Source: a virus
Direction: 5' to 3' (one strand)
Length of the DNA stretch: 49,429 nucleotides
IMG/VR virus record: IMGVR_UViG_3300044712_000473
Span: 1 to 49,429 of that record
Shown here: piece by piece, positions 1 through 49,429 of the stretch
Numbering within the stretch: position 1 is the first letter of the stretch
Layout: each line of letters starts with the position of its first letter
Position numbers and translations under genes: made by a program
Notes under the pieces: model-generated
What the model was told of the DNA's origin: nothing
Seen by the model: only the letters and a program-made list of their open reading frames with translations
Databases searched by the model: none

Positions 1-127
1 AGGCATATGACTTAGGCTAGGCCGACTGCTTAGGCTAGCTGCTTATGTGTAGTTTCCCATGCTCATTTCTTGGGCAAATTCTCTTAGCTTAATGCGTCGC
101 CGCTCCGGTCCCGTCAAGGCGTCCCCC
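1..127. repeat. 127-bp terminal direct repeat, left copy
   Basis: Bases 1-127 are identical to 49303-49429, read base by base at both ends. A repeat of exactly 127 bp matches a common maximum assembler k-mer, so the likeliest meaning is a circular or circularly permuted molecule whose contig overlaps itself by one k-mer. A true short terminal repeat cannot be excluded. The copy holds two CTTAGGCTAG direct repeats (11-20 and 29-38). Confidence 0.95.
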
Positions 128-143
128 TCCCTCCCGCCTTGAC
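113..143. other. 9-bp perfect hairpin spanning the contig seam
   Basis: GTCAAGGCG at 113-121 pairs perfectly with CGCCTTGAC at 135-143 around a 13-base all-pyrimidine loop (122-134). The right-hand terminal repeat stops inside this loop, so the hairpin is complete only at the left end or in the circle. No U-tract follows it. A packaging, replication or transcription role is possible, and none is shown. Confidence 0.6.
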
Positions 144-240
144 TGGCCCTTCGTCGGCGCCGCTTGGGTCGCCCTGTTTTCGGTTGGTTGTGACTTGCTT
201 AAAAGTGCTTTGATATTCCTTTAGAAAGGAGTAAAAGAAT

Positions 241-528
241 ATGAGCGAGAAGTCGATGGGTCCCATGTACCAGAAGAGAACAACCGAACTTGTGGAGCTT
301 GCGTTTCTCATGTTCGATTCCAAATGGAGTCGCATGATGGTGAGTGCAATTCATAGTAATGTAGACCAGAAGATTGCCGCATGGGCAGAGGAGGAAAAAA
401 GCAAGAAGAGAAAGAGCATGATTAAGGAACTCGCATGGAATACTTTCGATACTGCTTACGCTATGAGGCAGGAGCAGTACCACGATCAGGAACGAAACAA
501 GACTGTTTATGTGAGGTACAACAGATGA
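241..528 (+). CDS. Hypothetical early protein, 95 aa
   Basis: First gene of the plus-strand early block. The start is well supported by the ribosome binding site AAAGGAG at 225-231, nine bases before the ATG. The product is charged and looks helical, with a Lys/Glu-rich stretch around residues 55-65 and no cysteine pairs, signal peptide or membrane segment. I do not recognise a family. Its stop overlaps the next start as ATGA, which points to translational coupling in an operon. Confidence 0.75.
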   Translation: MSEKSMGPMYQKRTTELVELAFLMFDSKWSRMMVSAIHSNVDQKIAAWAEEEKSKKRKSMIKELAWNTFDTAYAMRQEQYHDQERNKTVYVRYNR

Positions 529-818
529 GTGAACTGAGCGAAAAAGTCGCAAGAAAGAATGCAGAAAGAATCCAGGATTTGTATGAGATCTATGGCATTG
601 TTGTACGACTTGTGCCGTGCACGTACAACGTCACGATCTTCAGAACTGGAAGAGACAAGGAAGTTGAAGCTGCCCAGTTTGCTTCAGAGTATGACATCGA
701 GAAGATTTTGGACACCTTGGATAAGACTCTCCAGTTGTTTGGAGAGCCCAAGAGAGAAGAGCAGATTCCGGACATGACAAAGGATTCGGAACACTACGAA
801 CAAGATGGATGTGTCTAA
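525..818 (+). CDS. Hypothetical early protein, 97 aa
   Basis: ATG at 525 overlaps the previous stop (ATGA) and follows a GAGG ribosome binding site. The frame is open further upstream, to an ATG at 435, but that would overlap the previous gene by 94 bases. The N-terminus is helical and charged, the centre contains beta-prone segments, and the C-terminus is acidic. No family is recognised. The neighbouring small genes suggest a phage accessory or host-takeover role, which is inference from position only. Confidence 0.75.
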   Translation: MSELSEKVARKNAERIQDLYEIYGIVVRLVPCTYNVTIFRTGRDKEVEAAQFASEYDIEKILDTLDKTLQLFGEPKREEQIPDMTKDSEHYEQDGCV

Positions 819-1042
819 TGACTGAACAAGAAGTAATCATTCTTTTGAAATGGAGAAAGGTATTTCGGCTTTTGCGGGCATGTGAAGAAGTTATCTTCTC
901 TGCCGATGACTGTACCAAGGAACAGCAGGAGATTGTTCTTTCCATGCTGATGAAGATTTACGATCCCAAGAAGATTACAGCAAGGCAGAATTGCGTTCTT
1001 GCCGAACTCACCGCTTTGTTTCCTATTGGGGAGGAAAAATGA
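818..1042 (+). CDS. Hypothetical early protein, 74 aa
   Basis: The start at 818 overlaps the preceding stop as TAATG. An in-frame ATG at 809 is less likely because it lies inside the previous gene. The protein is helix-rich with many hydrophobic residues (WRKVFRLLRACEEVIF near the start), but has no membrane segment. It is not recognised. It overlaps the next gene by ATGA, so genes at 525, 818 and 1039 form one coupled chain. Confidence 0.75.
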   Translation: MTEQEVIILLKWRKVFRLLRACEEVIFSADDCTKEQQEIVLSMLMKIYDPKKITARQNCVLAELTALFPIGEEK

Positions 1043-1275
1043 AGAACGACGGCGGGCCGGCGTTCCCGTTTGTTGCATACACAGCGACGAAGAAGGATAC
1101 CGGCGAGATAGAAATTTCCGGGCTCCGTTCCGAGGGCATGTCCCTCCGCGACTGGTTTGCGGGGCAGGCGTTGGAACGATTAGCTTCATCGGGCGGGATG
1201 TTTGCCTCACCCTGCAAGGCCGCGAGAAAAGCCTACGCCTATGCCGACGCGATGCTGAAGGAGCGTGACCGATGA
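1039..1275 (+). CDS. Conserved phage protein of the GGPAFP / GMSLRDWFAGQA type, 78 aa
   Basis: The start follows a strong GGGGAGGA ribosome binding site and overlaps the previous stop by ATGA. The GGPAFP motif near residue 5 and the GMSLRDWFAGQAL motif around residues 33-45 are typical of a small protein of unknown function common in phages and prophages. Its function is not known. Base composition becomes clearly more GC-rich from this gene to about 2870, unlike the three upstream genes, so this block may have a separate origin. Confidence 0.8.
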   Translation: MKNDGGPAFPFVAYTATKKDTGEIEISGLRSEGMSLRDWFAGQALERLASSGGMFASPCKAARKAYAYADAMLKERDR

Positions 1276-1523
1276 CCACCGGTAACAACAAAGTGTTCTT
1301 GGTTGTGGTCGTCTGCCACGGGTGCGGCGAGCAATGGAAAATCGAAAAGCATTTCGATCATTACATCGTCGATATCCACATCCCCGCCCACCATTGCGCC
1401 GGAGCTCCCTCGTCTCTTTGGGAGCGACTTTGGAGCGATGAGGTCGAGGCGGCAAGTTCGGCCGCATTGGACCTTGCTGGGATCGACGTTTCCGATAACC
1501 GATTCGAGGAGGGAGACCGATGA
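1272..1523 (+). CDS. Hypothetical protein with a CxxC pair, 83 aa
   Basis: ATG at 1272 overlaps the previous stop as ATGA. A hydrophobic strand leads into a CHGCGEQW motif at about residues 15-22, and a later HxxxxxxxxxHH region could supply further metal ligands. This gives a possible half zinc ribbon, but no family assignment. It belongs to the GC-rich early sub-block. Confidence 0.7.
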   Translation: MTTGNNKVFLVVVVCHGCGEQWKIEKHFDHYIVDIHIPAHHCAGAPSSLWERLWSDEVEAASSAALDLAGIDVSDNRFEEGDR

Positions 1524-1813
1524 TCGAGCACAAGTCCGACAATATCCGCGACGGGATTGAAATATTCGCCGAGTACGGAAAGCCATCCTACGCGGCCGAG
1601 CATGATTGTTTCTTCTGTTGCCAGCCATACGATGTTCGGATCTCTTTGGTAGATCAGAGAAAGCTGTATGCGTTGGGGTGGTTCTACGTTTCCGAGGTTT
1701 GCTACGGATGTGCGAGGAATCCGCCGAAGCCACTAGACCCAGACAACCCGACCGACGAGGAAAGAATCATGCAGCACGAGCCGGACTGTACGGCATGGGG
1801 ACACTTCGTATGA
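1520..1813 (+). CDS. Hypothetical zinc-ribbon-like protein, 97 aa
   Basis: The start overlaps the previous stop as ATGA. Two cysteine pairs, CFFC at about residues 30-33 and CYGC at about 62-65, are spaced like a small zinc ribbon, so metal binding is likely. The rest is not recognised. Several neighbours also carry CxxC pairs. Possible roles are host or phage nucleic-acid or protein binding, which is inferred only from the metal-binding pattern. Confidence 0.7.
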   Translation: MIEHKSDNIRDGIEIFAEYGKPSYAAEHDCFFCCQPYDVRISLVDQRKLYALGWFYVSEVCYGCARNPPKPLDPDNPTDEERIMQHEPDCTAWGHFV

Positions 1814-2535
1814 TCGACCTTGAAGAAGAAGACGAGATCCTCGCGGCCCATCGCAGGGAAGGCCATCCCGATACACGCAGGGAGGCTCTCGTGGCCGAGC
1901 TGCGGGAGGCGAGGGAGCAAGCAGAAGTTGTGACCGTCGAGAAGAAAGCTCTTCACGCGAGGATTGATGCCGAGGAGGCTTACTCGTACAAACTTACGCA
2001 GGAGATCGCCTACGAGCAGGAAAGGAACGCGAACAACGTGGCGATGAAAGACGACGAGATTGCCCGCCTTCGCGAAGAACTCAATGCACCAGACCAATGT
2101 CATTGCGAGTATCTCAAGAACTCAAGAGCCGAGATCGCCCGCCTCACCGCCGAGCTTGCGGAGTGCACCAGCACACTCCGGGCTGACCAAGAGGAGCTGA
2201 TCGACACGAAGGCCGAGGTGGAGAGGCTCGAGACTGGGAACGAAGCCCAACAGATATTCCTTTCGGCCGATCTCGTCATCATTGAGGCGCTCGACGCGAG
2301 GGCCAAGAAGGCCGAGGCCGAGGTGGAGAGGCTCGAACGGGAGATGGTCGTGCTGATCGCAACGGGTTCCGGATCGAGGGGCGATGGGGGCACCGACTGG
2401 AAATCTGAGGCTGCGCAAATCGCCTTGCAGGCCGAAAGGTTCCGTGCCGCTATCGAGGCCCACCTTGAGGATCACATCAGCGGCAACTGCACCTGCAACT
2501 GCGAAGCGCTCCGAGCCGCGCTGGAGGGGAAATGA
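1810..2535 (+). CDS. Coiled-coil protein, 241 aa
   Basis: I start this at ATG 1810, which overlaps the previous stop by ATGA. The same frame is open back to 1606 but that would run through the upstream gene. Residues roughly 5-190 are almost continuous Glu/Lys/Arg/Leu heptad-like sequence, a long coiled coil, followed by a short glycine-rich break and a CTCNC cluster near residue 222. A 21-bp direct DNA repeat (2211-2231 and 2316-2336) encodes a repeated AEVERLE segment, a sign of internal duplication. Function unknown; similar coiled-coil early proteins are frequent in phages. Confidence 0.75.
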   Translation: MIDLEEEDEILAAHRREGHPDTRREALVAELREAREQAEVVTVEKKALHARIDAEEAYSYKLTQEIAYEQERNANNVAMKDDEIARLREELNAPDQCHCEYLKNSRAEIARLTAELAECTSTLRADQEELIDTKAEVERLETGNEAQQIFLSADLVIIEALDARAKKAEAEVERLEREMVVLIATGSGSRGDGGTDWKSEAAQIALQAERFRAAIEAHLEDHISGNCTCNCEALRAALEGK

Positions 2536-2726
2536 CCTGCGGAACATGCCACTACGCCTGTGACTGTAGAGAGGCGAGACTCGCGCAAGAGATTGCGGAC
2601 GCTATCGCCAAGGCCGAACGCTGGCGTTCTGCGCTGGCGAAACGGAAGTGTACCGGCAAGTCCGAGTTCGAAGAGGACAACTGCGGGGCGTGCGATTCCT
2701 GCCAGGCGAGGAAGGAGAAGCCGTGA
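2532..2726 (+). CDS. Small cysteine-rich protein, 64 aa
   Basis: The start overlaps the previous stop as ATGA. Cysteines occur as a CGTC and CDC cluster at the N-terminus and a CGACDSC cluster near residues 51-57, separated by a charged helix. The arrangement suggests one or two metal sites bridging both ends. No family is recognised. It lies in the GC-rich early sub-block. Confidence 0.65.
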   Translation: MTCGTCHYACDCREARLAQEIADAIAKAERWRSALAKRKCTGKSEFEEDNCGACDSCQARKEKP

Positions 2727-2863
2727 GCTGGTACGACTATCTAACGTGGAAGGATTGGGTAATGGCGTTGGGAGGCGGCTTTCTCGGAGCCGCATTCGCG
2801 ACGCTAGCCGCCTTCATGTCAAGCGAGATCGCTTTCTGTCGGTGGAGGAGGTGGAAGCCATGA
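2723..2863 (+). CDS. Small single-span membrane protein, 46 aa, GTG start
   Basis: A GTG at 2723 overlaps the previous TGA as GTGA. The 46-residue product begins with an aromatic segment (SWYDYLTW), then a glycine/alanine-rich hydrophobic stretch at about residues 14-33 that could span the membrane, and ends in a basic tail. It may be an accessory inner-membrane peptide. The same frame is open upstream to 2648, which would bury the start inside the previous gene. Confidence 0.5.
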   Translation: MSWYDYLTWKDWVMALGGGFLGAAFATLAAFMSSEIAFCRWRRWKP

Positions 2864-3105
2864 GAACTTATTGGACATGTGCGATGTGCAAAAGGAAGTT
2901 CGACATTCTGGTTGAAATTGCCGACAAACGAGACAAAGAGATGGACGGTTGTTGCAACTGGACATGCCAGGAAGCCTGGGAAGCCTCGAACATCATGGAC
3001 AGGATCAGCATCAAGTTGATGACAACGGAGGAGTTGAATGCAGTGAAACGAGTGAAGACCATTCTTTGCAGCTTGATTGATGAACTTATCGACAAGGAAG
3101 ACTAA
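2860..3105 (+). CDS. Hypothetical zinc-binding protein, 81 aa
   Basis: ATG 2860 overlaps the previous stop as ATGA and follows GGTGGA. CAMC near residues 7-10 and CCNWTC near 31-36 form a typical four-cysteine metal site. The C-terminal half is helical and charged. Codon composition returns here to that of the bulk genome after the GC-rich block. Family not recognised. Confidence 0.7.
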   Translation: MRTYWTCAMCKRKFDILVEIADKRDKEMDGCCNWTCQEAWEASNIMDRISIKLMTTEELNAVKRVKTILCSLIDELIDKED

Positions 3106-3106
3106 C

Positions 3107-3277
3107 ATGCGTGAAACTATTTGGTACAGGATCGTCTGCCAGTTTGTGAATGATGCGTTTGTCTATCATGTGGTGGACAAGAACCAGAAGTTCGACAAGT
3201 GCGAATTCATCGCCTACTCGACTCCTCATTTGATCGAGGCCCAGAAGTGGATTGCTAACAACGAAAGGACCAAGTAA
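3107..3277 (+). CDS. Hypothetical protein, 56 aa
   Basis: A short gene beginning just after the previous stop. GACAAGGAAG upstream supplies a plausible ribosome binding site. The sequence alternates beta-prone aromatic stretches (WYRIVCQF, FVYHVV) with charged loops. It looks like a small beta-sheet domain such as those in many phage early operons. No family is recognised. Its stop directly adjoins the next start. Confidence 0.65.
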   Translation: MRETIWYRIVCQFVNDAFVYHVVDKNQKFDKCEFIAYSTPHLIEAQKWIANNERTK

Positions 3278-3535
3278 ATGGAAGAAAAGATTTTCACACT
3301 TAAAGAATGGGAAGAATTCAACTACAAACAAGAACAAATTGTCAGTCATCAGCGTTGGACTGTTGGGTACGAAGAGGTAAAAGAAGACTGGGAAGGGAAT
3401 GTCTGGATCGCTAGAGTCTATAAACCAGCAACAGAGATGCAGGAATACGATTATCACCCAGAAGTAAAAGCTCATCCAGCGCATTTAATCACCAGGACAA
3501 TTACAATTTGGGTTCCGATTGATGTGAAAGGATAA
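3278..3535 (+). CDS. Hypothetical protein, 85 aa
   Basis: The start directly follows the previous TAA, and GAAAGGACC upstream serves as ribosome binding site. The product is Glu/Lys/Tyr-rich, with aromatic residues spread along beta-prone segments and no cysteine pairs or membrane segment. It is less GC-rich than its neighbours. Function unknown. Confidence 0.65.
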   Translation: MEEKIFTLKEWEEFNYKQEQIVSHQRWTVGYEEVKEDWEGNVWIARVYKPATEMQEYDYHPEVKAHPAHLITRTITIWVPIDVKG

Positions 3536-3539
3536 GTAA

Positions 3540-4607
3540 ATGAACGACTACACGATGCACCGGGTCTACAACAGACCGGACACAACCAGCTACGAGAATC
3601 TTGACGCTCTGATCCTCGCTATGCAGCTTGAGGATGAGGCCACCAAAATTGAACACACCGACCTCAAGTGGGCTCAGATCAAGCCGGGAACCGAATCCAT
3701 TGCGCTTCTAAGTGACGATCTCGAAGCCGAGTACGACATGACCAACTGGTCGGCCAATCAGCTTGCTACTAAGATTGGTGTTCCGATGCAGTTCGTGAAG
3801 AAGCTCAGTCCCGACACTCAGGATCGCGTTTGGAATGAGCGGTTGAGTGATTGGATCGACGAGAACAAAGAGCAAGGCGACAGGCTTGTTACTTTGACTA
3901 CCGTCAAGAATGAAGTCAGGGGAATCAACGGACCCAAGTTTGGGCATGTGTCTCATCTCCAGCCTCTCGCAAGCTTGAAGAAGTTTGTTGATTGGTCAGG
4001 TTGGAAGCCATTCCCTACGAACGATGGTCGTATGTCCATCTTCTCCACCGATCGCAGCCTTCATGTGTTCATGGGCACGGGAGGCAGCCGGCTGATTGAT
4101 GATGGATCTCCCAAGGGAATCCAGATGGGATTCATTTTCCAGACGAGCAATGTTGGAGCGGGATGCGAAGAGATTACGGTCATTGCATTCCGAGAGGTTT
4201 GCGGGAATCTTATCATTTGGGATGCTCTCTTCAAGATCACGATGAAGTGCAGACATACCAAGAACGTGCAGGATCGCAGGTGGAAGCTGACCGAGATGTA
4301 CGACCACATCGACTCGTTTGATTACGGGAAGATCCAGGCGAGTTTTGACAACGCACGAAAGCTCTTCCTCCCAGCCGGAGAGGACAAGGTTGTGGATTGG
4401 ATGAGGCGTTTCAGGGGAGCCAAGTTCTCGGACGCAGAGATCAAGGCAGCGTACAAGATGGCAGAGAAAGAGGAGGGACAGGTTTCGACCGTGTACGATC
4501 TCTACAACGGAGCCACGGCACTCGCGAGGAACAGCAAGCACCCAGATACCCAGATCGACACGACCAGAAAGTGGAGCATCCTTCTTTCGGAAGCGGTGGC
4601 AGCGTGA
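3540..4607 (+). CDS. DUF932-like protein, 355 aa
   Basis: Full-length protein of the size seen for the DUF932 (YfjQ/phage-plasmid-like) family. Supporting features are the segment ending LATKIGVPMQFVKKLSP at about residues 76-93, which resembles the family's 'choose a low, permissive start' helix, and the central SIFSTDRSLHVFMG and EEITVIAFREVCGNLIIWD segments. DUF932 proteins occur on phages and plasmids near recombination genes, and their biochemical role is not settled. Here it lies a few genes upstream of an SSB-like protein and a RecB-type nuclease. The next gene starts with GTG inside its stop. The family call is by eye and moderate. Confidence 0.6.
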   Translation: MNDYTMHRVYNRPDTTSYENLDALILAMQLEDEATKIEHTDLKWAQIKPGTESIALLSDDLEAEYDMTNWSANQLATKIGVPMQFVKKLSPDTQDRVWNERLSDWIDENKEQGDRLVTLTTVKNEVRGINGPKFGHVSHLQPLASLKKFVDWSGWKPFPTNDGRMSIFSTDRSLHVFMGTGGSRLIDDGSPKGIQMGFIFQTSNVGAGCEEITVIAFREVCGNLIIWDALFKITMKCRHTKNVQDRRWKLTEMYDHIDSFDYGKIQASFDNARKLFLPAGEDKVVDWMRRFRGAKFSDAEIKAAYKMAEKEEGQVSTVYDLYNGATALARNSKHPDTQIDTTRKWSILLSEAVAA

Positions 4608-4954
4608 ATGATTTTGAAGTAGTAGTCAGAGATGTTGATGGTGATATCAATCTTGAGCATGTTTGTTCTACTGCTTTGGCTGTTTACCTAGGTGCTGATC
4701 TTGGCAGGGCGATGGAGATCATGAAGCATGAAGGACTCTTGAAGGAGAAGGGTCCATTCTGCACTCACCTCTGCATCCGACTGGGCAGAGAACTAAAAAC
4801 GAAAGGGGTGACAACTAGAGAGTTTGCCTTGAGAATGGTAGACATCATTGACGAAACTTATAGTTACATGGAGAAACACGTCAAAGAAAACATCAGCGCA
4901 GTAACGATGGCGAAGGACATCATCGACAACTTGTTTACAGAAAAGGTGAACTGA
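4604..4954 (+). CDS. Hypothetical protein, 116 aa, GTG start
   Basis: GTG at 4604 overlaps the preceding TGA (GTGA), the same coupling used elsewhere in this block. The frame is open upstream to 4397 but that would lie within the DUF932-like gene. The product is a mainly helical soluble protein with two cysteines (CTHLC) around residue 50. No family is recognised. Confidence 0.65.
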   Translation: MNDFEVVVRDVDGDINLEHVCSTALAVYLGADLGRAMEIMKHEGLLKEKGPFCTHLCIRLGRELKTKGVTTREFALRMVDIIDETYSYMEKHVKENISAVTMAKDIIDNLFTEKVN

Positions 4955-4955
4955 C

Positions 4956-5354
4956 ATGGGACTTGATCAGTATTTGTATGCAGTCAAAGAGCCCATGCCA
5001 CTTGATGAAACGAAACGGGCCAAGTGGTGGGATGAAAACATCTCAATGGTAAACGATACCCAGGTCTACTACTGGCGCAAACACGCCAACCTGAACGGGT
5101 ACATGGAGTCTCTGTTCAAAGAGAAGGGAAGTAATGGGGACTTCAACTGCGAGTGCATGGAACTGACGGCAAGCGACCTGGAGAAAATCATCAGACGACT
5201 TGTCAACCGTGAATCATTCCCGTATGCTACTGGATTCTTCTGGGGAACAAGCGAAGACAGCGAGGAGGAAATGCTTCAAGACCTTAAAGCATTCACTCAT
5301 GCTTATGTAGAGATGAAGGCTGGTAAGTTCATCTACTACTCGGCCAACTGGTGA
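4956..5354 (+). CDS. Conserved phage protein of the MGLDxYLY type, 132 aa
   Basis: The MGLDQYLYAVK N-terminus, with following YYWRKHANLNGYME and the acidic EDSEEEMLQDLKAF segment, matches a widespread phage protein of unknown function that usually begins MGLDMYLY. Length is typical for that group. It is the last gene before a good promoter at 5364, so it probably ends the first early transcription unit, though no terminator hairpin is visible. Function not known. Confidence 0.75.
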   Translation: MGLDQYLYAVKEPMPLDETKRAKWWDENISMVNDTQVYYWRKHANLNGYMESLFKEKGSNGDFNCECMELTASDLEKIIRRLVNRESFPYATGFFWGTSEDSEEEMLQDLKAFTHAYVEMKAGKFIYYSANW

Positions 5355-5363
5355 AAAAACTTC

Positions 5364-5392
5364 TTGACATTTCGCAACAAGGATACTACATT
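5364..5392 (+). promoter_or_regulatory. Sigma70-type promoter for the SSB/nuclease block
   Basis: TTGACA at 5364-5369, a 17-base spacer and TACATT at 5387-5392. A perfect -35 with optimal spacing, in the 55-base gap before the gene at 5410, makes this one of the two clearest promoters in the window. It indicates use of the host's housekeeping RNA polymerase. Confidence 0.75.
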
Positions 5393-5409
5393 ACACCCAC
5401 GAGGAAAAC

Positions 5410-5649
5410 ATGAGCGAAGTTGATGACAACGAAAGAGTTACCCTCGCAGACAAAGGCGACCTAGTAAACTTCTACACTTGCTTGAAGAAGGAGGAGTTCA
5501 AAGAGGAGCTGAAAACAATTGTCTCTGGTATCAATGGTGCCATTGCTTTCTGGCATCCGGAAGGCAAGGAAGAAGCGTGGGCATTTAGCAGCCTTGTTGA
5601 AGCCAAGGATCTGGCTTACGCGCTGCTCAAGAAAGTGAGGGAGTCGTGA
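5410..5649 (+). CDS. Hypothetical protein, 79 aa
   Basis: First gene after the promoter at 5364, with CGAGGA as ribosome binding site. The small acidic helical protein has a FWHPEGKEEAWAFSSL core and no metal-binding motif. No family is recognised. Its TGA overlaps the GTG of the SSB-like gene, so both are probably made in fixed proportion and the protein may act with the SSB-like product. That partnership is inference. Confidence 0.7.
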   Translation: MSEVDDNERVTLADKGDLVNFYTCLKKEEFKEELKTIVSGINGAIAFWHPEGKEEAWAFSSLVEAKDLAYALLKKVRES

Positions 5650-6128
5650 AGCTAGGAGATTTCTCCAGCAAGAAGAAGTACGAAGCTGGTGATGTATGCC
5701 CAGAAGGAACATACGCAGCCGTGTTTGTAGACTGGATCGACAAGGGAACGCAGACTGGCAGCTATCAGGGTGGACCCGTCAAGACTAGGCGTGTGCTTGC
5801 CCTACGATGGCTCATGAGCCCAAAGAACACGAAGGGTCAGCACTTCATGATCGAGAAGTGGTACACCGCTTCCGACCACATCAAGAGCGGCCTAATCCAG
5901 ATGCTACAGATGTGGCGCGGAAGGAAATTCGAGACTGACGACGAACGAAGGAAGTTTGATCTTGATTCTCTCATCCTCTTCCCGGCAATGATTACCATTA
6001 GCCACGAGAAGAAGGAAGATGGAGGAACGAGAGCAAGCGTTGTCAGCGTAGTCCCACTCCCCAGTGGTATGGCTTGTGACATTGACACAAGCAACTACCA
6101 AAGAGTCAAGGATCGCAAGGTAGAATAA
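5646..6128 (+). CDS. Phage SSB-like OB-fold protein, 160 aa
   Basis: GTG start at 5646 overlaps the previous stop (GTGA). The pattern fits the phage single-strand-binding/DUF669-like group: GTYAAVFVDWIDKGTQTG (about residues 21-38), strand RRVLALRWLM, a KWYTASDHIKSGLIQML segment and the hallmark WRGRKFETDDERRKFDLDSL at about 90-109, followed by a beta strand ending ITISHEK. Such proteins coat single-stranded DNA during phage replication and recombination. The next gene is a RecB-family nuclease, and the DnaB helicase and RusA-like resolvase elsewhere complete a replication/recombination set. The single-strand-binding role is known for the family, not shown here. Confidence 0.7.
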   Translation: MKLGDFSSKKKYEAGDVCPEGTYAAVFVDWIDKGTQTGSYQGGPVKTRRVLALRWLMSPKNTKGQHFMIEKWYTASDHIKSGLIQMLQMWRGRKFETDDERRKFDLDSLILFPAMITISHEKKEDGGTRASVVSVVPLPSGMACDIDTSNYQRVKDRKVE

Positions 6129-6139
6129 AAGTAATACAA

Positions 6140-6229
6140 GATGGTGGATAGACGAGATTCGAAAGACTCGGAACAATTGACTGCCTAGCTAGCCATAGTG
6201 GCAGGACCGTGAAATCCCATCATCGGGTT
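6140..6229 (+). ncRNA. Structured RNA candidate A, three-way-junction-like
   Basis: The gap before the nuclease gene folds neatly by hand. GATGGTGG (6140-6147) pairs with CCATCATC (6217-6224), with one G-U pair, and closes two inner stems: CGAG/CTCG (6153-6156, 6167-6170) and CTGCC/GGCAG (6181-6185, 6200-6204). Two blocks, GGATAGACG (6146-6154) and CCGTGAAATCCC (6207-6218), recur in the same order at 7941 and 8046 in candidate B. It could be a cis-acting leader, a small RNA or a tRNA-derived relic. It fails tRNA criteria. No known class was recognised. Confidence 0.5.
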
Positions 6230-6241
6230 TACTAAACAAAC

Positions 6242-7039
6242 ATGTACACCAAAGATCTATTCGGTAAGCTCTCGCCCCCAGGCTATCGTGTCAAGAAAGG
6301 GTGGTACAAATTCGAGGGAGTTGAAGCCGAGACTCCTTCTGTTACTACCATCAATAAAGTCCTAAACAAATTCCAGCTCATCCCTTGGGCAGCGTGGTGC
6401 GAACGAGAGTTCGTAACCAAGATCGCAGCCGACGTTCACGACAACTACCGCTACTCATCCAGAGATTCCTACCTTGTGAGTCTTGGGATGAAGCTGGGTA
6501 GAGGCTATGGATACACCAACGAGATCTCACGAACCCAGAAGATTGGAGTTGAAACCCATGCGGCAATCGAAGCCTTCCTCAAAGATGGTACTGTTTCCGA
6601 ATGTGCTCTATTCGGTAAGTGGAAAAAATGGTGGGACGAAATGGTTCATGGAGGGCTACAACAGTATGTCCTTGAACAGACACTATATTCGCCTCGATAT
6701 AACTTTGCCGGAACGGCAGATCTCATTGGACAGCGTGGAGAAGGAACTATCATCATTGATTGGAAGACTTCAGAAGAAGTCAGGATCGAGCAGATCATCC
6801 AAATCGGCGGCTACCATGAAGCTCTCAAAGATCGAACGGGAATTGAAGCTGAAGGGTGCGTCGTATGCGTTCCAAGAGAAGAAGACCAGCCCGTCAAAGC
6901 CACCTACTTCACAGCCGCAGAAGCGGGACAGTTGGGGAAGATTTTCCTCGCAGTCAAAGCAGCGTGGGAAGCGGAACGAGAAGCCCAAGGAATTCTGAAG
7001 GCTGTGAAGAAGCGTGGCAAAGCCGGTAACGTGGGCTAA
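6242..7039 (+). CDS. RecB-family PD-(D/E)XK nuclease, 265 aa
   Basis: The exonuclease core is visible: GVETHAAIEAFL with H106 (motif I), E145 in VLEQTL, GTAD ending at D160, IIIDWKTS with D173 and K175 (catalytic D-x-K), and QIGGYHEAL (Q187, Y191, motif QxxxY). This order is the RecB/Cas4-like nuclease signature. Phage members resect DNA ends for recombination or degrade host DNA. It follows the SSB-like gene. No Shine-Dalgarno sequence precedes the ATG (the 15 bases before it are A/T-rich), and the structured RNA candidate A ends 17 bases upstream, which suggests unusual translation control. The 3' end overlaps the next gene by 26 bases. Confidence 0.85.
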   Translation: MYTKDLFGKLSPPGYRVKKGWYKFEGVEAETPSVTTINKVLNKFQLIPWAAWCEREFVTKIAADVHDNYRYSSRDSYLVSLGMKLGRGYGYTNEISRTQKIGVETHAAIEAFLKDGTVSECALFGKWKKWWDEMVHGGLQQYVLEQTLYSPRYNFAGTADLIGQRGEGTIIIDWKTSEEVRIEQIIQIGGYHEALKDRTGIEAEGCVVCVPREEDQPVKATYFTAAEAGQLGKIFLAVKAAWEAEREAQGILKAVKKRGKAGNVG

Positions 7040-7340
7040 GATTGACCGACGCAAGATCATCCCAGGAGACAAGTTACAAAACGAGATAGGGGATGTCTAC
7101 CTTTCGGAAGAAGGAATGAAGGGACTGAACCTAGCCCAGAAATTTTATCATGGTGAATCAAAGTCCTATGTAATTGATCGAGTCTTGCGTCGAGTCAACA
7201 TCCAGAAGGTCTACCTTCCGCTATCTCTAACAGCCCAGACGTTTACTTTCCTAAACGAAGAGAGCAAGAAGCGTGGCTACACAAGGGTAGAGGACTTGGT
7301 AGAAGCCACACTAGAAAGACTGAAAGATGGGCAATCCTAA
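7014..7340 (+). CDS. Hypothetical protein, 108 aa, GTG start
   Basis: The best frame begins at GTG 7014 inside the nuclease gene, with GAAG upstream. The protein has a basic N-terminal segment (WAKIDRRKIIPGDK) and a C-terminal helix with many charged residues (EESKKRGYTRVEDLVEATLERL), which resembles small DNA-binding helical proteins, but no defined helix-turn-helix can be claimed. Its end overlaps the next start by 14 bases. Confidence 0.65.
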   Translation: MAKPVTWAKIDRRKIIPGDKLQNEIGDVYLSEEGMKGLNLAQKFYHGESKSYVIDRVLRRVNIQKVYLPLSLTAQTFTFLNEESKKRGYTRVEDLVEATLERLKDGQS

Positions 7341-7524
7341 TACGCTACCGTGCCCGATTTGTTGGAACTACCCATTCGTTGAGGTGATGGAGAATGGGGT
7401 ACAGCGTTGTGTGTGTGGAGATGATTCGACCAGTCATATTCTGGTTGCCTTCCAAGGCAGGAACGAAGAGGAGGCAATCAACAACTGGAACAGGATCGTA
7501 AGAAAGGCGAAGACAAGACGATGA
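7327..7524 (+). CDS. Lar-like restriction-alleviation zinc protein, 65 aa
   Basis: LPCPIC at residues 7-12 (C9, C12), CVC at 28-30 and a C-terminal EEEAINNWNRIV segment match the Lar/YdaE-type layout of LPCPFCGG, a second cysteine pair and an AixxWNrR ending. Lar proteins were first described as antagonists of type I restriction, but many phage members are annotated only by similarity. The first pair lacks the usual glycines (CPICWN rather than CPFCGG). The next gene overlaps by ATGA. Confidence 0.7.
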   Translation: MGNPNTLPCPICWNYPFVEVMENGVQRCVCGDDSTSHILVAFQGRNEEEAINNWNRIVRKAKTRR

Positions 7525-7772
7525 CCAAGCGGAAAGATAAGTGGGAGTTCTTTGAGTGTGGACCAGATTACGTCTGGTACTACGGCAAGAAGCAGGTTGG
7601 CAGGATCTCTCTCAGGATTGAAGAACCAGACGCTGAGTTCCTTTGCTCGCTCTGGAACAAACAGCAGAACTGCTACAAAATTCTAGGTAAGGTTGACTCT
7701 CTTCAGAAAGCAAAAGAATACATGGAGTCCTTTACCTTTCAGAAGGCAACCACAATTGTGGATTTGGGTTAG
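7521..7772 (+). CDS. Hypothetical protein, 83 aa
   Basis: The start overlaps the Lar-like stop as ATGA. The product is aromatic-rich, with beta-prone segments (YVWYYGKKQVGRISLRI) and a C-terminal amphipathic helix (SLQKAKEYMESF). No family is recognised. The stop at 7772 borders the long structured intergenic region, whose outermost possible stem would involve the last bases of this gene. Confidence 0.65.
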   Translation: MTKRKDKWEFFECGPDYVWYYGKKQVGRISLRIEEPDAEFLCSLWNKQQNCYKILGKVDSLQKAKEYMESFTFQKATTIVDLG

Positions 7773-8085
7773 GCCTACCTGAGCCTTGGATCAGGCAGAG
7801 GAACAAGTAGTGCTGGCTGACCTCATGGTTCTTTGCTAGTTTGCCGACGCAGGGAATTGACTCTGCCGGTTGCGATCTCTTTGAACGCTGCTCCCAGGGC
7901 CAGCAACCTGGGGGTAGTAGATCGAATCCACGGGGGGAAAGGATAGACGCGAGAAGCGGTGGCGCCAGAGCTAACCAGTCGGGTATGACTCCCGGCTCCA
8001 TGCCAGCAATTAGCGGAACGATAGTGGTCGAAGTCATGACCGATCCCGTGAAATCCCCAACCCTCTGTACACATAGGAGACAAGC
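7773..8085 (+). ncRNA. Structured RNA candidate B in a 313-bp intergenic region
   Basis: No convincing gene fits here, and several stable stems do. CTGCTCCCAGG (7888-7898) pairs with CCTGGGGGTAG (7907-7917) over 11 positions including wobbles. GCAGGG/CTCTGC (7849-7854, 7861-7866), CCTGA/TCAGG (7778-7782, 7791-7795), GTCGGG/CCCGGC near 7978-7996 and an enclosing GCTAA/TTAGC are also present. GGATAGACG (7941-7949) and CCGTGAAATCCC (8046-8057) are shared with candidate A. The next gene has its own ribosome binding site (TAGGAGA), so this could be a free RNA or a leader. Class unknown. Confidence 0.5.
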
Positions 8086-8295
8086 ATGAGCGAATGGCAG
8101 AACATCTACTTCTGCTCGCCGGAACTCGTAGGGAAGATCGGCAGCCTGGCTCCTCTACCCTGCAAGATCTACGCTAGCGATAGGTTTGCGGAAGACTTCT
8201 GGATTGGGTTTGAGAGCGAAGATGAATTGGTCCGCTTCGTCAAGGCTGGCACCGACGCTCTGGTGAAAGAGTACGACAAGCACAAGGGGGAATAA
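8086..8295 (+). CDS. Hypothetical protein, 69 aa
   Basis: ATG 8086 follows TAGGAGA at proper spacing. The product is small, acidic and soluble-looking, with beta-prone NIYFCSPEL and FWIGFES segments and a C-terminal helix. No family is recognised. It is the first gene after structured region B, so it would be the gene controlled if B acts in cis. Confidence 0.7.
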   Translation: MSEWQNIYFCSPELVGKIGSLAPLPCKIYASDRFAEDFWIGFESEDELVRFVKAGTDALVKEYDKHKGE

Positions 8296-8520
8296 GTGGA
8301 AGAACTAAAGCCAGGGTACACGTACCTTCCCCCAGAAGAATGTCCCAAGTGTGGGTTTGCACCAAAAAGTAGTCTAGTGTTTACTTGTAAGTGCTTGTGC
8401 GATCCACCAATCGGTGCACTAGATAAATACTACCATCTCGAATGGACGTGTCGCTATTGTGGTTACCGTCACAAAACAATGACGAAAGATGAAGCAGAAA
8501 GATTAAACAAGGGGGAATAG
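8296..8520 (+). CDS. Zinc-ribbon protein, 74 aa, GTG start
   Basis: GTG at 8296 immediately follows the previous TAA, with AAGGGGGAA as a strong ribosome binding site. CPKCG near residue 16, a CKCLC group near residue 31 and CRYCGYRH near residue 52 form a clear multi-cysteine zinc-ribbon protein. Zinc ribbons of this kind usually bind nucleic acid or protein partners. The specific role is unknown. The next gene starts directly after its stop. Confidence 0.7.
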   Translation: MEELKPGYTYLPPEECPKCGFAPKSSLVFTCKCLCDPPIGALDKYYHLEWTCRYCGYRHKTMTKDEAERLNKGE

Positions 8521-8685
8521 ATGAAACTGAAGCTGCTTCCGTTTACGATTGGCTACTTCGGAATGATGATTGTGACCATGACCGCCATTCATCCGACGAT
8601 CTATACCTATATTTTCAATATTGGAGGATACCTCATATTCTGTGGTGCGATCTTGTGGTTCAACAGGACAAGGCACGAGGGGTGA
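8521..8685 (+). CDS. Small two-span membrane protein, 54 aa
   Basis: Translating from ATG 8521 gives 54 residues with two hydrophobic stretches, roughly residues 5-23 and 28-47, separated by a short IHPTIYTY turn and ending in a basic tail. AAGGGGGAAT just upstream is the ribosome binding site. It is adjacent to another small membrane protein (8688), so both may work at the inner membrane, for instance in lysis timing or superinfection exclusion, which is inference only. Confidence 0.6.
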   Translation: MKLKLLPFTIGYFGMMIVTMTAIHPTIYTYIFNIGGYLIFCGAILWFNRTRHEG

Positions 8686-8687
8686 GA

Positions 8688-8885
8688 ATGAAGTGGCCCG
8701 AACGCCTCTCGTTCCTCTTCATCATCGTTGCTCTGATGATTGCTCTTTTTGCTGCTTCTCTTGAGATTGCTCATCTGAATATCGTACTAGCAGAGAAGAG
8801 AATCGAATTGGAGAGATACACCAAACCAGTCAAAGCAATCCAACCTAGCTGGATACATGGCAAGGGACACCAAAAGGAAAAGTAA
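8688..8885 (+). CDS. Small N-terminally anchored membrane protein, 65 aa
   Basis: ATG 8688 follows GAGGGGTGAG. The first ten residues are polar, residues about 8-30 form one hydrophobic span (LSFLFIIVALMIALFAASLEI), and the remaining 35 are a charged helix and basic tail. The topology resembles small i-spanin-like or accessory membrane proteins, but the length is too short for a confident spanin call. The identified lysis genes lie elsewhere on the minus strand. Stop and next start overlap as TAATG. Confidence 0.65.
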   Translation: MKWPERLSFLFIIVALMIALFAASLEIAHLNIVLAEKRIELERYTKPVKAIQPSWIHGKGHQKEK

Positions 8886-9241
8886 TGGACCCAGACCGAG
8901 AGCGTTCGATCAAACAAATGAATGAGCGACTGATTAACGAAGCTCTCAACAAGGTGTGCGAAGAGTTTCGCAAAAGCTTTAGATACAAGCACAAGCGTCA
9001 AAAAGTGAAGTCTCCAGATGGCTCGCGACCTGACTTAACACTTAACCACGAACTGTTATTTGAGATCGGAATGCGCGAAGTCGTAATGAGGGCAGTTCAC
9101 AAAATGACTTGCATTCACGAGGACCAGACATATAAAGACGCAATGGACCTACTGGTGATGCTGAAGCGCGTCAAGACTCAGCTTGAATATGTGTTTGACG
9201 ATGGCCGCAAGTTTGACCTAGTTGAAAAAGAGGAGAACTAA
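8885..9241 (+). CDS. Hypothetical helical protein, 118 aa
   Basis: The start overlaps the previous stop as TAATG. The product is charged and helix-rich, with a basic stretch at about residues 31-45 (SFRYKHKRQKVK) and acidic C-terminus. No cysteine motif or membrane span is present. Possibly nucleic-acid binding because of the basic stretch. No family is recognised. Confidence 0.65.
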   Translation: MDPDRERSIKQMNERLINEALNKVCEEFRKSFRYKHKRQKVKSPDGSRPDLTLNHELLFEIGMREVVMRAVHKMTCIHEDQTYKDAMDLLVMLKRVKTQLEYVFDDGRKFDLVEKEEN

Positions 9242-9242
9242 C

Positions 9243-9431
9243 ATGGCAGGACGACCAGTTATTTGGCTACCAATTTTTTCTAAAAGGTTCCGGGAGCTTC
9301 TCGACCTGAACGAGATTACCAGGGAGTACGACGAGACGCTCAAGCAGCGCATTGTGGACATGGCAGTGCTTGCGTATGAGATGCTTCAGGACAAGAAGAA
9401 AGAGAAGTACGGAAAGCCAAAGGAGAAGTAG
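9243..9431 (+). CDS. Hypothetical protein, 62 aa
   Basis: ATG 9243 is favoured because AGGAGAA lies just upstream. An in-frame ATG at 9222 would overlap the previous gene. The small protein starts AGRPVIWLPIF and ends in a strongly basic/acidic helical tail. Function unknown. Confidence 0.65.
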   Translation: MAGRPVIWLPIFSKRFRELLDLNEITREYDETLKQRIVDMAVLAYEMLQDKKKEKYGKPKEK

Positions 9432-9433
9432 AG

Positions 9434-9829
9434 ATGACAGCCAAGAAACAGCCGTCAGGAAAACACGGAACACTTACTTCGAGAATCAATGATTTCGAAC
9501 TGATTCTGAAATGGTGTACACGAGAAGTCGGAACACTTAAACTAACAGCATCGAAAGCAAAACTTGATAGTCTTGATGCAAATTATAATTGGCTGGTAGA
9601 AAGAATCAATACGCATAGTAGCAGACTCAGCACACTGATCGACCGACTCAACGACCAGCTTATTGAGGATCGGAAGTGGGCAAAGAAGATTGAGGATCGT
9701 CTCATGGTTCTTGAAACTCGGCCAACCTTTCCTTTCTCTTGTCCGTACTACTCTCTCCCTACGATCACAACCAGCACTCCTGTTTGGACTTACGGAAATA
9801 CGGGAACTACAGGAACTACCATCAAGTAG
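9434..9829 (+). CDS. Coiled-coil protein with Thr/Gly-rich tail, 131 aa
   Basis: The start lies two bases after the previous stop. Residues about 15-95 look like a helical coiled coil with repeated Leu/Ile and charged residues. The last 30 residues are Pro/Thr/Gly/Tyr-rich and include a GNTGTTGTT repeat, which looks disordered. Not recognised; a small structural or oligomerising accessory protein is possible. Confidence 0.65.
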   Translation: MTAKKQPSGKHGTLTSRINDFELILKWCTREVGTLKLTASKAKLDSLDANYNWLVERINTHSSRLSTLIDRLNDQLIEDRKWAKKIEDRLMVLETRPTFPFSCPYYSLPTITTSTPVWTYGNTGTTGTTIK

Positions 9830-9838
9830 GGGAGGATC

Positions 9839-10195
9839 ATGAGAAGTGATGATGACTTGTTGTCGAGGGCCATACTTGGAGCCAAAGTCCAGCAACTCTG
9901 GGGCGAAAAGAGAAGGTATTATCTCTACGCTTGTGGAGAGAGAGCTGATGGAACGCTGGTTTATTCTCCCAATCATTCCGTACAAGGACAGCCATGTCCT
10001 ACTGGTCATGCCGAGGCCAGGGTCGTCAGAAAACTGGGACGACATGGCCGCATTGCAGTCGCTAGGGTACGAAGAGATGGGAGCATCGGGTGTGCAAGAC
10101 CTTGCGAATCATGCCTGTCGCTTCTACACAAAGCCAAAGTAAGAGAGGTGTACTACACAACCAGGGAGAACGAATGGGGAGTAATTCGTTTGTAG
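9839..10195 (+). CDS. Cytidine-deaminase-fold protein, 118 aa
   Basis: The zinc-dependent deaminase signature is clear: HAE at residues 57-59 (zinc ligand H57, proton-shuttle E59) and PCESC at 88-92 (C89, C92), with a helix after each. The length suits a compact single-domain deaminase. Known members act on free cytidine or dCMP nucleotides, on RNA or on DNA bases; substrate cannot be told here. With no thymidylate synthase or kinase genes nearby, a nucleotide-pool role is less certain. GGGGAGG upstream supports the start. Confidence 0.75.
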   Translation: MRSDDDLLSRAILGAKVQQLWGEKRRYYLYACGERADGTLVYSPNHSVQGQPCPTGHAEARVVRKLGRHGRIAVARVRRDGSIGCARPCESCLSLLHKAKVREVYYTTRENEWGVIRL

Positions 10196-10245
10196 GGATA
10201 CGAGAAGTTGCCAAGACCGAAGATCTAATTAAAGGGAACAACAAG

Positions 10246-10428
10246 ATGGACACGACGCAGAAGATCTACATGGTTGCGATTATTGACCGACCGAAGAATG
10301 GTGATCCTTTCATTGTTCTTAATCCTGTTGCGTTTCTTGCCAGTTCAGAATCTAATGCTATCGCCCAGGCTAGTTCGGGCATTGGTAAGATCACTCCCAC
10401 TATGGAGTTCATCGTCCGCCCTTTTTGA
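10246..10428 (+). CDS. Hypothetical protein, 60 aa
   Basis: I prefer ATG 10246 (AAAGGGA upstream). An in-frame ATG at 10174 also has a good GGGAG site but overlaps the deaminase gene by 22 bases. The short protein has a hydrophobic beta strand (IYMVAIID) and a small helix (ESNAIAQASS), and could be a compact alpha/beta domain. Function unknown. Confidence 0.6.
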   Translation: MDTTQKIYMVAIIDRPKNGDPFIVLNPVAFLASSESNAIAQASSGIGKITPTMEFIVRPF

Positions 10429-10437
10429 AGAACCAAC

Positions 10438-10452
10438 TTGATAAAGTATCAA
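10438..10452. promoter_or_regulatory. Palindrome TTGATA-AAG-TATCAA before groES
   Basis: A perfect 6-bp inverted repeat with a three-base spacer lies in the 94-bp gap before the GroES gene. It has the size of a small dimeric operator, and TTGATA could also act as a weak -35 box, though no good -10 sits 17 bases downstream. Function not shown. Confidence 0.4.
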
Positions 10453-10522
10453 ACTGCTGCAGACTTCTAACCGAGAGTTATAGGTCCAAGTTTCATGATG
10501 CACTGAGAAAGGGTGAGATCTA

Positions 10523-10816
10523 ATGCAGGTAATCCCACTTCACGATCGGGTACTTCTGTCGAGAATTGATGATACACCACTCAAGACAGAGGCGGGTATC
10601 CACATTCCAGAGACAGCCAAAGAGAAACCCATGAAGGCTCTCGTTGTAGCGGTAGGAACTGGACGAGTGACCGATGAAGGCTCCATCCTTCCGCTTGATG
10701 TACGGGTAGGAGACACGATTCTCATGGGGAAGTACTCGGGCACGGACATCAAGATTGATGACCAGGAGTACGTCATCATGCGGGAAGGAGAGATCCTGGC
10801 AATCATCCGGAAGTAG
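10523..10816 (+). CDS. groES: GroES-family co-chaperonin, 97 aa
   Basis: It matches GroES in length (97 aa) and layout: LHDRVLLSRID at the N-terminus, a mobile loop around residues 17-35 with the GroEL-contacting hydrophobic triplet IHI, VVAVGTGRV, the roof loop, VRVGDTILMGKYSGTDIKIDDQEYVIMREGEILAII at the C-terminus. GroES caps GroEL during folding. T4 Gp31 and RB49 CocO are phage cases that help fold capsid proteins. No GroEL is present, so it would work with host GroEL. GAAAGGGTGAG upstream supports the start. A second, modified GroES-like gene lies only 300 bases downstream on the other strand. Confidence 0.9.
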   Translation: MQVIPLHDRVLLSRIDDTPLKTEAGIHIPETAKEKPMKALVVAVGTGRVTDEGSILPLDVRVGDTILMGKYSGTDIKIDDQEYVIMREGEILAIIRK

Positions 10817-10831
10817 AACTATAATGGAAGG

Positions 10832-11383
10832 ATGCTAAGACTCTTCCTTCCAGACCAACCGCCTTCCGGCAAGAACTCCATCATCATCACAAAGCAGGGG
10901 CACCGTATCCCAGGCAAGCGTTTCGTTCTGTGGCGAGATAAGATGTTCGAAGCTCTCGACCTACAGATCAGCCGGGATCGGTGCCCTTACTTTACTTCTG
11001 AAGTAGACATAACGATCCATTACCAAAAGGGCGACCTCCGTCGTCGGGATGTACCCGGCATGGAGGACGCCCTTTTTCATTTGCTGGAACGCTATGGTGT
11101 GGTTCCAGATGATAAATTTTTTGTGAATGTTACATGGGTGAAAGGGTGGGCAGAGTATCCTGGGCTTTGGATACAGGTAGAGGAAGCATCACTATCGGTG
11201 CCTGTACCTTGGCAGCCGGCCCCAGATTTACTAGCACTTCGTACTGGTTCACTATCAGCAGATCTTCAGAAAGAAAGAAAGAGTATCCGCAGTGGCCTGC
11301 CCACCCAGCTAGAACTACTCGATCTCCTTCCTTCATCGGCATCGGCTCGCGTAGATCCTTCCAGTAAACGGGCTGGTAAGTAG
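10832..11383 (+). CDS. rusA: RusA-type Holliday-junction resolvase, 183 aa
   Basis: The first ~118 residues match RusA: PPSGKNS (9-15), then RRRD (70-73), E78-D79, GVVPDDKFF (89-97) and a closing strand GLWIQVE. RusA enzymes cut four-way junctions as dimers using conserved aspartates and lysine, here probably D73, D79, D94 or D95, and K96. Phages use them to resolve recombination and replication intermediates before packaging. About 65 residues beyond the usual RusA length have no RusA features and lie antisense to the convergent GroES-like gene (overlap 11130-11383), so the tail may be a read-through without function. TGGAAGG abuts the start. Confidence 0.8.
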   Translation: MLRLFLPDQPPSGKNSIIITKQGHRIPGKRFVLWRDKMFEALDLQISRDRCPYFTSEVDITIHYQKGDLRRRDVPGMEDALFHLLERYGVVPDDKFFVNVTWVKGWAEYPGLWIQVEEASLSVPVPWQPAPDLLALRTGSLSADLQKERKSIRSGLPTQLELLDLLPSSASARVDPSSKRAGK

Positions 11384-11717
11384 CCGGCTCCAGTTCCCCT
11401 ACACGCCAGTCTCCTTTACCGACAGCCAGGACTACTGCTGTGTGGAGATCTCGCTCCCTTGGGTCATAGGTGGCTTCGAGATAGCCCTTCCCGTTGCACC
11501 TGTGGCACTCGACATCTTCCCAACGATTGATGCGTTGGTTGTCCTCTTCATAAATCGGTACGCCAAAACCGCCTTCTCCTTGGCATTGCCGACACGTCTG
11601 CTTCGATACAGCTACGGTTGGGAGTTCGATACCGTCGAGGTAGTGGGTAGGTTTTGGGTCTAGTTTAACCAGAACCCTACCGCCGAGGGGTTCAATCGTA
11701 GTTGGTTCGATGTTCAT
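11130..11717 (-). CDS. GroES-like protein with DnaJ-type zinc-finger insertion, 195 aa
   Basis: The GroES frame is split: EPLGGRVLVKLD (9-20) and a mobile-loop-like segment with triplet IEL (30-32) come first, then TCRQCQGEGG and ECHRCNGKGY, with C42, C45, C71 and C74 in CxxCxGxG form as in the DnaJ zinc-binding domain, then HTAVVLAVGKG (92-102), MKEGDRVVLAG and a GroES-like C-terminus ending about residue 164 plus a 30-residue tail. It lies last in the minus-strand late operon. It may be a GroEL partner specialised for a virion protein, or a non-chaperonin relative. It overlaps the resolvase gene on the other strand. Confidence 0.75.
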   Translation of the reverse strand: MNIEPTTIEPLGGRVLVKLDPKPTHYLDGIELPTVAVSKQTCRQCQGEGGFGVPIYEEDNQRINRWEDVECHRCNGKGYLEATYDPRERDLHTAVVLAVGKGDWRVGELEPATYQPVYWKDLREPMPMKEGDRVVLAGWAGHCGYSFFLSEDLLIVNQYEVLVNLGPAAKVQAPIVMLPLPVSKAQDTLPTLSPM

Positions 11718-12005
11718 TTACTTGCCGTCTTCCTTGCCGCGAAGAAGGCTAAGGCCGAAATGTCCACCCATAGCAGTCACTAGGGCACCAAGAATGGTAA
11801 GGATCTCCTGGATCGTAAGGCCATCCTGTCCATAATCAACAATACCAAGAGTAAGGGCAGCAACCACAGCAAGGGCAATAGGTCCCCAAGGCGAAAGGTA
11901 CTTGTTGAAGATTGCTTCGAGCCACGGAGACTTCTTAATGGCCTGAGTAATTGCATAGATCTTTCCTGCGAGCACTAGGATCGCAGCCCCAATCGGGATA
12001 ACCAT
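11718..12005 (-). CDS. Holin-like membrane protein, 95 aa
   Basis: Three hydrophobic segments, about residues 3-19, 40-57 and 66-86, with short charged ends and a basic C-terminus. This size and topology fit a holin, which opens the inner membrane at lysis. It lies in the late operon right after a secreted protein and two genes after an M15-type endolysin, which supports the role. Sequence family was not recognised. Its start immediately follows the upstream stop (minus strand). Confidence 0.6.
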   Translation of the reverse strand: MVIPIGAAILVLAGKIYAITQAIKKSPWLEAIFNKYLSPWGPIALAVVAALTLGIVDYGQDGLTIQEILTILGALVTAMGGHFGLSLLRGKEDGK

Positions 12006-12404
12006 TTATTCACTCCTCTTGTGTTTCATGTTTAGTGGGGGTTCGTACACATACCTGGGAACCAGCTTGATCGTTGTGTCACACATAACATAAGGTGGAG
12101 AAACAGGATAAGCAAGCTCGCATTCCCAACGTGGGTAAGTATACGACGGGAAGTAGAACTTAGAAAGCACGTCGACCTCTACAAGATTAACCTCCTCTCC
12201 TACCTCAACGTAATCAGTTTCGAAACAACCACCAGCGTCAGTGTAACCCTGGGCAATGATGCCTCCGCTGACTCGAACGGTTACATCAGCACCAGCCACA
12301 GTTCCCATTGTATCGCCATTCACGACACAAAAGGAAAGGGCGGTAGCCCCCCAACCAGCAGAGGCGACAAGCAGACAGAGACAGAAAAGAGCAAAGCGTT
12401 TCAT
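12006..12404 (-). CDS. Secreted protein with signal peptide and Ig-like fold, 132 aa
   Basis: Residues 1-24 form a typical Sec signal peptide: MKR, hydrophobic core FALFCLCLLVASA, and a cleavage region near GWGATA. The mature part has GTVAGADVTVRVSGGIIAQGYTDAGGCF, resembling a carboxypeptidase-regulatory/Ig-like beta domain, and three further cysteines that could form disulfides. It overlaps the endolysin stop by four bases. A periplasmic lysis helper or an envelope-directed protein is plausible; no standard spanin features were seen. Confidence 0.6.
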   Translation of the reverse strand: MKRFALFCLCLLVASAGWGATALSFCVVNGDTMGTVAGADVTVRVSGGIIAQGYTDAGGCFETDYVEVGEEVNLVEVDVLSKFYFPSYTYPRWECELAYPVSPPYVMCDTTIKLVPRYVYEPPLNMKHKRSE

Positions 12405-12805
12405 GAGCGAGCCTCCTTACGAGTGATCTGGACGTGATAGTGGGGAGCAGTTCCGTGGTCAAGAGGAGGAACACGAGGCATGTTCTTCAGCCCAGTATCC
12501 CAAGTCTTGTTTACTTTTTCTCTAATAAATTCCTCTGCGTTCTTGCTTGATCCGTTGACTCGTAGGTCTACAGCTCGCCATTCGCAGTGAGTCTGGGAAG
12601 TGCTGAGAGCATCAGCATTCTCTTGCTTGTCTCGGTAGATGCACGTCACGACCGTCTTGTTCCTCAGCATCTCCCACCGCTTAGCAGCCACATCAATGAC
12701 GATCTTCTTCAACAGCTGGTTCATACTGGGTGAATCCCATTCTGCTTTAATGCGCTCTGTCTTGAACGACAGTAGCTCTTCTCCAATCACTTCTTTGCCT
12801 CCCAT
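12401..12805 (-). CDS. M15-type peptidase, probable endolysin, 134 aa
   Basis: The M15/VanY-like zinc peptidase motifs are SxTHCEWRAVDLRV, with H73 and D80, and HYHVQI with H122 and H124 near the C-terminus. These supply the metal ligands and catalytic groups of D-Ala-D-Ala-type peptidases. Phage endolysins of the T5 Lys type are this short and cut the peptide bridges of peptidoglycan. Flanking membrane and secreted proteins fit a lysis cassette. The start at 12805 lies inside the upstream gene with AGGTGA upstream. Confidence 0.7.
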   Translation of the reverse strand: MGGKEVIGEELLSFKTERIKAEWDSPSMNQLLKKIVIDVAAKRWEMLRNKTVVTCIYRDKQENADALSTSQTHCEWRAVDLRVNGSSKNAEEFIREKVNKTWDTGLKNMPRVPPLDHGTAPHYHVQITRKEARS

Positions 12806-13014
12806 TCACCTTCATCTAGATCTAGATTGGCCATTGCAATTCTATCCTTTGGTAGATCCCAGCCCGGCTGTCCGATTCTACTCTTGTCCTCTTCCCTTTG
12901 GCGTCGGCTAGAGAGCATGTTGATGAGGCTGGCTAGAACTTCTGGGTCCATATCCCGCATTCGAGCCTGCCGAGATAGCGGTAGCTCTTCAACGCTGCTT
13001 GGTTTCTTTTTCAT
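12787..13014 (-). CDS. Hypothetical charged protein, 75 aa
   Basis: A small helical, Arg/Glu-rich protein between the membrane protein at 12989 and the endolysin. It overlaps both neighbours (26 and 19 bases), typical of a compact lysis operon. No membrane span or signal peptide is seen. Role unknown. Confidence 0.6.
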   Translation of the reverse strand: MKKKPSSVEELPLSRQARMRDMDPEVLASLINMLSSRRQREEDKSRIGQPGWDLPKDRIAMANLDLDEGEWEAKK

Positions 13015-13252
13015 CTTTCATCTCGATGGGACAAAGCCCCGGAGATCTTTCGATCATTACCCTGACCGCAGTCATCGCTTCGGTCACACCACGAATAACG
13101 GTATTCGTTTCATGAATCAGGTTCTGGAGAGCGACGTTCTGCTCTTCCACTCTCTTCGCTAGCACTTCAATCTGCCTCCCGATAAAGTAAAAAGCAATGA
13201 TTACAATAGGGATCTGTGCGCCAATGGTGATCAATTCCTTGAGGTCCAACAC
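12989..13252 (-). CDS. Membrane-anchored coiled-coil protein, 87 aa, GTG start
   Basis: GTG at 13252, overlapping the upstream TAG as TAGTG and preceded by AGGAGG at suitable spacing, is better supported than the in-frame GTG at 13270. A hydrophobic span (ITIGAQIPIVIIAFYFI, about residues 8-25) is followed by a coiled-coil helix. The layout resembles type III holin-like or i-spanin-like phage proteins. Its place next to the endolysin supports a lysis role, still by inference. Confidence 0.6.
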   Translation of the reverse strand: MLDLKELITIGAQIPIVIIAFYFIGRQIEVLAKRVEEQNVALQNLIHETNTVIRGVTEAMTAVRVMIERSPGLCPIEMKDEKETKQR

Positions 13253-16200
13253 TAAATCCTCCTCGCCCACTCTTCAATTAGTTGATCGTGTCGTTCCAAT
13301 TCAGCATACGCCTCGGCTCCAATACGATTCTTCAGGGACTCCTTTAGCTCTGGTGTCATCCACTTGGGAGAAAGCAACCGCTTGCCCATGAGACTCGACC
13401 TAACTTTGTCAGGCTCTCCCGCGCCAACTGCAGCTTTGAGTAGTACATCTAGCTGTTCGTTTGGCGCTCCGTTCTTGAGGGCAACATAAACAGAACGTAG
13501 CTTCTGACGTAGATTCTTTGTCTCATCTGACATGTCCCCAGTCACCTGGGTCCTGATCCCCTTGTCTGGAATCGTATCCCGCCAGCGGTAGTAGCCCTGA
13601 ATCCCACCATCAAGAAGCACGTTCTTTGGTTCTCCTAGCCCCAGAATCGCAAGGGTAGAAGCAGCTGGCCGAGCAGTCATGATTGGAACCTGCGTCTGCA
13701 TGTACTTGATCGACGCAGCAAGAGGAGTCATGTCCTTGTAGATCCCAGTCTTGGTGAAATAATCCTTGACATTGTAGAAGAACCCAAGCCCGTCAATCTT
13801 GCCCAAAGCCCGACGAGCAGAATCTCCCTCGTCAGTTCCGATCGAGAGCATGGCATCTACAGCACCGCCATTCATCCCCTGAAGGTAAAGCACACCAAGA
13901 GACCGGAGCTTGTCATCCTCAAGCTCACTGAAGAAGACAGAGTTTCCTTTCGCCCCCCCAGTCAAAAAATTCCGCAACCCGGCCGCAACCCCAGCGGAGG
14001 CGAGGGTACCAGCGAAGTTCTGCCCGAACAAAGCAGCAGCCGCAGTCCTGTCTTTCCAGCCACCAGTCTGTTTCGAGAACATCTGCTGTAGGAGAGTAAG
14101 CGAGGAGTTCATCTTCATCTGGACATAAGCATCAGCGAAGAAGAGCTTGTTCCAAAATGGATTGTTGGATGCCAGACTACGCTCGGCAGCAAAGGCACCT
14201 GCCCCATTAGTTACCCTGGCAAAGCTCGACCCGGCCATGTCCAAAAGCTTCTCTCGAACCCCAGCCTTGGCTGGAATCTTACCAGTCATGATCCCTACCT
14301 GGGCTTCATCAAACCCAAGAGCGCCAAGCCTAGCCTTGTCCAGCGTTCCAACCTTACCAGCCTGGACATCACCCACAAATATCTTGGCAGCCATGGCAGC
14401 AACCAACTCGTTTATCTCGTTCATTGGTCGGTTGCCGGTGTTGTGCAAAACAAAGTCAGAAACGATACGCCTAAATGAATCAGCCTGCCTTCCACTATCC
14501 GCCATCTTGTTCATGATGTCGTAAGTGAAGTATCCCTCACGAGCCAGGTCGATCCTTGCTTGCTCTGGATCTTTGGCTACTTCCTTAATAGCTTGCTTGT
14601 AGCGATTCCAACCAGCGTAGCTCAGGGTGTTGCCTAGAGTTTCGGGAATGTTCGGGACTGCAGAACGAGACAGCCTGAACGCACGAGATACACTCCAGGC
14701 AGCATCGAACCATTCCATTGCTCGGTAGGCTTTAGTCCCAACATCGGGCCGGTGCCTCTGCCCGAGTGCCGGCAAACCATTCATTGCCCGAACTAGGCTC
14801 TCGATCTCTTCTCTTGCCTCGTGGTTGCCCCCAGAAGCCAAGTCGATCATGGCCTTGAGACTCCATGGCTTGTCTTCCATGAGGGGCTGGTCGGTCATCC
14901 CAACCTTCGTATCCATGGTGTCCTGACCGAACTTGCTGATGAACCCAAGACGAAGAATGTGCTTCTCGGCAAACCTAGTCCAAAGAGTAAATGGATCACG
15001 GTCCATTAGATCAATAGATTCTTTACCTACCATGATCGAGTCAGGCATATTCTCGATCTCTCGCATGAACTCAGCCGAGACACCACGAGTTACGGCCTCG
15101 GACATGTTCTTGAAGTAGCCCTCGATCTCTGCCTCATTCTTGGCTGGGTTGGATTTCTTCAAAGCATCAATCAAAGCCTTGGCAGCAGGGGTTTTTGCAC
15201 CATGGGCAATCTCTTTGACCACATCGTAATAGCGATCATTGAATACCCTTGGAATCTTCATTGCCGTATTGGCTTTATAAGGAGTCCATGCGCCAGTTTC
15301 TGGGTCGTAGATCTTTAGGCCTACCTGCTCACAAAGAAGAGAGATCTTATTCCAAAGTCTCTGCTGAGACTGGACAGCATCGACCGCCTCTACCCCAATC
15401 TGCCCAGTACGCAAGAGTTCTTCTGCCGGAATAAACCCTTCAGCCAAAGCCTTCATTACTGTAATTGGGGCACCATCCCCAATCCTGATGAGCTTCCTGA
15501 GATCCTCGGCAGCCTTCTTGGATTCCTTGGTAGATCCGTTGATCCTAGTCTGAACATCACGAAGTTCTGGGTCGATATGACCACGGACCTTACGACTAGC
15601 GTAGGTTCCCTCAACACCACGAGAAGCGAATTGCTTGGCGTACTTGTTGTCGATCTGGGCCACTCGCTCAAGAAGAGTAGAGTAGAAATACCTACCGAGC
15701 TTTCTTCCCCGTTCGGCTAATCCGGGAACAAATCCAGTCTTCACATCCCAGAGATCCTTGAGACTATCTAGGAAGGGATGGCGCTCTTCGCCCAAGACTT
15801 CAACCAGGTCGGTTCCTTTTTCTTTCGGGCCACGGGAGGGGCCGCGTACCGTCTCAGGGAATTCAGGTACTGCTCCGGATCTTCCCCCATTTGCAGGCGT
15901 ACTTTCCGCACCCGGCGAGCCAGCACCCGTGGAGTCATTACCTGCTGGAGATCCCGTAGCCCCAGTTGCTCCTTCGCTGCCGACGCTTCCGGGTCCAGCG
16001 ATTCCAGGCCCACCCCCAATGCCAATGCCGCGAGCTGCATCTGGGTTATCCTGTGAATCATCGCGATCGGTCGTCCCTCGTCCAGCATCGTTAGCCTTCT
16101 CCTCAGAAATCTGTTTACCCAAAAAGTCCCGCTCGGCTCCACGCTCTTCCTGTAGGTTCCAAGCCGCCCGCAAAAAGTCTTGTCTGTCTTCTTTCCTTTG

Positions 16201-19200
16201 TGCCCCAAGCGGCTCATCTTTACTGTATCTCTCGTAGGCCTCCCTACATCTTTGTTTGTAATACTCAGATAAGCCAGCACCCCACTTCTTGGCTCTAGCA
16301 TTGAGCGACTCCTCTGTATATGGATTGGGAGTCAGACCAAACCCTTCCTCTAGCACAGTACGCATCGCCTCGAACTGATCGGCTCCGACTTCTGGCTTAA
16401 GGATGCTAGGGATATCTCGGAAGTAGTTCATCCGATCTTGAATGTTCTCAAAAATCTTGGCTGTAATTCCAAAGTTATCACCAAAAACCTTGAGTGCTTC
16501 TGGTCCCTTGTCATAAAGATATTTCTCTACAGTATAAGCAAACTTCTCCGCTTGGGCATGAGTAGGTTTCTCGCCAGGAGCTACACCCAAGAAAGAGAAC
16601 ACGGCATCACGATACGTCTGAGCCTTTGATGTTCTCGCAAGGAAGGTCAGATCGTCAAGGAATCCATGGGCGTGTTCGTGAATGAACGTAATGATATCGG
16701 GGGCCTTGCCTGTCTTGGAAAACAGAAGTACCCGACTAGCACCAGGCTCATAAAGAGACATACCCCGGATTCCGTTAGCCTGCCTTTGCGCTTGAACCGA
16801 GAAGAACTCTTCGTCTTCTGCCCGTAGCTTCGACAGATCTCTGCCTTCCAAGAGAGAGAGTCTGCCAGGCTTTAGACCAAGCAAAGAACCTTCTGGGTTA
16901 GAGGATTTGGTTCCAGCGTAGACTAGATCTCTTAGGAAGATCTTCTCCTCATCGCTATTCTCGTTAGCTTGCATCTCTCCAATGACACGCTCGCGAGCTT
17001 CCTTGAGATCCTCCAACTGCTCATCTGTGCGATATCCGTTTGACCCCTCTCTCGAATCAAACAACTCCTCGACTGATTTCTTTTCGGTGCCGGCCGTATT
17101 CCAAGCCTTAAGCGATTGTTCTTTACCAGAAGTAACTTCTTCTTCAGCACGAGCCTCGCGCTTCTCTTGTGCAATCTTCTCGGCAGTATTTCTTACACGC
17201 TCAGAAAACTCTCGATGTAGCCTGAGCTGCTCGCCAGCATGGTTGAAGATTCTAGAGAAGTAGAGCTTGAACGCTGGGTTGAAGTCGACAGCACCATGGA
17301 AGTATCTTTCGTAATACTGCGGGAGACTTTCACCAAAGAGAAGAGCAGAGGCTCTTGCTCTAGAATCCAGGAACTTGGTGATCATGGTGGCAGTCTTCTG
17401 CTGACGACCAGCCTCGGACCCAAACTTGCAAATGGAAAGAACACCCTGAAGAGCAGCATGTGCCCGTTCCTTGGGGCTCATGCTCTCAAGAGCTTCCATC
17501 TTTACTTCAAGAGGGATCGGCTGGTACTGGAGGAACTGAATAATTTCAGACCGGATCTGGCGAAGCATCGTCTCGCGAAGTTCCGCCATCTGGACCATCG
17601 ACCCAATGTGGCCCTTCTCGTCACTCTTCCCCTTGTCGATGGTCAGCTTGTATTTCTTGGATGCTGGATCGTAAACAACCCTGTACTTGATAGCATTCTG
17701 ATCGAAAGAGTTCAGACTATTGAGAAGAGATTCTTCTAGCCTCTTGTTGATCTCCAACATCCTAGTGATCTGGTGGGCGTCAGTAAACCTGTTGACGATA
17801 GAGTTCTCTCCAGCATGTTCCTGCTCAAGTTGACCTTTCTTCTCCGCCCACATCTCGGTAAAACCAGCAGCTCTGAAGTCCTCTTCGGTCAGATTGGCCG
17901 TCTTGATTGCGTCAGTAAGAAGAGCCTGACGCCTGAGCCTGGCGGCATTAGCCTTGAGTGCCCGCTTGGCTTTGGCAGCTTCGGGACCAGTTCCAGCAGC
18001 TAACTTATTCAGCTTGCCGATCTCTTTGCTTTCGAGCCTGGGATTGTCCGCGGCTTCGTGTTCTAAGGCTAGTTTGATTTTGTCGGAATGTGAATAGGTG
18101 GAAGCCAACCACTCAACTTCGCTCGTAACATTGATGCCGAGAGCTTGCGCCACCTTCTCTTCATCAATATCTACGCCACCACTTCGCTTGGCAGTTTCTA
18201 TCTCGCGCACAAGCTCAAGGTGCTGAAGCTCGCTCTTGCTTAGCGGGACAACCCTCTGGTTGTAAGCCTTGTCTGCTCTAGTCTTGGCTTTTAGAAAGTC
18301 TCCAATCGGCCGACCAAGAAGGGTATCACTTTCGAGATTGAATGCCGTGAACCCACGATCTTCAACTACCTGTGCATATCTTTCTTTTGGTGGTAGATGA
18401 CCCCAGAGAAGATTAATAACCTCTGAAGCAAGGTCGTCTTGTGGTGATTTCCCACCAACTTTCAACTGAACCTTTTTGGCAATAGCGTAATTATAGATTC
18501 GGCTAGCAAGATCAAGGGCATCTTGTCGGTCAACAGCTTCATCATGTGGCATGGCGGCCTCTTTGCCGCCGCCGATCATCCTCTCAAAGACTTCATTTTC
18601 TTTTAGGTAGTTCTCTGCCCAGCCGAGTGTTCTCTTGTACGCAGCACCAACAACAGCAAGAACCTGGTTATCTTTCTTTGTACGATCGAGAAGTTGCCTT
18701 GCTGCATCTTCTCTTGTGTATCGCGGTTGGAGCAGTTTCACTTGAGCGCGGGCTTGATCAGGAGCCGATGCCTTGATTGCATCAATAAGTTCATCGGTTT
18801 TCGCACAAGCCAGATCAAGCTCTTCTGGTGTAGCCCCGGATTCTTCTAGAGCTTTCCGCCTTGCGTCCTGGGCTTTCTCTAGCTCATTCAGATCAGCTGC
18901 GAGTTTCTTAAGTGGATCGTATTCGGTCTTGAGAGCAGCGATCTTTGCCGAGACGTCCGCAACCGTACGCTCGTACTCAAGCTGAATCTTCTCGATCCTA
19001 GCTTCACAAGCCTTTGCCTCAGTATCGTACTTGGCTTTGGCTTCTGGGCCACCAGCATCAAAGAATCTACTGGCCACACGGAAGACAGGCTTGGATACTT
19101 TCTTTGCGTAGCGAGTTACTCCCTGCCAGACCGTCCTCGCCCCCTCTACTTTCTTGGCCTCTGCTTGGCGCACAGAGACAAGATGAGACTCGGAAGAGGT

Positions 19201-22200
19201 AATGGTCGTCTCGGGACTTACAGCGCTCTCATCGGCCATCCCAAGGTCAGTAGAGAAGTTATCCGCAAGGATCTGGGCTCGCTTGTCCCCATCCTTCGAC
19301 AGCTCCTTTAGATTCTTAACCTCTTGGTTGAAGGTCTTAGCCGCAAAGTTACCAAGATCCTCAATTGCATCCTCTAGAGTGGGATTGATTACTTTGGTTC
19401 TAGTCACCTCATCCAGAAGTTTCTTCTTGGACTTGGTGACTAGATTCGAAATCTCGCGAGCAGTCTTGGGGCGGTCGATCTCGCCAGAAGTCGCAGCAAA
19501 CGTATCCCTGAGTTTAGTATTGAAGTCAGTAAAGTGACGAGTGAAGATATCCCGGAGTGCGTCGTTTACCGGAAAGGTGGTTCCGGCAATCTCGGCGCTA
19601 GCCAGGATCTCGCTAGCATGACGACCCTGCCGAATTGAATAAGAACGATTAGTCTTGGCTACTTCTAGCCGCTCAGCTGGGGTTAGCTCAGTTGGCGTCT
19701 TTTTCTCAATTGGTTTGGGTTGCTCAGCTGGAATTATGGGATTTAGTCTAACTGGTTCGGGAATTGGTTCTGTCTGAATTGGTTCTGCCGCCTTCACCTG
19801 TCCACGCTTGAGGCGACCGTAAAGAGAATCAGGCTGTTCTAGGCTGGACTGATCAGGCAATCCCCCTGCACCATAATCATTCCAATCCGAGTGGCCGCGT
19901 TCCCTTAAAAGCTCCCTAAATACTTCTCCGGCTCGTTCGATGTCGGATTGTTTGCCGGCATTCTTATGAACCAGTTCAACATATTCCTTGGCATCCTTCT
20001 TCTCTGATGATTCTTCAGGTGTCAGTTGACGGGTCTTTTCAATTTCCGCTAAACGATTTAGCGTGGCCTTGTCCGCTTCATAATCCCAGTCGGGTTCTTC
20101 ACCGTCACCACCATCCTCTGCGCCGCTCTTTCTCAGCCCATACTCTGGATCAGCCTTATCCAAAAGATCCTTGTATGAGATGCCATGTTTCTTGATCAAC
20201 GCAGCAAGTTCCGCTTCTCTTGGGTCTGCATTGGCGACGCGAGGCTTTTCTACAGGCGCCTTCTTCTCTAGTTTGGCAGTTACTTCTTTCGCCTTGGCCT
20301 TAGCAGTTTCCTCTTGCGCCTTTTCTTTTATGCGGCCAATGATCAGCTTCACCATGTTCGCCCGAATAGTATTGTTCTGGAATGCCTTATCGCGTTTGAG
20401 GGTGTCGTCTACATACTTCTCGGTTACTTCCCCTAGACGCTCTGGGGGAATTTTTCCGAACTGGGAAAGAATCCCTTTAACATGATCCGTCAAACGCTGG
20501 CGCTCTTCTGGAGTATCACCAATATTTGACCATGCCGATGTATTCTCTGGGGTTACGACAATATCTTTCCAGCTGGCAATAGCTGGTTTCTTTGGTGGAA
20601 GTGGTACTTCCCCACCAGAATCAAACGCTACCTTTTGCCCAATGTTCGGGGGAACAGGAGCTTGTTCTAATCCAACTGGTCGCTTGGGAGCTTGTGGCGG
20701 AACAGCCTCTTCTTCCATCCCACCAAACTGCTGTCTACCCATGTCATGAGGAGGTTCTGCTTCCTCAACACCAGGAAGAGCGGGAGGCTTCTCGACCAGT
20801 CCTCTGTTCTTCTTGAACGAATCTACCGCATCTTGGGCAGTAGTCCTCATCTTTGTAAAGACTTCCTGATATGCCATTGGAGAAGAATCTTCCGGCTTTA
20901 CCTTGATAGCTTCGATCTTCTTGGCAGCTTCAGGAGCAAGTAATTTCCACTCATCAACCATGTCCGCAAAGTCGGCAGGAGACATGGAAGACTTAGCATC
21001 AATAATAACCGCCTTGCCGTTCTGGGCATCCTGGACTTGTTGCTGTTCCCTGGTCTTCTTGATGGAGTCTCTGCTTAGGTCGTCCTGCTGAGGAGTGGCG
21101 AGAGAAGCCTGTAGTGCTTCGGTCTCAGCAGCTAACTTGGCCGCCTTGAGAGCAACAAAATTATCCTTAGCAGCCTTACGGTCAGCGGCGATCTTCTGTT
21201 GTTCTGCCGCATCTAGCGTTTTGATTCTTTCGTTCTCTAGTGTAATGGTTTCCCTGACACTCTTCATCACGCTAGAAGTAAGCAGATCAGCTTCTGGCTT
21301 GGCGAACTTAGATGCTTGCGCTACCTCTTGCGCCATCTGATAACCAGCTTCGGCCATGACAGAAGGATCACCACCAGAAACCTTGGCCGCCTCACCAGCA
21401 ATCTTCTGGGCAGTCTTTTGGATCTGAGCTTTCACACCGGCTTGTTGTACTGGTGCATACGCTCGATTGACTACCTCTCCGCCAATCGCCATCCCAAGCC
21501 CACGACCAGCAGCACCAGCCAGTTCTTGAGGGTACTGCTCGCTAAGGTACTTGCCCCAGTCTGCATCCCCTGGCTTGGCGGCTTCCCTAATCGGACCAGT
21601 TACAGCTTGCTCGGCAATTGGCCAACCAGCCATTGCCCCAGCCCGAACACCAAGCCCCTTGAGAGGATTCATTTCCTTGGTGAATTCCCCAACCCCATGA
21701 AAGACTTTCCCCATCCCATAGCCACCACCAAACGCAAGACCAGTTTCAAGAGGAGAGATCTCCCCAGTCCCACCCCTTTGTTCTAGCGCACTCTGGCCCG
21801 CCATGACGGCACCAAGGGCAGCAGGGCCGAGCCCCCCCATGAGAGGAAGCATGGCAACCTGAGTCGGGTCTACAGCCATTCCCATCGCAGTCTCGGCAAC
21901 ATTACCAGCGAGGCCACCGATTCCCGCCTTACTTAGCTCCTCTACCTGCTTCTGCTTGGAAGGAAGCCCGTACTTCTGCCAGTCTTGCTGAATACTCTTG
22001 GGCATCAGGCCAGCGACTAGATTGGTAGAAGTCTCCCCGCCCCGCTCGGCAGCAGCAAGGAAGTTATTCCAAAGAGAACCATCAGGAGCAGGACCAGAGA
22101 CGATCCCGTTTCCTGCTACATCCTCTTCGTAAGGAGCATCAATCTGAGTCTGCCCCATCCCGCGAGCCTGGTTCTCCCGAGCTTGTAGACCAGCAGTAGG

Positions 22201-22338
22201 GCCGCCCTTGAGTGCAGCTACTACTAAATCTCCCTCGTCAGTACCACGATTCTCCCAGGCCCATTCGGCAAGAGCGAGCTTGTTAGCTCTAGATGGATCT
22301 TCCCTATACCGCTTGAGTAGCTCATAGCCACTAGCCAT
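13252..22338 (-). CDS. Giant polyvalent/ejection-type virion protein, 3028 aa, with HEHAH metallopeptidase motif
   Basis: Largest gene, nearly one fifth of the genome. It starts with ATG overlapping the previous stop. Features: a Gly/Ala-rich membrane-active-looking segment around residues 150-250, long charged coiled-coil sections, the zinc-metallopeptidase motif H1887-E-H-A-H1891 (plus-strand 16666-16680) in IITFIHEHAHGFLDDL, a disordered Gly/Ser/Pro linker at about 2083-2166, and a C-terminal ~860 residues resembling large-polyvalent-protein (LPD38-like) ends. Such proteins are carried in the capsid and ejected with DNA. It has no recognised RNA polymerase motifs. Its position after three other ejection-type genes supports an internal virion role, which is inference. 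Confidence 0.75.
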   Translation of the reverse strand: MASGYELLKRYREDPSRANKLALAEWAWENRGTDEGDLVVAALKGGPTAGLQARENQARGMGQTQIDAPYEEDVAGNGIVSGPAPDGSLWNNFLAAAERGGETSTNLVAGLMPKSIQQDWQKYGLPSKQKQVEELSKAGIGGLAGNVAETAMGMAVDPTQVAMLPLMGGLGPAALGAVMAGQSALEQRGGTGEISPLETGLAFGGGYGMGKVFHGVGEFTKEMNPLKGLGVRAGAMAGWPIAEQAVTGPIREAAKPGDADWGKYLSEQYPQELAGAAGRGLGMAIGGEVVNRAYAPVQQAGVKAQIQKTAQKIAGEAAKVSGGDPSVMAEAGYQMAQEVAQASKFAKPEADLLTSSVMKSVRETITLENERIKTLDAAEQQKIAADRKAAKDNFVALKAAKLAAETEALQASLATPQQDDLSRDSIKKTREQQQVQDAQNGKAVIIDAKSSMSPADFADMVDEWKLLAPEAAKKIEAIKVKPEDSSPMAYQEVFTKMRTTAQDAVDSFKKNRGLVEKPPALPGVEEAEPPHDMGRQQFGGMEEEAVPPQAPKRPVGLEQAPVPPNIGQKVAFDSGGEVPLPPKKPAIASWKDIVVTPENTSAWSNIGDTPEERQRLTDHVKGILSQFGKIPPERLGEVTEKYVDDTLKRDKAFQNNTIRANMVKLIIGRIKEKAQEETAKAKAKEVTAKLEKKAPVEKPRVANADPREAELAALIKKHGISYKDLLDKADPEYGLRKSGAEDGGDGEEPDWDYEADKATLNRLAEIEKTRQLTPEESSEKKDAKEYVELVHKNAGKQSDIERAGEVFRELLRERGHSDWNDYGAGGLPDQSSLEQPDSLYGRLKRGQVKAAEPIQTEPIPEPVRLNPIIPAEQPKPIEKKTPTELTPAERLEVAKTNRSYSIRQGRHASEILASAEIAGTTFPVNDALRDIFTRHFTDFNTKLRDTFAATSGEIDRPKTAREISNLVTKSKKKLLDEVTRTKVINPTLEDAIEDLGNFAAKTFNQEVKNLKELSKDGDKRAQILADNFSTDLGMADESAVSPETTITSSESHLVSVRQAEAKKVEGARTVWQGVTRYAKKVSKPVFRVASRFFDAGGPEAKAKYDTEAKACEARIEKIQLEYERTVADVSAKIAALKTEYDPLKKLAADLNELEKAQDARRKALEESGATPEELDLACAKTDELIDAIKASAPDQARAQVKLLQPRYTREDAARQLLDRTKKDNQVLAVVGAAYKRTLGWAENYLKENEVFERMIGGGKEAAMPHDEAVDRQDALDLASRIYNYAIAKKVQLKVGGKSPQDDLASEVINLLWGHLPPKERYAQVVEDRGFTAFNLESDTLLGRPIGDFLKAKTRADKAYNQRVVPLSKSELQHLELVREIETAKRSGGVDIDEEKVAQALGINVTSEVEWLASTYSHSDKIKLALEHEAADNPRLESKEIGKLNKLAAGTGPEAAKAKRALKANAARLRRQALLTDAIKTANLTEEDFRAAGFTEMWAEKKGQLEQEHAGENSIVNRFTDAHQITRMLEINKRLEESLLNSLNSFDQNAIKYRVVYDPASKKYKLTIDKGKSDEKGHIGSMVQMAELRETMLRQIRSEIIQFLQYQPIPLEVKMEALESMSPKERAHAALQGVLSICKFGSEAGRQQKTATMITKFLDSRARASALLFGESLPQYYERYFHGAVDFNPAFKLYFSRIFNHAGEQLRLHREFSERVRNTAEKIAQEKREARAEEEVTSGKEQSLKAWNTAGTEKKSVEELFDSREGSNGYRTDEQLEDLKEARERVIGEMQANENSDEEKIFLRDLVYAGTKSSNPEGSLLGLKPGRLSLLEGRDLSKLRAEDEEFFSVQAQRQANGIRGMSLYEPGASRVLLFSKTGKAPDIITFIHEHAHGFLDDLTFLARTSKAQTYRDAVFSFLGVAPGEKPTHAQAEKFAYTVEKYLYDKGPEALKVFGDNFGITAKIFENIQDRMNYFRDIPSILKPEVGADQFEAMRTVLEEGFGLTPNPYTEESLNARAKKWGAGLSEYYKQRCREAYERYSKDEPLGAQRKEDRQDFLRAAWNLQEERGAERDFLGKQISEEKANDAGRGTTDRDDSQDNPDAARGIGIGGGPGIAGPGSVGSEGATGATGSPAGNDSTGAGSPGAESTPANGGRSGAVPEFPETVRGPSRGPKEKGTDLVEVLGEERHPFLDSLKDLWDVKTGFVPGLAERGRKLGRYFYSTLLERVAQIDNKYAKQFASRGVEGTYASRKVRGHIDPELRDVQTRINGSTKESKKAAEDLRKLIRIGDGAPITVMKALAEGFIPAEELLRTGQIGVEAVDAVQSQQRLWNKISLLCEQVGLKIYDPETGAWTPYKANTAMKIPRVFNDRYYDVVKEIAHGAKTPAAKALIDALKKSNPAKNEAEIEGYFKNMSEAVTRGVSAEFMREIENMPDSIMVGKESIDLMDRDPFTLWTRFAEKHILRLGFISKFGQDTMDTKVGMTDQPLMEDKPWSLKAMIDLASGGNHEAREEIESLVRAMNGLPALGQRHRPDVGTKAYRAMEWFDAAWSVSRAFRLSRSAVPNIPETLGNTLSYAGWNRYKQAIKEVAKDPEQARIDLAREGYFTYDIMNKMADSGRQADSFRRIVSDFVLHNTGNRPMNEINELVAAMAAKIFVGDVQAGKVGTLDKARLGALGFDEAQVGIMTGKIPAKAGVREKLLDMAGSSFARVTNGAGAFAAERSLASNNPFWNKLFFADAYVQMKMNSSLTLLQQMFSKQTGGWKDRTAAAALFGQNFAGTLASAGVAAGLRNFLTGGAKGNSVFFSELEDDKLRSLGVLYLQGMNGGAVDAMLSIGTDEGDSARRALGKIDGLGFFYNVKDYFTKTGIYKDMTPLAASIKYMQTQVPIMTARPAASTLAILGLGEPKNVLLDGGIQGYYRWRDTIPDKGIRTQVTGDMSDETKNLRQKLRSVYVALKNGAPNEQLDVLLKAAVGAGEPDKVRSSLMGKRLLSPKWMTPELKESLKNRIGAEAYAELERHDQLIEEWARRI

Positions 22339-23834
22339 TAAGCGTTCCTTCTTTTCCTAATCTTGTCGTAAAGAATTCGTGCCTCTTCTTTTGATAATTC
22401 CGGAATGTGGCGTTCGCTTCTTGCGTCGTTCTCTCTATCCATCCAAAGATAAAACTTTGCGAAATCGAACATGTCGATATCTTTGCCAATTCCCAATTTG
22501 TCGTAGGCTTCATTGGCGATATCGTCACCACTTGGACCCGATGTTGCATTCTTGGCAGCCAATTGCAGACCAGAACCAATCGCGCCTGGAGCTTGTCTGG
22601 CATTTCTACCAGCTTGTGCTAATCCGCTTCCAACCGAACTTGGAATATCACCCATATTCGTGCCAGCAGTCTCTAAACCACCAAGAATTTTACCTGGAAT
22701 GGCGTTAGCGTTTTCACTAATTAAATCAGTATTTGATGGGATTGGATCAACTTCAGCTATCGAGGTATCCGCGTACTTCTCAACCTTTTGTGGTTTATAT
22801 ACCGGAGAAGGATTTGTTACAAAATCCGACTGTGAAGATGCTGGAGCAGTGGTTGACGTACCAGTAGACCCAGAAGCATCTACTCTTGGTGCAAATGGAA
22901 GCGAACCACCTGGAGCACCAGGCGTCTCCGCATCTCCACCAAGTCCGAACTGCTCAAAGAACTTCTGTTTAGCGTTGGGATCAAGAAGATCCTCAACAGC
23001 TCTGGCTGCCGCGTCAATTGCTCGTCTGTTTTCTGCCAAGTCATTGTTGATAAGTGTGAGGTTAGCATCTTTGTCGTACTTGTGACCCTGGATCATCTTT
23101 CTTTCTTCAAGAAGAGAGTTGATTCGCTCTTTCGCTACATCTACTCGAACCTGCTGGTCAGGCGGGAGTTTCTTGTTCCCTCTTGTGCGAAGGCCACCAG
23201 TCCCAGTTGTACCAGTGCCGCTTGGGTCGTAGTCGCCATAATGCATTCCAGCAATCTTTAGTTGAGTTTTGTGGTCAGAGTCAGCAAGACCCTTCCTAAA
23301 GGCCCGTTCCTCGCGAGTTTCGGCTTCCTTCTGGGCGACCTCTTCATGATGGCGTTGCTCTGTTTCATCAATATTGGTAATGTTTTCCCAAGTAGCACGA
23401 TCCATCGCATTCCCATGCGCCTTGTACCACGCAGGGTTTAGTTTGGCCTTAAATCCTTCTGTGTCGGAAGTAATCTTTGGATTATCGCCAGGATTGTAAA
23501 CTGGAATTCCGCCAAAAACTCCAGCGATGTTTGGGGAATACTCTGGCTGTTGCGCCATCGCAGTCATTACAGAAGCGACAGTATCGTCGGCTTCCTTCTT
23601 CTTGTTGTATTCATCAGACTGACGATTGAAGATCGTTGCGTTTCGCTCGTCGGCAATCTTCTGCCGACCCAGTTCGGTATCGTACCGCTCTTGCTCTTTC
23701 TTTTCGTGAGCTAGGCGGATCTCTTCCGCTTTCTTCTTGTCTTGGTTGCGCTCGTAGCTCTGACTAAACATCTGCAGAGCCATGGCGATCGCATCGCCAA
23801 TGTTGTCTTTCTTGTGGTAGTAGACCTGTCCCAT
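22338..23834 (-). CDS. Probable internal virion/ejection protein, 498 aa
   Basis: The N-terminal ~100 residues are a highly charged helix (YERNQDKKKAEEIRLAHEKKEQ), the middle has more helix, and residues about 380-430 are Gly/Ala/Ser-rich and amphipathic (GGLETAGTNMGDIPSSVG). This mix of coiled coil and membrane-active glycine segments is typical of podovirus ejection proteins. Its gene overlaps the giant protein's start (TAATG), so the two are probably made together. Specific family not recognised. Confidence 0.6.
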   Translation of the reverse strand: MGQVYYHKKDNIGDAIAMALQMFSQSYERNQDKKKAEEIRLAHEKKEQERYDTELGRQKIADERNATIFNRQSDEYNKKKEADDTVASVMTAMAQQPEYSPNIAGVFGGIPVYNPGDNPKITSDTEGFKAKLNPAWYKAHGNAMDRATWENITNIDETEQRHHEEVAQKEAETREERAFRKGLADSDHKTQLKIAGMHYGDYDPSGTGTTGTGGLRTRGNKKLPPDQQVRVDVAKERINSLLEERKMIQGHKYDKDANLTLINNDLAENRRAIDAAARAVEDLLDPNAKQKFFEQFGLGGDAETPGAPGGSLPFAPRVDASGSTGTSTTAPASSQSDFVTNPSPVYKPQKVEKYADTSIAEVDPIPSNTDLISENANAIPGKILGGLETAGTNMGDIPSSVGSGLAQAGRNARQAPGAIGSGLQLAAKNATSGPSGDDIANEAYDKLGIGKDIDMFDFAKFYLWMDRENDARSERHIPELSKEEARILYDKIRKRRNA

Positions 23835-24985
23835 TAGAACATGCCTCCAATCATGCTACCCACGCCACCCCAGAGTCCGGGATTCTGCCACCATGGGGTG
23901 TTATCGTTCACCTGCATGTTGACCCCATTCTCCATCCCGCCCTGCTGTAGCATCATGTTCCAAAGCTGCTGTTGGTAATACTGCTGCTGCTGCATCTGCT
24001 GAGCGATCTGTTGCTGTGCTTGCTGGTTATTGCCAGCACCGATCTGACCCATGCCAGTCCCAAGCCGATCCCACCAGTTGTCTTCACCCTGGCTAGCCTG
24101 AGCATCCAGTCCAGAACCCCACTTCATCATGTCCTGCTGGTTCTGCTGCTGTTGCCACCACCTGTTGTAGTCAGTATCCTGGCCGGCTAGCTGGTCCTGC
24201 ATCGAATTGCGATAACGACCATACCGCTGAGCCTCTTGGTCGTTAGCCCTACCGTACATGCTATTGTCTAAGCTCATGGCATTCCCGAATCGAGAATCCC
24301 ATTGGCGGTTCTGGAGATCGCCTTTGCCTTTAGCCACATCCCAACCGAGCTGTTGCTGCCCCATCCACTGGTCGTAGTTCTTCTTATCACCAGTATCCCA
24401 ACGGTTGTAAGTCTCTTGCTCGGTATCCTTACCTCTGTTATACATGCGGTTCGACTCTTCCATCTGGCGTTCCCACGCCTTCTGAGTCTCTTCGCGGTCC
24501 ATGTCGAGCAGAAGCTTGTTCTTGTCGTTAGCTGCATTTCGGCTTACCTGCCCCATCTGAGCCATCAGAGGAGTGGACATCCGCATCCCTGCGTCTCCAA
24601 ACTCCTCCTTCAGCTTGGCCTGTTCCGCTGCCGTCTGCTCATCAATCTGCTGAGAAGCGGCTTGGAACTGAGGCATCTCGTTGTACTTGGTCATTTGACC
24701 GCCGTACCCGAACTGCAGATTCCGCTGATCCCCACCAGCCTGACCACCGTACTGTGGTCCTTGCTGGTACTGCCCCATGTTGTAGTCGATGGTAGCGTTG
24801 GGGCCTTGGTTCTGATTTAGAGCTAGATTCCAGAGCTGGTCGGTGTTCGCCTGATACCCACCACCAGGATTCCCCTGATACTGGTTATTCTTGATTACGT
24901 CTGAAGCGTTTCCGCCGTACCAATTCTCATTGATACCCATCGCTCCATAGCTGTTCTCGGCATTGGGATCGTATTGAGCAGGCAT
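23834..24985 (-). CDS. Gln/Asn-rich, prion-like virion protein, 383 aa
   Basis: Very high Gln, Asn, Gly, Met, Tyr and Trp content throughout (for example QQQNQQDMMKWG and QQIAQQMQQQQYYQQQ), with a glycine-rich hydrophobic end (WGGVGSMIGGMF). This is a low-complexity sequence like prion-type domains. It adjoins ejection-type genes and three shorter low-complexity genes upstream, so a virion-interior or assembly role is likely, but not established. The coding frame is uninterrupted and starts at 24985. Confidence 0.65.
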   Translation of the reverse strand: MPAQYDPNAENSYGAMGINENWYGGNASDVIKNNQYQGNPGGGYQANTDQLWNLALNQNQGPNATIDYNMGQYQQGPQYGGQAGGDQRNLQFGYGGQMTKYNEMPQFQAASQQIDEQTAAEQAKLKEEFGDAGMRMSTPLMAQMGQVSRNAANDKNKLLLDMDREETQKAWERQMEESNRMYNRGKDTEQETYNRWDTGDKKNYDQWMGQQQLGWDVAKGKGDLQNRQWDSRFGNAMSLDNSMYGRANDQEAQRYGRYRNSMQDQLAGQDTDYNRWWQQQQNQQDMMKWGSGLDAQASQGEDNWWDRLGTGMGQIGAGNNQQAQQQIAQQMQQQQYYQQQLWNMMLQQGGMENGVNMQVNDNTPWWQNPGLWGGVGSMIGGMF

Positions 24986-24987
24986 GT

Positions 24988-25977
24988 CTACCCCACTAAT
25001 GCTGCCAGAAGGCTGGCTAGCATCTTCTTCTTTTGCTTGGCTTCCTCAGTAGTCTCGCCCGCTCTGGGCTCGAATGATTCGGTAACGTCTTTCTCGGGAG
25101 TCGAAAGACCAGATTCATTAGCTCGCTTCACATCAGAAAGCGAGGCGTAGTCGTTGGTTGACTGCTGACGTAGGCCAGCGTTGAGTTTCTTGAAGTACTC
25201 ATCCCAGCTAGAGGTGTCGTAACCGCCAGGATTAGGAGAGGAAAGCTCACCAGGGTTCTGGTCCCTGGTACTCTGAGGTGTTCCTTCTCCCGACAGGTTT
25301 CTTTGCTCCCAGTAGTCGTGAGCGTTCTTGTTGCCCTCTTCGTAATCCTTGTCGTTCCGGTTGTGGTACTCAGGATCAACGTAGTGGTCGGCAAACCCAC
25401 CATCGCCCCTGTCCATGATGGCAGCAAGAGTTTCATCCTCGGTAGCGTTACGGCCATAAGCATTCATAAAATGCTCGCCACCGTGATAAGCAGCACCACC
25501 TAACCCACCAGCAATATAACCAAAAGGTCCGGCTAGTTTCCCACCGTACTTAGCTCCGGTCTTAATGTCCGTAGTGATCGGAGTAATATCTTCCTTGGGC
25601 TTACCTTCGTCATCTACAGGTTGTTCCCAAGTGTCGAGGTCCTCATCTACCTTCTCGGTAGTCTGGCCCTCTAGGGCAGCCTTGATCATGTAGGCAAGAG
25701 CTTCGTCCTTGCTCATACCGAGCTTAGTTAGTCTAGCCGTGTTATTGTTGTTTGCTGCCTGCTGGCGCTTTTCCCGAATAGAATTGCCAATTCGAGCATC
25801 GTTCTCATCACCGGCAATTTGAATATCTACCTCACCACCAGCAGCTGGCTGACCAAACCCACCTTGGCGACCGTAGAAAGAACCATGAGGGTCCCAAGTA
25901 CGACCGTGAGCAAACCAGTTCTTCCGGTTATACTCGTCCTCTGCTTCTTTGATTTGTTCTGGAGTTAGTTTGGCCAT
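24988..25977 (-). CDS. Probable virion protein, 329 aa
   Basis: A charged helical N-terminus is followed around residues 140-175 by YGGKLAGPFGYIAGGLGGAAYHGG, a glycine-rich segment that could insert in a membrane, then a Gly/Asn/Ser-rich region, and a helical C-terminus. It is flanked by the Gln/Asn-rich protein and another disordered protein, and is likely a minor ejection or internal protein. No family recognised. Confidence 0.6.
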   Translation of the reverse strand: MAKLTPEQIKEAEDEYNRKNWFAHGRTWDPHGSFYGRQGGFGQPAAGGEVDIQIAGDENDARIGNSIREKRQQAANNNNTARLTKLGMSKDEALAYMIKAALEGQTTEKVDEDLDTWEQPVDDEGKPKEDITPITTDIKTGAKYGGKLAGPFGYIAGGLGGAAYHGGEHFMNAYGRNATEDETLAAIMDRGDGGFADHYVDPEYHNRNDKDYEEGNKNAHDYWEQRNLSGEGTPQSTRDQNPGELSSPNPGGYDTSSWDEYFKKLNAGLRQQSTNDYASLSDVKRANESGLSTPEKDVTESFEPRAGETTEEAKQKKKMLASLLAALVG

Positions 25978-25983
25978 ATCAAC

Positions 25984-26622
25984 CTACCGATCAATGGGTC
26001 GACCACCCCGACCGTCATCCCCATCCTCGCCCTCACCAACTGGAGGAGCAGCAGGACCACCCGTGTCGAAACCACGGGAGTTAGGGTTCAAGGGATTAAA
26101 GCGCCGACCAGCAGTTGGAGGCCTGAACTTGCGACCCTTGACTGCCTCTCCTGGCTTTGCTGGAGAAGTGGGGCTTCCGTTATCCCCCCCAACTGGAGCC
26201 TTGTCGCCCTCTTCTGGTAGTCCACCAGTCCTGTTGAACTTATCCCAATCCTTCATATAAGACTGGTTCTCGTCAAAGAAGAAAGGATTAAGCTGCTTTC
26301 GCTTGTCCGCTTCGCCCTGCTCGTACTTGAGTTGGGTATCCAGATTACGGGAATGCCGCTCTGTGTTCCCGTTCATGGACTTGGCACCAAACCCTGTGTA
26401 CTTGTTCGCCAGCGCCTTCTGTCGAGCGAACTGATCACCTGGCCCATTCTTAGCTTTCTGCATCATCTGAGCTTCTTGGGCCAGCTGGAAAGGCGACTTA
26501 GGTGCAGTCGTCTTGCCGGTGTACATGTTTGGATTCTTCTTCATCGCCATAATCATGGCGAGCATTTCTTTGGAAAGAGTCTCTTGCTCTGGTGTTCTAA
26601 TTGGTTTGGTATCGTCGCTCAT
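25984..26622 (-). CDS. Disordered virion-operon protein, 212 aa
   Basis: ATG 26622 overlaps the previous stop (TGATG). An in-frame upstream codon at 26652 would start inside the acetyltransferase gene. The first half is helical and Met/Lys/Gln-rich. The last ~90 residues are Gly/Pro-rich (GGLPEEGDKAPVGGDNGSP, PPVGEGEDGDDGRGG) and probably disordered. Role unknown; likely part of the internal virion set by position. Confidence 0.6.
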   Translation of the reverse strand: MSDDTKPIRTPEQETLSKEMLAMIMAMKKNPNMYTGKTTAPKSPFQLAQEAQMMQKAKNGPGDQFARQKALANKYTGFGAKSMNGNTERHSRNLDTQLKYEQGEADKRKQLNPFFFDENQSYMKDWDKFNRTGGLPEEGDKAPVGGDNGSPTSPAKPGEAVKGRKFRPPTAGRRFNPLNPNSRGFDTGGPAAPPVGEGEDGDDGRGGRPIDR

Positions 26623-27227
26623 CACTTGCCTCCTAGATATCCATATACCCAAACATCAGTTGGGTTGTTTCTCACGAGCCATTCCTGCTTTAGGAGGCCC
26701 TCTTCTTCAAACCCCATCCTGCGTGCCATTCGTCTAGACTTGACGTTAGGAGCCGCAATGAAAGCCCTGAGCTTTCTTACCTGGCACCACTCCATGATTG
26801 CTTGTAGAGCCACCCTGAGCGGCTCCCGCCCCATCCCATACGTCTTGGCGAACTCTCTCTTGTCGCCAAAGATCTCAATGTTGATGGTTCCTACTCCAGC
26901 CTCAATTCCATAGACGTGCGCCAGGCCAAGACCGCCACCAATTTCAAACCAATGAATCTTTCCCAGGAGAGTCTCCCGAAAAACAAATTCAGCTTCCCCC
27001 TTGGAGACATCAGACAGCATCCAAGAGTAAAGACACATCCGATCCCATACATCCTTCGCCCGGTTAGGAGTCCACCATTTGGACGGAATGACTCGGATCG
27101 GAGGCTCGGTAGGCTTTACTTCTTCTAGACTAGTGAAGCGTGGTGCTTCTGAAGAAGTTCGGTTTTCGCTCACCAGATTGGGCTGAGGGGCGAATTGGCT
27201 TGAGTTCAATTCCTTTGCGACTTCCAT
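26622..27227 (-). CDS. GNAT-family acetyltransferase, 201 aa
   Basis: After a ~65-residue extension, the GNAT core is recognisable: beta strands IHWFEIGGGLGLAHVYGIEAGVGTINIEIFG, a helix after REPLRVALQAIMEWCQ, LRAFIAAPNVKSRRMARRMGFEEEGLL (the typical N-x-x-S-...-GFxxEG acceptor-region motif) and a final WVYGYL strand. GNAT enzymes transfer acetyl from acetyl-CoA to amines on small molecules, proteins or nucleic acids. Its place amid virion genes is unusual. Possible roles include modifying a virion or host protein, or acetylating an unknown substrate; none is shown. Confidence 0.75.
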   Translation of the reverse strand: MEVAKELNSSQFAPQPNLVSENRTSSEAPRFTSLEEVKPTEPPIRVIPSKWWTPNRAKDVWDRMCLYSWMLSDVSKGEAEFVFRETLLGKIHWFEIGGGLGLAHVYGIEAGVGTINIEIFGDKREFAKTYGMGREPLRVALQAIMEWCQVRKLRAFIAAPNVKSRRMARRMGFEEEGLLKQEWLVRNNPTDVWVYGYLGGK

Positions 27228-27254
27228 AGTTGGTTGAGCTGGAGTAGTTACCCA

Positions 27255-27674
27255 TTACCGAGAACCGCCAGTGCCTCCGTTGTTTGGAGGAGTATAGCCA
27301 TTAGGAGAATTACCACCAGTCTCGGTGGTCGGCATTCCAGCAGGCTGGCCGTAAATCGTCTGGCCGTAAGTCTTGGCATCTGCAGCATTACCACCATAGA
27401 CGAACTTCGGATTCTTCCCGTTAATGTTCATCCCATTCCGTCTAAAGATATTAGGATTTAGATTAGCGGAAGGATTAGCCATCTGTGGAGCAACCATTCC
27501 CGGACGGGACATGAGAGCAGGGGGAACCCCACCAGGAGGAGGAGTCGAAGGGGCAGCCATCCCCATCGGAGGGGCAGCACCACCCATCTGAGGAGCACCT
27601 TTAGCAGGACCAGAAGGAGGGGCCGTCATCGGACGAGCACCACCACCGCCACCGAATACGTTACCTAGTGCCAT
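27255..27674 (-). CDS. Pro/Gly/Ala-rich low-complexity protein, 139 aa
   Basis: Nearly the whole protein is Pro, Gly, Ala and Met (PPSGPAKGAPQMGGAAPPMG and similar), with an Asn/Gly-rich tail (TPPNNGGTGGSR). It is likely disordered. It sits in a run of low-complexity virion-operon genes. Probably a structural or assembly protein; no family assignment is possible. Confidence 0.6.
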   Translation of the reverse strand: MALGNVFGGGGGARPMTAPPSGPAKGAPQMGGAAPPMGMAAPSTPPPGGVPPALMSRPGMVAPQMANPSANLNPNIFRRNGMNINGKNPKFVYGGNAADAKTYGQTIYGQPAGMPTTETGGNSPNGYTPPNNGGTGGSR

Positions 27675-27684
27675 GATCTACTCC

Positions 27685-27894
27685 TCAGTAAGAACCAGGA
27701 CGCTGATTAGGATTCTGCGTCCCAAAGATGTTGTTTCCAAACTGCTGCCCACCCGGAGCACCCTGCATCCGGGCACCAGGCTGACCAACTGCATAAGGGT
27801 TAAACTGAGAGGGTGGTGGAGCTGGTTTCCCGCCACCATACATTGGGGTCTGCATCTCGCTGTATCCACTGTTTCCCGCATAATCTTCTGGCAT
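27685..27894 (-). CDS. Small Gly/Pro/Gln/Asn-rich protein, 69 aa
   Basis: The product is Gly, Pro, Gln, Asn, Tyr and Met-rich (NPYAVGQPGARMQGAPGG) with no defined domain. AGGAGTAAG upstream of the ATG supports translation. It belongs to the same low-complexity cluster as the genes at 27255 and 27905 and might form condensates or pack inside the capsid. That is speculative. Confidence 0.55.
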   Translation of the reverse strand: MPEDYAGNSGYSEMQTPMYGGGKPAPPPSQFNPYAVGQPGARMQGAPGGQQFGNNIFGTQNPNQRPGSY

Positions 27895-27904
27895 GACTTA
27901 CTCC

Positions 27905-28204
27905 TTACATTGTGTAGTTTTCGTATTGGTCGAATTGTTGATATTGCTGATACGGATTGTACTGGTTCCGATTCCCTTGGCTCATTCCGCCAAGCTGCTT
28001 GGGCATACCACCCGAGTAATTATAACCAGCATTCTGGTTGTTGTAGTACTTTGGACCTTGGTAGCCGCCTTGATTCATCTGGTTTGAACGGTTGGACCTC
28101 TGCTGTGTACCGGTCTGCATCCAACTGGGCATCTGTTCTTTGCCGCCAGAACGGCCGTAGCCGCCTTGATTACCCCAGAAGTTACCGTATCCGTTACCCG
28201 CCAT
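27905..28204 (-). CDS. Asn/Gln/Gly/Tyr-rich prion-like protein, 99 aa
   Basis: Almost all residues are Asn, Gln, Gly, Tyr or Ser (for example NPYQQYQQFDQYENY). This resembles yeast-prion-like and FUS-like low-complexity domains. It is the first of a cluster of such genes in transcription order, after a tail-type gene. GGAGGCAAGG upstream is a good ribosome binding site. Function unknown. Confidence 0.6.
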   Translation of the reverse strand: MAGNGYGNFWGNQGGYGRSGGKEQMPSWMQTGTQQRSNRSNQMNQGGYQGPKYYNNQNAGYNYSGGMPKQLGGMSQGNRNQYNPYQQYQQFDQYENYTM

Positions 28205-28257
28205 ACCTTGCCTCCTTGACCATCCTAGCCCCCTAGACAGCCATCGTCTCTAGGCTG

Positions 28258-29316
28258 CTAATAGCAGCAGAAAGTAGTTTCCGTTATCCCACTACCAGCG
28301 AAATGTACATAGATGTACGTCTCATCTGGAGGGCGTCTAATTACATATTTACCAGAAACGCCAATTGGGCAATCTGTTCCCGGAGATTCAACAGTAATGA
28401 AATCTGGAGTGTCGGCAGTAACCGACAAGATCCTGCGCCATCTAGTGTCCGAGTAGCACACCGAATAGGGCGTAACGGCTGGACCTGCTGGGTTATTCTG
28501 GTCTACCAAGTACCCTGGAGCAACAATGATATGAGTAGAATCAATAATCTCAACAATTCGTCTGCAGCACTGGTCGTACCCGAACCCATCAAATAAAAAG
28601 AATTGTCCAACCCGCATATCGGAAGGGAAGACGACAGCGCCAGTACCGGCTACCACCAAATTAGGATTTATCGAAACATCAACATATGGAGCACCAGCGA
28701 TGTACTGAACCTTGGCGGACCATTTGATCTCATCACCAGCAGTAATGAAATTATTCACCCAGGAGTTGGCGTCATCAGCCGTGAATATGGTGGCGTTAGT
28801 CCAAGTTCCGGTCGCTGGAGCCTGAACGAACGCCCAAGGATACGAGCTGCTAACAAGCTGGTCCAGGAACCGACCAGAAGAATTGGCTTCTGAGTTAGCC
28901 ATCTGGAACCAACCACGGGGCCGTTGCCCGAATCCACCATCCCCGTAATTATGAGGAATCGCAATCCAAGGATTTGCGCTGGCCCCATCCCAGCTTGGGT
29001 CATAGTAGATTGTCGAATAACTTACCTTTAAATTGCCAGAATGCTCTATAGCATACTGGGTTGGGAACTCCACCTGCCCATTAATGATGGAAGTGTTTCT
29101 TTCGTTATAGCGTAGGAACGCTTCTGCCATCTGGGCGAACCACTCGACATACGTCGAGAGGTTCGTGTCCAAAGTCTGAATATTTCCGATTAGCTTCCCG
29201 TAAAGTTGTTGCTGATAGTACGCGATGTCCGGATCTTCTGCATACTCAGGCTCGCTGTAGTCCAGAGTTTGAGGCTCTGGCGTGTAGAAGAATGGAGGGA
29301 TCTCGTTCGTCCACAT
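28258..29316 (-). CDS. Probable tail/receptor-binding structural protein, 352 aa
   Basis: A mainly beta protein with many aromatic residues. The N-terminal ~90 residues are helical (YYQQQLYGKLIGNIQTLD) and the rest is strand-rich (WIAIPHNYGDGGFGQRPRGWFQM). There is a terminal CC pair and several internal cysteines. It follows the tail protein at 29316 with a one-base overlap (TAATG type), which suggests a tail appendage or tip. Exact role not recognised. Confidence 0.6.
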   Translation of the reverse strand: MWTNEIPPFFYTPEPQTLDYSEPEYAEDPDIAYYQQQLYGKLIGNIQTLDTNLSTYVEWFAQMAEAFLRYNERNTSIINGQVEFPTQYAIEHSGNLKVSYSTIYYDPSWDGASANPWIAIPHNYGDGGFGQRPRGWFQMANSEANSSGRFLDQLVSSSYPWAFVQAPATGTWTNATIFTADDANSWVNNFITAGDEIKWSAKVQYIAGAPYVDVSINPNLVVAGTGAVVFPSDMRVGQFFLFDGFGYDQCCRRIVEIIDSTHIIVAPGYLVDQNNPAGPAVTPYSVCYSDTRWRRILSVTADTPDFITVESPGTDCPIGVSGKYVIRRPPDETYIYVHFAGSGITETTFCCY

Positions 29317-31337
29317 TAGTTTGGCTTCTTTTCCTGACGATCCACAAACGAAAGAGCCACTTGGTAGACACGGGCTCGTTCTGCATTGGAACTAACCCTA
29401 ATCTTTACGGACCATTGCTGTCCAGATACACCAGCAAATGTCTTGTATAGATGTTGAATGGCAGATCCAGTTAAGCTGGGTTGATCAAGCGCTATGGTAA
29501 GTGCTGGAGCCGTTCCGCCATCTGTGTAGATGTCTGCATAAATAGTATATTGCGCCGTGATCGGCTTGGCTACCGTTACGCGAATTCTTGTAGCTGTTCT
29601 GATGTCCCGAGACTTGTCTGCATCGAGAACTGCTGTTTGGAATGCCATGGGGATAACGGTGGTAGAGTCCGAGCATTTGCTCCTAGCATATGATACTAGT
29701 CCATAAGGACTAGCACTAGCGTTGATCGTATCTCCCATGGTCGTCCAAGCAACCAATTCTTCGTCCTGCTCCTCTGCCGAACTAAACGAACACCAAGCAT
29801 TGGCGTCTCGCTCTGGGGCCGCATTCGTACCGGTAGGATCTGTGTAGATCCATTTCGACCATGCGCTTGAAGTAAAATCATAAACGTAGATGTTCTTTGC
29901 GGTCGATGGGAAACTAACGCCAATTTGCGAAACCCAGAAGAAAACTCTCTTTCTGAATGGATCGTACCGAACAAAATCAACAACATGGCCACGGAAGATC
30001 TCGTCAACTCCGGGGCTCATGTCTTGAAGAGAGGTGCCATCGAACTTCTTTGGGCCGGCAAGGGTAGAAACGATTGCAAACGACTCGTCTACCACTTCTG
30101 CGCGGGTGTCCGTAATCGTGTTCGTCCTTAGTACAGTCTGCTGCCTAAATGGCATAGTCGAGTTGCCGGTCTTTTGAATAGCAATGATCCCATATAAGCA
30201 AAGGCCGTAGAGCGTGTCCCTCATTACAAACAAATCAATAACCTTACCGAGGTCCGAGTCGAACGCGCCAGCGCCAATCCCATCTGTTGGATTGAGATTG
30301 AAATAATCCCCATTTTTGGAATACACAATTCTCGAAGGATGGTTGTCTAGTGTCCAAGCAGATGTGTACGTCAAACTTTGAGGACAAGCTAATACTAGTC
30401 TGTTGTTGTAGTAGGCAGAAGCCCGAACACTGTAGGCGGTCTTGTTATTCTTTCTGCCAACTACGAGATTAGTAGAAGAACTTGAGCTGGTTCCATTAAC
30501 ATAGATCAGACCTCCGTGGAGCCAACCGCCAACGTACCATCCACCAATTGGTGGGATATAGGTAGCCGTAGCATATTTCCCGATCTTTGTTCCTGGCGAA
30601 GCGATACCAGTTGAGATCATATTCTTGCCGGAAAGGACTGGGATGAGATGAAAAGCCACCCCATTCTCTCCAGCCGTTACGTCTCGATCAAGCGTCATGG
30701 TAGTCGCCGTGGCATTTAACACTCGATACCATTCTGATGTAGTCCCCTTGTTCGTTTCTGTTGCAAAGTACATCCCAAGGGGGCACACATCAGTGAAATC
30801 ATCCCCAGAAACCCAAGTCACGGTTTTTGCTGCTGTATTTACCGTAGTAGACGGAGAGTAATATGCAAATCCAAACCCCAGATTTGTCTTCAGCCAATAA
30901 GTTGCTGAATCTTTTGGGAAGCGCAGAGAATACATGGTGCTGGAGTCGCCAGAAAGCTTCGAATACCAAGTTCCATATTCGCCATACAGAAATCCCGGTT
31001 CTCCCTGGCGCACCATCAAACCATCAGCTAATGCCTTTTGCGTGTAGGTTGTGGCGCCAATGGTTTTCTTGAAGTTGGGAGGGTAGATCGAACCCAAAGC
31101 CGACCCCTGACCAATTGTGATAGAACCAGCGATGGTGTCCAAATCAGATTCGTTTAGAACATACGAACTTCCAGCGCGAGTCGCCACTTCACCCTTGAGG
31201 TAATCCACATTCTCGCTAGAGATGAAGTAGCCAGGAGGTCCAATGTACCAGTTGGACGAGTCGGGACTCATCCCCTTGAAGGGTCCGGTGAGAACTAGCT
31301 CTCTTAGATTCGGGTCCTGCCCGCCCTTACCGGCCAT
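29316..31337 (-). CDS. Probable tail (nozzle/tail-tubular-B-like) protein, 673 aa
   Basis: I start at ATG 31337, preceded by GGAG at seven bases. The frame extends to 31403 but would overlap the upstream gene by 77 bases rather than 11. The protein opens with VLTGPFKGMSPDSSNWYIGPPGYFISSENVDY, resembling tail proteins that begin with a PF.G...D....P.G....NV segment, and continues with beta-rich repeats like those in podovirus tail-tubular-B/nozzle proteins. Order after a connector-like gene supports a tail role. The precise homologue is inferred. Confidence 0.6.
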   Translation of the reverse strand: MAGKGGQDPNLRELVLTGPFKGMSPDSSNWYIGPPGYFISSENVDYLKGEVATRAGSSYVLNESDLDTIAGSITIGQGSALGSIYPPNFKKTIGATTYTQKALADGLMVRQGEPGFLYGEYGTWYSKLSGDSSTMYSLRFPKDSATYWLKTNLGFGFAYYSPSTTVNTAAKTVTWVSGDDFTDVCPLGMYFATETNKGTTSEWYRVLNATATTMTLDRDVTAGENGVAFHLIPVLSGKNMISTGIASPGTKIGKYATATYIPPIGGWYVGGWLHGGLIYVNGTSSSSSTNLVVGRKNNKTAYSVRASAYYNNRLVLACPQSLTYTSAWTLDNHPSRIVYSKNGDYFNLNPTDGIGAGAFDSDLGKVIDLFVMRDTLYGLCLYGIIAIQKTGNSTMPFRQQTVLRTNTITDTRAEVVDESFAIVSTLAGPKKFDGTSLQDMSPGVDEIFRGHVVDFVRYDPFRKRVFFWVSQIGVSFPSTAKNIYVYDFTSSAWSKWIYTDPTGTNAAPERDANAWCSFSSAEEQDEELVAWTTMGDTINASASPYGLVSYARSKCSDSTTVIPMAFQTAVLDADKSRDIRTATRIRVTVAKPITAQYTIYADIYTDGGTAPALTIALDQPSLTGSAIQHLYKTFAGVSGQQWSVKIRVSSNAERARVYQVALSFVDRQEKKPN

Positions 31338-32676
31338 CTCGACGCTCCGACTTGTAGGTGCTATCAGGCTTAAGAGACGTGCGATGATCCCAATCTTCTT
31401 CATTTACTGGCTTCATTAGGGCTTCAGCCTTCTCCTTAGCCATCTGACGGTAGGCAGCAGCACGTTCGGTTTCCATCTGGTGCATAAGACATCTGGCCGT
31501 AGCAAGGTCCACAATCACGCTCTGCCACTCTTCATTTAGTGGGGAGAATGTTAAGCTTGGGTTCTGTCCTACTCGCTTGTACCCTGGCCGGGCGTAGTAC
31601 CTGATCCTGAAATAGACATTCTCAAGGTCACATGCTGGCCAAGTAATCAAGTAATTCTTCAGCCTGGCGTAATGGGTTGGATTCCCGGTCGCAAGAAACA
31701 TCTTGTCTAGGTACCTAATATCGCAAGGATCTAGTCGCCTCTGCTGCTCTACGTCCCTTACGTCAATGATGTGGTGGATATCGGTAGGACTTCCACCAAA
31801 CCCTACCGGCATTCTGAACTTGTTTTGGATAATTTGGTAAGTAGCGGCAGTATGAGCATTAGCAACCCGAGGAGACACAACCAAAGACCAAGTACCAGCG
31901 ATGGCATCATAAGGCGCACTAATGATCTCATGCCAGATATCCTCATCGTCATACTTGAAGATCCAGCCCTGTCCAATCGTATCCAAACCGTTGTAATAGA
32001 GCGGCTGAATATTGTCGGTGCGGATCGTTAAAGCCAAAGCGTTGTCGGTAAATAGGGTATTTATAGAAGAATCAGTTGTTGTGACCTTTCCAACATAATA
32101 CCAAGGGCCATCAAGCGGATGATCCGTCTCGCTTCTGTAGATCCGAGCAGCTTTGTAGATACCAGCAGAAAACTTCCCTATGTTGGTAAGCATGATCTTG
32201 CTTGGGACTGCAAGTGTAATCACATTAGAGAGTAGGCTCGGTTCTGTTTCGTCAGCCGAATGACCAGAAGCAGGGTCGGTAGCAACATTAGAATAGGTAA
32301 CCATGTAGCTATACGAACCAGCAGCAATGGCACCAGCTACACCAGCAGTTGCAACACAAGGACCAGGAGCCGTCGTGTTCATGGTCCAATTCGGATCTCC
32401 GGCAGGTACACCACCATGAACTCCAGAGATCGTAACGCCCTCTGCGGCGTTTGTTGCAGCTCCGGTTTTGTAGATGTTGGATTTGATGTACCAGTTGTAC
32501 TCACTGATCCAAGTCTCTTGCTTGTAGGTCGCAAGGACTTCCTCTAGTGCATCATTGAGGGCTCGCTCAATGCGCCCTGCTGGGGCTGCAGTGCCCTGCT
32601 CAGTTCCTTCCAGCTCGGTTCTGGTCCCCAGCCTGTCCGAGATTTCCTTGACTAGATAGTCGATTGTACTAAGCAT
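31327..32676 (-). CDS. Tail adaptor/connector-like protein, 449 aa
   Basis: ATG 32676 overlaps the previous stop (TAATG) and follows GGAG. The helical N-terminus (residues 1-60), then a Fn3/Ig-like insert (about 85-200), and a helical C-terminal segment with YLITWPACDLENVYFRIRYYARPGYKRV and LATARCLMHQMETERAAAYRQM recalls phage adaptor proteins that bridge portal and tail (gp4/gp11-like, LxxWP...YY.rP motif). The insertion of a beta domain inside it is notable. Assignment by motif and position. Confidence 0.6.
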   Translation of the reverse strand: MLSTIDYLVKEISDRLGTRTELEGTEQGTAAPAGRIERALNDALEEVLATYKQETWISEYNWYIKSNIYKTGAATNAAEGVTISGVHGGVPAGDPNWTMNTTAPGPCVATAGVAGAIAAGSYSYMVTYSNVATDPASGHSADETEPSLLSNVITLAVPSKIMLTNIGKFSAGIYKAARIYRSETDHPLDGPWYYVGKVTTTDSSINTLFTDNALALTIRTDNIQPLYYNGLDTIGQGWIFKYDDEDIWHEIISAPYDAIAGTWSLVVSPRVANAHTAATYQIIQNKFRMPVGFGGSPTDIHHIIDVRDVEQQRRLDPCDIRYLDKMFLATGNPTHYARLKNYLITWPACDLENVYFRIRYYARPGYKRVGQNPSLTFSPLNEEWQSVIVDLATARCLMHQMETERAAAYRQMAKEKAEALMKPVNEEDWDHRTSLKPDSTYKSERRDGR

Positions 32677-33293
32677 TACGGCCACTCCGATTTACTGGCA
32701 AAGTCGTCTCCTAGCCGGACTACAGCTCCCGCTCGGTACTGGTTCTCCTGTTCGAGCTGAACCATTCCCAGCTTGTCGTAATCATCCGCACACACGAACT
32801 GACCCGTGATCGGATGATATCGTAAATTCTTTTTCCTGTGAGCAATGTTAACTCCACAGATAGCGCAATGAGCGTATGTAATCTCATCAAAATCAAACCC
32901 ATCCTCGAAAATCATTAAAGTAGCAACCAGCGGATCACCCCAATGAACATGATTCATATCGTCTAGAACCATGAGCGCTCTGTGCCCAGGTGCCCCACTA
33001 CCGATTAGGAAAGAAGCCATCTGGTCAGTTCTGCCGTTGTAAGTGATTCTAATAATCAACTCACCCAGATCAACACCAGTTGGAGTGTACCCATAGGCAG
33101 CTTCAAGTTCGGCAAGCGTGTTGTCTACTTGGAGTTGGCGATATCCAAAATTCGTACCCTCGACTGTCGTAAATACTGGATTAAGCAAAGTAACAATACG
33201 CTTCTTACACGGCTGTTTGCTTGGTTTCCAATTGGTTAGCTTTCCGCCTGGGCACTTCTTGTCGGCATATTGTGTGTCTTTAGGTTGCCCCAT
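32676..33293 (-). CDS. Hypothetical structural-operon protein, 205 aa
   Basis: Residues 1-30 are Lys/Cys-rich (KKCPGGKLTNWKPSKQPCKK). The middle is mixed alpha/beta with an HVHWGDPLVATLM segment. AHCAICGVNIAHRKK and, near the end, FVCADDYDKLG give a cysteine/histidine site that may bind zinc. GGAAG upstream supports the ATG at 33293. The role is unknown; it lies between fibre-like and connector-like genes. Confidence 0.6.
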   Translation of the reverse strand: MGQPKDTQYADKKCPGGKLTNWKPSKQPCKKRIVTLLNPVFTTVEGTNFGYRQLQVDNTLAELEAAYGYTPTGVDLGELIIRITYNGRTDQMASFLIGSGAPGHRALMVLDDMNHVHWGDPLVATLMIFEDGFDFDEITYAHCAICGVNIAHRKKNLRYHPITGQFVCADDYDKLGMVQLEQENQYRAGAVVRLGDDFASKSEWP

Positions 33294-33375
33294 ATCTAGA
33301 CTTCCACTTCCTCTTGATCCACTTGATCAAGTCGTCCAGACAAAAGGAATACGAAATCTTCCATTCTTTAGGCAT
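33280..33375 (-). CDS. Possible very small protein, 31 aa
   Basis: The 74-base gap between two genes holds a short frame beginning ATG 33375 and ending TAA 33280, with sequence MPKEWKISYSFC and a basic C-terminus (IKRKWKSRYGAT). It overlaps both neighbours slightly. A GAGG lies directly against the ATG, too close to be a good ribosome binding site. It looks protein-like, but evidence is weak. Confidence 0.3.
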   Translation of the reverse strand: MPKEWKISYSFCLDDLIKWIKRKWKSRYGAT

Positions 33376-33907
33376 CCTCGGTAATGGTCCCAAAGGCATT
33401 CTCCGGCACATGGAAATCCACAAACATGACGATGGGGTCTTTGTTGCTCTCGCTAGCCCCGGTCGTTAGCCGCTTCACGCTACAGATAAACGCCTCACTT
33501 CTGGGGGCTGTAGCGTCTAGGGCCACTGGTGCGCTAGCGAAAGCCACAACACGATGGTAGATGTCGTCAGCAGCAGGGACCGTGTAGTCCGCGTAGAAAG
33601 GCCCCTGCTGAGCCGAGAACTTAGCGTTGATCGGAGCATAGATGTAGTAAAGCTCGAACCTGATCGTCTTGCCAGCGGTCGGTTGCTCGGCAAACAGGAA
33701 GTGAACATGGGGGATTACTACCCCACCCTTAGCCGAGCGGTGTCTAACCTGAATGGGGAAGTACCCAATATCGTTTACCTGCCACCCACCATATTCGATG
33801 TTTGCCGTGATTGGAGTTAGGGCCGGAGCAGTTACACCAGCACGGAACGAGCCGGCTGGAGACTGGGAATCTTCGTAGGTCGCGCCAAACGGCTGTCCGA
33901 TACTCAT
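33368..33907 (-). CDS. Hypothetical beta-rich structural protein, 179 aa
   Basis: Strand-rich sequence with Gly and Thr (FGATYEDSQSPAG, GGWQVNDIGYFPIQVRH) and two His residues in IPHVHFLF. It looks like a small virion/fibre-associated protein and follows the fibre-like gene at 33908 with adjoining stop and start. No family recognised. Confidence 0.6.
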   Translation of the reverse strand: MSIGQPFGATYEDSQSPAGSFRAGVTAPALTPITANIEYGGWQVNDIGYFPIQVRHRSAKGGVVIPHVHFLFAEQPTAGKTIRFELYYIYAPINAKFSAQQGPFYADYTVPAADDIYHRVVAFASAPVALDATAPRSEAFICSVKRLTTGASESNKDPIVMFVDFHVPENAFGTITEDA

Positions 33908-35200
33908 TTAGCTATCCTTCGACCAGGTGCCAGAATAAGCACCCATCGCGGCCCAGATCCCATCAGTCACGCCAACAAGCCAAACCACAGACCCAGCAGC
34001 CTTGCTTCTAATGTATCCTGCCGAAGCGGAAACATCAGTTCCAAGGTAGATCACGTCACCAGTGTTGGCGATAACCTTTAGGTAGTAAGTATCACTTGCG
34101 GCAAAGAACCCGTACTTCTTGTTCTTGGCAGCAGCCGGAAGAGTCAGCGCAACGTCAGTGCTTGTTCCAACGTTTGTGTGGAGACAGCCCATATCGTAAG
34201 CAGTTACACCAAGGTTCTCGGTTGCACTGGTATGGTCGACAATGTAAGTTCCACCAGTGTTTACCCCAGCCGCAAGCACGGCAGCAGCATCAACGTAAGT
34301 GCCGGCATAAACAATACCGGCGTTGATCCTGGTGTAGGCCGTGGTGTTTGCATTCCGGACATCAAGCTCTGCCCCGTTGGCAGCAAGGTACGGCACCGAC
34401 TGGCCCCAAGTCCCACCGACTCGGATCTGGGAAGCATCAAGGGGAAGGAAGGCGTTGTCCGCCTCGTTTTTGACCTGGACCTGAGAGGCCGAGCCAAGCG
34501 GCGAGAGGATCAGGTTGCGCTCGGTAGGATAGACCCCGGGAGATACCGGAGTCCCGCCGCCAGCCAGGATCTGAGGCCCACTCGTCTTGTCGGGAACGAC
34601 TTCGATCTTGTGCCGAGCATCGTCCACGCCCGTGTTGCTTCCTGGTCCACCAAGGTTGATACGGCCGGTCTGGGAAGAGGAGGAGATCTTGATACCGTTC
34701 GAGCCAGAAGTGACGATGGCGGACTGGGCAGCAGGCTCGGGGTACATGAGAATAGCGTTGGTGGTGTTGGCCGCACAGGTGACGCCATGAATCCCCGCGC
34801 CCTTCATCTTTACCCAGACTGCCACATCGGTAGACGATCCGGTCCCTTCGATCAGGGTTTCGGCTGCGCTCGCTCGGCTGATCTTGGCGTAGGCATCGGC
34901 TGCTCCAACCTCGACAACCCCAGACCGGGCCGTCCCGCTCACGTTGGAGTTCCCGGTCTGCTGCGTTCCGGGAGTACCACTCTGGAGATTTACAAACGCA
35001 GGAGATCCAACCGTACCAAGGATCTCGTAGTCCACACCATTGAACGTGTACTTGAGCTTGGAATCGTCAGAATCAAACCAGACTGGAGCAATACCAGTTC
35101 CTACTGCTCCATTCGTAGGTGCAGTCTTGCGTGGTTTGAATCCCACGCTCATCGCTAGTTCATCAAGCCAGCTTCTGAACCCACCTAAGTTGAAAGCCAT
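33908..35200 (-). CDS. Tail-fibre-like protein, 430 aa
   Basis: Contains a short helical start (FRSWLDELAMSVGF), the segment VWFDSDDSKLKYTFNGVDYE, common near fibre N-termini, and a long Gly/Ala/Thr/Ser/Asn-rich beta region (for example SGSNGIKISSSSQTG). Such sequences form trimeric fibres or spikes that bind the host. It lies just before two small structural genes in the tail part of the operon. Identification is by composition and position only. Confidence 0.6.
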   Translation of the reverse strand: MAFNLGGFRSWLDELAMSVGFKPRKTAPTNGAVGTGIAPVWFDSDDSKLKYTFNGVDYEILGTVGSPAFVNLQSGTPGTQQTGNSNVSGTARSGVVEVGAADAYAKISRASAAETLIEGTGSSTDVAVWVKMKGAGIHGVTCAANTTNAILMYPEPAAQSAIVTSGSNGIKISSSSQTGRINLGGPGSNTGVDDARHKIEVVPDKTSGPQILAGGGTPVSPGVYPTERNLILSPLGSASQVQVKNEADNAFLPLDASQIRVGGTWGQSVPYLAANGAELDVRNANTTAYTRINAGIVYAGTYVDAAAVLAAGVNTGGTYIVDHTSATENLGVTAYDMGCLHTNVGTSTDVALTLPAAAKNKKYGFFAASDTYYLKVIANTGDVIYLGTDVSASAGYIRSKAAGSVVWLVGVTDGIWAAMGAYSGTWSKDS

Positions 35201-35202
35201 AC

Positions 35203-35610
35203 TTAGCCTCCACTCATCATGAGCATACGGAAAGTCGTAGCTCCACTAGAAGTGACCTTGAAGCGGGCTCTGCGGGCAGCAGGAGGGGTAAAAGGAACGC
35301 AGTACCACTGATCCCCAGTCACGGCAAAGGAGCAAATCGAAGGAGTCACGGCGCACCAGTTGGTGCCGGACGTGTAGCCTCCGTTCGCGTAGACTTCCAT
35401 ATCAATCGTAATTGTACTATTCGCATGGGAGCAGAAATAAAGAGCAAACCCACCAGCTCCATAACCAAGTTCGGCCATTTCCGAGGTAGCTGTACCACCA
35501 GCCCCAATAGAAACCAGGACAGCATCTCCCTGAATTCCCTCATCCCAGTCGTTAGACTCTCCGCCAATCAGCCACTGCTTATCTACATACGTCTTAGCGA
35601 AACCTGACAT
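35203..35610 (-). CDS. Small beta-rich structural protein, 135 aa
   Basis: ATG at 35610 follows AGGAG and lies just downstream of the terminator hairpin at 35624. The product is a beta-sandwich-like small protein (GGTATSEMAELGYGAGGFALYF) with two or three cysteines and ends RFKVTSSGATTFRMLMMSGG. It may be a head-decoration or fibre-associated protein. Not recognised. Confidence 0.6.
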   Translation of the reverse strand: MSGFAKTYVDKQWLIGGESNDWDEGIQGDAVLVSIGAGGTATSEMAELGYGAGGFALYFCSHANSTITIDMEVYANGGYTSGTNWCAVTPSICSFAVTGDQWYCVPFTPPAARRARFKVTSSGATTFRMLMMSGG

Positions 35611-35623
35611 ATCTTTTTTCTCC

Positions 35624-35650
35624 TAAAAAGGAAAGGGGGCTTTCGCCCCC
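35624..35650 (-). terminator. Rho-independent terminator inside the late operon
   Basis: Read on the minus strand, GGGGGC pairs with GCCCCC (35645-35650 and 35635-35640) around GAAA, followed by TTTCCTTTTT. It stands between the 379-aa gene (stop 35681) and the 135-aa gene (start 35610), so it probably lowers transcription of tail genes relative to the capsid genes upstream. Confidence 0.8.
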
Positions 35651-35680
35651 CATCCGCCAATTAGATCATGTGGTTAGTGA

Positions 35681-36820
35681 TCAAGGAAGAACAGAAGTTA
35701 GAAGATAAACCGCACCGCTGCAAGTCGTGGCAGCCGAAAGGTTGTCCACTGTTGAAATGAAGTGCATGTTTACCGTTGAGGTAGCAGTCCATGATGGAAC
35801 ATAGAACGGAGTGACCGTAGTCGCATCATAGAGAGCAGCACCAAGCTCGGCCTTAGCATTACCATAAATGGTGTTTGCTGCAGCTTTGAGATCGCTAGCT
35901 ACGATAAAATCAATATAATCGGCACCAGTGATTCCAACCGAACCAGTGAGGGTAGTGCATCCCGCAGCCTGTGTGCTGAGAACGACAAGGGCGTGATGAA
36001 CGACAGTCTTGGCAGGAAGGGTACAAACTGCGATATCACCAGTGAGGCTTGCCCCAAGAGCTGCGACCTGGGCGTTGGTCCAGGTGTACTTACTCCAGGT
36101 CTTGTTGCAATAACCAGTCGCGGCAGCAGTCATGGTGCCAGCAGTAAGTGCGGCTCCACCATTCTTGATCCCACTACTAGAAGTAACGAACCCGGTAGTA
36201 GGAGCAACCGTGAACGCAGAACCAGAGACATCAAGCTGACCGGCAATGTGAGTAGCACCAGTCGTTCCATCAACGGTAAAGTTTGTGGTATCTACTGCAA
36301 TCCCACCGTTGAGGTTAGCAATCCCAGCCGCCTGAAGCGTACCAGCCGTAACCGTATCACCAGAAGCCGCGGCAACCGTGAACTTGGTGGTAGCCACGTC
36401 AAAGTCACCAGCCGTGTGAACCGCACCAGTCGTACCGCTAACAGTGAAGTTTGTCGTATCAACGGCAATTCCACCATTTGCGTTGAGAAGAGCAGTCCAA
36501 GTAGCAGGAGGAGAAGTCAGACCAGAGAAAACAATACTGGAAGAAGCAGCACCGAGAATCACCCGGCCAGCCGTACCACCAGTAGTGGTTCCACCATCAA
36601 TGTAGACATCGCCACCATTGCCAGTAGAACCAGTTCCAGTCTTTGAGCCACCGACGATATAAAGATCTTTGGCCTTTGTGGAGTTTACATCCGTATCGTC
36701 TTCGCCCTTGATGTACCGATCCTCCAGAAGAGGAAGACCAGTCGAATAGCTGATACCTGAAGTCTTGTCAGTCCGGACAAGCTCGATATCAGAAGGCGCG
36801 GTTGTTCCGAACTCTGACAT
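35681..36820 (-). CDS. Virion structural protein with internal repeats, 379 aa
   Basis: The gene directly follows the capsid gene in transcription order. Residues about 120-190 carry two copies of a unit NGGIAVDTTNFTVxGTTGAxHxAGxxDV, the sign of internal duplication in beta-helix or spike-like proteins; the remainder is Ala/Gly/Thr-rich. It is probably a head- or tail-associated fibre/spike. A terminator follows it. The exact place in the particle is unknown. Confidence 0.65.
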   Translation of the reverse strand: MSEFGTTAPSDIELVRTDKTSGISYSTGLPLLEDRYIKGEDDTDVNSTKAKDLYIVGGSKTGTGSTGNGGDVYIDGGTTTGGTAGRVILGAASSSIVFSGLTSPPATWTALLNANGGIAVDTTNFTVSGTTGAVHTAGDFDVATTKFTVAAASGDTVTAGTLQAAGIANLNGGIAVDTTNFTVDGTTGATHIAGQLDVSGSAFTVAPTTGFVTSSSGIKNGGAALTAGTMTAAATGYCNKTWSKYTWTNAQVAALGASLTGDIAVCTLPAKTVVHHALVVLSTQAAGCTTLTGSVGITGADYIDFIVASDLKAAANTIYGNAKAELGAALYDATTVTPFYVPSWTATSTVNMHFISTVDNLSAATTCSGAVYLLTSVLP

Positions 36821-36822
36821 GT

Positions 36823-37800
36823 TTAGGCTCCTACCGAGCCAACGATCCCTCGTGGTTCATAGGCGTCTGCGCTAAATCGCATACGTCCGTAATAACGATG
36901 GACCCAGTTAAGCTTGTCCTCGTCGTTTGCGAAGGTAGGCTTGATCCTCCAGTAGAAGATATATGGCGACTGCTTAGTGTCGATCATATACCATTCCTTC
37001 TGGGTGGCGAGCCACTTCCACTCGATAACCTTCATCTTCCATGGACCCTGTGGCCCCATGATGCCCTTGGTGTTCGAGAACTCGAACGCCTGGTTCATGG
37101 AGTTGAAGATCTTCCAAAAAACAGGTACGAGGTTGGTGTTGCAGAGGATCGTGCTTGGTTCGAGGTCCATTGGTGCCCCAACCCGAGTACGCTGCTTCTG
37201 CATGAGGATGTAGCCAGCCTGAATGGTGCTTGGGCTAGGAGCCGAGGCAGCCATGAGGTTTGACCAAGTGACTACGCTGGAGCCTGCAGTAAGGTCATAC
37301 TTGCCAGGTGCGTAGTTGTGGGAAGCAGAGATAAGAGGAATGGTGGTAGAGACAGGATCAAAACCATAGAGCGTGGTGAAGCTGGAACTAACAATACCCG
37401 CGCAGTAGGACTCGACCCGTCGTGGGAAGACACGGGGAAGTTCCTTCATCCCCTTCTTGCTGATGCCGTAAAGCTCATCCTCAAGAGTCTGCTGAGTGAT
37501 CCGATATCCCTTACGGAATTCACGGTGCCGAGTCTCCTTGACACCCCCCATGAAGATATCTTCAAAATCAGTTCCACCAGCGTCCTCAGCCTCGGTCGCA
37601 AGAGTGAGTCCGCCCCACTCGGTTACAACTTCTGACCGCTTCTCAGACTTCTGAACGTCAAAGATCTGAGTGTAGACATCCTTGGTTTCCTTTAGCTCGT
37701 CACCAAAAACTTTCTTGAACCCTTCGAGAAGAGCCCGAGCGTTCGCAGCAACAGACGCTAGAGGATGAGTTGCGTAGTTTAGATAAAGTGGTGAACTCAT
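36823..37800 (-). CDS. Major capsid protein, Mu/HK97-type, 325 aa
   Basis: The sequence fits the Mu-gpT-like HK97-fold head subunit: a helical N-terminal arm, EKRSEVVTEWGGLTLATEAEDAGG (residues 53-76), central KGYRITQQTLEDELYG, RRVESYCAGIV, then ILMQKQRTRVGAPMDLEPSTILCNTNLVPVFWKIFNS and the closing WKWLATQKEWYMIDTKQSPYIFYWRIKPTFA strand region. It forms the icosahedral shell. The gene order portal, scaffold candidate, decoration candidate, capsid supports the call. Length is normal for this group. Its folding may be helped by the GroES-type proteins, an inference. Confidence 0.8.
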   Translation of the reverse strand: MSSPLYLNYATHPLASVAANARALLEGFKKVFGDELKETKDVYTQIFDVQKSEKRSEVVTEWGGLTLATEAEDAGGTDFEDIFMGGVKETRHREFRKGYRITQQTLEDELYGISKKGMKELPRVFPRRVESYCAGIVSSSFTTLYGFDPVSTTIPLISASHNYAPGKYDLTAGSSVVTWSNLMAASAPSPSTIQAGYILMQKQRTRVGAPMDLEPSTILCNTNLVPVFWKIFNSMNQAFEFSNTKGIMGPQGPWKMKVIEWKWLATQKEWYMIDTKQSPYIFYWRIKPTFANDEDKLNWVHRYYGRMRFSADAYEPRGIVGSVGA

Positions 37801-37811
37801 GATCTAGCTCC

Positions 37812-38324
37812 TTATGGGACCAGTTCGTTGTTGAGGCCGAGTTTGCTTACGACTGGCATTGCGTAAACCCAAACGTCGATATCCCCAACGGTATAATCAG
37901 GGTGGACGCCAATGACGAAGAACTGGTTGTCGTTCCCGTCGATTGTGTCGTAATCAAGACCCATATAGGTTCCGTTTGTTGCGGCACGATAGGTGTGATA
38001 GAGATCGGCAAGAGCAAACGTGTGATGATTGCCGGCCTGGTCCTCTTCATGAAGATTGAAAAGGCAGATCGAATGCGGGTCGAGCGCCATGATCGGAACC
38101 TTGGTCCCGGCAGTTCCGGTACTCGCACTAAGCGCAAACCCCATTACGTTGCCATCAGCACTTAGCTTGTTGATGTTTCCAGTCGTAAGAGCCTCGACTA
38201 GATCACTCTCAACAAAAGATGCGCCATTCACTTCTACTGGCCATGGATTGACAAGCGAGAACTCGTGGCAAGTTCCCATGTGCCGTACAACATACGGCTT
38301 GATCAGTGGTGCAGTTTTCGCCAT
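37812..38324 (-). CDS. Probable head-decoration protein, 170 aa
   Basis: A compact, mainly beta protein directly before the capsid gene, as capsid-decoration genes often are. It has no signal, membrane or zinc motif. The pattern MGTCHEFSLVNPWPVEVNGASFVES then GVHPDYTVGDIDVWVYAMP is well ordered throughout. It could instead be a small virion protein. Its ribosome binding site is TAGGAGG (reverse-strand GGAGGTAAG). Confidence 0.55.
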   Translation of the reverse strand: MAKTAPLIKPYVVRHMGTCHEFSLVNPWPVEVNGASFVESDLVEALTTGNINKLSADGNVMGFALSASTGTAGTKVPIMALDPHSICLFNLHEEDQAGNHHTFALADLYHTYRAATNGTYMGLDYDTIDGNDNQFFVIGVHPDYTVGDIDVWVYAMPVVSKLGLNNELVP

Positions 38325-38333
38325 GCTTACCTC

Positions 38334-38921
38334 CTAGGGTAGCTTGAGATCAAAAGGTTTCTTGGGTGTCGGGATACCATTGATGACGATCATCTCTTCT
38401 TCATAGGCCCCAACATTTTGCTTGATGAACGCTTTGTCTAGAGCATTAGATCCGTCTGTTTTTACTCCTTCTCCTTTTACTACTTCACCCTCAAGACGTG
38501 CTCTGGCAATATTGGACATATTGGTCATGAGCCGACGCTGGTTGGAACACAGCGTCCAGCAAGCCACAGTCTCGCAACCACCAGGCTCCCTAACCAGATA
38601 ACCATTCTTGAACGCTACATTGGGTTCTGCTGGGATGAGTGGCTTCCCACCATTCCAGTCCCTCTTGAAACAGTCCTCTGGGATTGGTTTGATTCCCTGC
38701 TCGGCCATCTCCATTAGAGAAGCTGGGTAGGGCCAATAAATCGCCATCTGGTTCTTGCCGCCACACTCTGGACAGGGGCAAGGGGGAACATTGTAGATAA
38801 AGGTGCAATCGGGAGCATAGGCGTTGACTGCCCCAAGAGGAGCAGACTTAAGTAGAGGATTACCCAAGAAATCTTCGCACTTGGGCATGTACCCTGGTGC
38901 TGAGTTTGGATCTACTTTCAT
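38334..38921 (-). CDS. Hypothetical zinc-binding protein, 195 aa
   Basis: A CPCPECGG motif near residue 47, with further cysteines at about residues 31 and 99-107 (CETVACWTLC), looks like metal binding. The rest is helical and soluble. It lies between the scaffold candidate and the decoration candidate, with a TAATG overlap to the upstream gene. A head-assembly role is likely by position, unknown in detail. Confidence 0.6.
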   Translation of the reverse strand: MKVDPNSAPGYMPKCEDFLGNPLLKSAPLGAVNAYAPDCTFIYNVPPCPCPECGGKNQMAIYWPYPASLMEMAEQGIKPIPEDCFKRDWNGGKPLIPAEPNVAFKNGYLVREPGGCETVACWTLCSNQRRLMTNMSNIARARLEGEVVKGEGVKTDGSNALDKAFIKQNVGAYEEEMIVINGIPTPKKPFDLKLP

Positions 38922-39703
38922 TACCTTACGCTCCCAGGGTAATTCTTCCGAAGAATCGAACGAATCTCCCCTTCGCTAAATTGCATTCTTCGCAGTTGCG
39001 CCTCCAATTGTCTAGGGGGCATTTGGTGGATATCGTCATGTCCCTCAGTTCCACCCCTGCCGGCAAGAGAAGCTCCTGCTGCCATCGACCTAAACTTGGC
39101 TCGAGTAGCCTTGTCGTCTAGATTCCTACCCATAATGACGTAATTCATAATCCGATACGTCTCTGGGTTAGCCAGCTTGCTGGCGTCGATGGTTCCCTTA
39201 CGGGCCATGTCGGTAACTTCGCGAAGAATCGGAATCCAAGTATCGGGATATGTGGACTGAAGATTCTTTTGAATATTGACGATCTGCTCAGCCTTGGCCT
39301 GGTTCGAGTCGTAAATCCTACGATGCTCGTTAGGAAGGACGTTATTCAGCTCGTCCATGAGACGCTGGCGTTCCTGCCATGTCGCACTCACCAGCATTTT
39401 CTGCTGCTCTGTCATCTGGAGGAACTGCTCCTCAGATGGTGGCTGGCTAGGGATGCGATTGAGTTTTGCAACAATAGCCTGATACCGAGCATTCACTTCC
39501 TCGTCGGCATTCTCCTTAGCCATCCGATTAAGTTCTGCCCTGGCGCCAAACTCATCGTACTCGTCGTACTGCTCTTGCTGCTCGACTGCCGTCGGGAACC
39601 CATCTTCATCAGTGTTCGGTTCAAACTCGACAGGATCGTCGTCTACAAAGCTAGACTTGAACTCTTCTGTCTTTGGTTCGTCATCGGGACCGGGATAACT
39701 CAT
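38921..39703 (-). CDS. Probable scaffolding protein, 260 aa
   Basis: An acidic N-terminus (DDEPKTEEF, EFEPNTDEDG, QYDEYDEF) followed by coiled-coil helices and a helical C-terminal region with GRGGTEGHDDIHQ and a last basic helix RRMQFSEGEIRSILRKNY. This is the usual composition of phage scaffolding proteins, and the gene lies between portal and capsid, the normal place. No protease motif is seen. Assignment is by composition and synteny, not sequence homology. Confidence 0.6.
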   Translation of the reverse strand: MSYPGPDDEPKTEEFKSSFVDDDPVEFEPNTDEDGFPTAVEQQEQYDEYDEFGARAELNRMAKENADEEVNARYQAIVAKLNRIPSQPPSEEQFLQMTEQQKMLVSATWQERQRLMDELNNVLPNEHRRIYDSNQAKAEQIVNIQKNLQSTYPDTWIPILREVTDMARKGTIDASKLANPETYRIMNYVIMGRNLDDKATRAKFRSMAAGASLAGRGGTEGHDDIHQMPPRQLEAQLRRMQFSEGEIRSILRKNYPGSVR

Positions 39704-39709
39704 TTGTTT

Positions 39710-39973
39710 TTATTCCTCTTTCATTCTTAGGACTAGATCTTCAAGTGTTTTCTCAAAAAGAAGGATGCCTTTCTTTTGTCCCTTGATAAAGACATCCATC
39801 TTTTCTGAGTTGTCGAAGTCGTCTTGCGCTAGTGATAGCTCGTCGTGTCGTCTCCTTACGTCCCAAACGAGAATTTGGAACAGCTCATTGGCCAGGAGGT
39901 GGCTGCATAGGTCCTGCCGGTCCTCCTCCTTCTGGGCCTCCCATGGGATTCGGGGCTGGTTGATTTTGAGCAT
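39710..39973 (-). CDS. Hypothetical helical protein, 87 aa
   Basis: The gene overlaps the portal's 3' end by 89 bases when started at ATG 39973. No in-frame alternative start lies outside the portal, so this overlap may be real. The product is highly helical, with QDLCSHLLANELFQILVWDVRRRHDEL and an acidic/basic tail. It could be a small head-completion or assembly partner. Not recognised. Confidence 0.55.
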   Translation of the reverse strand: MLKINQPRIPWEAQKEEDRQDLCSHLLANELFQILVWDVRRRHDELSLAQDDFDNSEKMDVFIKGQKKGILLFEKTLEDLVLRMKEE

Positions 39974-42221
39974 TTGCCTGTGCTGCCTGTTCCTTAATCT
40001 GTTTTACCTGAGCTGCTAGAAGAGTTGGAATTTCAAAACCCATACGTTCATAGATCTGGGCCTGAATCTCTGGGGGAGCCATCTCCCAGTCGAAAGCCAC
40101 CTTCCTTGCAATCTCAGCCTCTAGGGGCGGCTTCTGTTGAGCCTTCTGCTGCTTGGCCTGCTGGATCTCCTGCATCACTTGGTCCTTCTTCTGAGCCCAC
40201 TGTTGCTCAAAGTCAGGCACAAGGGCAGGAGCGCCAGGAAGCTCGAAGGCTTCAGCAATCTGCTTGAGTTGCTTGAACCTGCGAGAGAGCGACTGAACTA
40301 GCTGATCCCTAACCATGTCAGGAGTATCTGGGTTGGAGATCTGACCCATGACCTCGACAAGCTGCTGCTCAGCAGGATCGAGCAGACCCATGAAGTGCTG
40401 AACCGTCTGCTTCCTAAGCTCTGGATTGGCGGCTACGCTGGACGTAACGACCTTGGTCCGATACTTGCCCATCGCATCAACAGGAAGCTCGATACGCTTC
40501 TTGGCTGGAACTCCAGTTTCATCCATGGAAACATAATCAGTTCCCTCTGGCTTGAACTGAAGCTGATTCCAGAACATCATATCGAACGCTTCTTCTAGCG
40601 CCCGTCTCACACAATCTAGCAGAATGTCGAATAGTGGGCTGGAATTGCCAGTACGCTGCCCTGCTCCAGAAGCGGTTTCGCGGTTGCCTCGTTCTCCTTC
40701 CATGCCCGCGAGTGTTCCGGTGACACCGCCAGCCTTCTCAGCGAATTCCTTGAACAACGGAAGAAACTGGAACACAGAGCCACTCGCGTCTCCAAGATCA
40801 AGCCTTTGAACGGAAGCTGGGTCTTCTGAGACGATAATTGATCCCGGCATTGGGTTGTCTTGCTTGCCACGCTGAATCCCCGCATCTGGTTTCTTGATTA
40901 GAGTTAGTAGATTAGCCCAGGTGCCGGCATCAATCCCCATGTTCACCACATCGTTAGATGCGTGTTGCATGTACTTGAGTCGCTGAGCAATGCCCTTACC
41001 ACGGAACGTACCGATTTCATGGAAAGGAGCGCGAACAAATGGACGTTTACCATGGAAGAAGAAATTATACCGAGCAGAAAGAATCAGATCTGGCTCGAAA
41101 TGGCAGACGAAGATGCAGTCTTTCTGTTTCTGGGCGCCACGCTTCTCGTCCTTGAAGTTGAACCGGATATGGATTTCATAAAGCGTAATCCGATTCCCGT
41201 ACTCATTGTCTGGCGTGACTCCACCATCAAACGAAGCAGCACTCTCCTCGTCAATGTAGGAAGAGAAGTCGTTCCTGCTCCTACGTTCATCAACGTCCTT
41301 GAGCTGCTCTAGAACCTTCTTGTCGTATACGCCCTCCTTGCACTTTCGCTGGATCTCGCCCATCGTCTCAGCATACCGATGCGCTACCCAATACCCAGAC
41401 TGGATCTGCTTGGGATTCCCTTCTTCCTCGGGTGGGTAGATGAAGTCTTCAATCTTGATCGTCTCGATGGTATTGCCCTCGTAGACGACTTCCGATTCTT
41501 CAACAATTTCGGGAATACCGATGTTGTCTTCAACGTCAGTTTCCTTGTCGGAAGGCTGGATCTTGTAGCGACAGACGTTACGGGTCTGCGTATCCCACTT
41601 CACCTTGGCGATTCCGATTCCAACCTTGTCCACTTCATGGACAAACTCAGACTCAAACTCTTCTAGCCCAAGAGCGGGATGCTCAAGAATGGAATTCATC
41701 AGCTTCTGGGCTTCGGTCAGTTCTTCTAGTTCGACATCCTGATCTACTGCCGGAATAACCTGAGCTGGCGGTCGAGAAGCCTGAAGTGTACGAACCGTAC
41801 GGGAGGTAACAAGGTCAACATCAGGAGCAATGATCGGCATAGCGATATTGCTGCAACCCACATAGGGCTTGGTCTTTGGCTTCCTGCGCTCGAGATAAAG
41901 ATCTCGATATTCCTTAGTCTCTTCGTTCTTCTTTGCCAGTCCAGAGACTGCTCGACTAACCTCGTCCCTGAGCAGCTTGACGACACGCTTAGTCTCGGAA
42001 TCCGATAGCTGAATATTTTTTACTGGTTCGCCCTTTAAACGTTTCCAGTCCGGCTTCACCTGGTTTACTTGTGATTTTGAAAGAACCAAAGACTCCGGAG
42101 ATAAAGGAGGTTCCGGGACTGGTGGCATTCCAGGTGAGGATGGTGGACCTTGCATAGGCGGCGGCTGGCCAGGTGGTGGCTGTTGTGGTGGCATGGGTGG
42201 CATCGGGGGCATTGGCGGCAT
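39885..42221 (-). CDS. Portal protein, 778 aa
   Basis: Long portal with Met-Pro-Pro repeats at the N-terminus (MPPMPPMPPMPP), then the helical portal body. Sequence hallmarks include YVGCSNIAMPIIAPDVDLVTSRTVR (about 135-160), FYPPEEEGNPKQIQ region, HGKRPFVRAPFHEIGTFRGKGIAQRLKYMQHASNDVVNMGID, and a Gln/Pro-rich C-terminus (PPLEAEIARK...QPPPGQ). It forms the dodecameric ring through which DNA enters. The gene lies after terminase as expected. AAGGAGA upstream of ATG 42221 is a strong ribosome binding site. The extended proline-rich ends are unusual. Confidence 0.75.
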   Translation of the reverse strand: MPPMPPMPPMPPQQPPPGQPPPMQGPPSSPGMPPVPEPPLSPESLVLSKSQVNQVKPDWKRLKGEPVKNIQLSDSETKRVVKLLRDEVSRAVSGLAKKNEETKEYRDLYLERRKPKTKPYVGCSNIAMPIIAPDVDLVTSRTVRTLQASRPPAQVIPAVDQDVELEELTEAQKLMNSILEHPALGLEEFESEFVHEVDKVGIGIAKVKWDTQTRNVCRYKIQPSDKETDVEDNIGIPEIVEESEVVYEGNTIETIKIEDFIYPPEEEGNPKQIQSGYWVAHRYAETMGEIQRKCKEGVYDKKVLEQLKDVDERRSRNDFSSYIDEESAASFDGGVTPDNEYGNRITLYEIHIRFNFKDEKRGAQKQKDCIFVCHFEPDLILSARYNFFFHGKRPFVRAPFHEIGTFRGKGIAQRLKYMQHASNDVVNMGIDAGTWANLLTLIKKPDAGIQRGKQDNPMPGSIIVSEDPASVQRLDLGDASGSVFQFLPLFKEFAEKAGGVTGTLAGMEGERGNRETASGAGQRTGNSSPLFDILLDCVRRALEEAFDMMFWNQLQFKPEGTDYVSMDETGVPAKKRIELPVDAMGKYRTKVVTSSVAANPELRKQTVQHFMGLLDPAEQQLVEVMGQISNPDTPDMVRDQLVQSLSRRFKQLKQIAEAFELPGAPALVPDFEQQWAQKKDQVMQEIQQAKQQKAQQKPPLEAEIARKVAFDWEMAPPEIQAQIYERMGFEIPTLLAAQVKQIKEQAAQANAQNQPAPNPMGGPEGGGPAGPMQPPPGQ

Positions 42222-42669
42222 TGTTTCTCTCCTTAGCTGATATATCCTCTATTAGACCATGTAAGTCAATACTAAGTTCAGCATCATCACTCATTGGGAT
42301 CTTAAGTCTTTGTAGTGCAGCAGCGATGATCAAGTAATGAACAAACTCGATAGGTGGGCCAAAAGACTTGCAAAGGTAGTGGAGATCGGGAAGGTCGGAC
42401 TTGCAGAAGATCCACTCACACGCGCTCTCTAGATGCTTCTGAGGTACTGCCCGCTCGCGTTTCCTGACGTGCTTGTCTGGGTTCTCTAGGTAGTCGACAA
42501 TGGCATTCCTGGCCACCTGTGACCAGAGATAAAGCTCAGGACACTCAGCGTCGTAGGAAAGCTGGCGCCAGTAGACAAAGACGCTACAAAGAGCCTGTCC
42601 TATCCTCCATACCCCTCGGTATCCTTCTGGGTTAGCATAGCGAGCTGAGGGTCGTATTCTCCTGGCCAT
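41989..42669 (-). CDS. Protein overlapping terminase and portal, up to 226 aa
   Basis: The 380 bases between terminase stop and portal start are covered by this frame. The central part (residues about 25-145, with ESACEWIFCKSDLPDLHYLC) looks like a genuine conserved protein. The upstream end, ATG 42669, overlaps terminase by 70 bases and lacks a well-placed ribosome binding site. No ATG, GTG or TTG lies just after the terminase stop, so the true start is unclear. The last ~78 residues overlap the portal's N-terminal codons. The function is unknown. Confidence 0.5.
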   Translation of the reverse strand: MARRIRPSARYANPEGYRGVWRIGQALCSVFVYWRQLSYDAECPELYLWSQVARNAIVDYLENPDKHVRKRERAVPQKHLESACEWIFCKSDLPDLHYLCKSFGPPIEFVHYLIIAAALQRLKIPMSDDAELSIDLHGLIEDISAKERNNAANAPDATHATTTATTWPAAAYARSTILTWNATSPGTSFISGVFGSFKITSKPGEAGLETFKGRTSKKYSAIGFRD

Positions 42670-44246
42670 TCCTCGATCTCTTGGGGAATCTTCTCCCGAT
42701 AAGAAGTGCTCCAGATTTGCGGTTGATAAGCGAACGCGTCCAGCCAGTTGTCTCTGGTCTTACTAGCTGGAAAGATTTTCATTTCGTTATTTGCATCAAT
42801 GAAATCAGGATGGGTGTAGTACATCCCCTCAGCAACGTAGGGAATCATTTGCCTGATCCGGTTGTGCTTCGACCCTTCCGAGACGACCTTAATCGGCTGC
42901 CAAGGTATCCGTACTTTTCCGTACTCTGTCGAGGCGTCGTTGGCTTTCTCATCAATATATAGTTTTGTGGCGAGCTGTTGAGCGTTGGTTTCCATCCCGA
43001 CTCTGGCGATTGGTAGTCCTTTTCGTTCTGACTCCCAGATAACTCGAATAACTTTTTCCCTAAATTCTTGGAGACCAAGACGAAAGATTTTGGAATATAG
43101 GTTAATGCGATATCCTTCTGAATGAGATCCAATAATGCAGATAGCACAATCATCACCCCGTTTCTTTCCGGTGTAGGCTGGGTCCATCGTCATGGTTCGA
43201 TAGAGGTCCCGCTCATCAATAGGGATCTGGGAACCATCTGGTTGATTGAGAAGAATCGTGTAGTCCTTACCACGGGTCCACTTTCGTGGGATAGGGAACT
43301 CGACCACCTTCGCATCAATGGGGTTGTTGAGATGCTGGAACGCAAAGAAGTGCCCCATGTTCTGAGCTTCGTACCCGCGCTCCATCTCCTTCAACACTTC
43401 AAGATCAAACCTGTCGTCCCAGATCGCTTCGCCATTCTCGATGGCCGATCGCTTGAGACAGACGTACCTTGGATCTCCTTCTGCCCTAAACACTAGCTCA
43501 CTTGTGTATTGCTTCTCCTCCCCCATGATCGTTCCGCACAAATCGTCTACTGCCCATCTCGTTGCAGTCTGAGTGATCGTACTTTTCTTGGGATGGTTAA
43601 GTAGAGCCTGACAGCCAGCGTGCATGGAGAATACTTTTCGTGCTGCCTCTACCGACTCGGATGCTTCCTTGGCGTAGATGTCATCTAGGTAGATCCTGTC
43701 AAAGTGTCCCGACACCAGCTCCGTCTTGACTCCTGCGTAGTTGAACGTTCCCTCTGGTGCGTCTACGATGCGCGGAAGAGTTTGTGCCTTGATCGTCCAA
43801 CGCTCTGCTTCGTTCTCTGCGATCCTGACTTCCGGAAAGACGTGGCGAATGATTTGATTCTTCATTGCCATCGCCCGGATCTGCTCCGAAGCGTTTCGTA
43901 CTAGATCCTCTGTGGACATGACGAGAAGAATACGTTCGTCATGATTCCTCAGATAATCCAGAAAGATCTTAGCGCGTTGAATCCAAGACTTGATGAAGTC
44001 TCGGGGCATGAGGGCTAGTTTGTATTGGTTCTCGTCATCATCCAGAAATTCCGTATAGAGCAGATGAACCTTTGGAGCCAGATCGTGATAGCCGCAGAAG
44101 AACTTACAGAAGAAGTAGAGTGACCAATATCTTTTCTCTACAACCATTTGCCGAAGCCAGTCCACGTCGGACTGAAGCATCGACCCATACTTGATGATCT
44201 TCAGACTCTCTCTAATTTGACTTGCTTGAATCTTTGCTTCGCTCAC
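42600..44246 (-). CDS. terL: Terminase large subunit (TerL), 548 aa
   Basis: Full-length, with a degenerate Walker A-like PRDFIKSW (81-88), Walker B IYLDDI (185-190) and the RNase H-like nuclease start MTMDPAYTGKKRGDD with D355 and D365-366. The ATPase drives DNA into the portal and the nuclease cuts concatemers. It follows the small-terminase candidate and precedes the portal, the usual order. The GTG start at 44246 follows GAGGTG. The Walker A lacks the standard G-K-[ST] tail, as in several phage terminases. Confidence 0.8.
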   Translation of the reverse strand: MSEAKIQASQIRESLKIIKYGSMLQSDVDWLRQMVVEKRYWSLYFFCKFFCGYHDLAPKVHLLYTEFLDDDENQYKLALMPRDFIKSWIQRAKIFLDYLRNHDERILLVMSTEDLVRNASEQIRAMAMKNQIIRHVFPEVRIAENEAERWTIKAQTLPRIVDAPEGTFNYAGVKTELVSGHFDRIYLDDIYAKEASESVEAARKVFSMHAGCQALLNHPKKSTITQTATRWAVDDLCGTIMGEEKQYTSELVFRAEGDPRYVCLKRSAIENGEAIWDDRFDLEVLKEMERGYEAQNMGHFFAFQHLNNPIDAKVVEFPIPRKWTRGKDYTILLNQPDGSQIPIDERDLYRTMTMDPAYTGKKRGDDCAICIIGSHSEGYRINLYSKIFRLGLQEFREKVIRVIWESERKGLPIARVGMETNAQQLATKLYIDEKANDASTEYGKVRIPWQPIKVVSEGSKHNRIRQMIPYVAEGMYYTHPDFIDANNEMKIFPASKTRDNWLDAFAYQPQIWSTSYREKIPQEIEEWPGEYDPQLAMLTQKDTEGYGG

Positions 44247-44544
44247 GTTTTAGGACACCTCGGTATTTGTCCAATTCCGATTGGTGCGCGAAATCCGAAA
44301 GTGCCATGAGCCTAACACTCTTGATGTAATCTTCTGGCCAGCGTACTTTCGTTTCGGATGCACCCTGCGTTTTCTTGATAGCAGCTAAGCCAAGCGAAGC
44401 ATTACGAATCTTGGCAGTATCATTCTCTTCAGCACCCTCTTCAAGAAGAGCAACGAACTTCTGAAACAAAGGAACCTTGGCTTCATCATCTAGCTCGGCC
44501 AATCCTTCAAATGGATTCTCCGGCTCCTCTTTCCCTCTTGACAT
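44212..44544 (-). CDS. Possible small terminase subunit, 110 aa
   Basis: ATG 44544, with GAGG eight bases upstream, is preferred to an in-frame GTG at 44553. The protein is helical and charged, with an acidic N-terminal half and basic end, and overlaps the terminase large gene by 35 bases. Small terminases are typically here and about this size, but no DNA-binding motif is certain. Position is the main evidence. Confidence 0.45.
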   Translation of the reverse strand: MSRGKEEPENPFEGLAELDDEAKVPLFQKFVALLEEGAEENDTAKIRNASLGLAAIKKTQGASETKVRWPEDYIKSVRLMALSDFAHQSELDKYRGVLKRERSKDSSKSN

Positions 44545-44566
44545 GTTGGGCACCTCGACCTATACT
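44538..44566 (+). promoter_or_regulatory. Sigma70-type promoter of the DnaB operon
   Basis: TTGACA at 44538-44543, a 17-base spacer and TATACT at 44561-44566. The -35 lies within the first codons of the divergent terminase-side gene. The predicted transcript starts near 44573 and its leader carries a CCCC-TTCC-GGGG hairpin just before the ribosome binding site (GAAAGGA) of the helicase gene. Confidence 0.8.
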
Positions 44567-44601
44567 GTAGTGTACCCCTTCCGGGGCGAAAGGAATGCAG
44601 C

Positions 44602-45945
44602 ATGAAACGTGAAGCAGAGACAGTGGCAACAGCTTTCGCGAATTGTAAGCAAATCGAAAAGGAAATCCTTTCCACCCTTGTTACCTTTCCAGAATCATTC
44701 GAGATCGTCAAATACCAAGCACTCGAACCTAAACACTTTCAGACTACAGAACATAAGGAGATTTATCAAGCCATTCTAAATTTGGGTTCACCAAGCTGTG
44801 GTCAGATCTCATTGATCCAAAATGAACTGCTTCGAGAGAACGCATCCGGTCGTCATACCGCAGCAACGCTATCCGATCTCATGGATAGCTTCCCAGCTCC
44901 TACCTTACTCCCAGACCTAGTGAAGCGTCTCAAGGCAGCCTTCTATAGAAATCTTATTGGCACTGCTTGTCACACAGTTTGGGAGATGGCATCGAAGGGA
45001 GAGGACGTAGAGACTCTCATCTCCAGCATCACGCATACAATTGATTCTATTCATAAAGAAAATTCCAATATCGAGATCGAGGCTTTTTCGGAAGGCATCA
45101 ATGAGCTTCTCGACATGATCGAGAAAGGAGGAGGAGATGGGCTCCGAAATGTTAGTACTGGCTTTGATATGCTTGATAAGTATCTTTGTGGTGGCATCAA
45201 GGAAGGACAATTCGTAATTGCTGCAGCTCGTCCCAGTATGGGGAAGACGCTTATCGGGCTTCAGATCTCGGGTCATGCTGCAGTACGGAAGAACAAGCAT
45301 GTGCTCTTCGTAACGCTTGAAATGCCCAAGACGCAGCTTCTGCTGCGGTACATCTCCTCGGTCAGCTCTACCATCAAGGAACACATGATGGCCGGCCTGG
45401 TCACTCCAGAATTCTGGCGAACGATGGCAGAGGAAGCCAATACTCTTCTGAATACCAAAAAGAATTTCTGGTGTCTTGATCTACCCAGGATTGACATTGA
45501 TCATTTGTGTTCTAAGATTAGATCGTTCTCTGCCCAGAAAGGTGGGCTGGATCTCGTGGTGATTGACTACTTGGGACGCATCGAAGCCAAAAACAAAAAG
45601 GATAAGTATGCAGAAGTCACTCACATCAGTTCCGAACTCAAGGCACTCGCGAGAGAACTCAAGTGTGGAGTCCTTTGCATGGCCCAGCTCAACCGACAGG
45701 TTGAGTTCAGGCAGGAAAAGAAACCGTGGCTTTCGGATCTACGCGATTCCGGTGGGGTCGAACAGGATGCCGATGTTGTCCTGCTCCTCCACAGAGATGA
45801 TTATTACGATCCCATGTGTAAGAATCGTGGCCTCCTAGAACTCATCATTGCAAAGAACAGAAATGGCGAAACAGGTACGGTCTACCTTGAGCACGAACTC
45901 CAGTACCAGAGATTCAAAAACACAGACAGGACGCCTGTGCTATGA
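44602..45945 (+). CDS. dnaB: DnaB-family replicative helicase, 447 aa
   Basis: All DnaB landmarks are visible: N-terminal helical domain (about 10-150), STGFDMLDKYLCGGIKEGQF linker into the RecA core, Walker A ARPSMGKT (209-216), Walker B LVVIDY (318-323), QLNRQVE (362-368), the LSDLRDSGGVEQDADVVLLLHRDDYY segment (378-403) and IIAKNRNGETG near the C-terminus. It unwinds DNA ahead of the replisome. Length agrees with full DnaB. It heads the plus-strand operon after the promoter at 44538. No phage polymerase or clear primase is seen, so it may load the host replisome. Confidence 0.95.
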   Translation: MKREAETVATAFANCKQIEKEILSTLVTFPESFEIVKYQALEPKHFQTTEHKEIYQAILNLGSPSCGQISLIQNELLRENASGRHTAATLSDLMDSFPAPTLLPDLVKRLKAAFYRNLIGTACHTVWEMASKGEDVETLISSITHTIDSIHKENSNIEIEAFSEGINELLDMIEKGGGDGLRNVSTGFDMLDKYLCGGIKEGQFVIAAARPSMGKTLIGLQISGHAAVRKNKHVLFVTLEMPKTQLLLRYISSVSSTIKEHMMAGLVTPEFWRTMAEEANTLLNTKKNFWCLDLPRIDIDHLCSKIRSFSAQKGGLDLVVIDYLGRIEAKNKKDKYAEVTHISSELKALARELKCGVLCMAQLNRQVEFRQEKKPWLSDLRDSGGVEQDADVVLLLHRDDYYDPMCKNRGLLELIIAKNRNGETGTVYLEHELQYQRFKNTDRTPVL

Positions 45946-46322
45946 AGATTCCGAAGTGGAGACTTCGCTATCGCGCTTCTTTGCAGAGAGGGCGAAAGCG
46001 TTCCAAAAAGCCTACTGGGATTTGTACCCGCTGTTCACGGACAGTACAACCAGGGTTTGCGCTTTGCCAAGAACACAAAGAGTACTTCACGCTAAGAAGA
46101 AAAAAACTACTACTGGAAAGAACAGATCGGTGCAGCCAGTGTCTAGCAAGAAAACCAGAAGAAGGAAAGAAGGTTTGTAATCTATGTAGGAAAAGACTAA
46201 CGAGGTACAAAGACAGGAAGAAGGTAGAACTACTAAAAAGAAAGTTATCAGAGGAAGAGAGAAATGAAGCCGCCCAAATTCGAAGTCAGCTCCGTAGTCT
46301 TTCCCAAGAAGCCGAACGGTAA
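45942..46322 (+). CDS. Basic zinc-finger-like protein, 126 aa
   Basis: ATG overlaps the helicase stop (ATGA). Four CxxC pairs: CTRC and C (27-42), CSQC (64-67), CNLC (78-81), with many Lys/Arg residues throughout. Such compact, basic, multi-cysteine proteins usually bind nucleic acid. It may work with the helicase as an accessory. Not recognised beyond this. Confidence 0.7.
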   Translation: MKIPKWRLRYRASLQRGRKRSKKPTGICTRCSRTVQPGFALCQEHKEYFTLRRKKLLLERTDRCSQCLARKPEEGKKVCNLCRKRLTRYKDRKKVELLKRKLSEEERNEAAQIRSQLRSLSQEAER

Positions 46323-46635
46323 GATTGAGGTAACTCTATGGGACAAAACAAACAAGGCATTCCTGACCATCGCGAACAACAAGTACAAAGTCGTACAGGT
46401 CCCGCTGACGAAAGCACAGACCAAGCGACTAGCTCAGAACGCTGCACCTGCCCAGCCCGTACCGCCTCCCAAGAAGCAAAAGAAGAATTCGCCTTCGTTC
46501 ATTCCATCACCCTCGCCCCCCTCCCAGACATTAGCCCCAGCCGTATCGACGGACGAGCAGCCCTATATGCCACCACCCCTAGAGGACAGAAAGCTCAAGG
46601 CGAGCTGGGAACCAAGACGACAGTTTGGCCAGTAA
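46264..46635 (+). CDS. Hypothetical protein with Pro-rich tail, 123 aa
   Basis: The ATG at 46264 has a strong AGAGGAAGAGAG ribosome binding site, inside the preceding gene. The first ~60 residues look like a small folded domain (FEVSSVVFPKK, IEVTLWDKTNKAFLTI), then a Lys/Pro/Ser-rich tail. It overlaps, in another frame, with 46338-46787; the shared stretch is mostly the tail. The N-terminal domain is more protein-like here than in the other frame. Confidence 0.6.
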   Translation: MKPPKFEVSSVVFPKKPNGKIEVTLWDKTNKAFLTIANNKYKVVQVPLTKAQTKRLAQNAAPAQPVPPPKKQKKNSPSFIPSPSPPSQTLAPAVSTDEQPYMPPPLEDRKLKASWEPRRQFGQ

Positions 46636-46787
46636 GAGTCATCCGAACCTGCCTGGGATGCGGGCTTGAGCAAGAAGAGAAAGCCCAAAGGTTATATCTA
46701 ATAAACTTTTATGGTTGGAGAATCTGGAACGACGAGTGTCTTTGCCCAACCTGCGACAAGAGAGTGGAGAGTAAGAATGCATTGTAA
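46338..46787 (+). CDS. Cysteine-rich protein in an overlapping frame, up to 149 aa
   Basis: The last ~50 residues (CLGCGLE, then LCPTCDKRVESKNAL) look like a real zinc ribbon. The first ~50 look like random translation of the other frame. ATG 46338 has a modest GAGG site. No later in-frame start exists, so the protein is made either from 46338 or as a fusion after a -1 frameshift from the 46264 gene, for which the six-C run at 46516-46521 is a candidate site. Function unknown. Confidence 0.45.
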   Translation: MGQNKQGIPDHREQQVQSRTGPADESTDQATSSERCTCPARTASQEAKEEFAFVHSITLAPLPDISPSRIDGRAALYATTPRGQKAQGELGTKTTVWPVRVIRTCLGCGLEQEEKAQRLYLINFYGWRIWNDECLCPTCDKRVESKNAL

Positions 46788-47100
46788 GCTGTGCGACTCA
46801 GGACCAAGCAAGCTCCTGCTTCATACCCTGGACAAAAACCCCACAACCGTCACCTTCGAGTGCGGCAGCACCTTCGACAGGATGGGAATGCTGGTGGGAG
46901 ACCCAGCCCCCCAGTGCCTAGCCGACGCACTCCTTGCCTTCCAAGCCATGATTCAGGATTGTACTGAAATTTTAGTAATCCTCACCAAGAACGGAAAAGA
47001 CAAGATCGAATGCCCAGCCTGCCACGGCAAGGGCCAGATCGAACTTGAAGTAGTCGAAACACCAAAAATTATTAACCCCAGCGAGAAGGAGAACCAGTGA
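46777..47100 (+). CDS. Zinc-ribbon protein, 107 aa
   Basis: ATG 46777 (GGAGAGTAAGA upstream) is better than the in-frame upstream codon at 46711. CKLC near residue 3, a cysteine at about 28 and CPACHGKGQIE near the C-terminus, which resembles half of a DnaJ-type CxxCxGxG unit, give a clear metal-binding layout. The helix between them is hydrophobic. Not recognised as a named family. Next gene starts with GTG in the stop. Confidence 0.65.
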   Translation: MHCKLCDSGPSKLLLHTLDKNPTTVTFECGSTFDRMGMLVGDPAPQCLADALLAFQAMIQDCTEILVILTKNGKDKIECPACHGKGQIELEVVETPKIINPSEKENQ

Positions 47101-47534
47101 GCAATACACTTTTTACCGGCAAGGTAGAAGAATGCGAAGTGGGAGATACCCATTCCCGCATCAAGCATTCTTTTGAAGATCAGATTTACAAAAACGAGGC
47201 CCAAGTGGCAGTAAACACTCACTACCAAGCCGGAGAGGGAGTAGAAACTGCCGTAGACATTACAGTTCGAGACGTAGCAGGATCAAGAAGCGTAGCCCAT
47301 CTGAGGATCTACCTAGTTACCATCAATGGAAAACTAACCGGCCTAGTCAGAGTCTGCAGGATTGGAGATCAGGAACTCAAGGCAGATGTCGTAGGCAGGC
47401 TCTCATCGGACCTTGTTTCTTTTTATGAGCAGGAAATCCCAAGAGGGGAAGATAAGTGGTTCAGGAAACTATCCAAAGCAGCTCAGGTTGAGCTGAAGAA
47501 GAAATGGAAACGACTCTACGGCTATTCCCTCTAG
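47097..47534 (+). CDS. Hypothetical protein, 145 aa, GTG start
   Basis: GTG 47097 overlaps the preceding TGA (GTGA). The protein is beta-rich in its first 90 residues (AVNTHYQAGEGVETAVDITVRD), then helical and basic (QVELKKKWKRLYGYSL). This looks like a small OB- or beta-barrel-type domain with a basic tail, compatible with nucleic-acid binding, but not recognised. It is the last gene before the ~900-bp gene-free stretch. Confidence 0.65.
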   Translation: MSNTLFTGKVEECEVGDTHSRIKHSFEDQIYKNEAQVAVNTHYQAGEGVETAVDITVRDVAGSRSVAHLRIYLVTINGKLTGLVRVCRIGDQELKADVVGRLSSDLVSFYEQEIPRGEDKWFRKLSKAAQVELKKKWKRLYGYSL

Positions 47535-47616
47535 CCGACACACCCCAGACCTATCATTGCTGACCACCCAAGGCACCAAGAAGGCAACTTAATACCGAAG
47601 TCATCCGAACGCCTCA

Positions 47617-47660
47617 TAGCTGCCCCTCCCTGCCAAGAAACCCCCTTGGAGGGGCAGCTA
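47617..47660. repeat. 13-bp perfect inverted repeat
   Basis: TAGCTGCCCCTCC (47617-47629) pairs perfectly with GGAGGGGCAGCTA (47648-47660) around an 18-base loop. It begins 83 bases after the 47097 gene. There is no run of Ts after it, so it is not a standard terminator; it may block RNA polymerase in another way, be an RNA-processing site or belong to an origin. Confidence 0.75.
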
Positions 47661-47674
47661 CCTACACATGGCAA

Positions 47675-47900
47675 GATTTCCTAAGAAATCCCCTCTCCCT
47701 TCCCCCCCATACCCCCCTATCTTGTACCCTCCGGTTAATACCCTGATATAAAATACTAATAAGACTAATACTACAAGGGTAAGAGATATATATAAAGCTA
47801 GGGTCTACTAGGGTAAGAGTATTACCCCAATAAAGCTATTATACAAAAACCGGGTTCTGTATAATACAAAATTCACCTGTAAGTTTTTTTATTGGGTAGC
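47675..47900. other. AT-rich iteron and cruciform region, candidate replication origin
   Basis: Direct repeats of AGGGTAAGAG (47776-47785, 47810-47819), CTAGGGT (47798-47804, 47808-47814) and TACCCT (47725, 47739), alternating with AT-rich DNA. CCCAATAAA (47826-47834) pairs with TTTATTGGG (47888-47896), enclosing an inner stem ATTATAC/GTATAAT (47838-47844, 47859-47865). Also GATTTC-CTAA-GAAATC at 47675-47690. A DnaB helicase operon lies just upstream, which fits an origin. A pure structural role is an alternative. Confidence 0.45.
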
Positions 47901-48245
47901 TTGTGTGGCTATATGTCAGGGTTAGCGAGTCAGATGGGGCCCCCCGTAGGCCCTAGTGCCCAGCGCCCATTGGATAGCCCTAGCCTAGCCCTAACGATAC
48001 GGGCAACACAGGCCAGAGCGACCACTTACCTAGCGCATGCACGGGCAAATGCCTACCTATCAGCCACCTGGGACCTGCGTATGACCAGCACATGTCGGTT
48101 CCTACCCATTCTCTGGTGTATCCCATCATGGTGTATCCCCTACTGCTTAGTCCTATATACGGGCACATGAAAGAATGCTGTTCAGTCGGTTGGTTGCTGC
48201 CCTGGGTCCGGGTCCGGCGGGAGGACGGTCGGACGCCCCTGATGT

Positions 48246-48284
48246 GGCCAAGTCCCCCTCGCAAAGCCTCGGGGGACATTGGCC
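48246..48284. repeat. Long GC hairpin, 13-bp stem with one bulge
   Basis: GGCCAAGTCCCCC (48246-48258) pairs with GGGGGAC plus, after one unpaired A, TTGGCC (48271-48284). The loop is 12 bases. It is the first of two hairpins ahead of the GC-rich gene cassette. No T-tract follows. Regulatory, packaging or replication roles are possible. Confidence 0.65.
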
Positions 48285-48331
48285 GGGGGTGCGGGGCTTG
48301 CGACTCGTAACCCCTGCACATGAAGGTTCCC

Positions 48332-48384
48332 TCCGGGGGGGTCAAGTCGAGGGTGCGGCGAAGCGCCGCAGCCCTCCCCCCGGA
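48332..48384. repeat. Nested GC hairpin before the GC-rich cassette
   Basis: TCCGGGGGG (48332-48340) pairs with CCCCCCGGA (48376-48384) and encloses GAGGG-T-GCGGCG (48349-48360) pairing with CGCCGC-AG-CCCTC (48364-48376, sharing its last base with the outer arm). It lies 55 bases upstream of the gene at 48440 and would form a very stable leader RNA or cruciform. Confidence 0.55.
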
Positions 48385-48439
48385 CCAAACGCCCGCCCGC
48401 AATTTAGCGGGGGGCAACTTGATGAAGGAGAACGGTACC

Positions 48440-48838
48440 ATGGCACGCATCGACCTCAACAGCTACGAAATGCCCGCCGCCAACCTCGACCTCGCCCCGG
48501 CCCCGCAGGCCGGAGCGGACCTCGCGCCGTGGGGAGTCAGCCCCGCTCAGGTGAAGACGCTCCGCAGCATCCGCGCCGAGATTCTCAGCCGGGCAAAGAC
48601 CGGTGGGACCGAAACCCACGTCATGAAGACGTTGACCGCGATTCTCTCCGGCACGGAGCCGACCTTCCGGCCCGGACTGGACGCCCGCCAGACGCGGGCG
48701 CTCGGGCTCGCGGGAATCCCGGTCGAGACCATCCCCAGCCGGAGCCCCCGCAGCCTCGGACCGTGGGCGCAGGCCCTCCGACAGCAGCCGGACCGCGCCC
48801 CTGCCATCGCCGCAGCCCTCACCGTTTTCTTGCAGTAG
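48440..48838 (+). CDS. GC-rich cassette protein 1, 132 aa
   Basis: ATG 48440 follows AAGGAG at good spacing; the frame is open back to 48320 but that would run through the hairpin leader. Composition is much more GC-rich than the rest. The product is Ala/Pro/Leu/Arg-rich and helical, with a short central helical domain (SPAQVKTLRSIRAEILSRAKTGG) and no cysteines. Not recognised. Its composition suggests late acquisition from a GC-rich source, or strong pressure of its own. Confidence 0.65.
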   Translation: MARIDLNSYEMPAANLDLAPAPQAGADLAPWGVSPAQVKTLRSIRAEILSRAKTGGTETHVMKTLTAILSGTEPTFRPGLDARQTRALGLAGIPVETIPSRSPRSLGPWAQALRQQPDRAPAIAAALTVFLQ

Positions 48839-48845
48839 GTCGACA

Positions 48846-49100
48846 ATGGCCACCAAGACCCACCACCCGAGCCACATGCTCACCGCCAGACGCGCCCTCC
48901 TTTGGGCACGCATGCATGGAGACACGGACGACTTCGAACTTGCCGCACGTTTGTGCGACATTGAAACCCCGACCTACCTCCGCCGCCAGTTTGCCCACCT
49001 CGCAATCAATTACGGGTGGGAGCGCGCTTTCGACGCATTCAAACCGGAACTGTTCAGCGCTTGCCCGTCCGGCGACAGATGGCAGGCGGAACAAGAGTAG
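48846..49100 (+). CDS. GC-rich cassette protein 2, 84 aa
   Basis: Starts 7 bases after the previous stop. The helical protein has two Trp and several His, Arg and Cys residues (RRALLWARMHGDTDDFELAARLCDIETPTYLRRQFAHLA). It is not a known family by eye. It is followed by a Rho-independent terminator, making the two genes a self-contained unit. Start codon support is modest (no strong Shine-Dalgarno). Confidence 0.6.
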   Translation: MATKTHHPSHMLTARRALLWARMHGDTDDFELAARLCDIETPTYLRRQFAHLAINYGWERAFDAFKPELFSACPSGDRWQAEQE

Positions 49101-49109
49101 CACCAGTCA

Positions 49110-49138
49110 GGCCCGCCCGTTTGGGCGGGCCCTTTTTT
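49110..49138 (+). terminator. Rho-independent terminator after the GC-rich cassette
   Basis: GGCCCGCCC (49110-49118) pairs with GGGCGGGCC (49123-49131) around GTTT and is followed by a run of six Ts (49133-49138). Textbook form. It ends plus-strand transcription before the seam. Confidence 0.9.
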
Positions 49139-49153
49139 GTGCCCAAAAATCGC

Positions 49154-49199
49154 CCCGCCTCGCTTCGCTCGGCGGGTCTAAGGTGCCGGCTTCGCCGGC
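49154..49199. repeat. Two further GC hairpins near the seam
   Basis: CCCGCC (49154-49159) pairs with GGCGGG (49171-49176), and GCCGGC (49185-49190) pairs with GCCGGC (49194-49199) around TTC. Together with the terminator they form three consecutive hairpins within 90 bases. No gene covers them. Confidence 0.55.
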
Positions 49200-49302
49200 C
49201 CCCCACAGGACGGGTTCACAGGCTCCCTTACCGCTAAGCCCACCCCCCACCTATCCGGGTAGGCTTAGCTCTAACAGACTAGCTGCGTATGCGTAATTGC
49301 CT

Positions 49303-49429
49303 AGGCATATGACTTAGGCTAGGCCGACTGCTTAGGCTAGCTGCTTATGTGTAGTTTCCCATGCTCATTTCTTGGGCAAATTCTCTTAGCTTAATGCGTC
49401 GCCGCTCCGGTCCCGTCAAGGCGTCCCCC
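49303..49429. repeat. 127-bp terminal direct repeat, right copy
   Basis: Identical to 1-127. Just upstream (49279-49291) stands CTAGCTGCGTATG, nearly equal to CTAGCTGCTTATG inside the repeat (35-47 and 49337-49349), so seam-proximal repeats continue outside the duplicated part. The last base, inside the C-run, cuts the hairpin loop described at 113-143. Confidence 0.95.

What the first reader, a model, noticed from the sequence alone, without database searches (positions are those of the whole stretch)
6140..8085. A pair of intergenic structured-RNA candidates sharing two sequence blocks
Region A (6140-6229) and region B (7941-8063 within 7773-8085) both contain GGATAGACG and, 61 or 105 bases later, CCGTGAAATCCC. 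In A these form a closed structure with an outer 8-bp stem and two inner stems. B has several strong stems as well as the shared blocks. Two copies in one phage point to an RNA family, possibly regulatory, or to degenerate tRNA-like elements. They precede a nuclease gene and a small unknown gene.
Basis: partly seen in the sequence, partly recalled or inferred. Interest (0 to 1): 0.75.

Follow-up and report, generated by a model that had tools for sequence, protein, structure and literature searches.

The report
Orphan paired phage leader-RNA candidates
Two short non-coding stretches of an unusual, complete phage genome share the same small blocks of sequence and sit just ahead of two genes, so they may be a pair of related control RNAs, but no relatives exist in the data searched and the RNA reading stays unproven.

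Summary
GGATAGACG (6146, 7941) and CCGTGAAATCCC (6207, 8046) occur exactly, in order, 61 and 105 bases apart. A shorter third block, ATAGTGG (6195, 8021), lies between them in both copies. Both stretches are non-coding on a codon test, lie on the strand of the flanking genes, and end 23 and 28 nt before a start codon. The ends of the blocks are complementary (GGAT/ATCC, ACG/CGT), so each copy can close a branched hairpin. Copy A folds better than shuffles on one strand only (z about -2.9). Copy B's shared core does not (z +0.3), although a separate hairpin upstream of it does (z -3.9).

The similarity is significant for this pair (A against shuffled B: 0 of 3000) but weak genome-wide: the same joint repeat turns up about three times in block shuffles. 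No relative was found in IMG/VR, 84,980 prokaryote genomes, 50,697 phages or PLSDB; every exact hit looked at lay in coding-type or unrelated sequence. No Rfam family or tRNA matched. The phage is an orphan, so covariation cannot be tested.

Best reading: two diverged leader RNAs of one phage that regulate or process early mRNA. A tRNA origin is not supported. Low to moderate interest.

The parts
6140..6224 (+). Element A: branched hairpin candidate closed by GATGGTGG/CCATCATC
   Evidence: fold z about -2.9 on + strand only, +0.4 on - strand; pair probabilities
6146..6154 (+). Block 1 in A, GGATAGACG
6195..6201 (+). Block 2 in A, ATAGTGG
6207..6218 (+). Block 3 in A, CCGTGAAATCCC
6181..6204 (+). 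Stable hairpin of A, CTGCC...GGCAG
   Evidence: pair probability about 0.98
7773..8085 (+). Element B region, 313-nt non-coding leader
   Evidence: no coding signal in any frame
7873..7924 (+). Long hairpin in the 5' part of B: CGATC...GATCG around GCTGCTCCCAGG/CCTGGGGGTAGT, loop GCCAGCAA
   Evidence: z -3.9 for 7870-7930; pairs at probability 1.0
7941..7949 (+). Block 1 in B, GGATAGACG
7977..7997 (+). Hairpin AGTCGGG/CCCGGCT; loop TATGACT can pair with loop 8030-8037 (ATGACT/AGTCAT, 6 bp)
   Evidence: sequence; pair probability about 0.4
8021..8027 (+). Block 2 in B, ATAGTGG
8026..8041 (+). Hairpin GGTC/GACC with loop GAAGTCAT, possible kissing partner of 7984-7990
   Evidence: sequence; present in MFE
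8046..8057 (+). Block 3 in B, CCGTGAAATCCC
6242..7039 (+). Gene downstream of A: PD-(D/E)XK exonuclease with weak Shine-Dalgarno
   Evidence: phrog_298 E 2.8e-25; anti-SD energy -3.2 kcal/mol
8086..8295 (+). Gene downstream of B: 69-aa unknown protein with a good Shine-Dalgarno (AGGAG)

Best explanation
A and B are two diverged copies of one cis-acting leader-RNA element in the early (+ strand) gene block of this phage. Each folds into a stem-closed branched structure whose neck carries the conserved blocks (GGAU/AUCC, small internal loop, ACG/CGU), while the arms have diverged, B having gained an insert with a possible loop-loop contact. The element sits 23-28 nt before the next start codon. 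The likely action is that a phage or host RNA-binding protein or RNase recognises the neck and so sets processing or translation of the downstream gene. Shown: exact blocks, order, strand, position, lack of coding, complementarity of the blocks. Inferred: transcription as RNA, common origin, recognition and regulatory effect.
For: Three ordered blocks; A against shuffled B 0 of 3000; both non-coding and on the strand of the flanking genes; block ends complementary, GGAU/AUCC at 0.65-0.89 in B; A folds better than shuffles on the transcribed strand only; both end 23-28 nt before a start codon; the exonuclease after A has a weak Shine-Dalgarno (-3.2) where most non-overlapping starts have about -5 to -12.
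Against: No relatives, so no covariation test. B's core is not more stable than shuffles. In A the favoured register pairs GATGGTGG/CCATCATC, and the conserved GGAU/AUCC pairs reach only 0.15-0.43; ACG/CGU is only 0.03-0.05 in B, where a shifted pairing is preferred. Joint repeats of this size occur about three times by chance genome-wide. No promoter-like site lies at A or B.
Confidence: 0.45

Rival explanations
1. The shared blocks are DNA sites: a partly palindromic operator or replication/recombination site bound by a phage protein, in two copies in the early region.
For: Blocks 1 and 3 form an imperfect inverted repeat GGATAGACG/CGTGAAATCC; both sit upstream of genes; B's core has no excess RNA stability.
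Against: Arm spacing differs strongly (61 and 105), unusual for one protein on a dyad; A's fold excess is specific to the + strand; no further single-block copies in the genome.
Confidence: 0.2
2. The likeness of A and B is chance: two unrelated intergenic regions that happen to share a 9-mer and a 12-mer.
For: Such joint repeats occur about 3 times in block shuffles of this genome and 7 times (5 distinct) in the real one; the A-B chain score does not stand out among all non-coding pairs.
Against: The pair-level test is strong (0 of 3000); both are non-coding, same strand, near-equal distance to a start codon, with complementary block ends; scaling to non-coding pairs gives roughly 0.02 expected (my estimate).
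Confidence: 0.25
3. A and B are degenerate tRNA-like elements or processing signals for RNase P or RNase Z.
For: A distant spring podovirus (L014) has a tRNA-like element in an early-gene spacer.
Against: No tRNA call or tRNA-family match in A or B; no T-arm and no cloverleaf found in A by inspection.
Confidence: 0.05
4. A and B are a new small self-cleaving ribozyme with a conserved neck.
For: Short branched RNA candidate with a conserved internal loop and variable arms, in a phage.
Against: No hammerhead CUGAUGA core on inspection; no ribozyme family matched; no covariation data.
Confidence: 0.05

Closest known systems
Rfam RF03001 leuA-Halobacteria RNA
   Same: Consensus carries GGAUAGAGGA and cCGuGAAAUUC, like the two blocks
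   Different: 13.7 bits against a gathering score of 47.9, E 0.69 over all families; no window match at E<=1; sub-threshold hits in two unrelated archaeal genomes reach 15-18 bits; a haloarchaeal leuA leader by name, with a much shorter interior
Phage and bacterial structured leader RNAs in general (kind described in PMC2864571 and PMC8040213, seen only as search results)
   Same: Intergenic, just upstream of a gene, stem-closed with conserved neck
   Different: Those classes rest on comparison over many genomes; here only two copies in one genome
GOLLD, ROOL and OLE ornate RNAs (PMC12286853, abstract)
   Same: Structured non-coding RNA outside the well-studied genomes; possible loop-loop contact
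   Different: Much larger (own knowledge); no Rfam match here
tRNA-like element of Caudoviricetes sp. ctLwi270 (L014, MW202554.1)
   Same: Structured stretch in an early-gene spacer, closed by a stem with a bulge
   Different: L014 element has a T-arm and an anticodon-like arm; A and B have neither

Membership tests
RF03001 leuA-Halobacteria | score above the gathering cut-off | tested here: not met
   13.7 against 47.9 bits in A, nothing in B; none at E<=1 in the window
RF03001 leuA-Halobacteria | lies upstream of leuA | tested here: not met
   downstream genes are an exonuclease and an unknown 69-aa gene
tRNA / tRNA-like | cloverleaf with T-arm | tested here: not met
   ARAGORN 0; no tRNA-family hit in A or B
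Known Rfam ribozymes and riboswitches | match at gathering score | tested here: not met
   none in the window; weak hits only
Conserved structured-RNA family | homologues with compensatory changes | tested here: inconclusive
   no homologues found; close relatives of the record may be left out of the collections
Cis-regulatory leader RNA | effect on downstream gene | not testable with these tools
   position only

The most novel reading that the evidence does not exclude
A and B are founding members of an undescribed phage RNA class with a conserved neck motif (GGAUAGACG / CCGUGAAAUCCC) acting as ribozyme, riboswitch or protein-bound regulator of early genes, tied to a poorly sampled lineage of podovirus-like phages.
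Probability: 0.15. Interest if true: 0.6.

Novelty: new member of a known kind. Interest (0 to 1): 0.28.

Why it matters
If real, it is a two-copy leader RNA of a phage lineage with no close relative in the collections searched, one copy ahead of a recombination-type exonuclease whose start has only a weak Shine-Dalgarno sequence. It would be a small new RNA element to test. As it stands it matters mainly as a seed for searches when relatives appear.

Tried and rejected
Exact two- and three-block scans of IMG/VR and of 84,980 prokaryote genomes. The hits looked at were chance, nearly all in long open frames and none with the A/B plan. Protein routes to relatives: exonuclease, DUF932 protein and TerL gave none in IMG/VR; DnaB alone and the DnaB alignment gave only relatives at about 23-41% identity, none with the blocks. 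One record (G029/L086) has a homologue of the protein encoded before A, followed by a nuclease-like gene, but its 68-nt spacer holds only a GC hairpin. Spring-water phages with that protein have spacers of 15-36 nt, so no conserved element there. BLAST of A and B against phages and of B against plasmids: chance matches or none. A third copy in the window: none. tRNA, hammerhead and RF03001 membership rejected as above. A type I-F CRISPR-repeat-like reading of CTGCC/GGCAG in A was rejected because the loop is 14 nt and not 5 (own knowledge of the repeat).

Full report
What is there. The window is a 49,429-base virus record with a 127-base direct terminal repeat, so it looks like a complete genome. 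Its terminase and portal genes place it among podovirus-like phages (SU10-type portal), with no close relative in 50,697 phage records. A + strand early block (about 1-11.6 kb) holds the two regions. A lies between a 160-aa unknown protein (5646-6128) and an exonuclease (6242-7039, phrog_298 and PD-(D/E)XK). B lies between two small unknown genes.

GGATAGACG and CCGTGAAATCCC are exact at 6146/6207 and 7941/8046, with start-to-start spacing of 61 and 105. ATAGTGG is a third shared block in order. A codon model trained on this genome's own genes gives no coding signal in either region. The ends of the blocks are complementary (GGAT/ATCC, ACG/CGT), so they can form the neck of a closed structure in both copies.

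How strong is it. A against shuffled B never reached the observed chain of blocks in 3000 shuffles, and a shared 12-mer alone occurs in 31 of 20,000 shuffles. Over the whole genome, though, a repeated 12-mer with a repeated 9-mer 30-130 bases upstream occurs 7 times, against 3.25 in block shuffles. Across all non-coding pairs the A-B score is not the top one. Restricted to non-coding pairs I estimate about 0.02 expected. The equal strand, the similar distance to a start codon (23 and 28 nt) and the complementarity add weight, but were noticed after the fact.

Folding. A is more stable than shuffles on the + strand (z -2.9) and not on the - strand (z +0.4); about 2% of 120-base windows in the genome reach z <= -3. 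B's core is not more stable than shuffles (z +0.3); the separate hairpin at 7873-7924 is (z -3.9). In A the favoured outer stem is the 8-bp GATGGTGG/CCATCATC; in B it is GGAU/AUCC. B also has a possible 6-bp loop-loop contact (7985-7990 with 8032-8037) and a possible 7-bp one (7811-7817 with 7899-7905), both read from the sequence.

Relatives. None found. Exact-block scans of IMG/VR and of one genome per 84,980 prokaryote species returned chance matches, nearly all inside long open frames. BLAST of A and B against phages and of B against plasmids gave chance matches or nothing. Protein-led searches reached only distant phages, and the equivalent spacers inspected carry nothing similar. The tools warn that records very near this one may be left out.

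Known families. No tRNA, no Rfam match at gathering score. The best weak hit of A is RF03001 leuA-Halobacteria, whose consensus contains strikingly similar blocks, but E is 0.69 across families, the score is far below cut-off, and sub-threshold hits in unrelated archaeal genomes score higher. I treat it as coincidence and record it as a lead.

Mechanism. The best reading is a pair of diverged leader RNAs whose neck is recognised by a protein or RNase that tunes processing or translation of the next gene. The exonuclease start after A has a weak Shine-Dalgarno (-3.2 kcal/mol) while most other non-overlapping starts in this genome have stronger ones, which would fit a leader that influences initiation; that step is inference. 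A DNA site and plain chance are the main rivals. A tRNA origin is not supported.

Verdict. A correct and careful observation of a plausible but orphan element; ordinary in kind, unproven as RNA.

Noticed in passing
window 1-127 and 49303-49429: Exact 127-base direct terminal repeat: the record looks like a complete genome.
   Followed up: partly
L014:1953-2056 (- strand), MW202554.1: tRNA-like element in a spring-water podovirus: T-arm GCGGG-TTCGAGG-CCCGC, anticodon-like arm TGACA-GTGATGC-TGTTA, outer stem GTAGGTGGGT/ACCCCCTAC; not called by ARAGORN, best Rfam hit tRNA-Sec at 14.7 bits.
   Followed up: partly
L014:9804-11459: Annotated terminase large subunit appears to carry an intein-like insertion: extra residues in the alignment ending ...VVSGYLSRNC.
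   Followed up: no
window 11025-11080: Strong inverted repeat followed by T-run (AAAAGGGCG...CGCCCTTTTT), terminator-like, inside the RusA-like resolvase gene 10832-11383; lowest fold z of the genome on both strands.
   Followed up: no
window 47535-48174: 640-base region in which I found no clear gene, with a strong hairpin GCTGCCCCTCC...GGAGGGGCAGC near 47620-47660 and AT-rich simple stretches; candidate replication or control region.
   Followed up: no
window 5392-5418 and 8068-8094: Two gene starts share 78% of 27 bases around the ribosome-binding site and ATGAGCGAA.
   Followed up: no

Follow-up and report, generated by a model that had tools for sequence, protein, structure and literature searches.

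GroES closes the protein-folding cage of GroEL as its lid. It is a highly conserved partner protein, and its mobile loop is the working contact with GroEL. In phage T4 the co-chaperonin gp31 is essential for the folding of the capsid protein gp23 (PMC6318259), and heptamers of Cpn10 still form when foreign peptides replace the mobile loop (PMC5118791). Zinc domains are known from other members of the folding machinery: the one of DnaJ, in which two zincs are bound, contributes to polypeptide binding (PMC4428491), and the DnaJ-like zinc protein BSD2 keeps an intermediate stable in the assembly of a chaperonin client (PMC5859369). In the open-access papers that we searched, no zinc finger inside GroES is described, and for this literature the statement of the initial annotation that a phage GroES pair with such an insertion had no described precedent can be upheld. 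Judged from the sequences, what appears to be new is therefore a zinc-domain insertion in a co-chaperonin of the GroES/gp31 kind, present in one isolated layout in the DNA analysed here and in another layout in a sizeable family of phage proteins.

The window, by which we mean the whole stretch of DNA that was analysed, is a virus record of 49,429 bases (IMGVR_UViG_3300044712_000473) and encodes a terminase, an SU10-type portal and adaptor, a major head protein, a DnaB-type helicase, an exonuclease and a RusA-like resolvase (Table 1), while no tRNA was found within it. By their appearance the clusters on the plus and minus strand look like early and late genes, respectively. An ordinary GroES, here called GroES-1, is placed in the plus-strand cluster of nucleic-acid metabolism genes, and the earlier description of a standard 97-aa protein at 10523-10816 is correct, as the Pfam Cpn10 match runs from end to end (E 2.2e-30). 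The second gene, GroES-2, which is probably expressed late, is the final gene of the minus-strand cluster containing the structural genes, and its start adjoins the stop of the preceding ORF on this strand (TAAATG). That preceding ORF, immediately 5' of GroES-2, looks holin-like by eye and has no family match in Pfam or PHROG. We also noted a deaminase-like ORF of 118 aa (9839-10195, plus strand) shortly 5' of GroES-1, which reaches 24.2 bits with Pfam dCMP_cyt_deam_1 against a cut-off of 25, and a C-terminal extension of the RusA-like protein that overlaps the 3' part of GroES-2 antisense (254-nt convergent overlap). The late cluster includes an ORF of 3028 aa (13252-22338, minus strand) with no Pfam match, and viral contigs scanned with its C-terminal 499 residues gave no relatives.

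Table 1: Features of the window discussed in the text.
Feature	Position	Strand	Match or remark
GroES-1, ordinary 97-aa Cpn10	10523..10816	+	Pfam Cpn10 E 2.2e-30; PHROG co-chaperonin GroES E 6.5e-24
RusA-like Holliday junction resolvase	10832..11383	+	PHROG RusA-like E 1.6e-5, residues 43-119
GroES-2 (Zn-GroES), 195 aa, ATG start	11130..11717	-	split Cpn10
C-terminal barrel half with long roof-loop segment, ~residues 92-167	11217..11444	-	phage-GroES HMM beats all scored shuffles
Zinc insert in C-terminal arm of mobile loop, ~residues 41-91	11445..11597	-	Pfam DnaJ_CXXCXGXG
Zinc motif 2, CHRCNGKG (C71, C74)	11484..11507	-	
Zinc motif 1, CRQCQGEG (C42, C45)	11571..11594	-	
N-terminal half of Cpn10 barrel with mobile loop, residues 8-40	11598..11696	-	best Pfam Cpn10 stretch
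GIELP, GroEL-binding mobile-loop motif, residues 29-33	11619..11633	-	aligned by hhalign to family GGIHIP
Small hydrophobic ORF immediately 5' of GroES-2	11718..12005	-	holin-like by eye
Major head protein	36823..37800	-	PHROG major head protein E 1.8e-9
SU10-type portal	39885..42221	-	Pfam SU10_portal E 3.8e-19
Terminase large subunit (TerL)	42600..44246	-	PHROG E 1.4e-47

The assignment of the 195-aa gene at 11130-11717 (minus strand) as a second GroES-like gene was borne out, since residues 8-40, in the N-terminal half, are sufficient for the protein to exceed the Pfam Cpn10 cut-off (24.1 bits versus 21.1, E 3.8e-5) and in silico removal of the insert raised the score from 24.1 to 35.3 bits (E 1.2e-8) with an alignment that spans the junction. 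Using a phage-GroES HMM whose profile was made from other phage GroES only, the halves before and after the insert each scored higher than all scored shuffles of themselves, and the spliced protein reached 27.5 bits, with no scored shuffle above 10.2. Residues 123-161 additionally gave a weak PHROG GroES match, and synonymous codon usage was uninformative. An AlphaFold model, for which the alignment had four usable rows only, has a pLDDT of 44, and the top Foldseek match of this low-confidence model is Mtb Cpn10 (E 0.015). The sequence comparisons confirm GroES-2 as a predicted Cpn10 barrel that is split by an insert; its identity to GroES-1 of the same phage is about 30%.

The insert is about 51 residues long and lies just after GIELP. 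It had been proposed to lie between the hydrophobic triplet of the mobile loop and the next GroES strand, and both Pfam and hhalign place it there, following GIELP. The cysteines C42, C45, C71 and C74, already recognised as a CxxCxGxG pair, are found in the motifs CRQCQGEG and CHRCNGKG, which are spaced by 29 residues. Two motifs of this kind were present in 0 of 100,000 shuffled GroES-2 sequences, and no second ORF with two of them exists among the window ORFs of at least 60 aa. Like DnaJ (PF00684) and BSD2, GroES-2 carries the CxxCxGxG motifs as inserted hairpins, which would be expected to bind zinc. It differs from DnaJ in having two motifs instead of the four of the DnaJ central domain with its two zinc ions, in having no Pfam match to a J-domain, and in the score of the insert alone against Pfam DnaJ_CXXCXGXG (17.8 bits, E 0.004), which is below the curated cut-off of 32.7.

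Neither tblastn against phages and plasmids nor scanning of viral and genome contigs by pattern gave a close relative of GroES-2 or a homologue with its exact layout, which is represented by a single sequence. Pattern scans for an insert in the C-terminal arm, which covered the glycine codons GGC and GGT only and were not exhaustive, revealed no GroES at a match itself; one locus, L114, surfaced in them because a zinc-containing GroES (Zn-GroES) is encoded elsewhere on its contig. This protein with four CxxCxGxG motifs was found by scanning the ORFs of the zinc-motif-pattern loci with a GroES HMM. A second pattern scan led to three more Zn-GroES, and a search with the alignment of these four resulted in 35 viral contigs, those four included. 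The view of GroES-2 as an isolated case thus holds for its exact layout but not for the zinc GroES as such, which is present in at least 35 phage contigs. Among 50 relatives of the window by TerL, nine carry a Cpn10, and in these nine no zinc insert was seen. Dividing the TerL relatives by head-protein type gave GroES in 7/27 versus 2/23, an association that is loose and not convincing. Divergent GroES are recurrent in phages with window-like terminases: of L098:13067-13576 and L096:1231-1797 one has an N-terminal extension of about 60 residues and the other is very diverged, as are L095 and L097. Another contig, G014, encodes a plain GroES (L090:1465-1980) and, about 0.7 kb from it on the same strand, a separate ORF of 88 aa that contains a CxxCxGxG pair (L088:1450-1713), which is a possible source layout for a fusion of zinc domain and GroES.

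The Zn-GroES family (L172-L206) comprises 31 distinct proteins at 90% identity with a mean pairwise identity of 44%; bacterial genome contigs yielded no member. Pfam Cpn10 matches 34 of the 35 proteins and the Pfam DnaJ zinc domain 27 of them (E up to 0.01; the one match listed in full is below the curated cut-off), while a Pfam match to a J-domain was not obtained for any. All members have four CxxC pairs, with eight or more cysteines, except L202, which has one motif pair as in GroES-2 of the window. By sequence, the family profile matches chloroplast Cpn20/Cpn23 best among PDB entries, and also GroES, DnaJ (1exk) and BSD2. A match to phrog_931, the PHROG of T4 gp31, was seen for eight of the 35 proteins and not for GroES-2; T4 gp31 itself matches this 'head morphogenesis' group with E 3.7e-50. 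The model of the L172 protein from the alignment of 35 rows has a pLDDT of 80, with 89-95 for most barrel blocks and 86-88 for the zinc blocks, and its Foldseek matches include GroES (8wuw), Mtb Cpn10 (1p3h) and T4 gp31 (1g31, E 1.6e-4) as well as the DnaJ-like BSD2 (6ekc, E 1.5e-3). For this family member both barrel and zinc domain are therefore predicted with fair confidence. The family zinc domain is located between DEF[RK]SGYE and a GG-hydrophobic motif and hence in the N-terminal arm of the mobile loop, opposite to the C-terminal arm after GIELP that is used in GroES-2. A MAFFT alignment overlays the two zinc regions, which would suggest a shared insertion site. We do not favour this view, since GIELP precedes the zinc motifs according to both Pfam and hhalign, although the two regions may share their origin if the motif has shifted. 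According to insert arm and TerL neighbourhood, GroES-2 would be similar in build to the Zn-GroES without belonging to the same family, and because of its two motifs, the opposite arm and the lack of an exact homologue in our searches, inferences from the family may not all transfer to it.

The genomic context of the family points to head formation. TerL lies within about 2 kb downstream of the Zn-GroES gene, on its strand, in 34 of the 35 contigs. The portal comes after TerL, and scaffold and head protein come next in those contigs that are long enough. Using phmmer, a head protein homologous to that of the window was identified in 17 Zn-GroES contigs, all loci where it was matched, and the portals of the window and of the L114 phage belong to the same Pfam family, SU10_portal. 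The exception is L206:9944-10516, a zinc GroES that follows a MazG-like ORF in a group of replication genes. GroES-2 of the window is not beside TerL but at the other end of the late cluster. As the Zn-GroES are nearly all encoded beside head-building genes, they may be custom folding lids for the proteins of the phage shell. The idea from the initial annotation that a capsid protein may be the client gains support from this position in the head operon, which nevertheless falls short of proof; as client of GroES-2 we propose the major head protein of the window. GroEL is absent from the window and from the 20 family contigs examined, so that the host GroEL would be the partner.

We see about an even chance that GroES-2 is a phage co-chaperonin for the host GroEL, with zinc hairpins that act on head proteins at the rim where lid and cage meet. 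Its Cpn10 barrel would form the seven-fold lid on the host GroEL, which would be gripped by the retained loop motif (IEL), and a zinc hairpin of the DnaJ/BSD2 type would be built into the same mobile loop. A ring of seven subunits would thereby present seven hairpins at the rim, most likely contacting the phage head protein during its folding or release, and GroES-2 would parallel T4 gp31 in its action on gp23, with a client-binding element added.

The zinc domain might instead be a rigid spacer or adaptor that makes no contact with the client, a longer and ordered mobile loop then fitting a particular host GroEL or raising the dome. In T4 gp31 the lid is altered and the mobile loop exceeds that of GroES in length (22 versus 16 residues; PMC6318259), and the hydrophobic stretch that adjoins the zinc domain is retained in the family; both speak for this explanation. 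However, the eight cysteines rank with the most conserved columns in the family alignment and all eight are kept in a domain of the DnaJ/BSD2 type, a type linked to polypeptide binding. Moreover, L195:2998-3771, L203:4950-5681 and L205:5061-5732 have an extra CxxCxGxG pair in the roof hairpin, distant from the GroEL contact; these three proteins are found in three separate parts of the tree, and the best tree needs three changes, with moderate support. We consider a pure spacer function unlikely.

GroES-2 could also mix with GroES-1 in hetero-heptamers, as do Cpn10 and Cpn20 of chloroplasts, and the zinc hairpin would then be present at some positions of the lid only. Two Cpn10 genes do occur together in the window, the family profile has its best PDB sequence matches in the Cpn20 and Cpn23 chains of chloroplasts, and Arabidopsis Cpn10(1) is described as functional only as a hetero-oligomer with Cpn20 (PMC4242682). 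On the other hand, none of the 20 Zn-GroES contigs examined, many of them fragments, has a clear second GroES, so the family apparently needs none, and GroES-1 and GroES-2 are encoded on opposite strands in the apparent early and late clusters. With neither GroEL nor a clear second GroES in these 20 contigs, the window is unusual in encoding a zinc GroES together with a plain one. We regard mixed rings as rather improbable. Still less probable is a lid made sensitive to redox state or metal by its zinc pairs, a thiol oxidoreductase acting on the client or a zinc regulator reusing the Cpn10 fold: CxxCxGxG modules are present in other phage proteins like Q-like antiterminators, but GroES-2 retains the GroEL-binding motif and the barrel and the family is linked to head genes and not to regulators.

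Returning to a zinc-bearing lid for head proteins, a comparison with described systems shows what would be special about it. GroES-2 shares the barrel and the mobile loop with its G-I-x-L-P motif with the GroES/Cpn10 proteins (PF00166) but differs from them in that its mobile loop contains the zinc insert and its roof segment is longer. It would resemble T4 gp31 (phrog_931, 1g31) as a phage co-chaperonin tied to head formation, with the fold match made by a family member; the likeness is through the barrel only, and no zinc domain is known from T4 gp31. Chloroplast Cpn20/Cpn23 (7ekq) are likewise enlarged lids of the Cpn10 family, although they are enlarged by tandem Cpn10 domains and GroES-2 by the zinc insert. 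A further counterpart is groS of Caudoviricetes sp. vir526 (BK063670), a phage with the same head protein type. This plain gene occupies the site of the Zn-GroES genes, ahead of TerL, the portal and a head protein with homology to that of the window, but unlike GroES-2 the groS product contains no zinc motif.

For the family as a whole we suggest, with slightly less confidence than an even chance would express, that phages of this head type have repeatedly built zinc domains of the DnaJ/BSD2 type into GroES, using either arm of the mobile loop as well as the roof hairpin, and so obtained a cage cap and client-binding chaperone in one protein dedicated to head proteins on the host GroEL. The zinc domain of another chaperone would then have been inserted by nature at the very loop that contacts GroEL, in dozens of phages and by their head genes. 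The Zn-GroES would offer a testable system for the specialisation of a lid to one client, and they may serve as ready natural designs for client-specific co-chaperonins.
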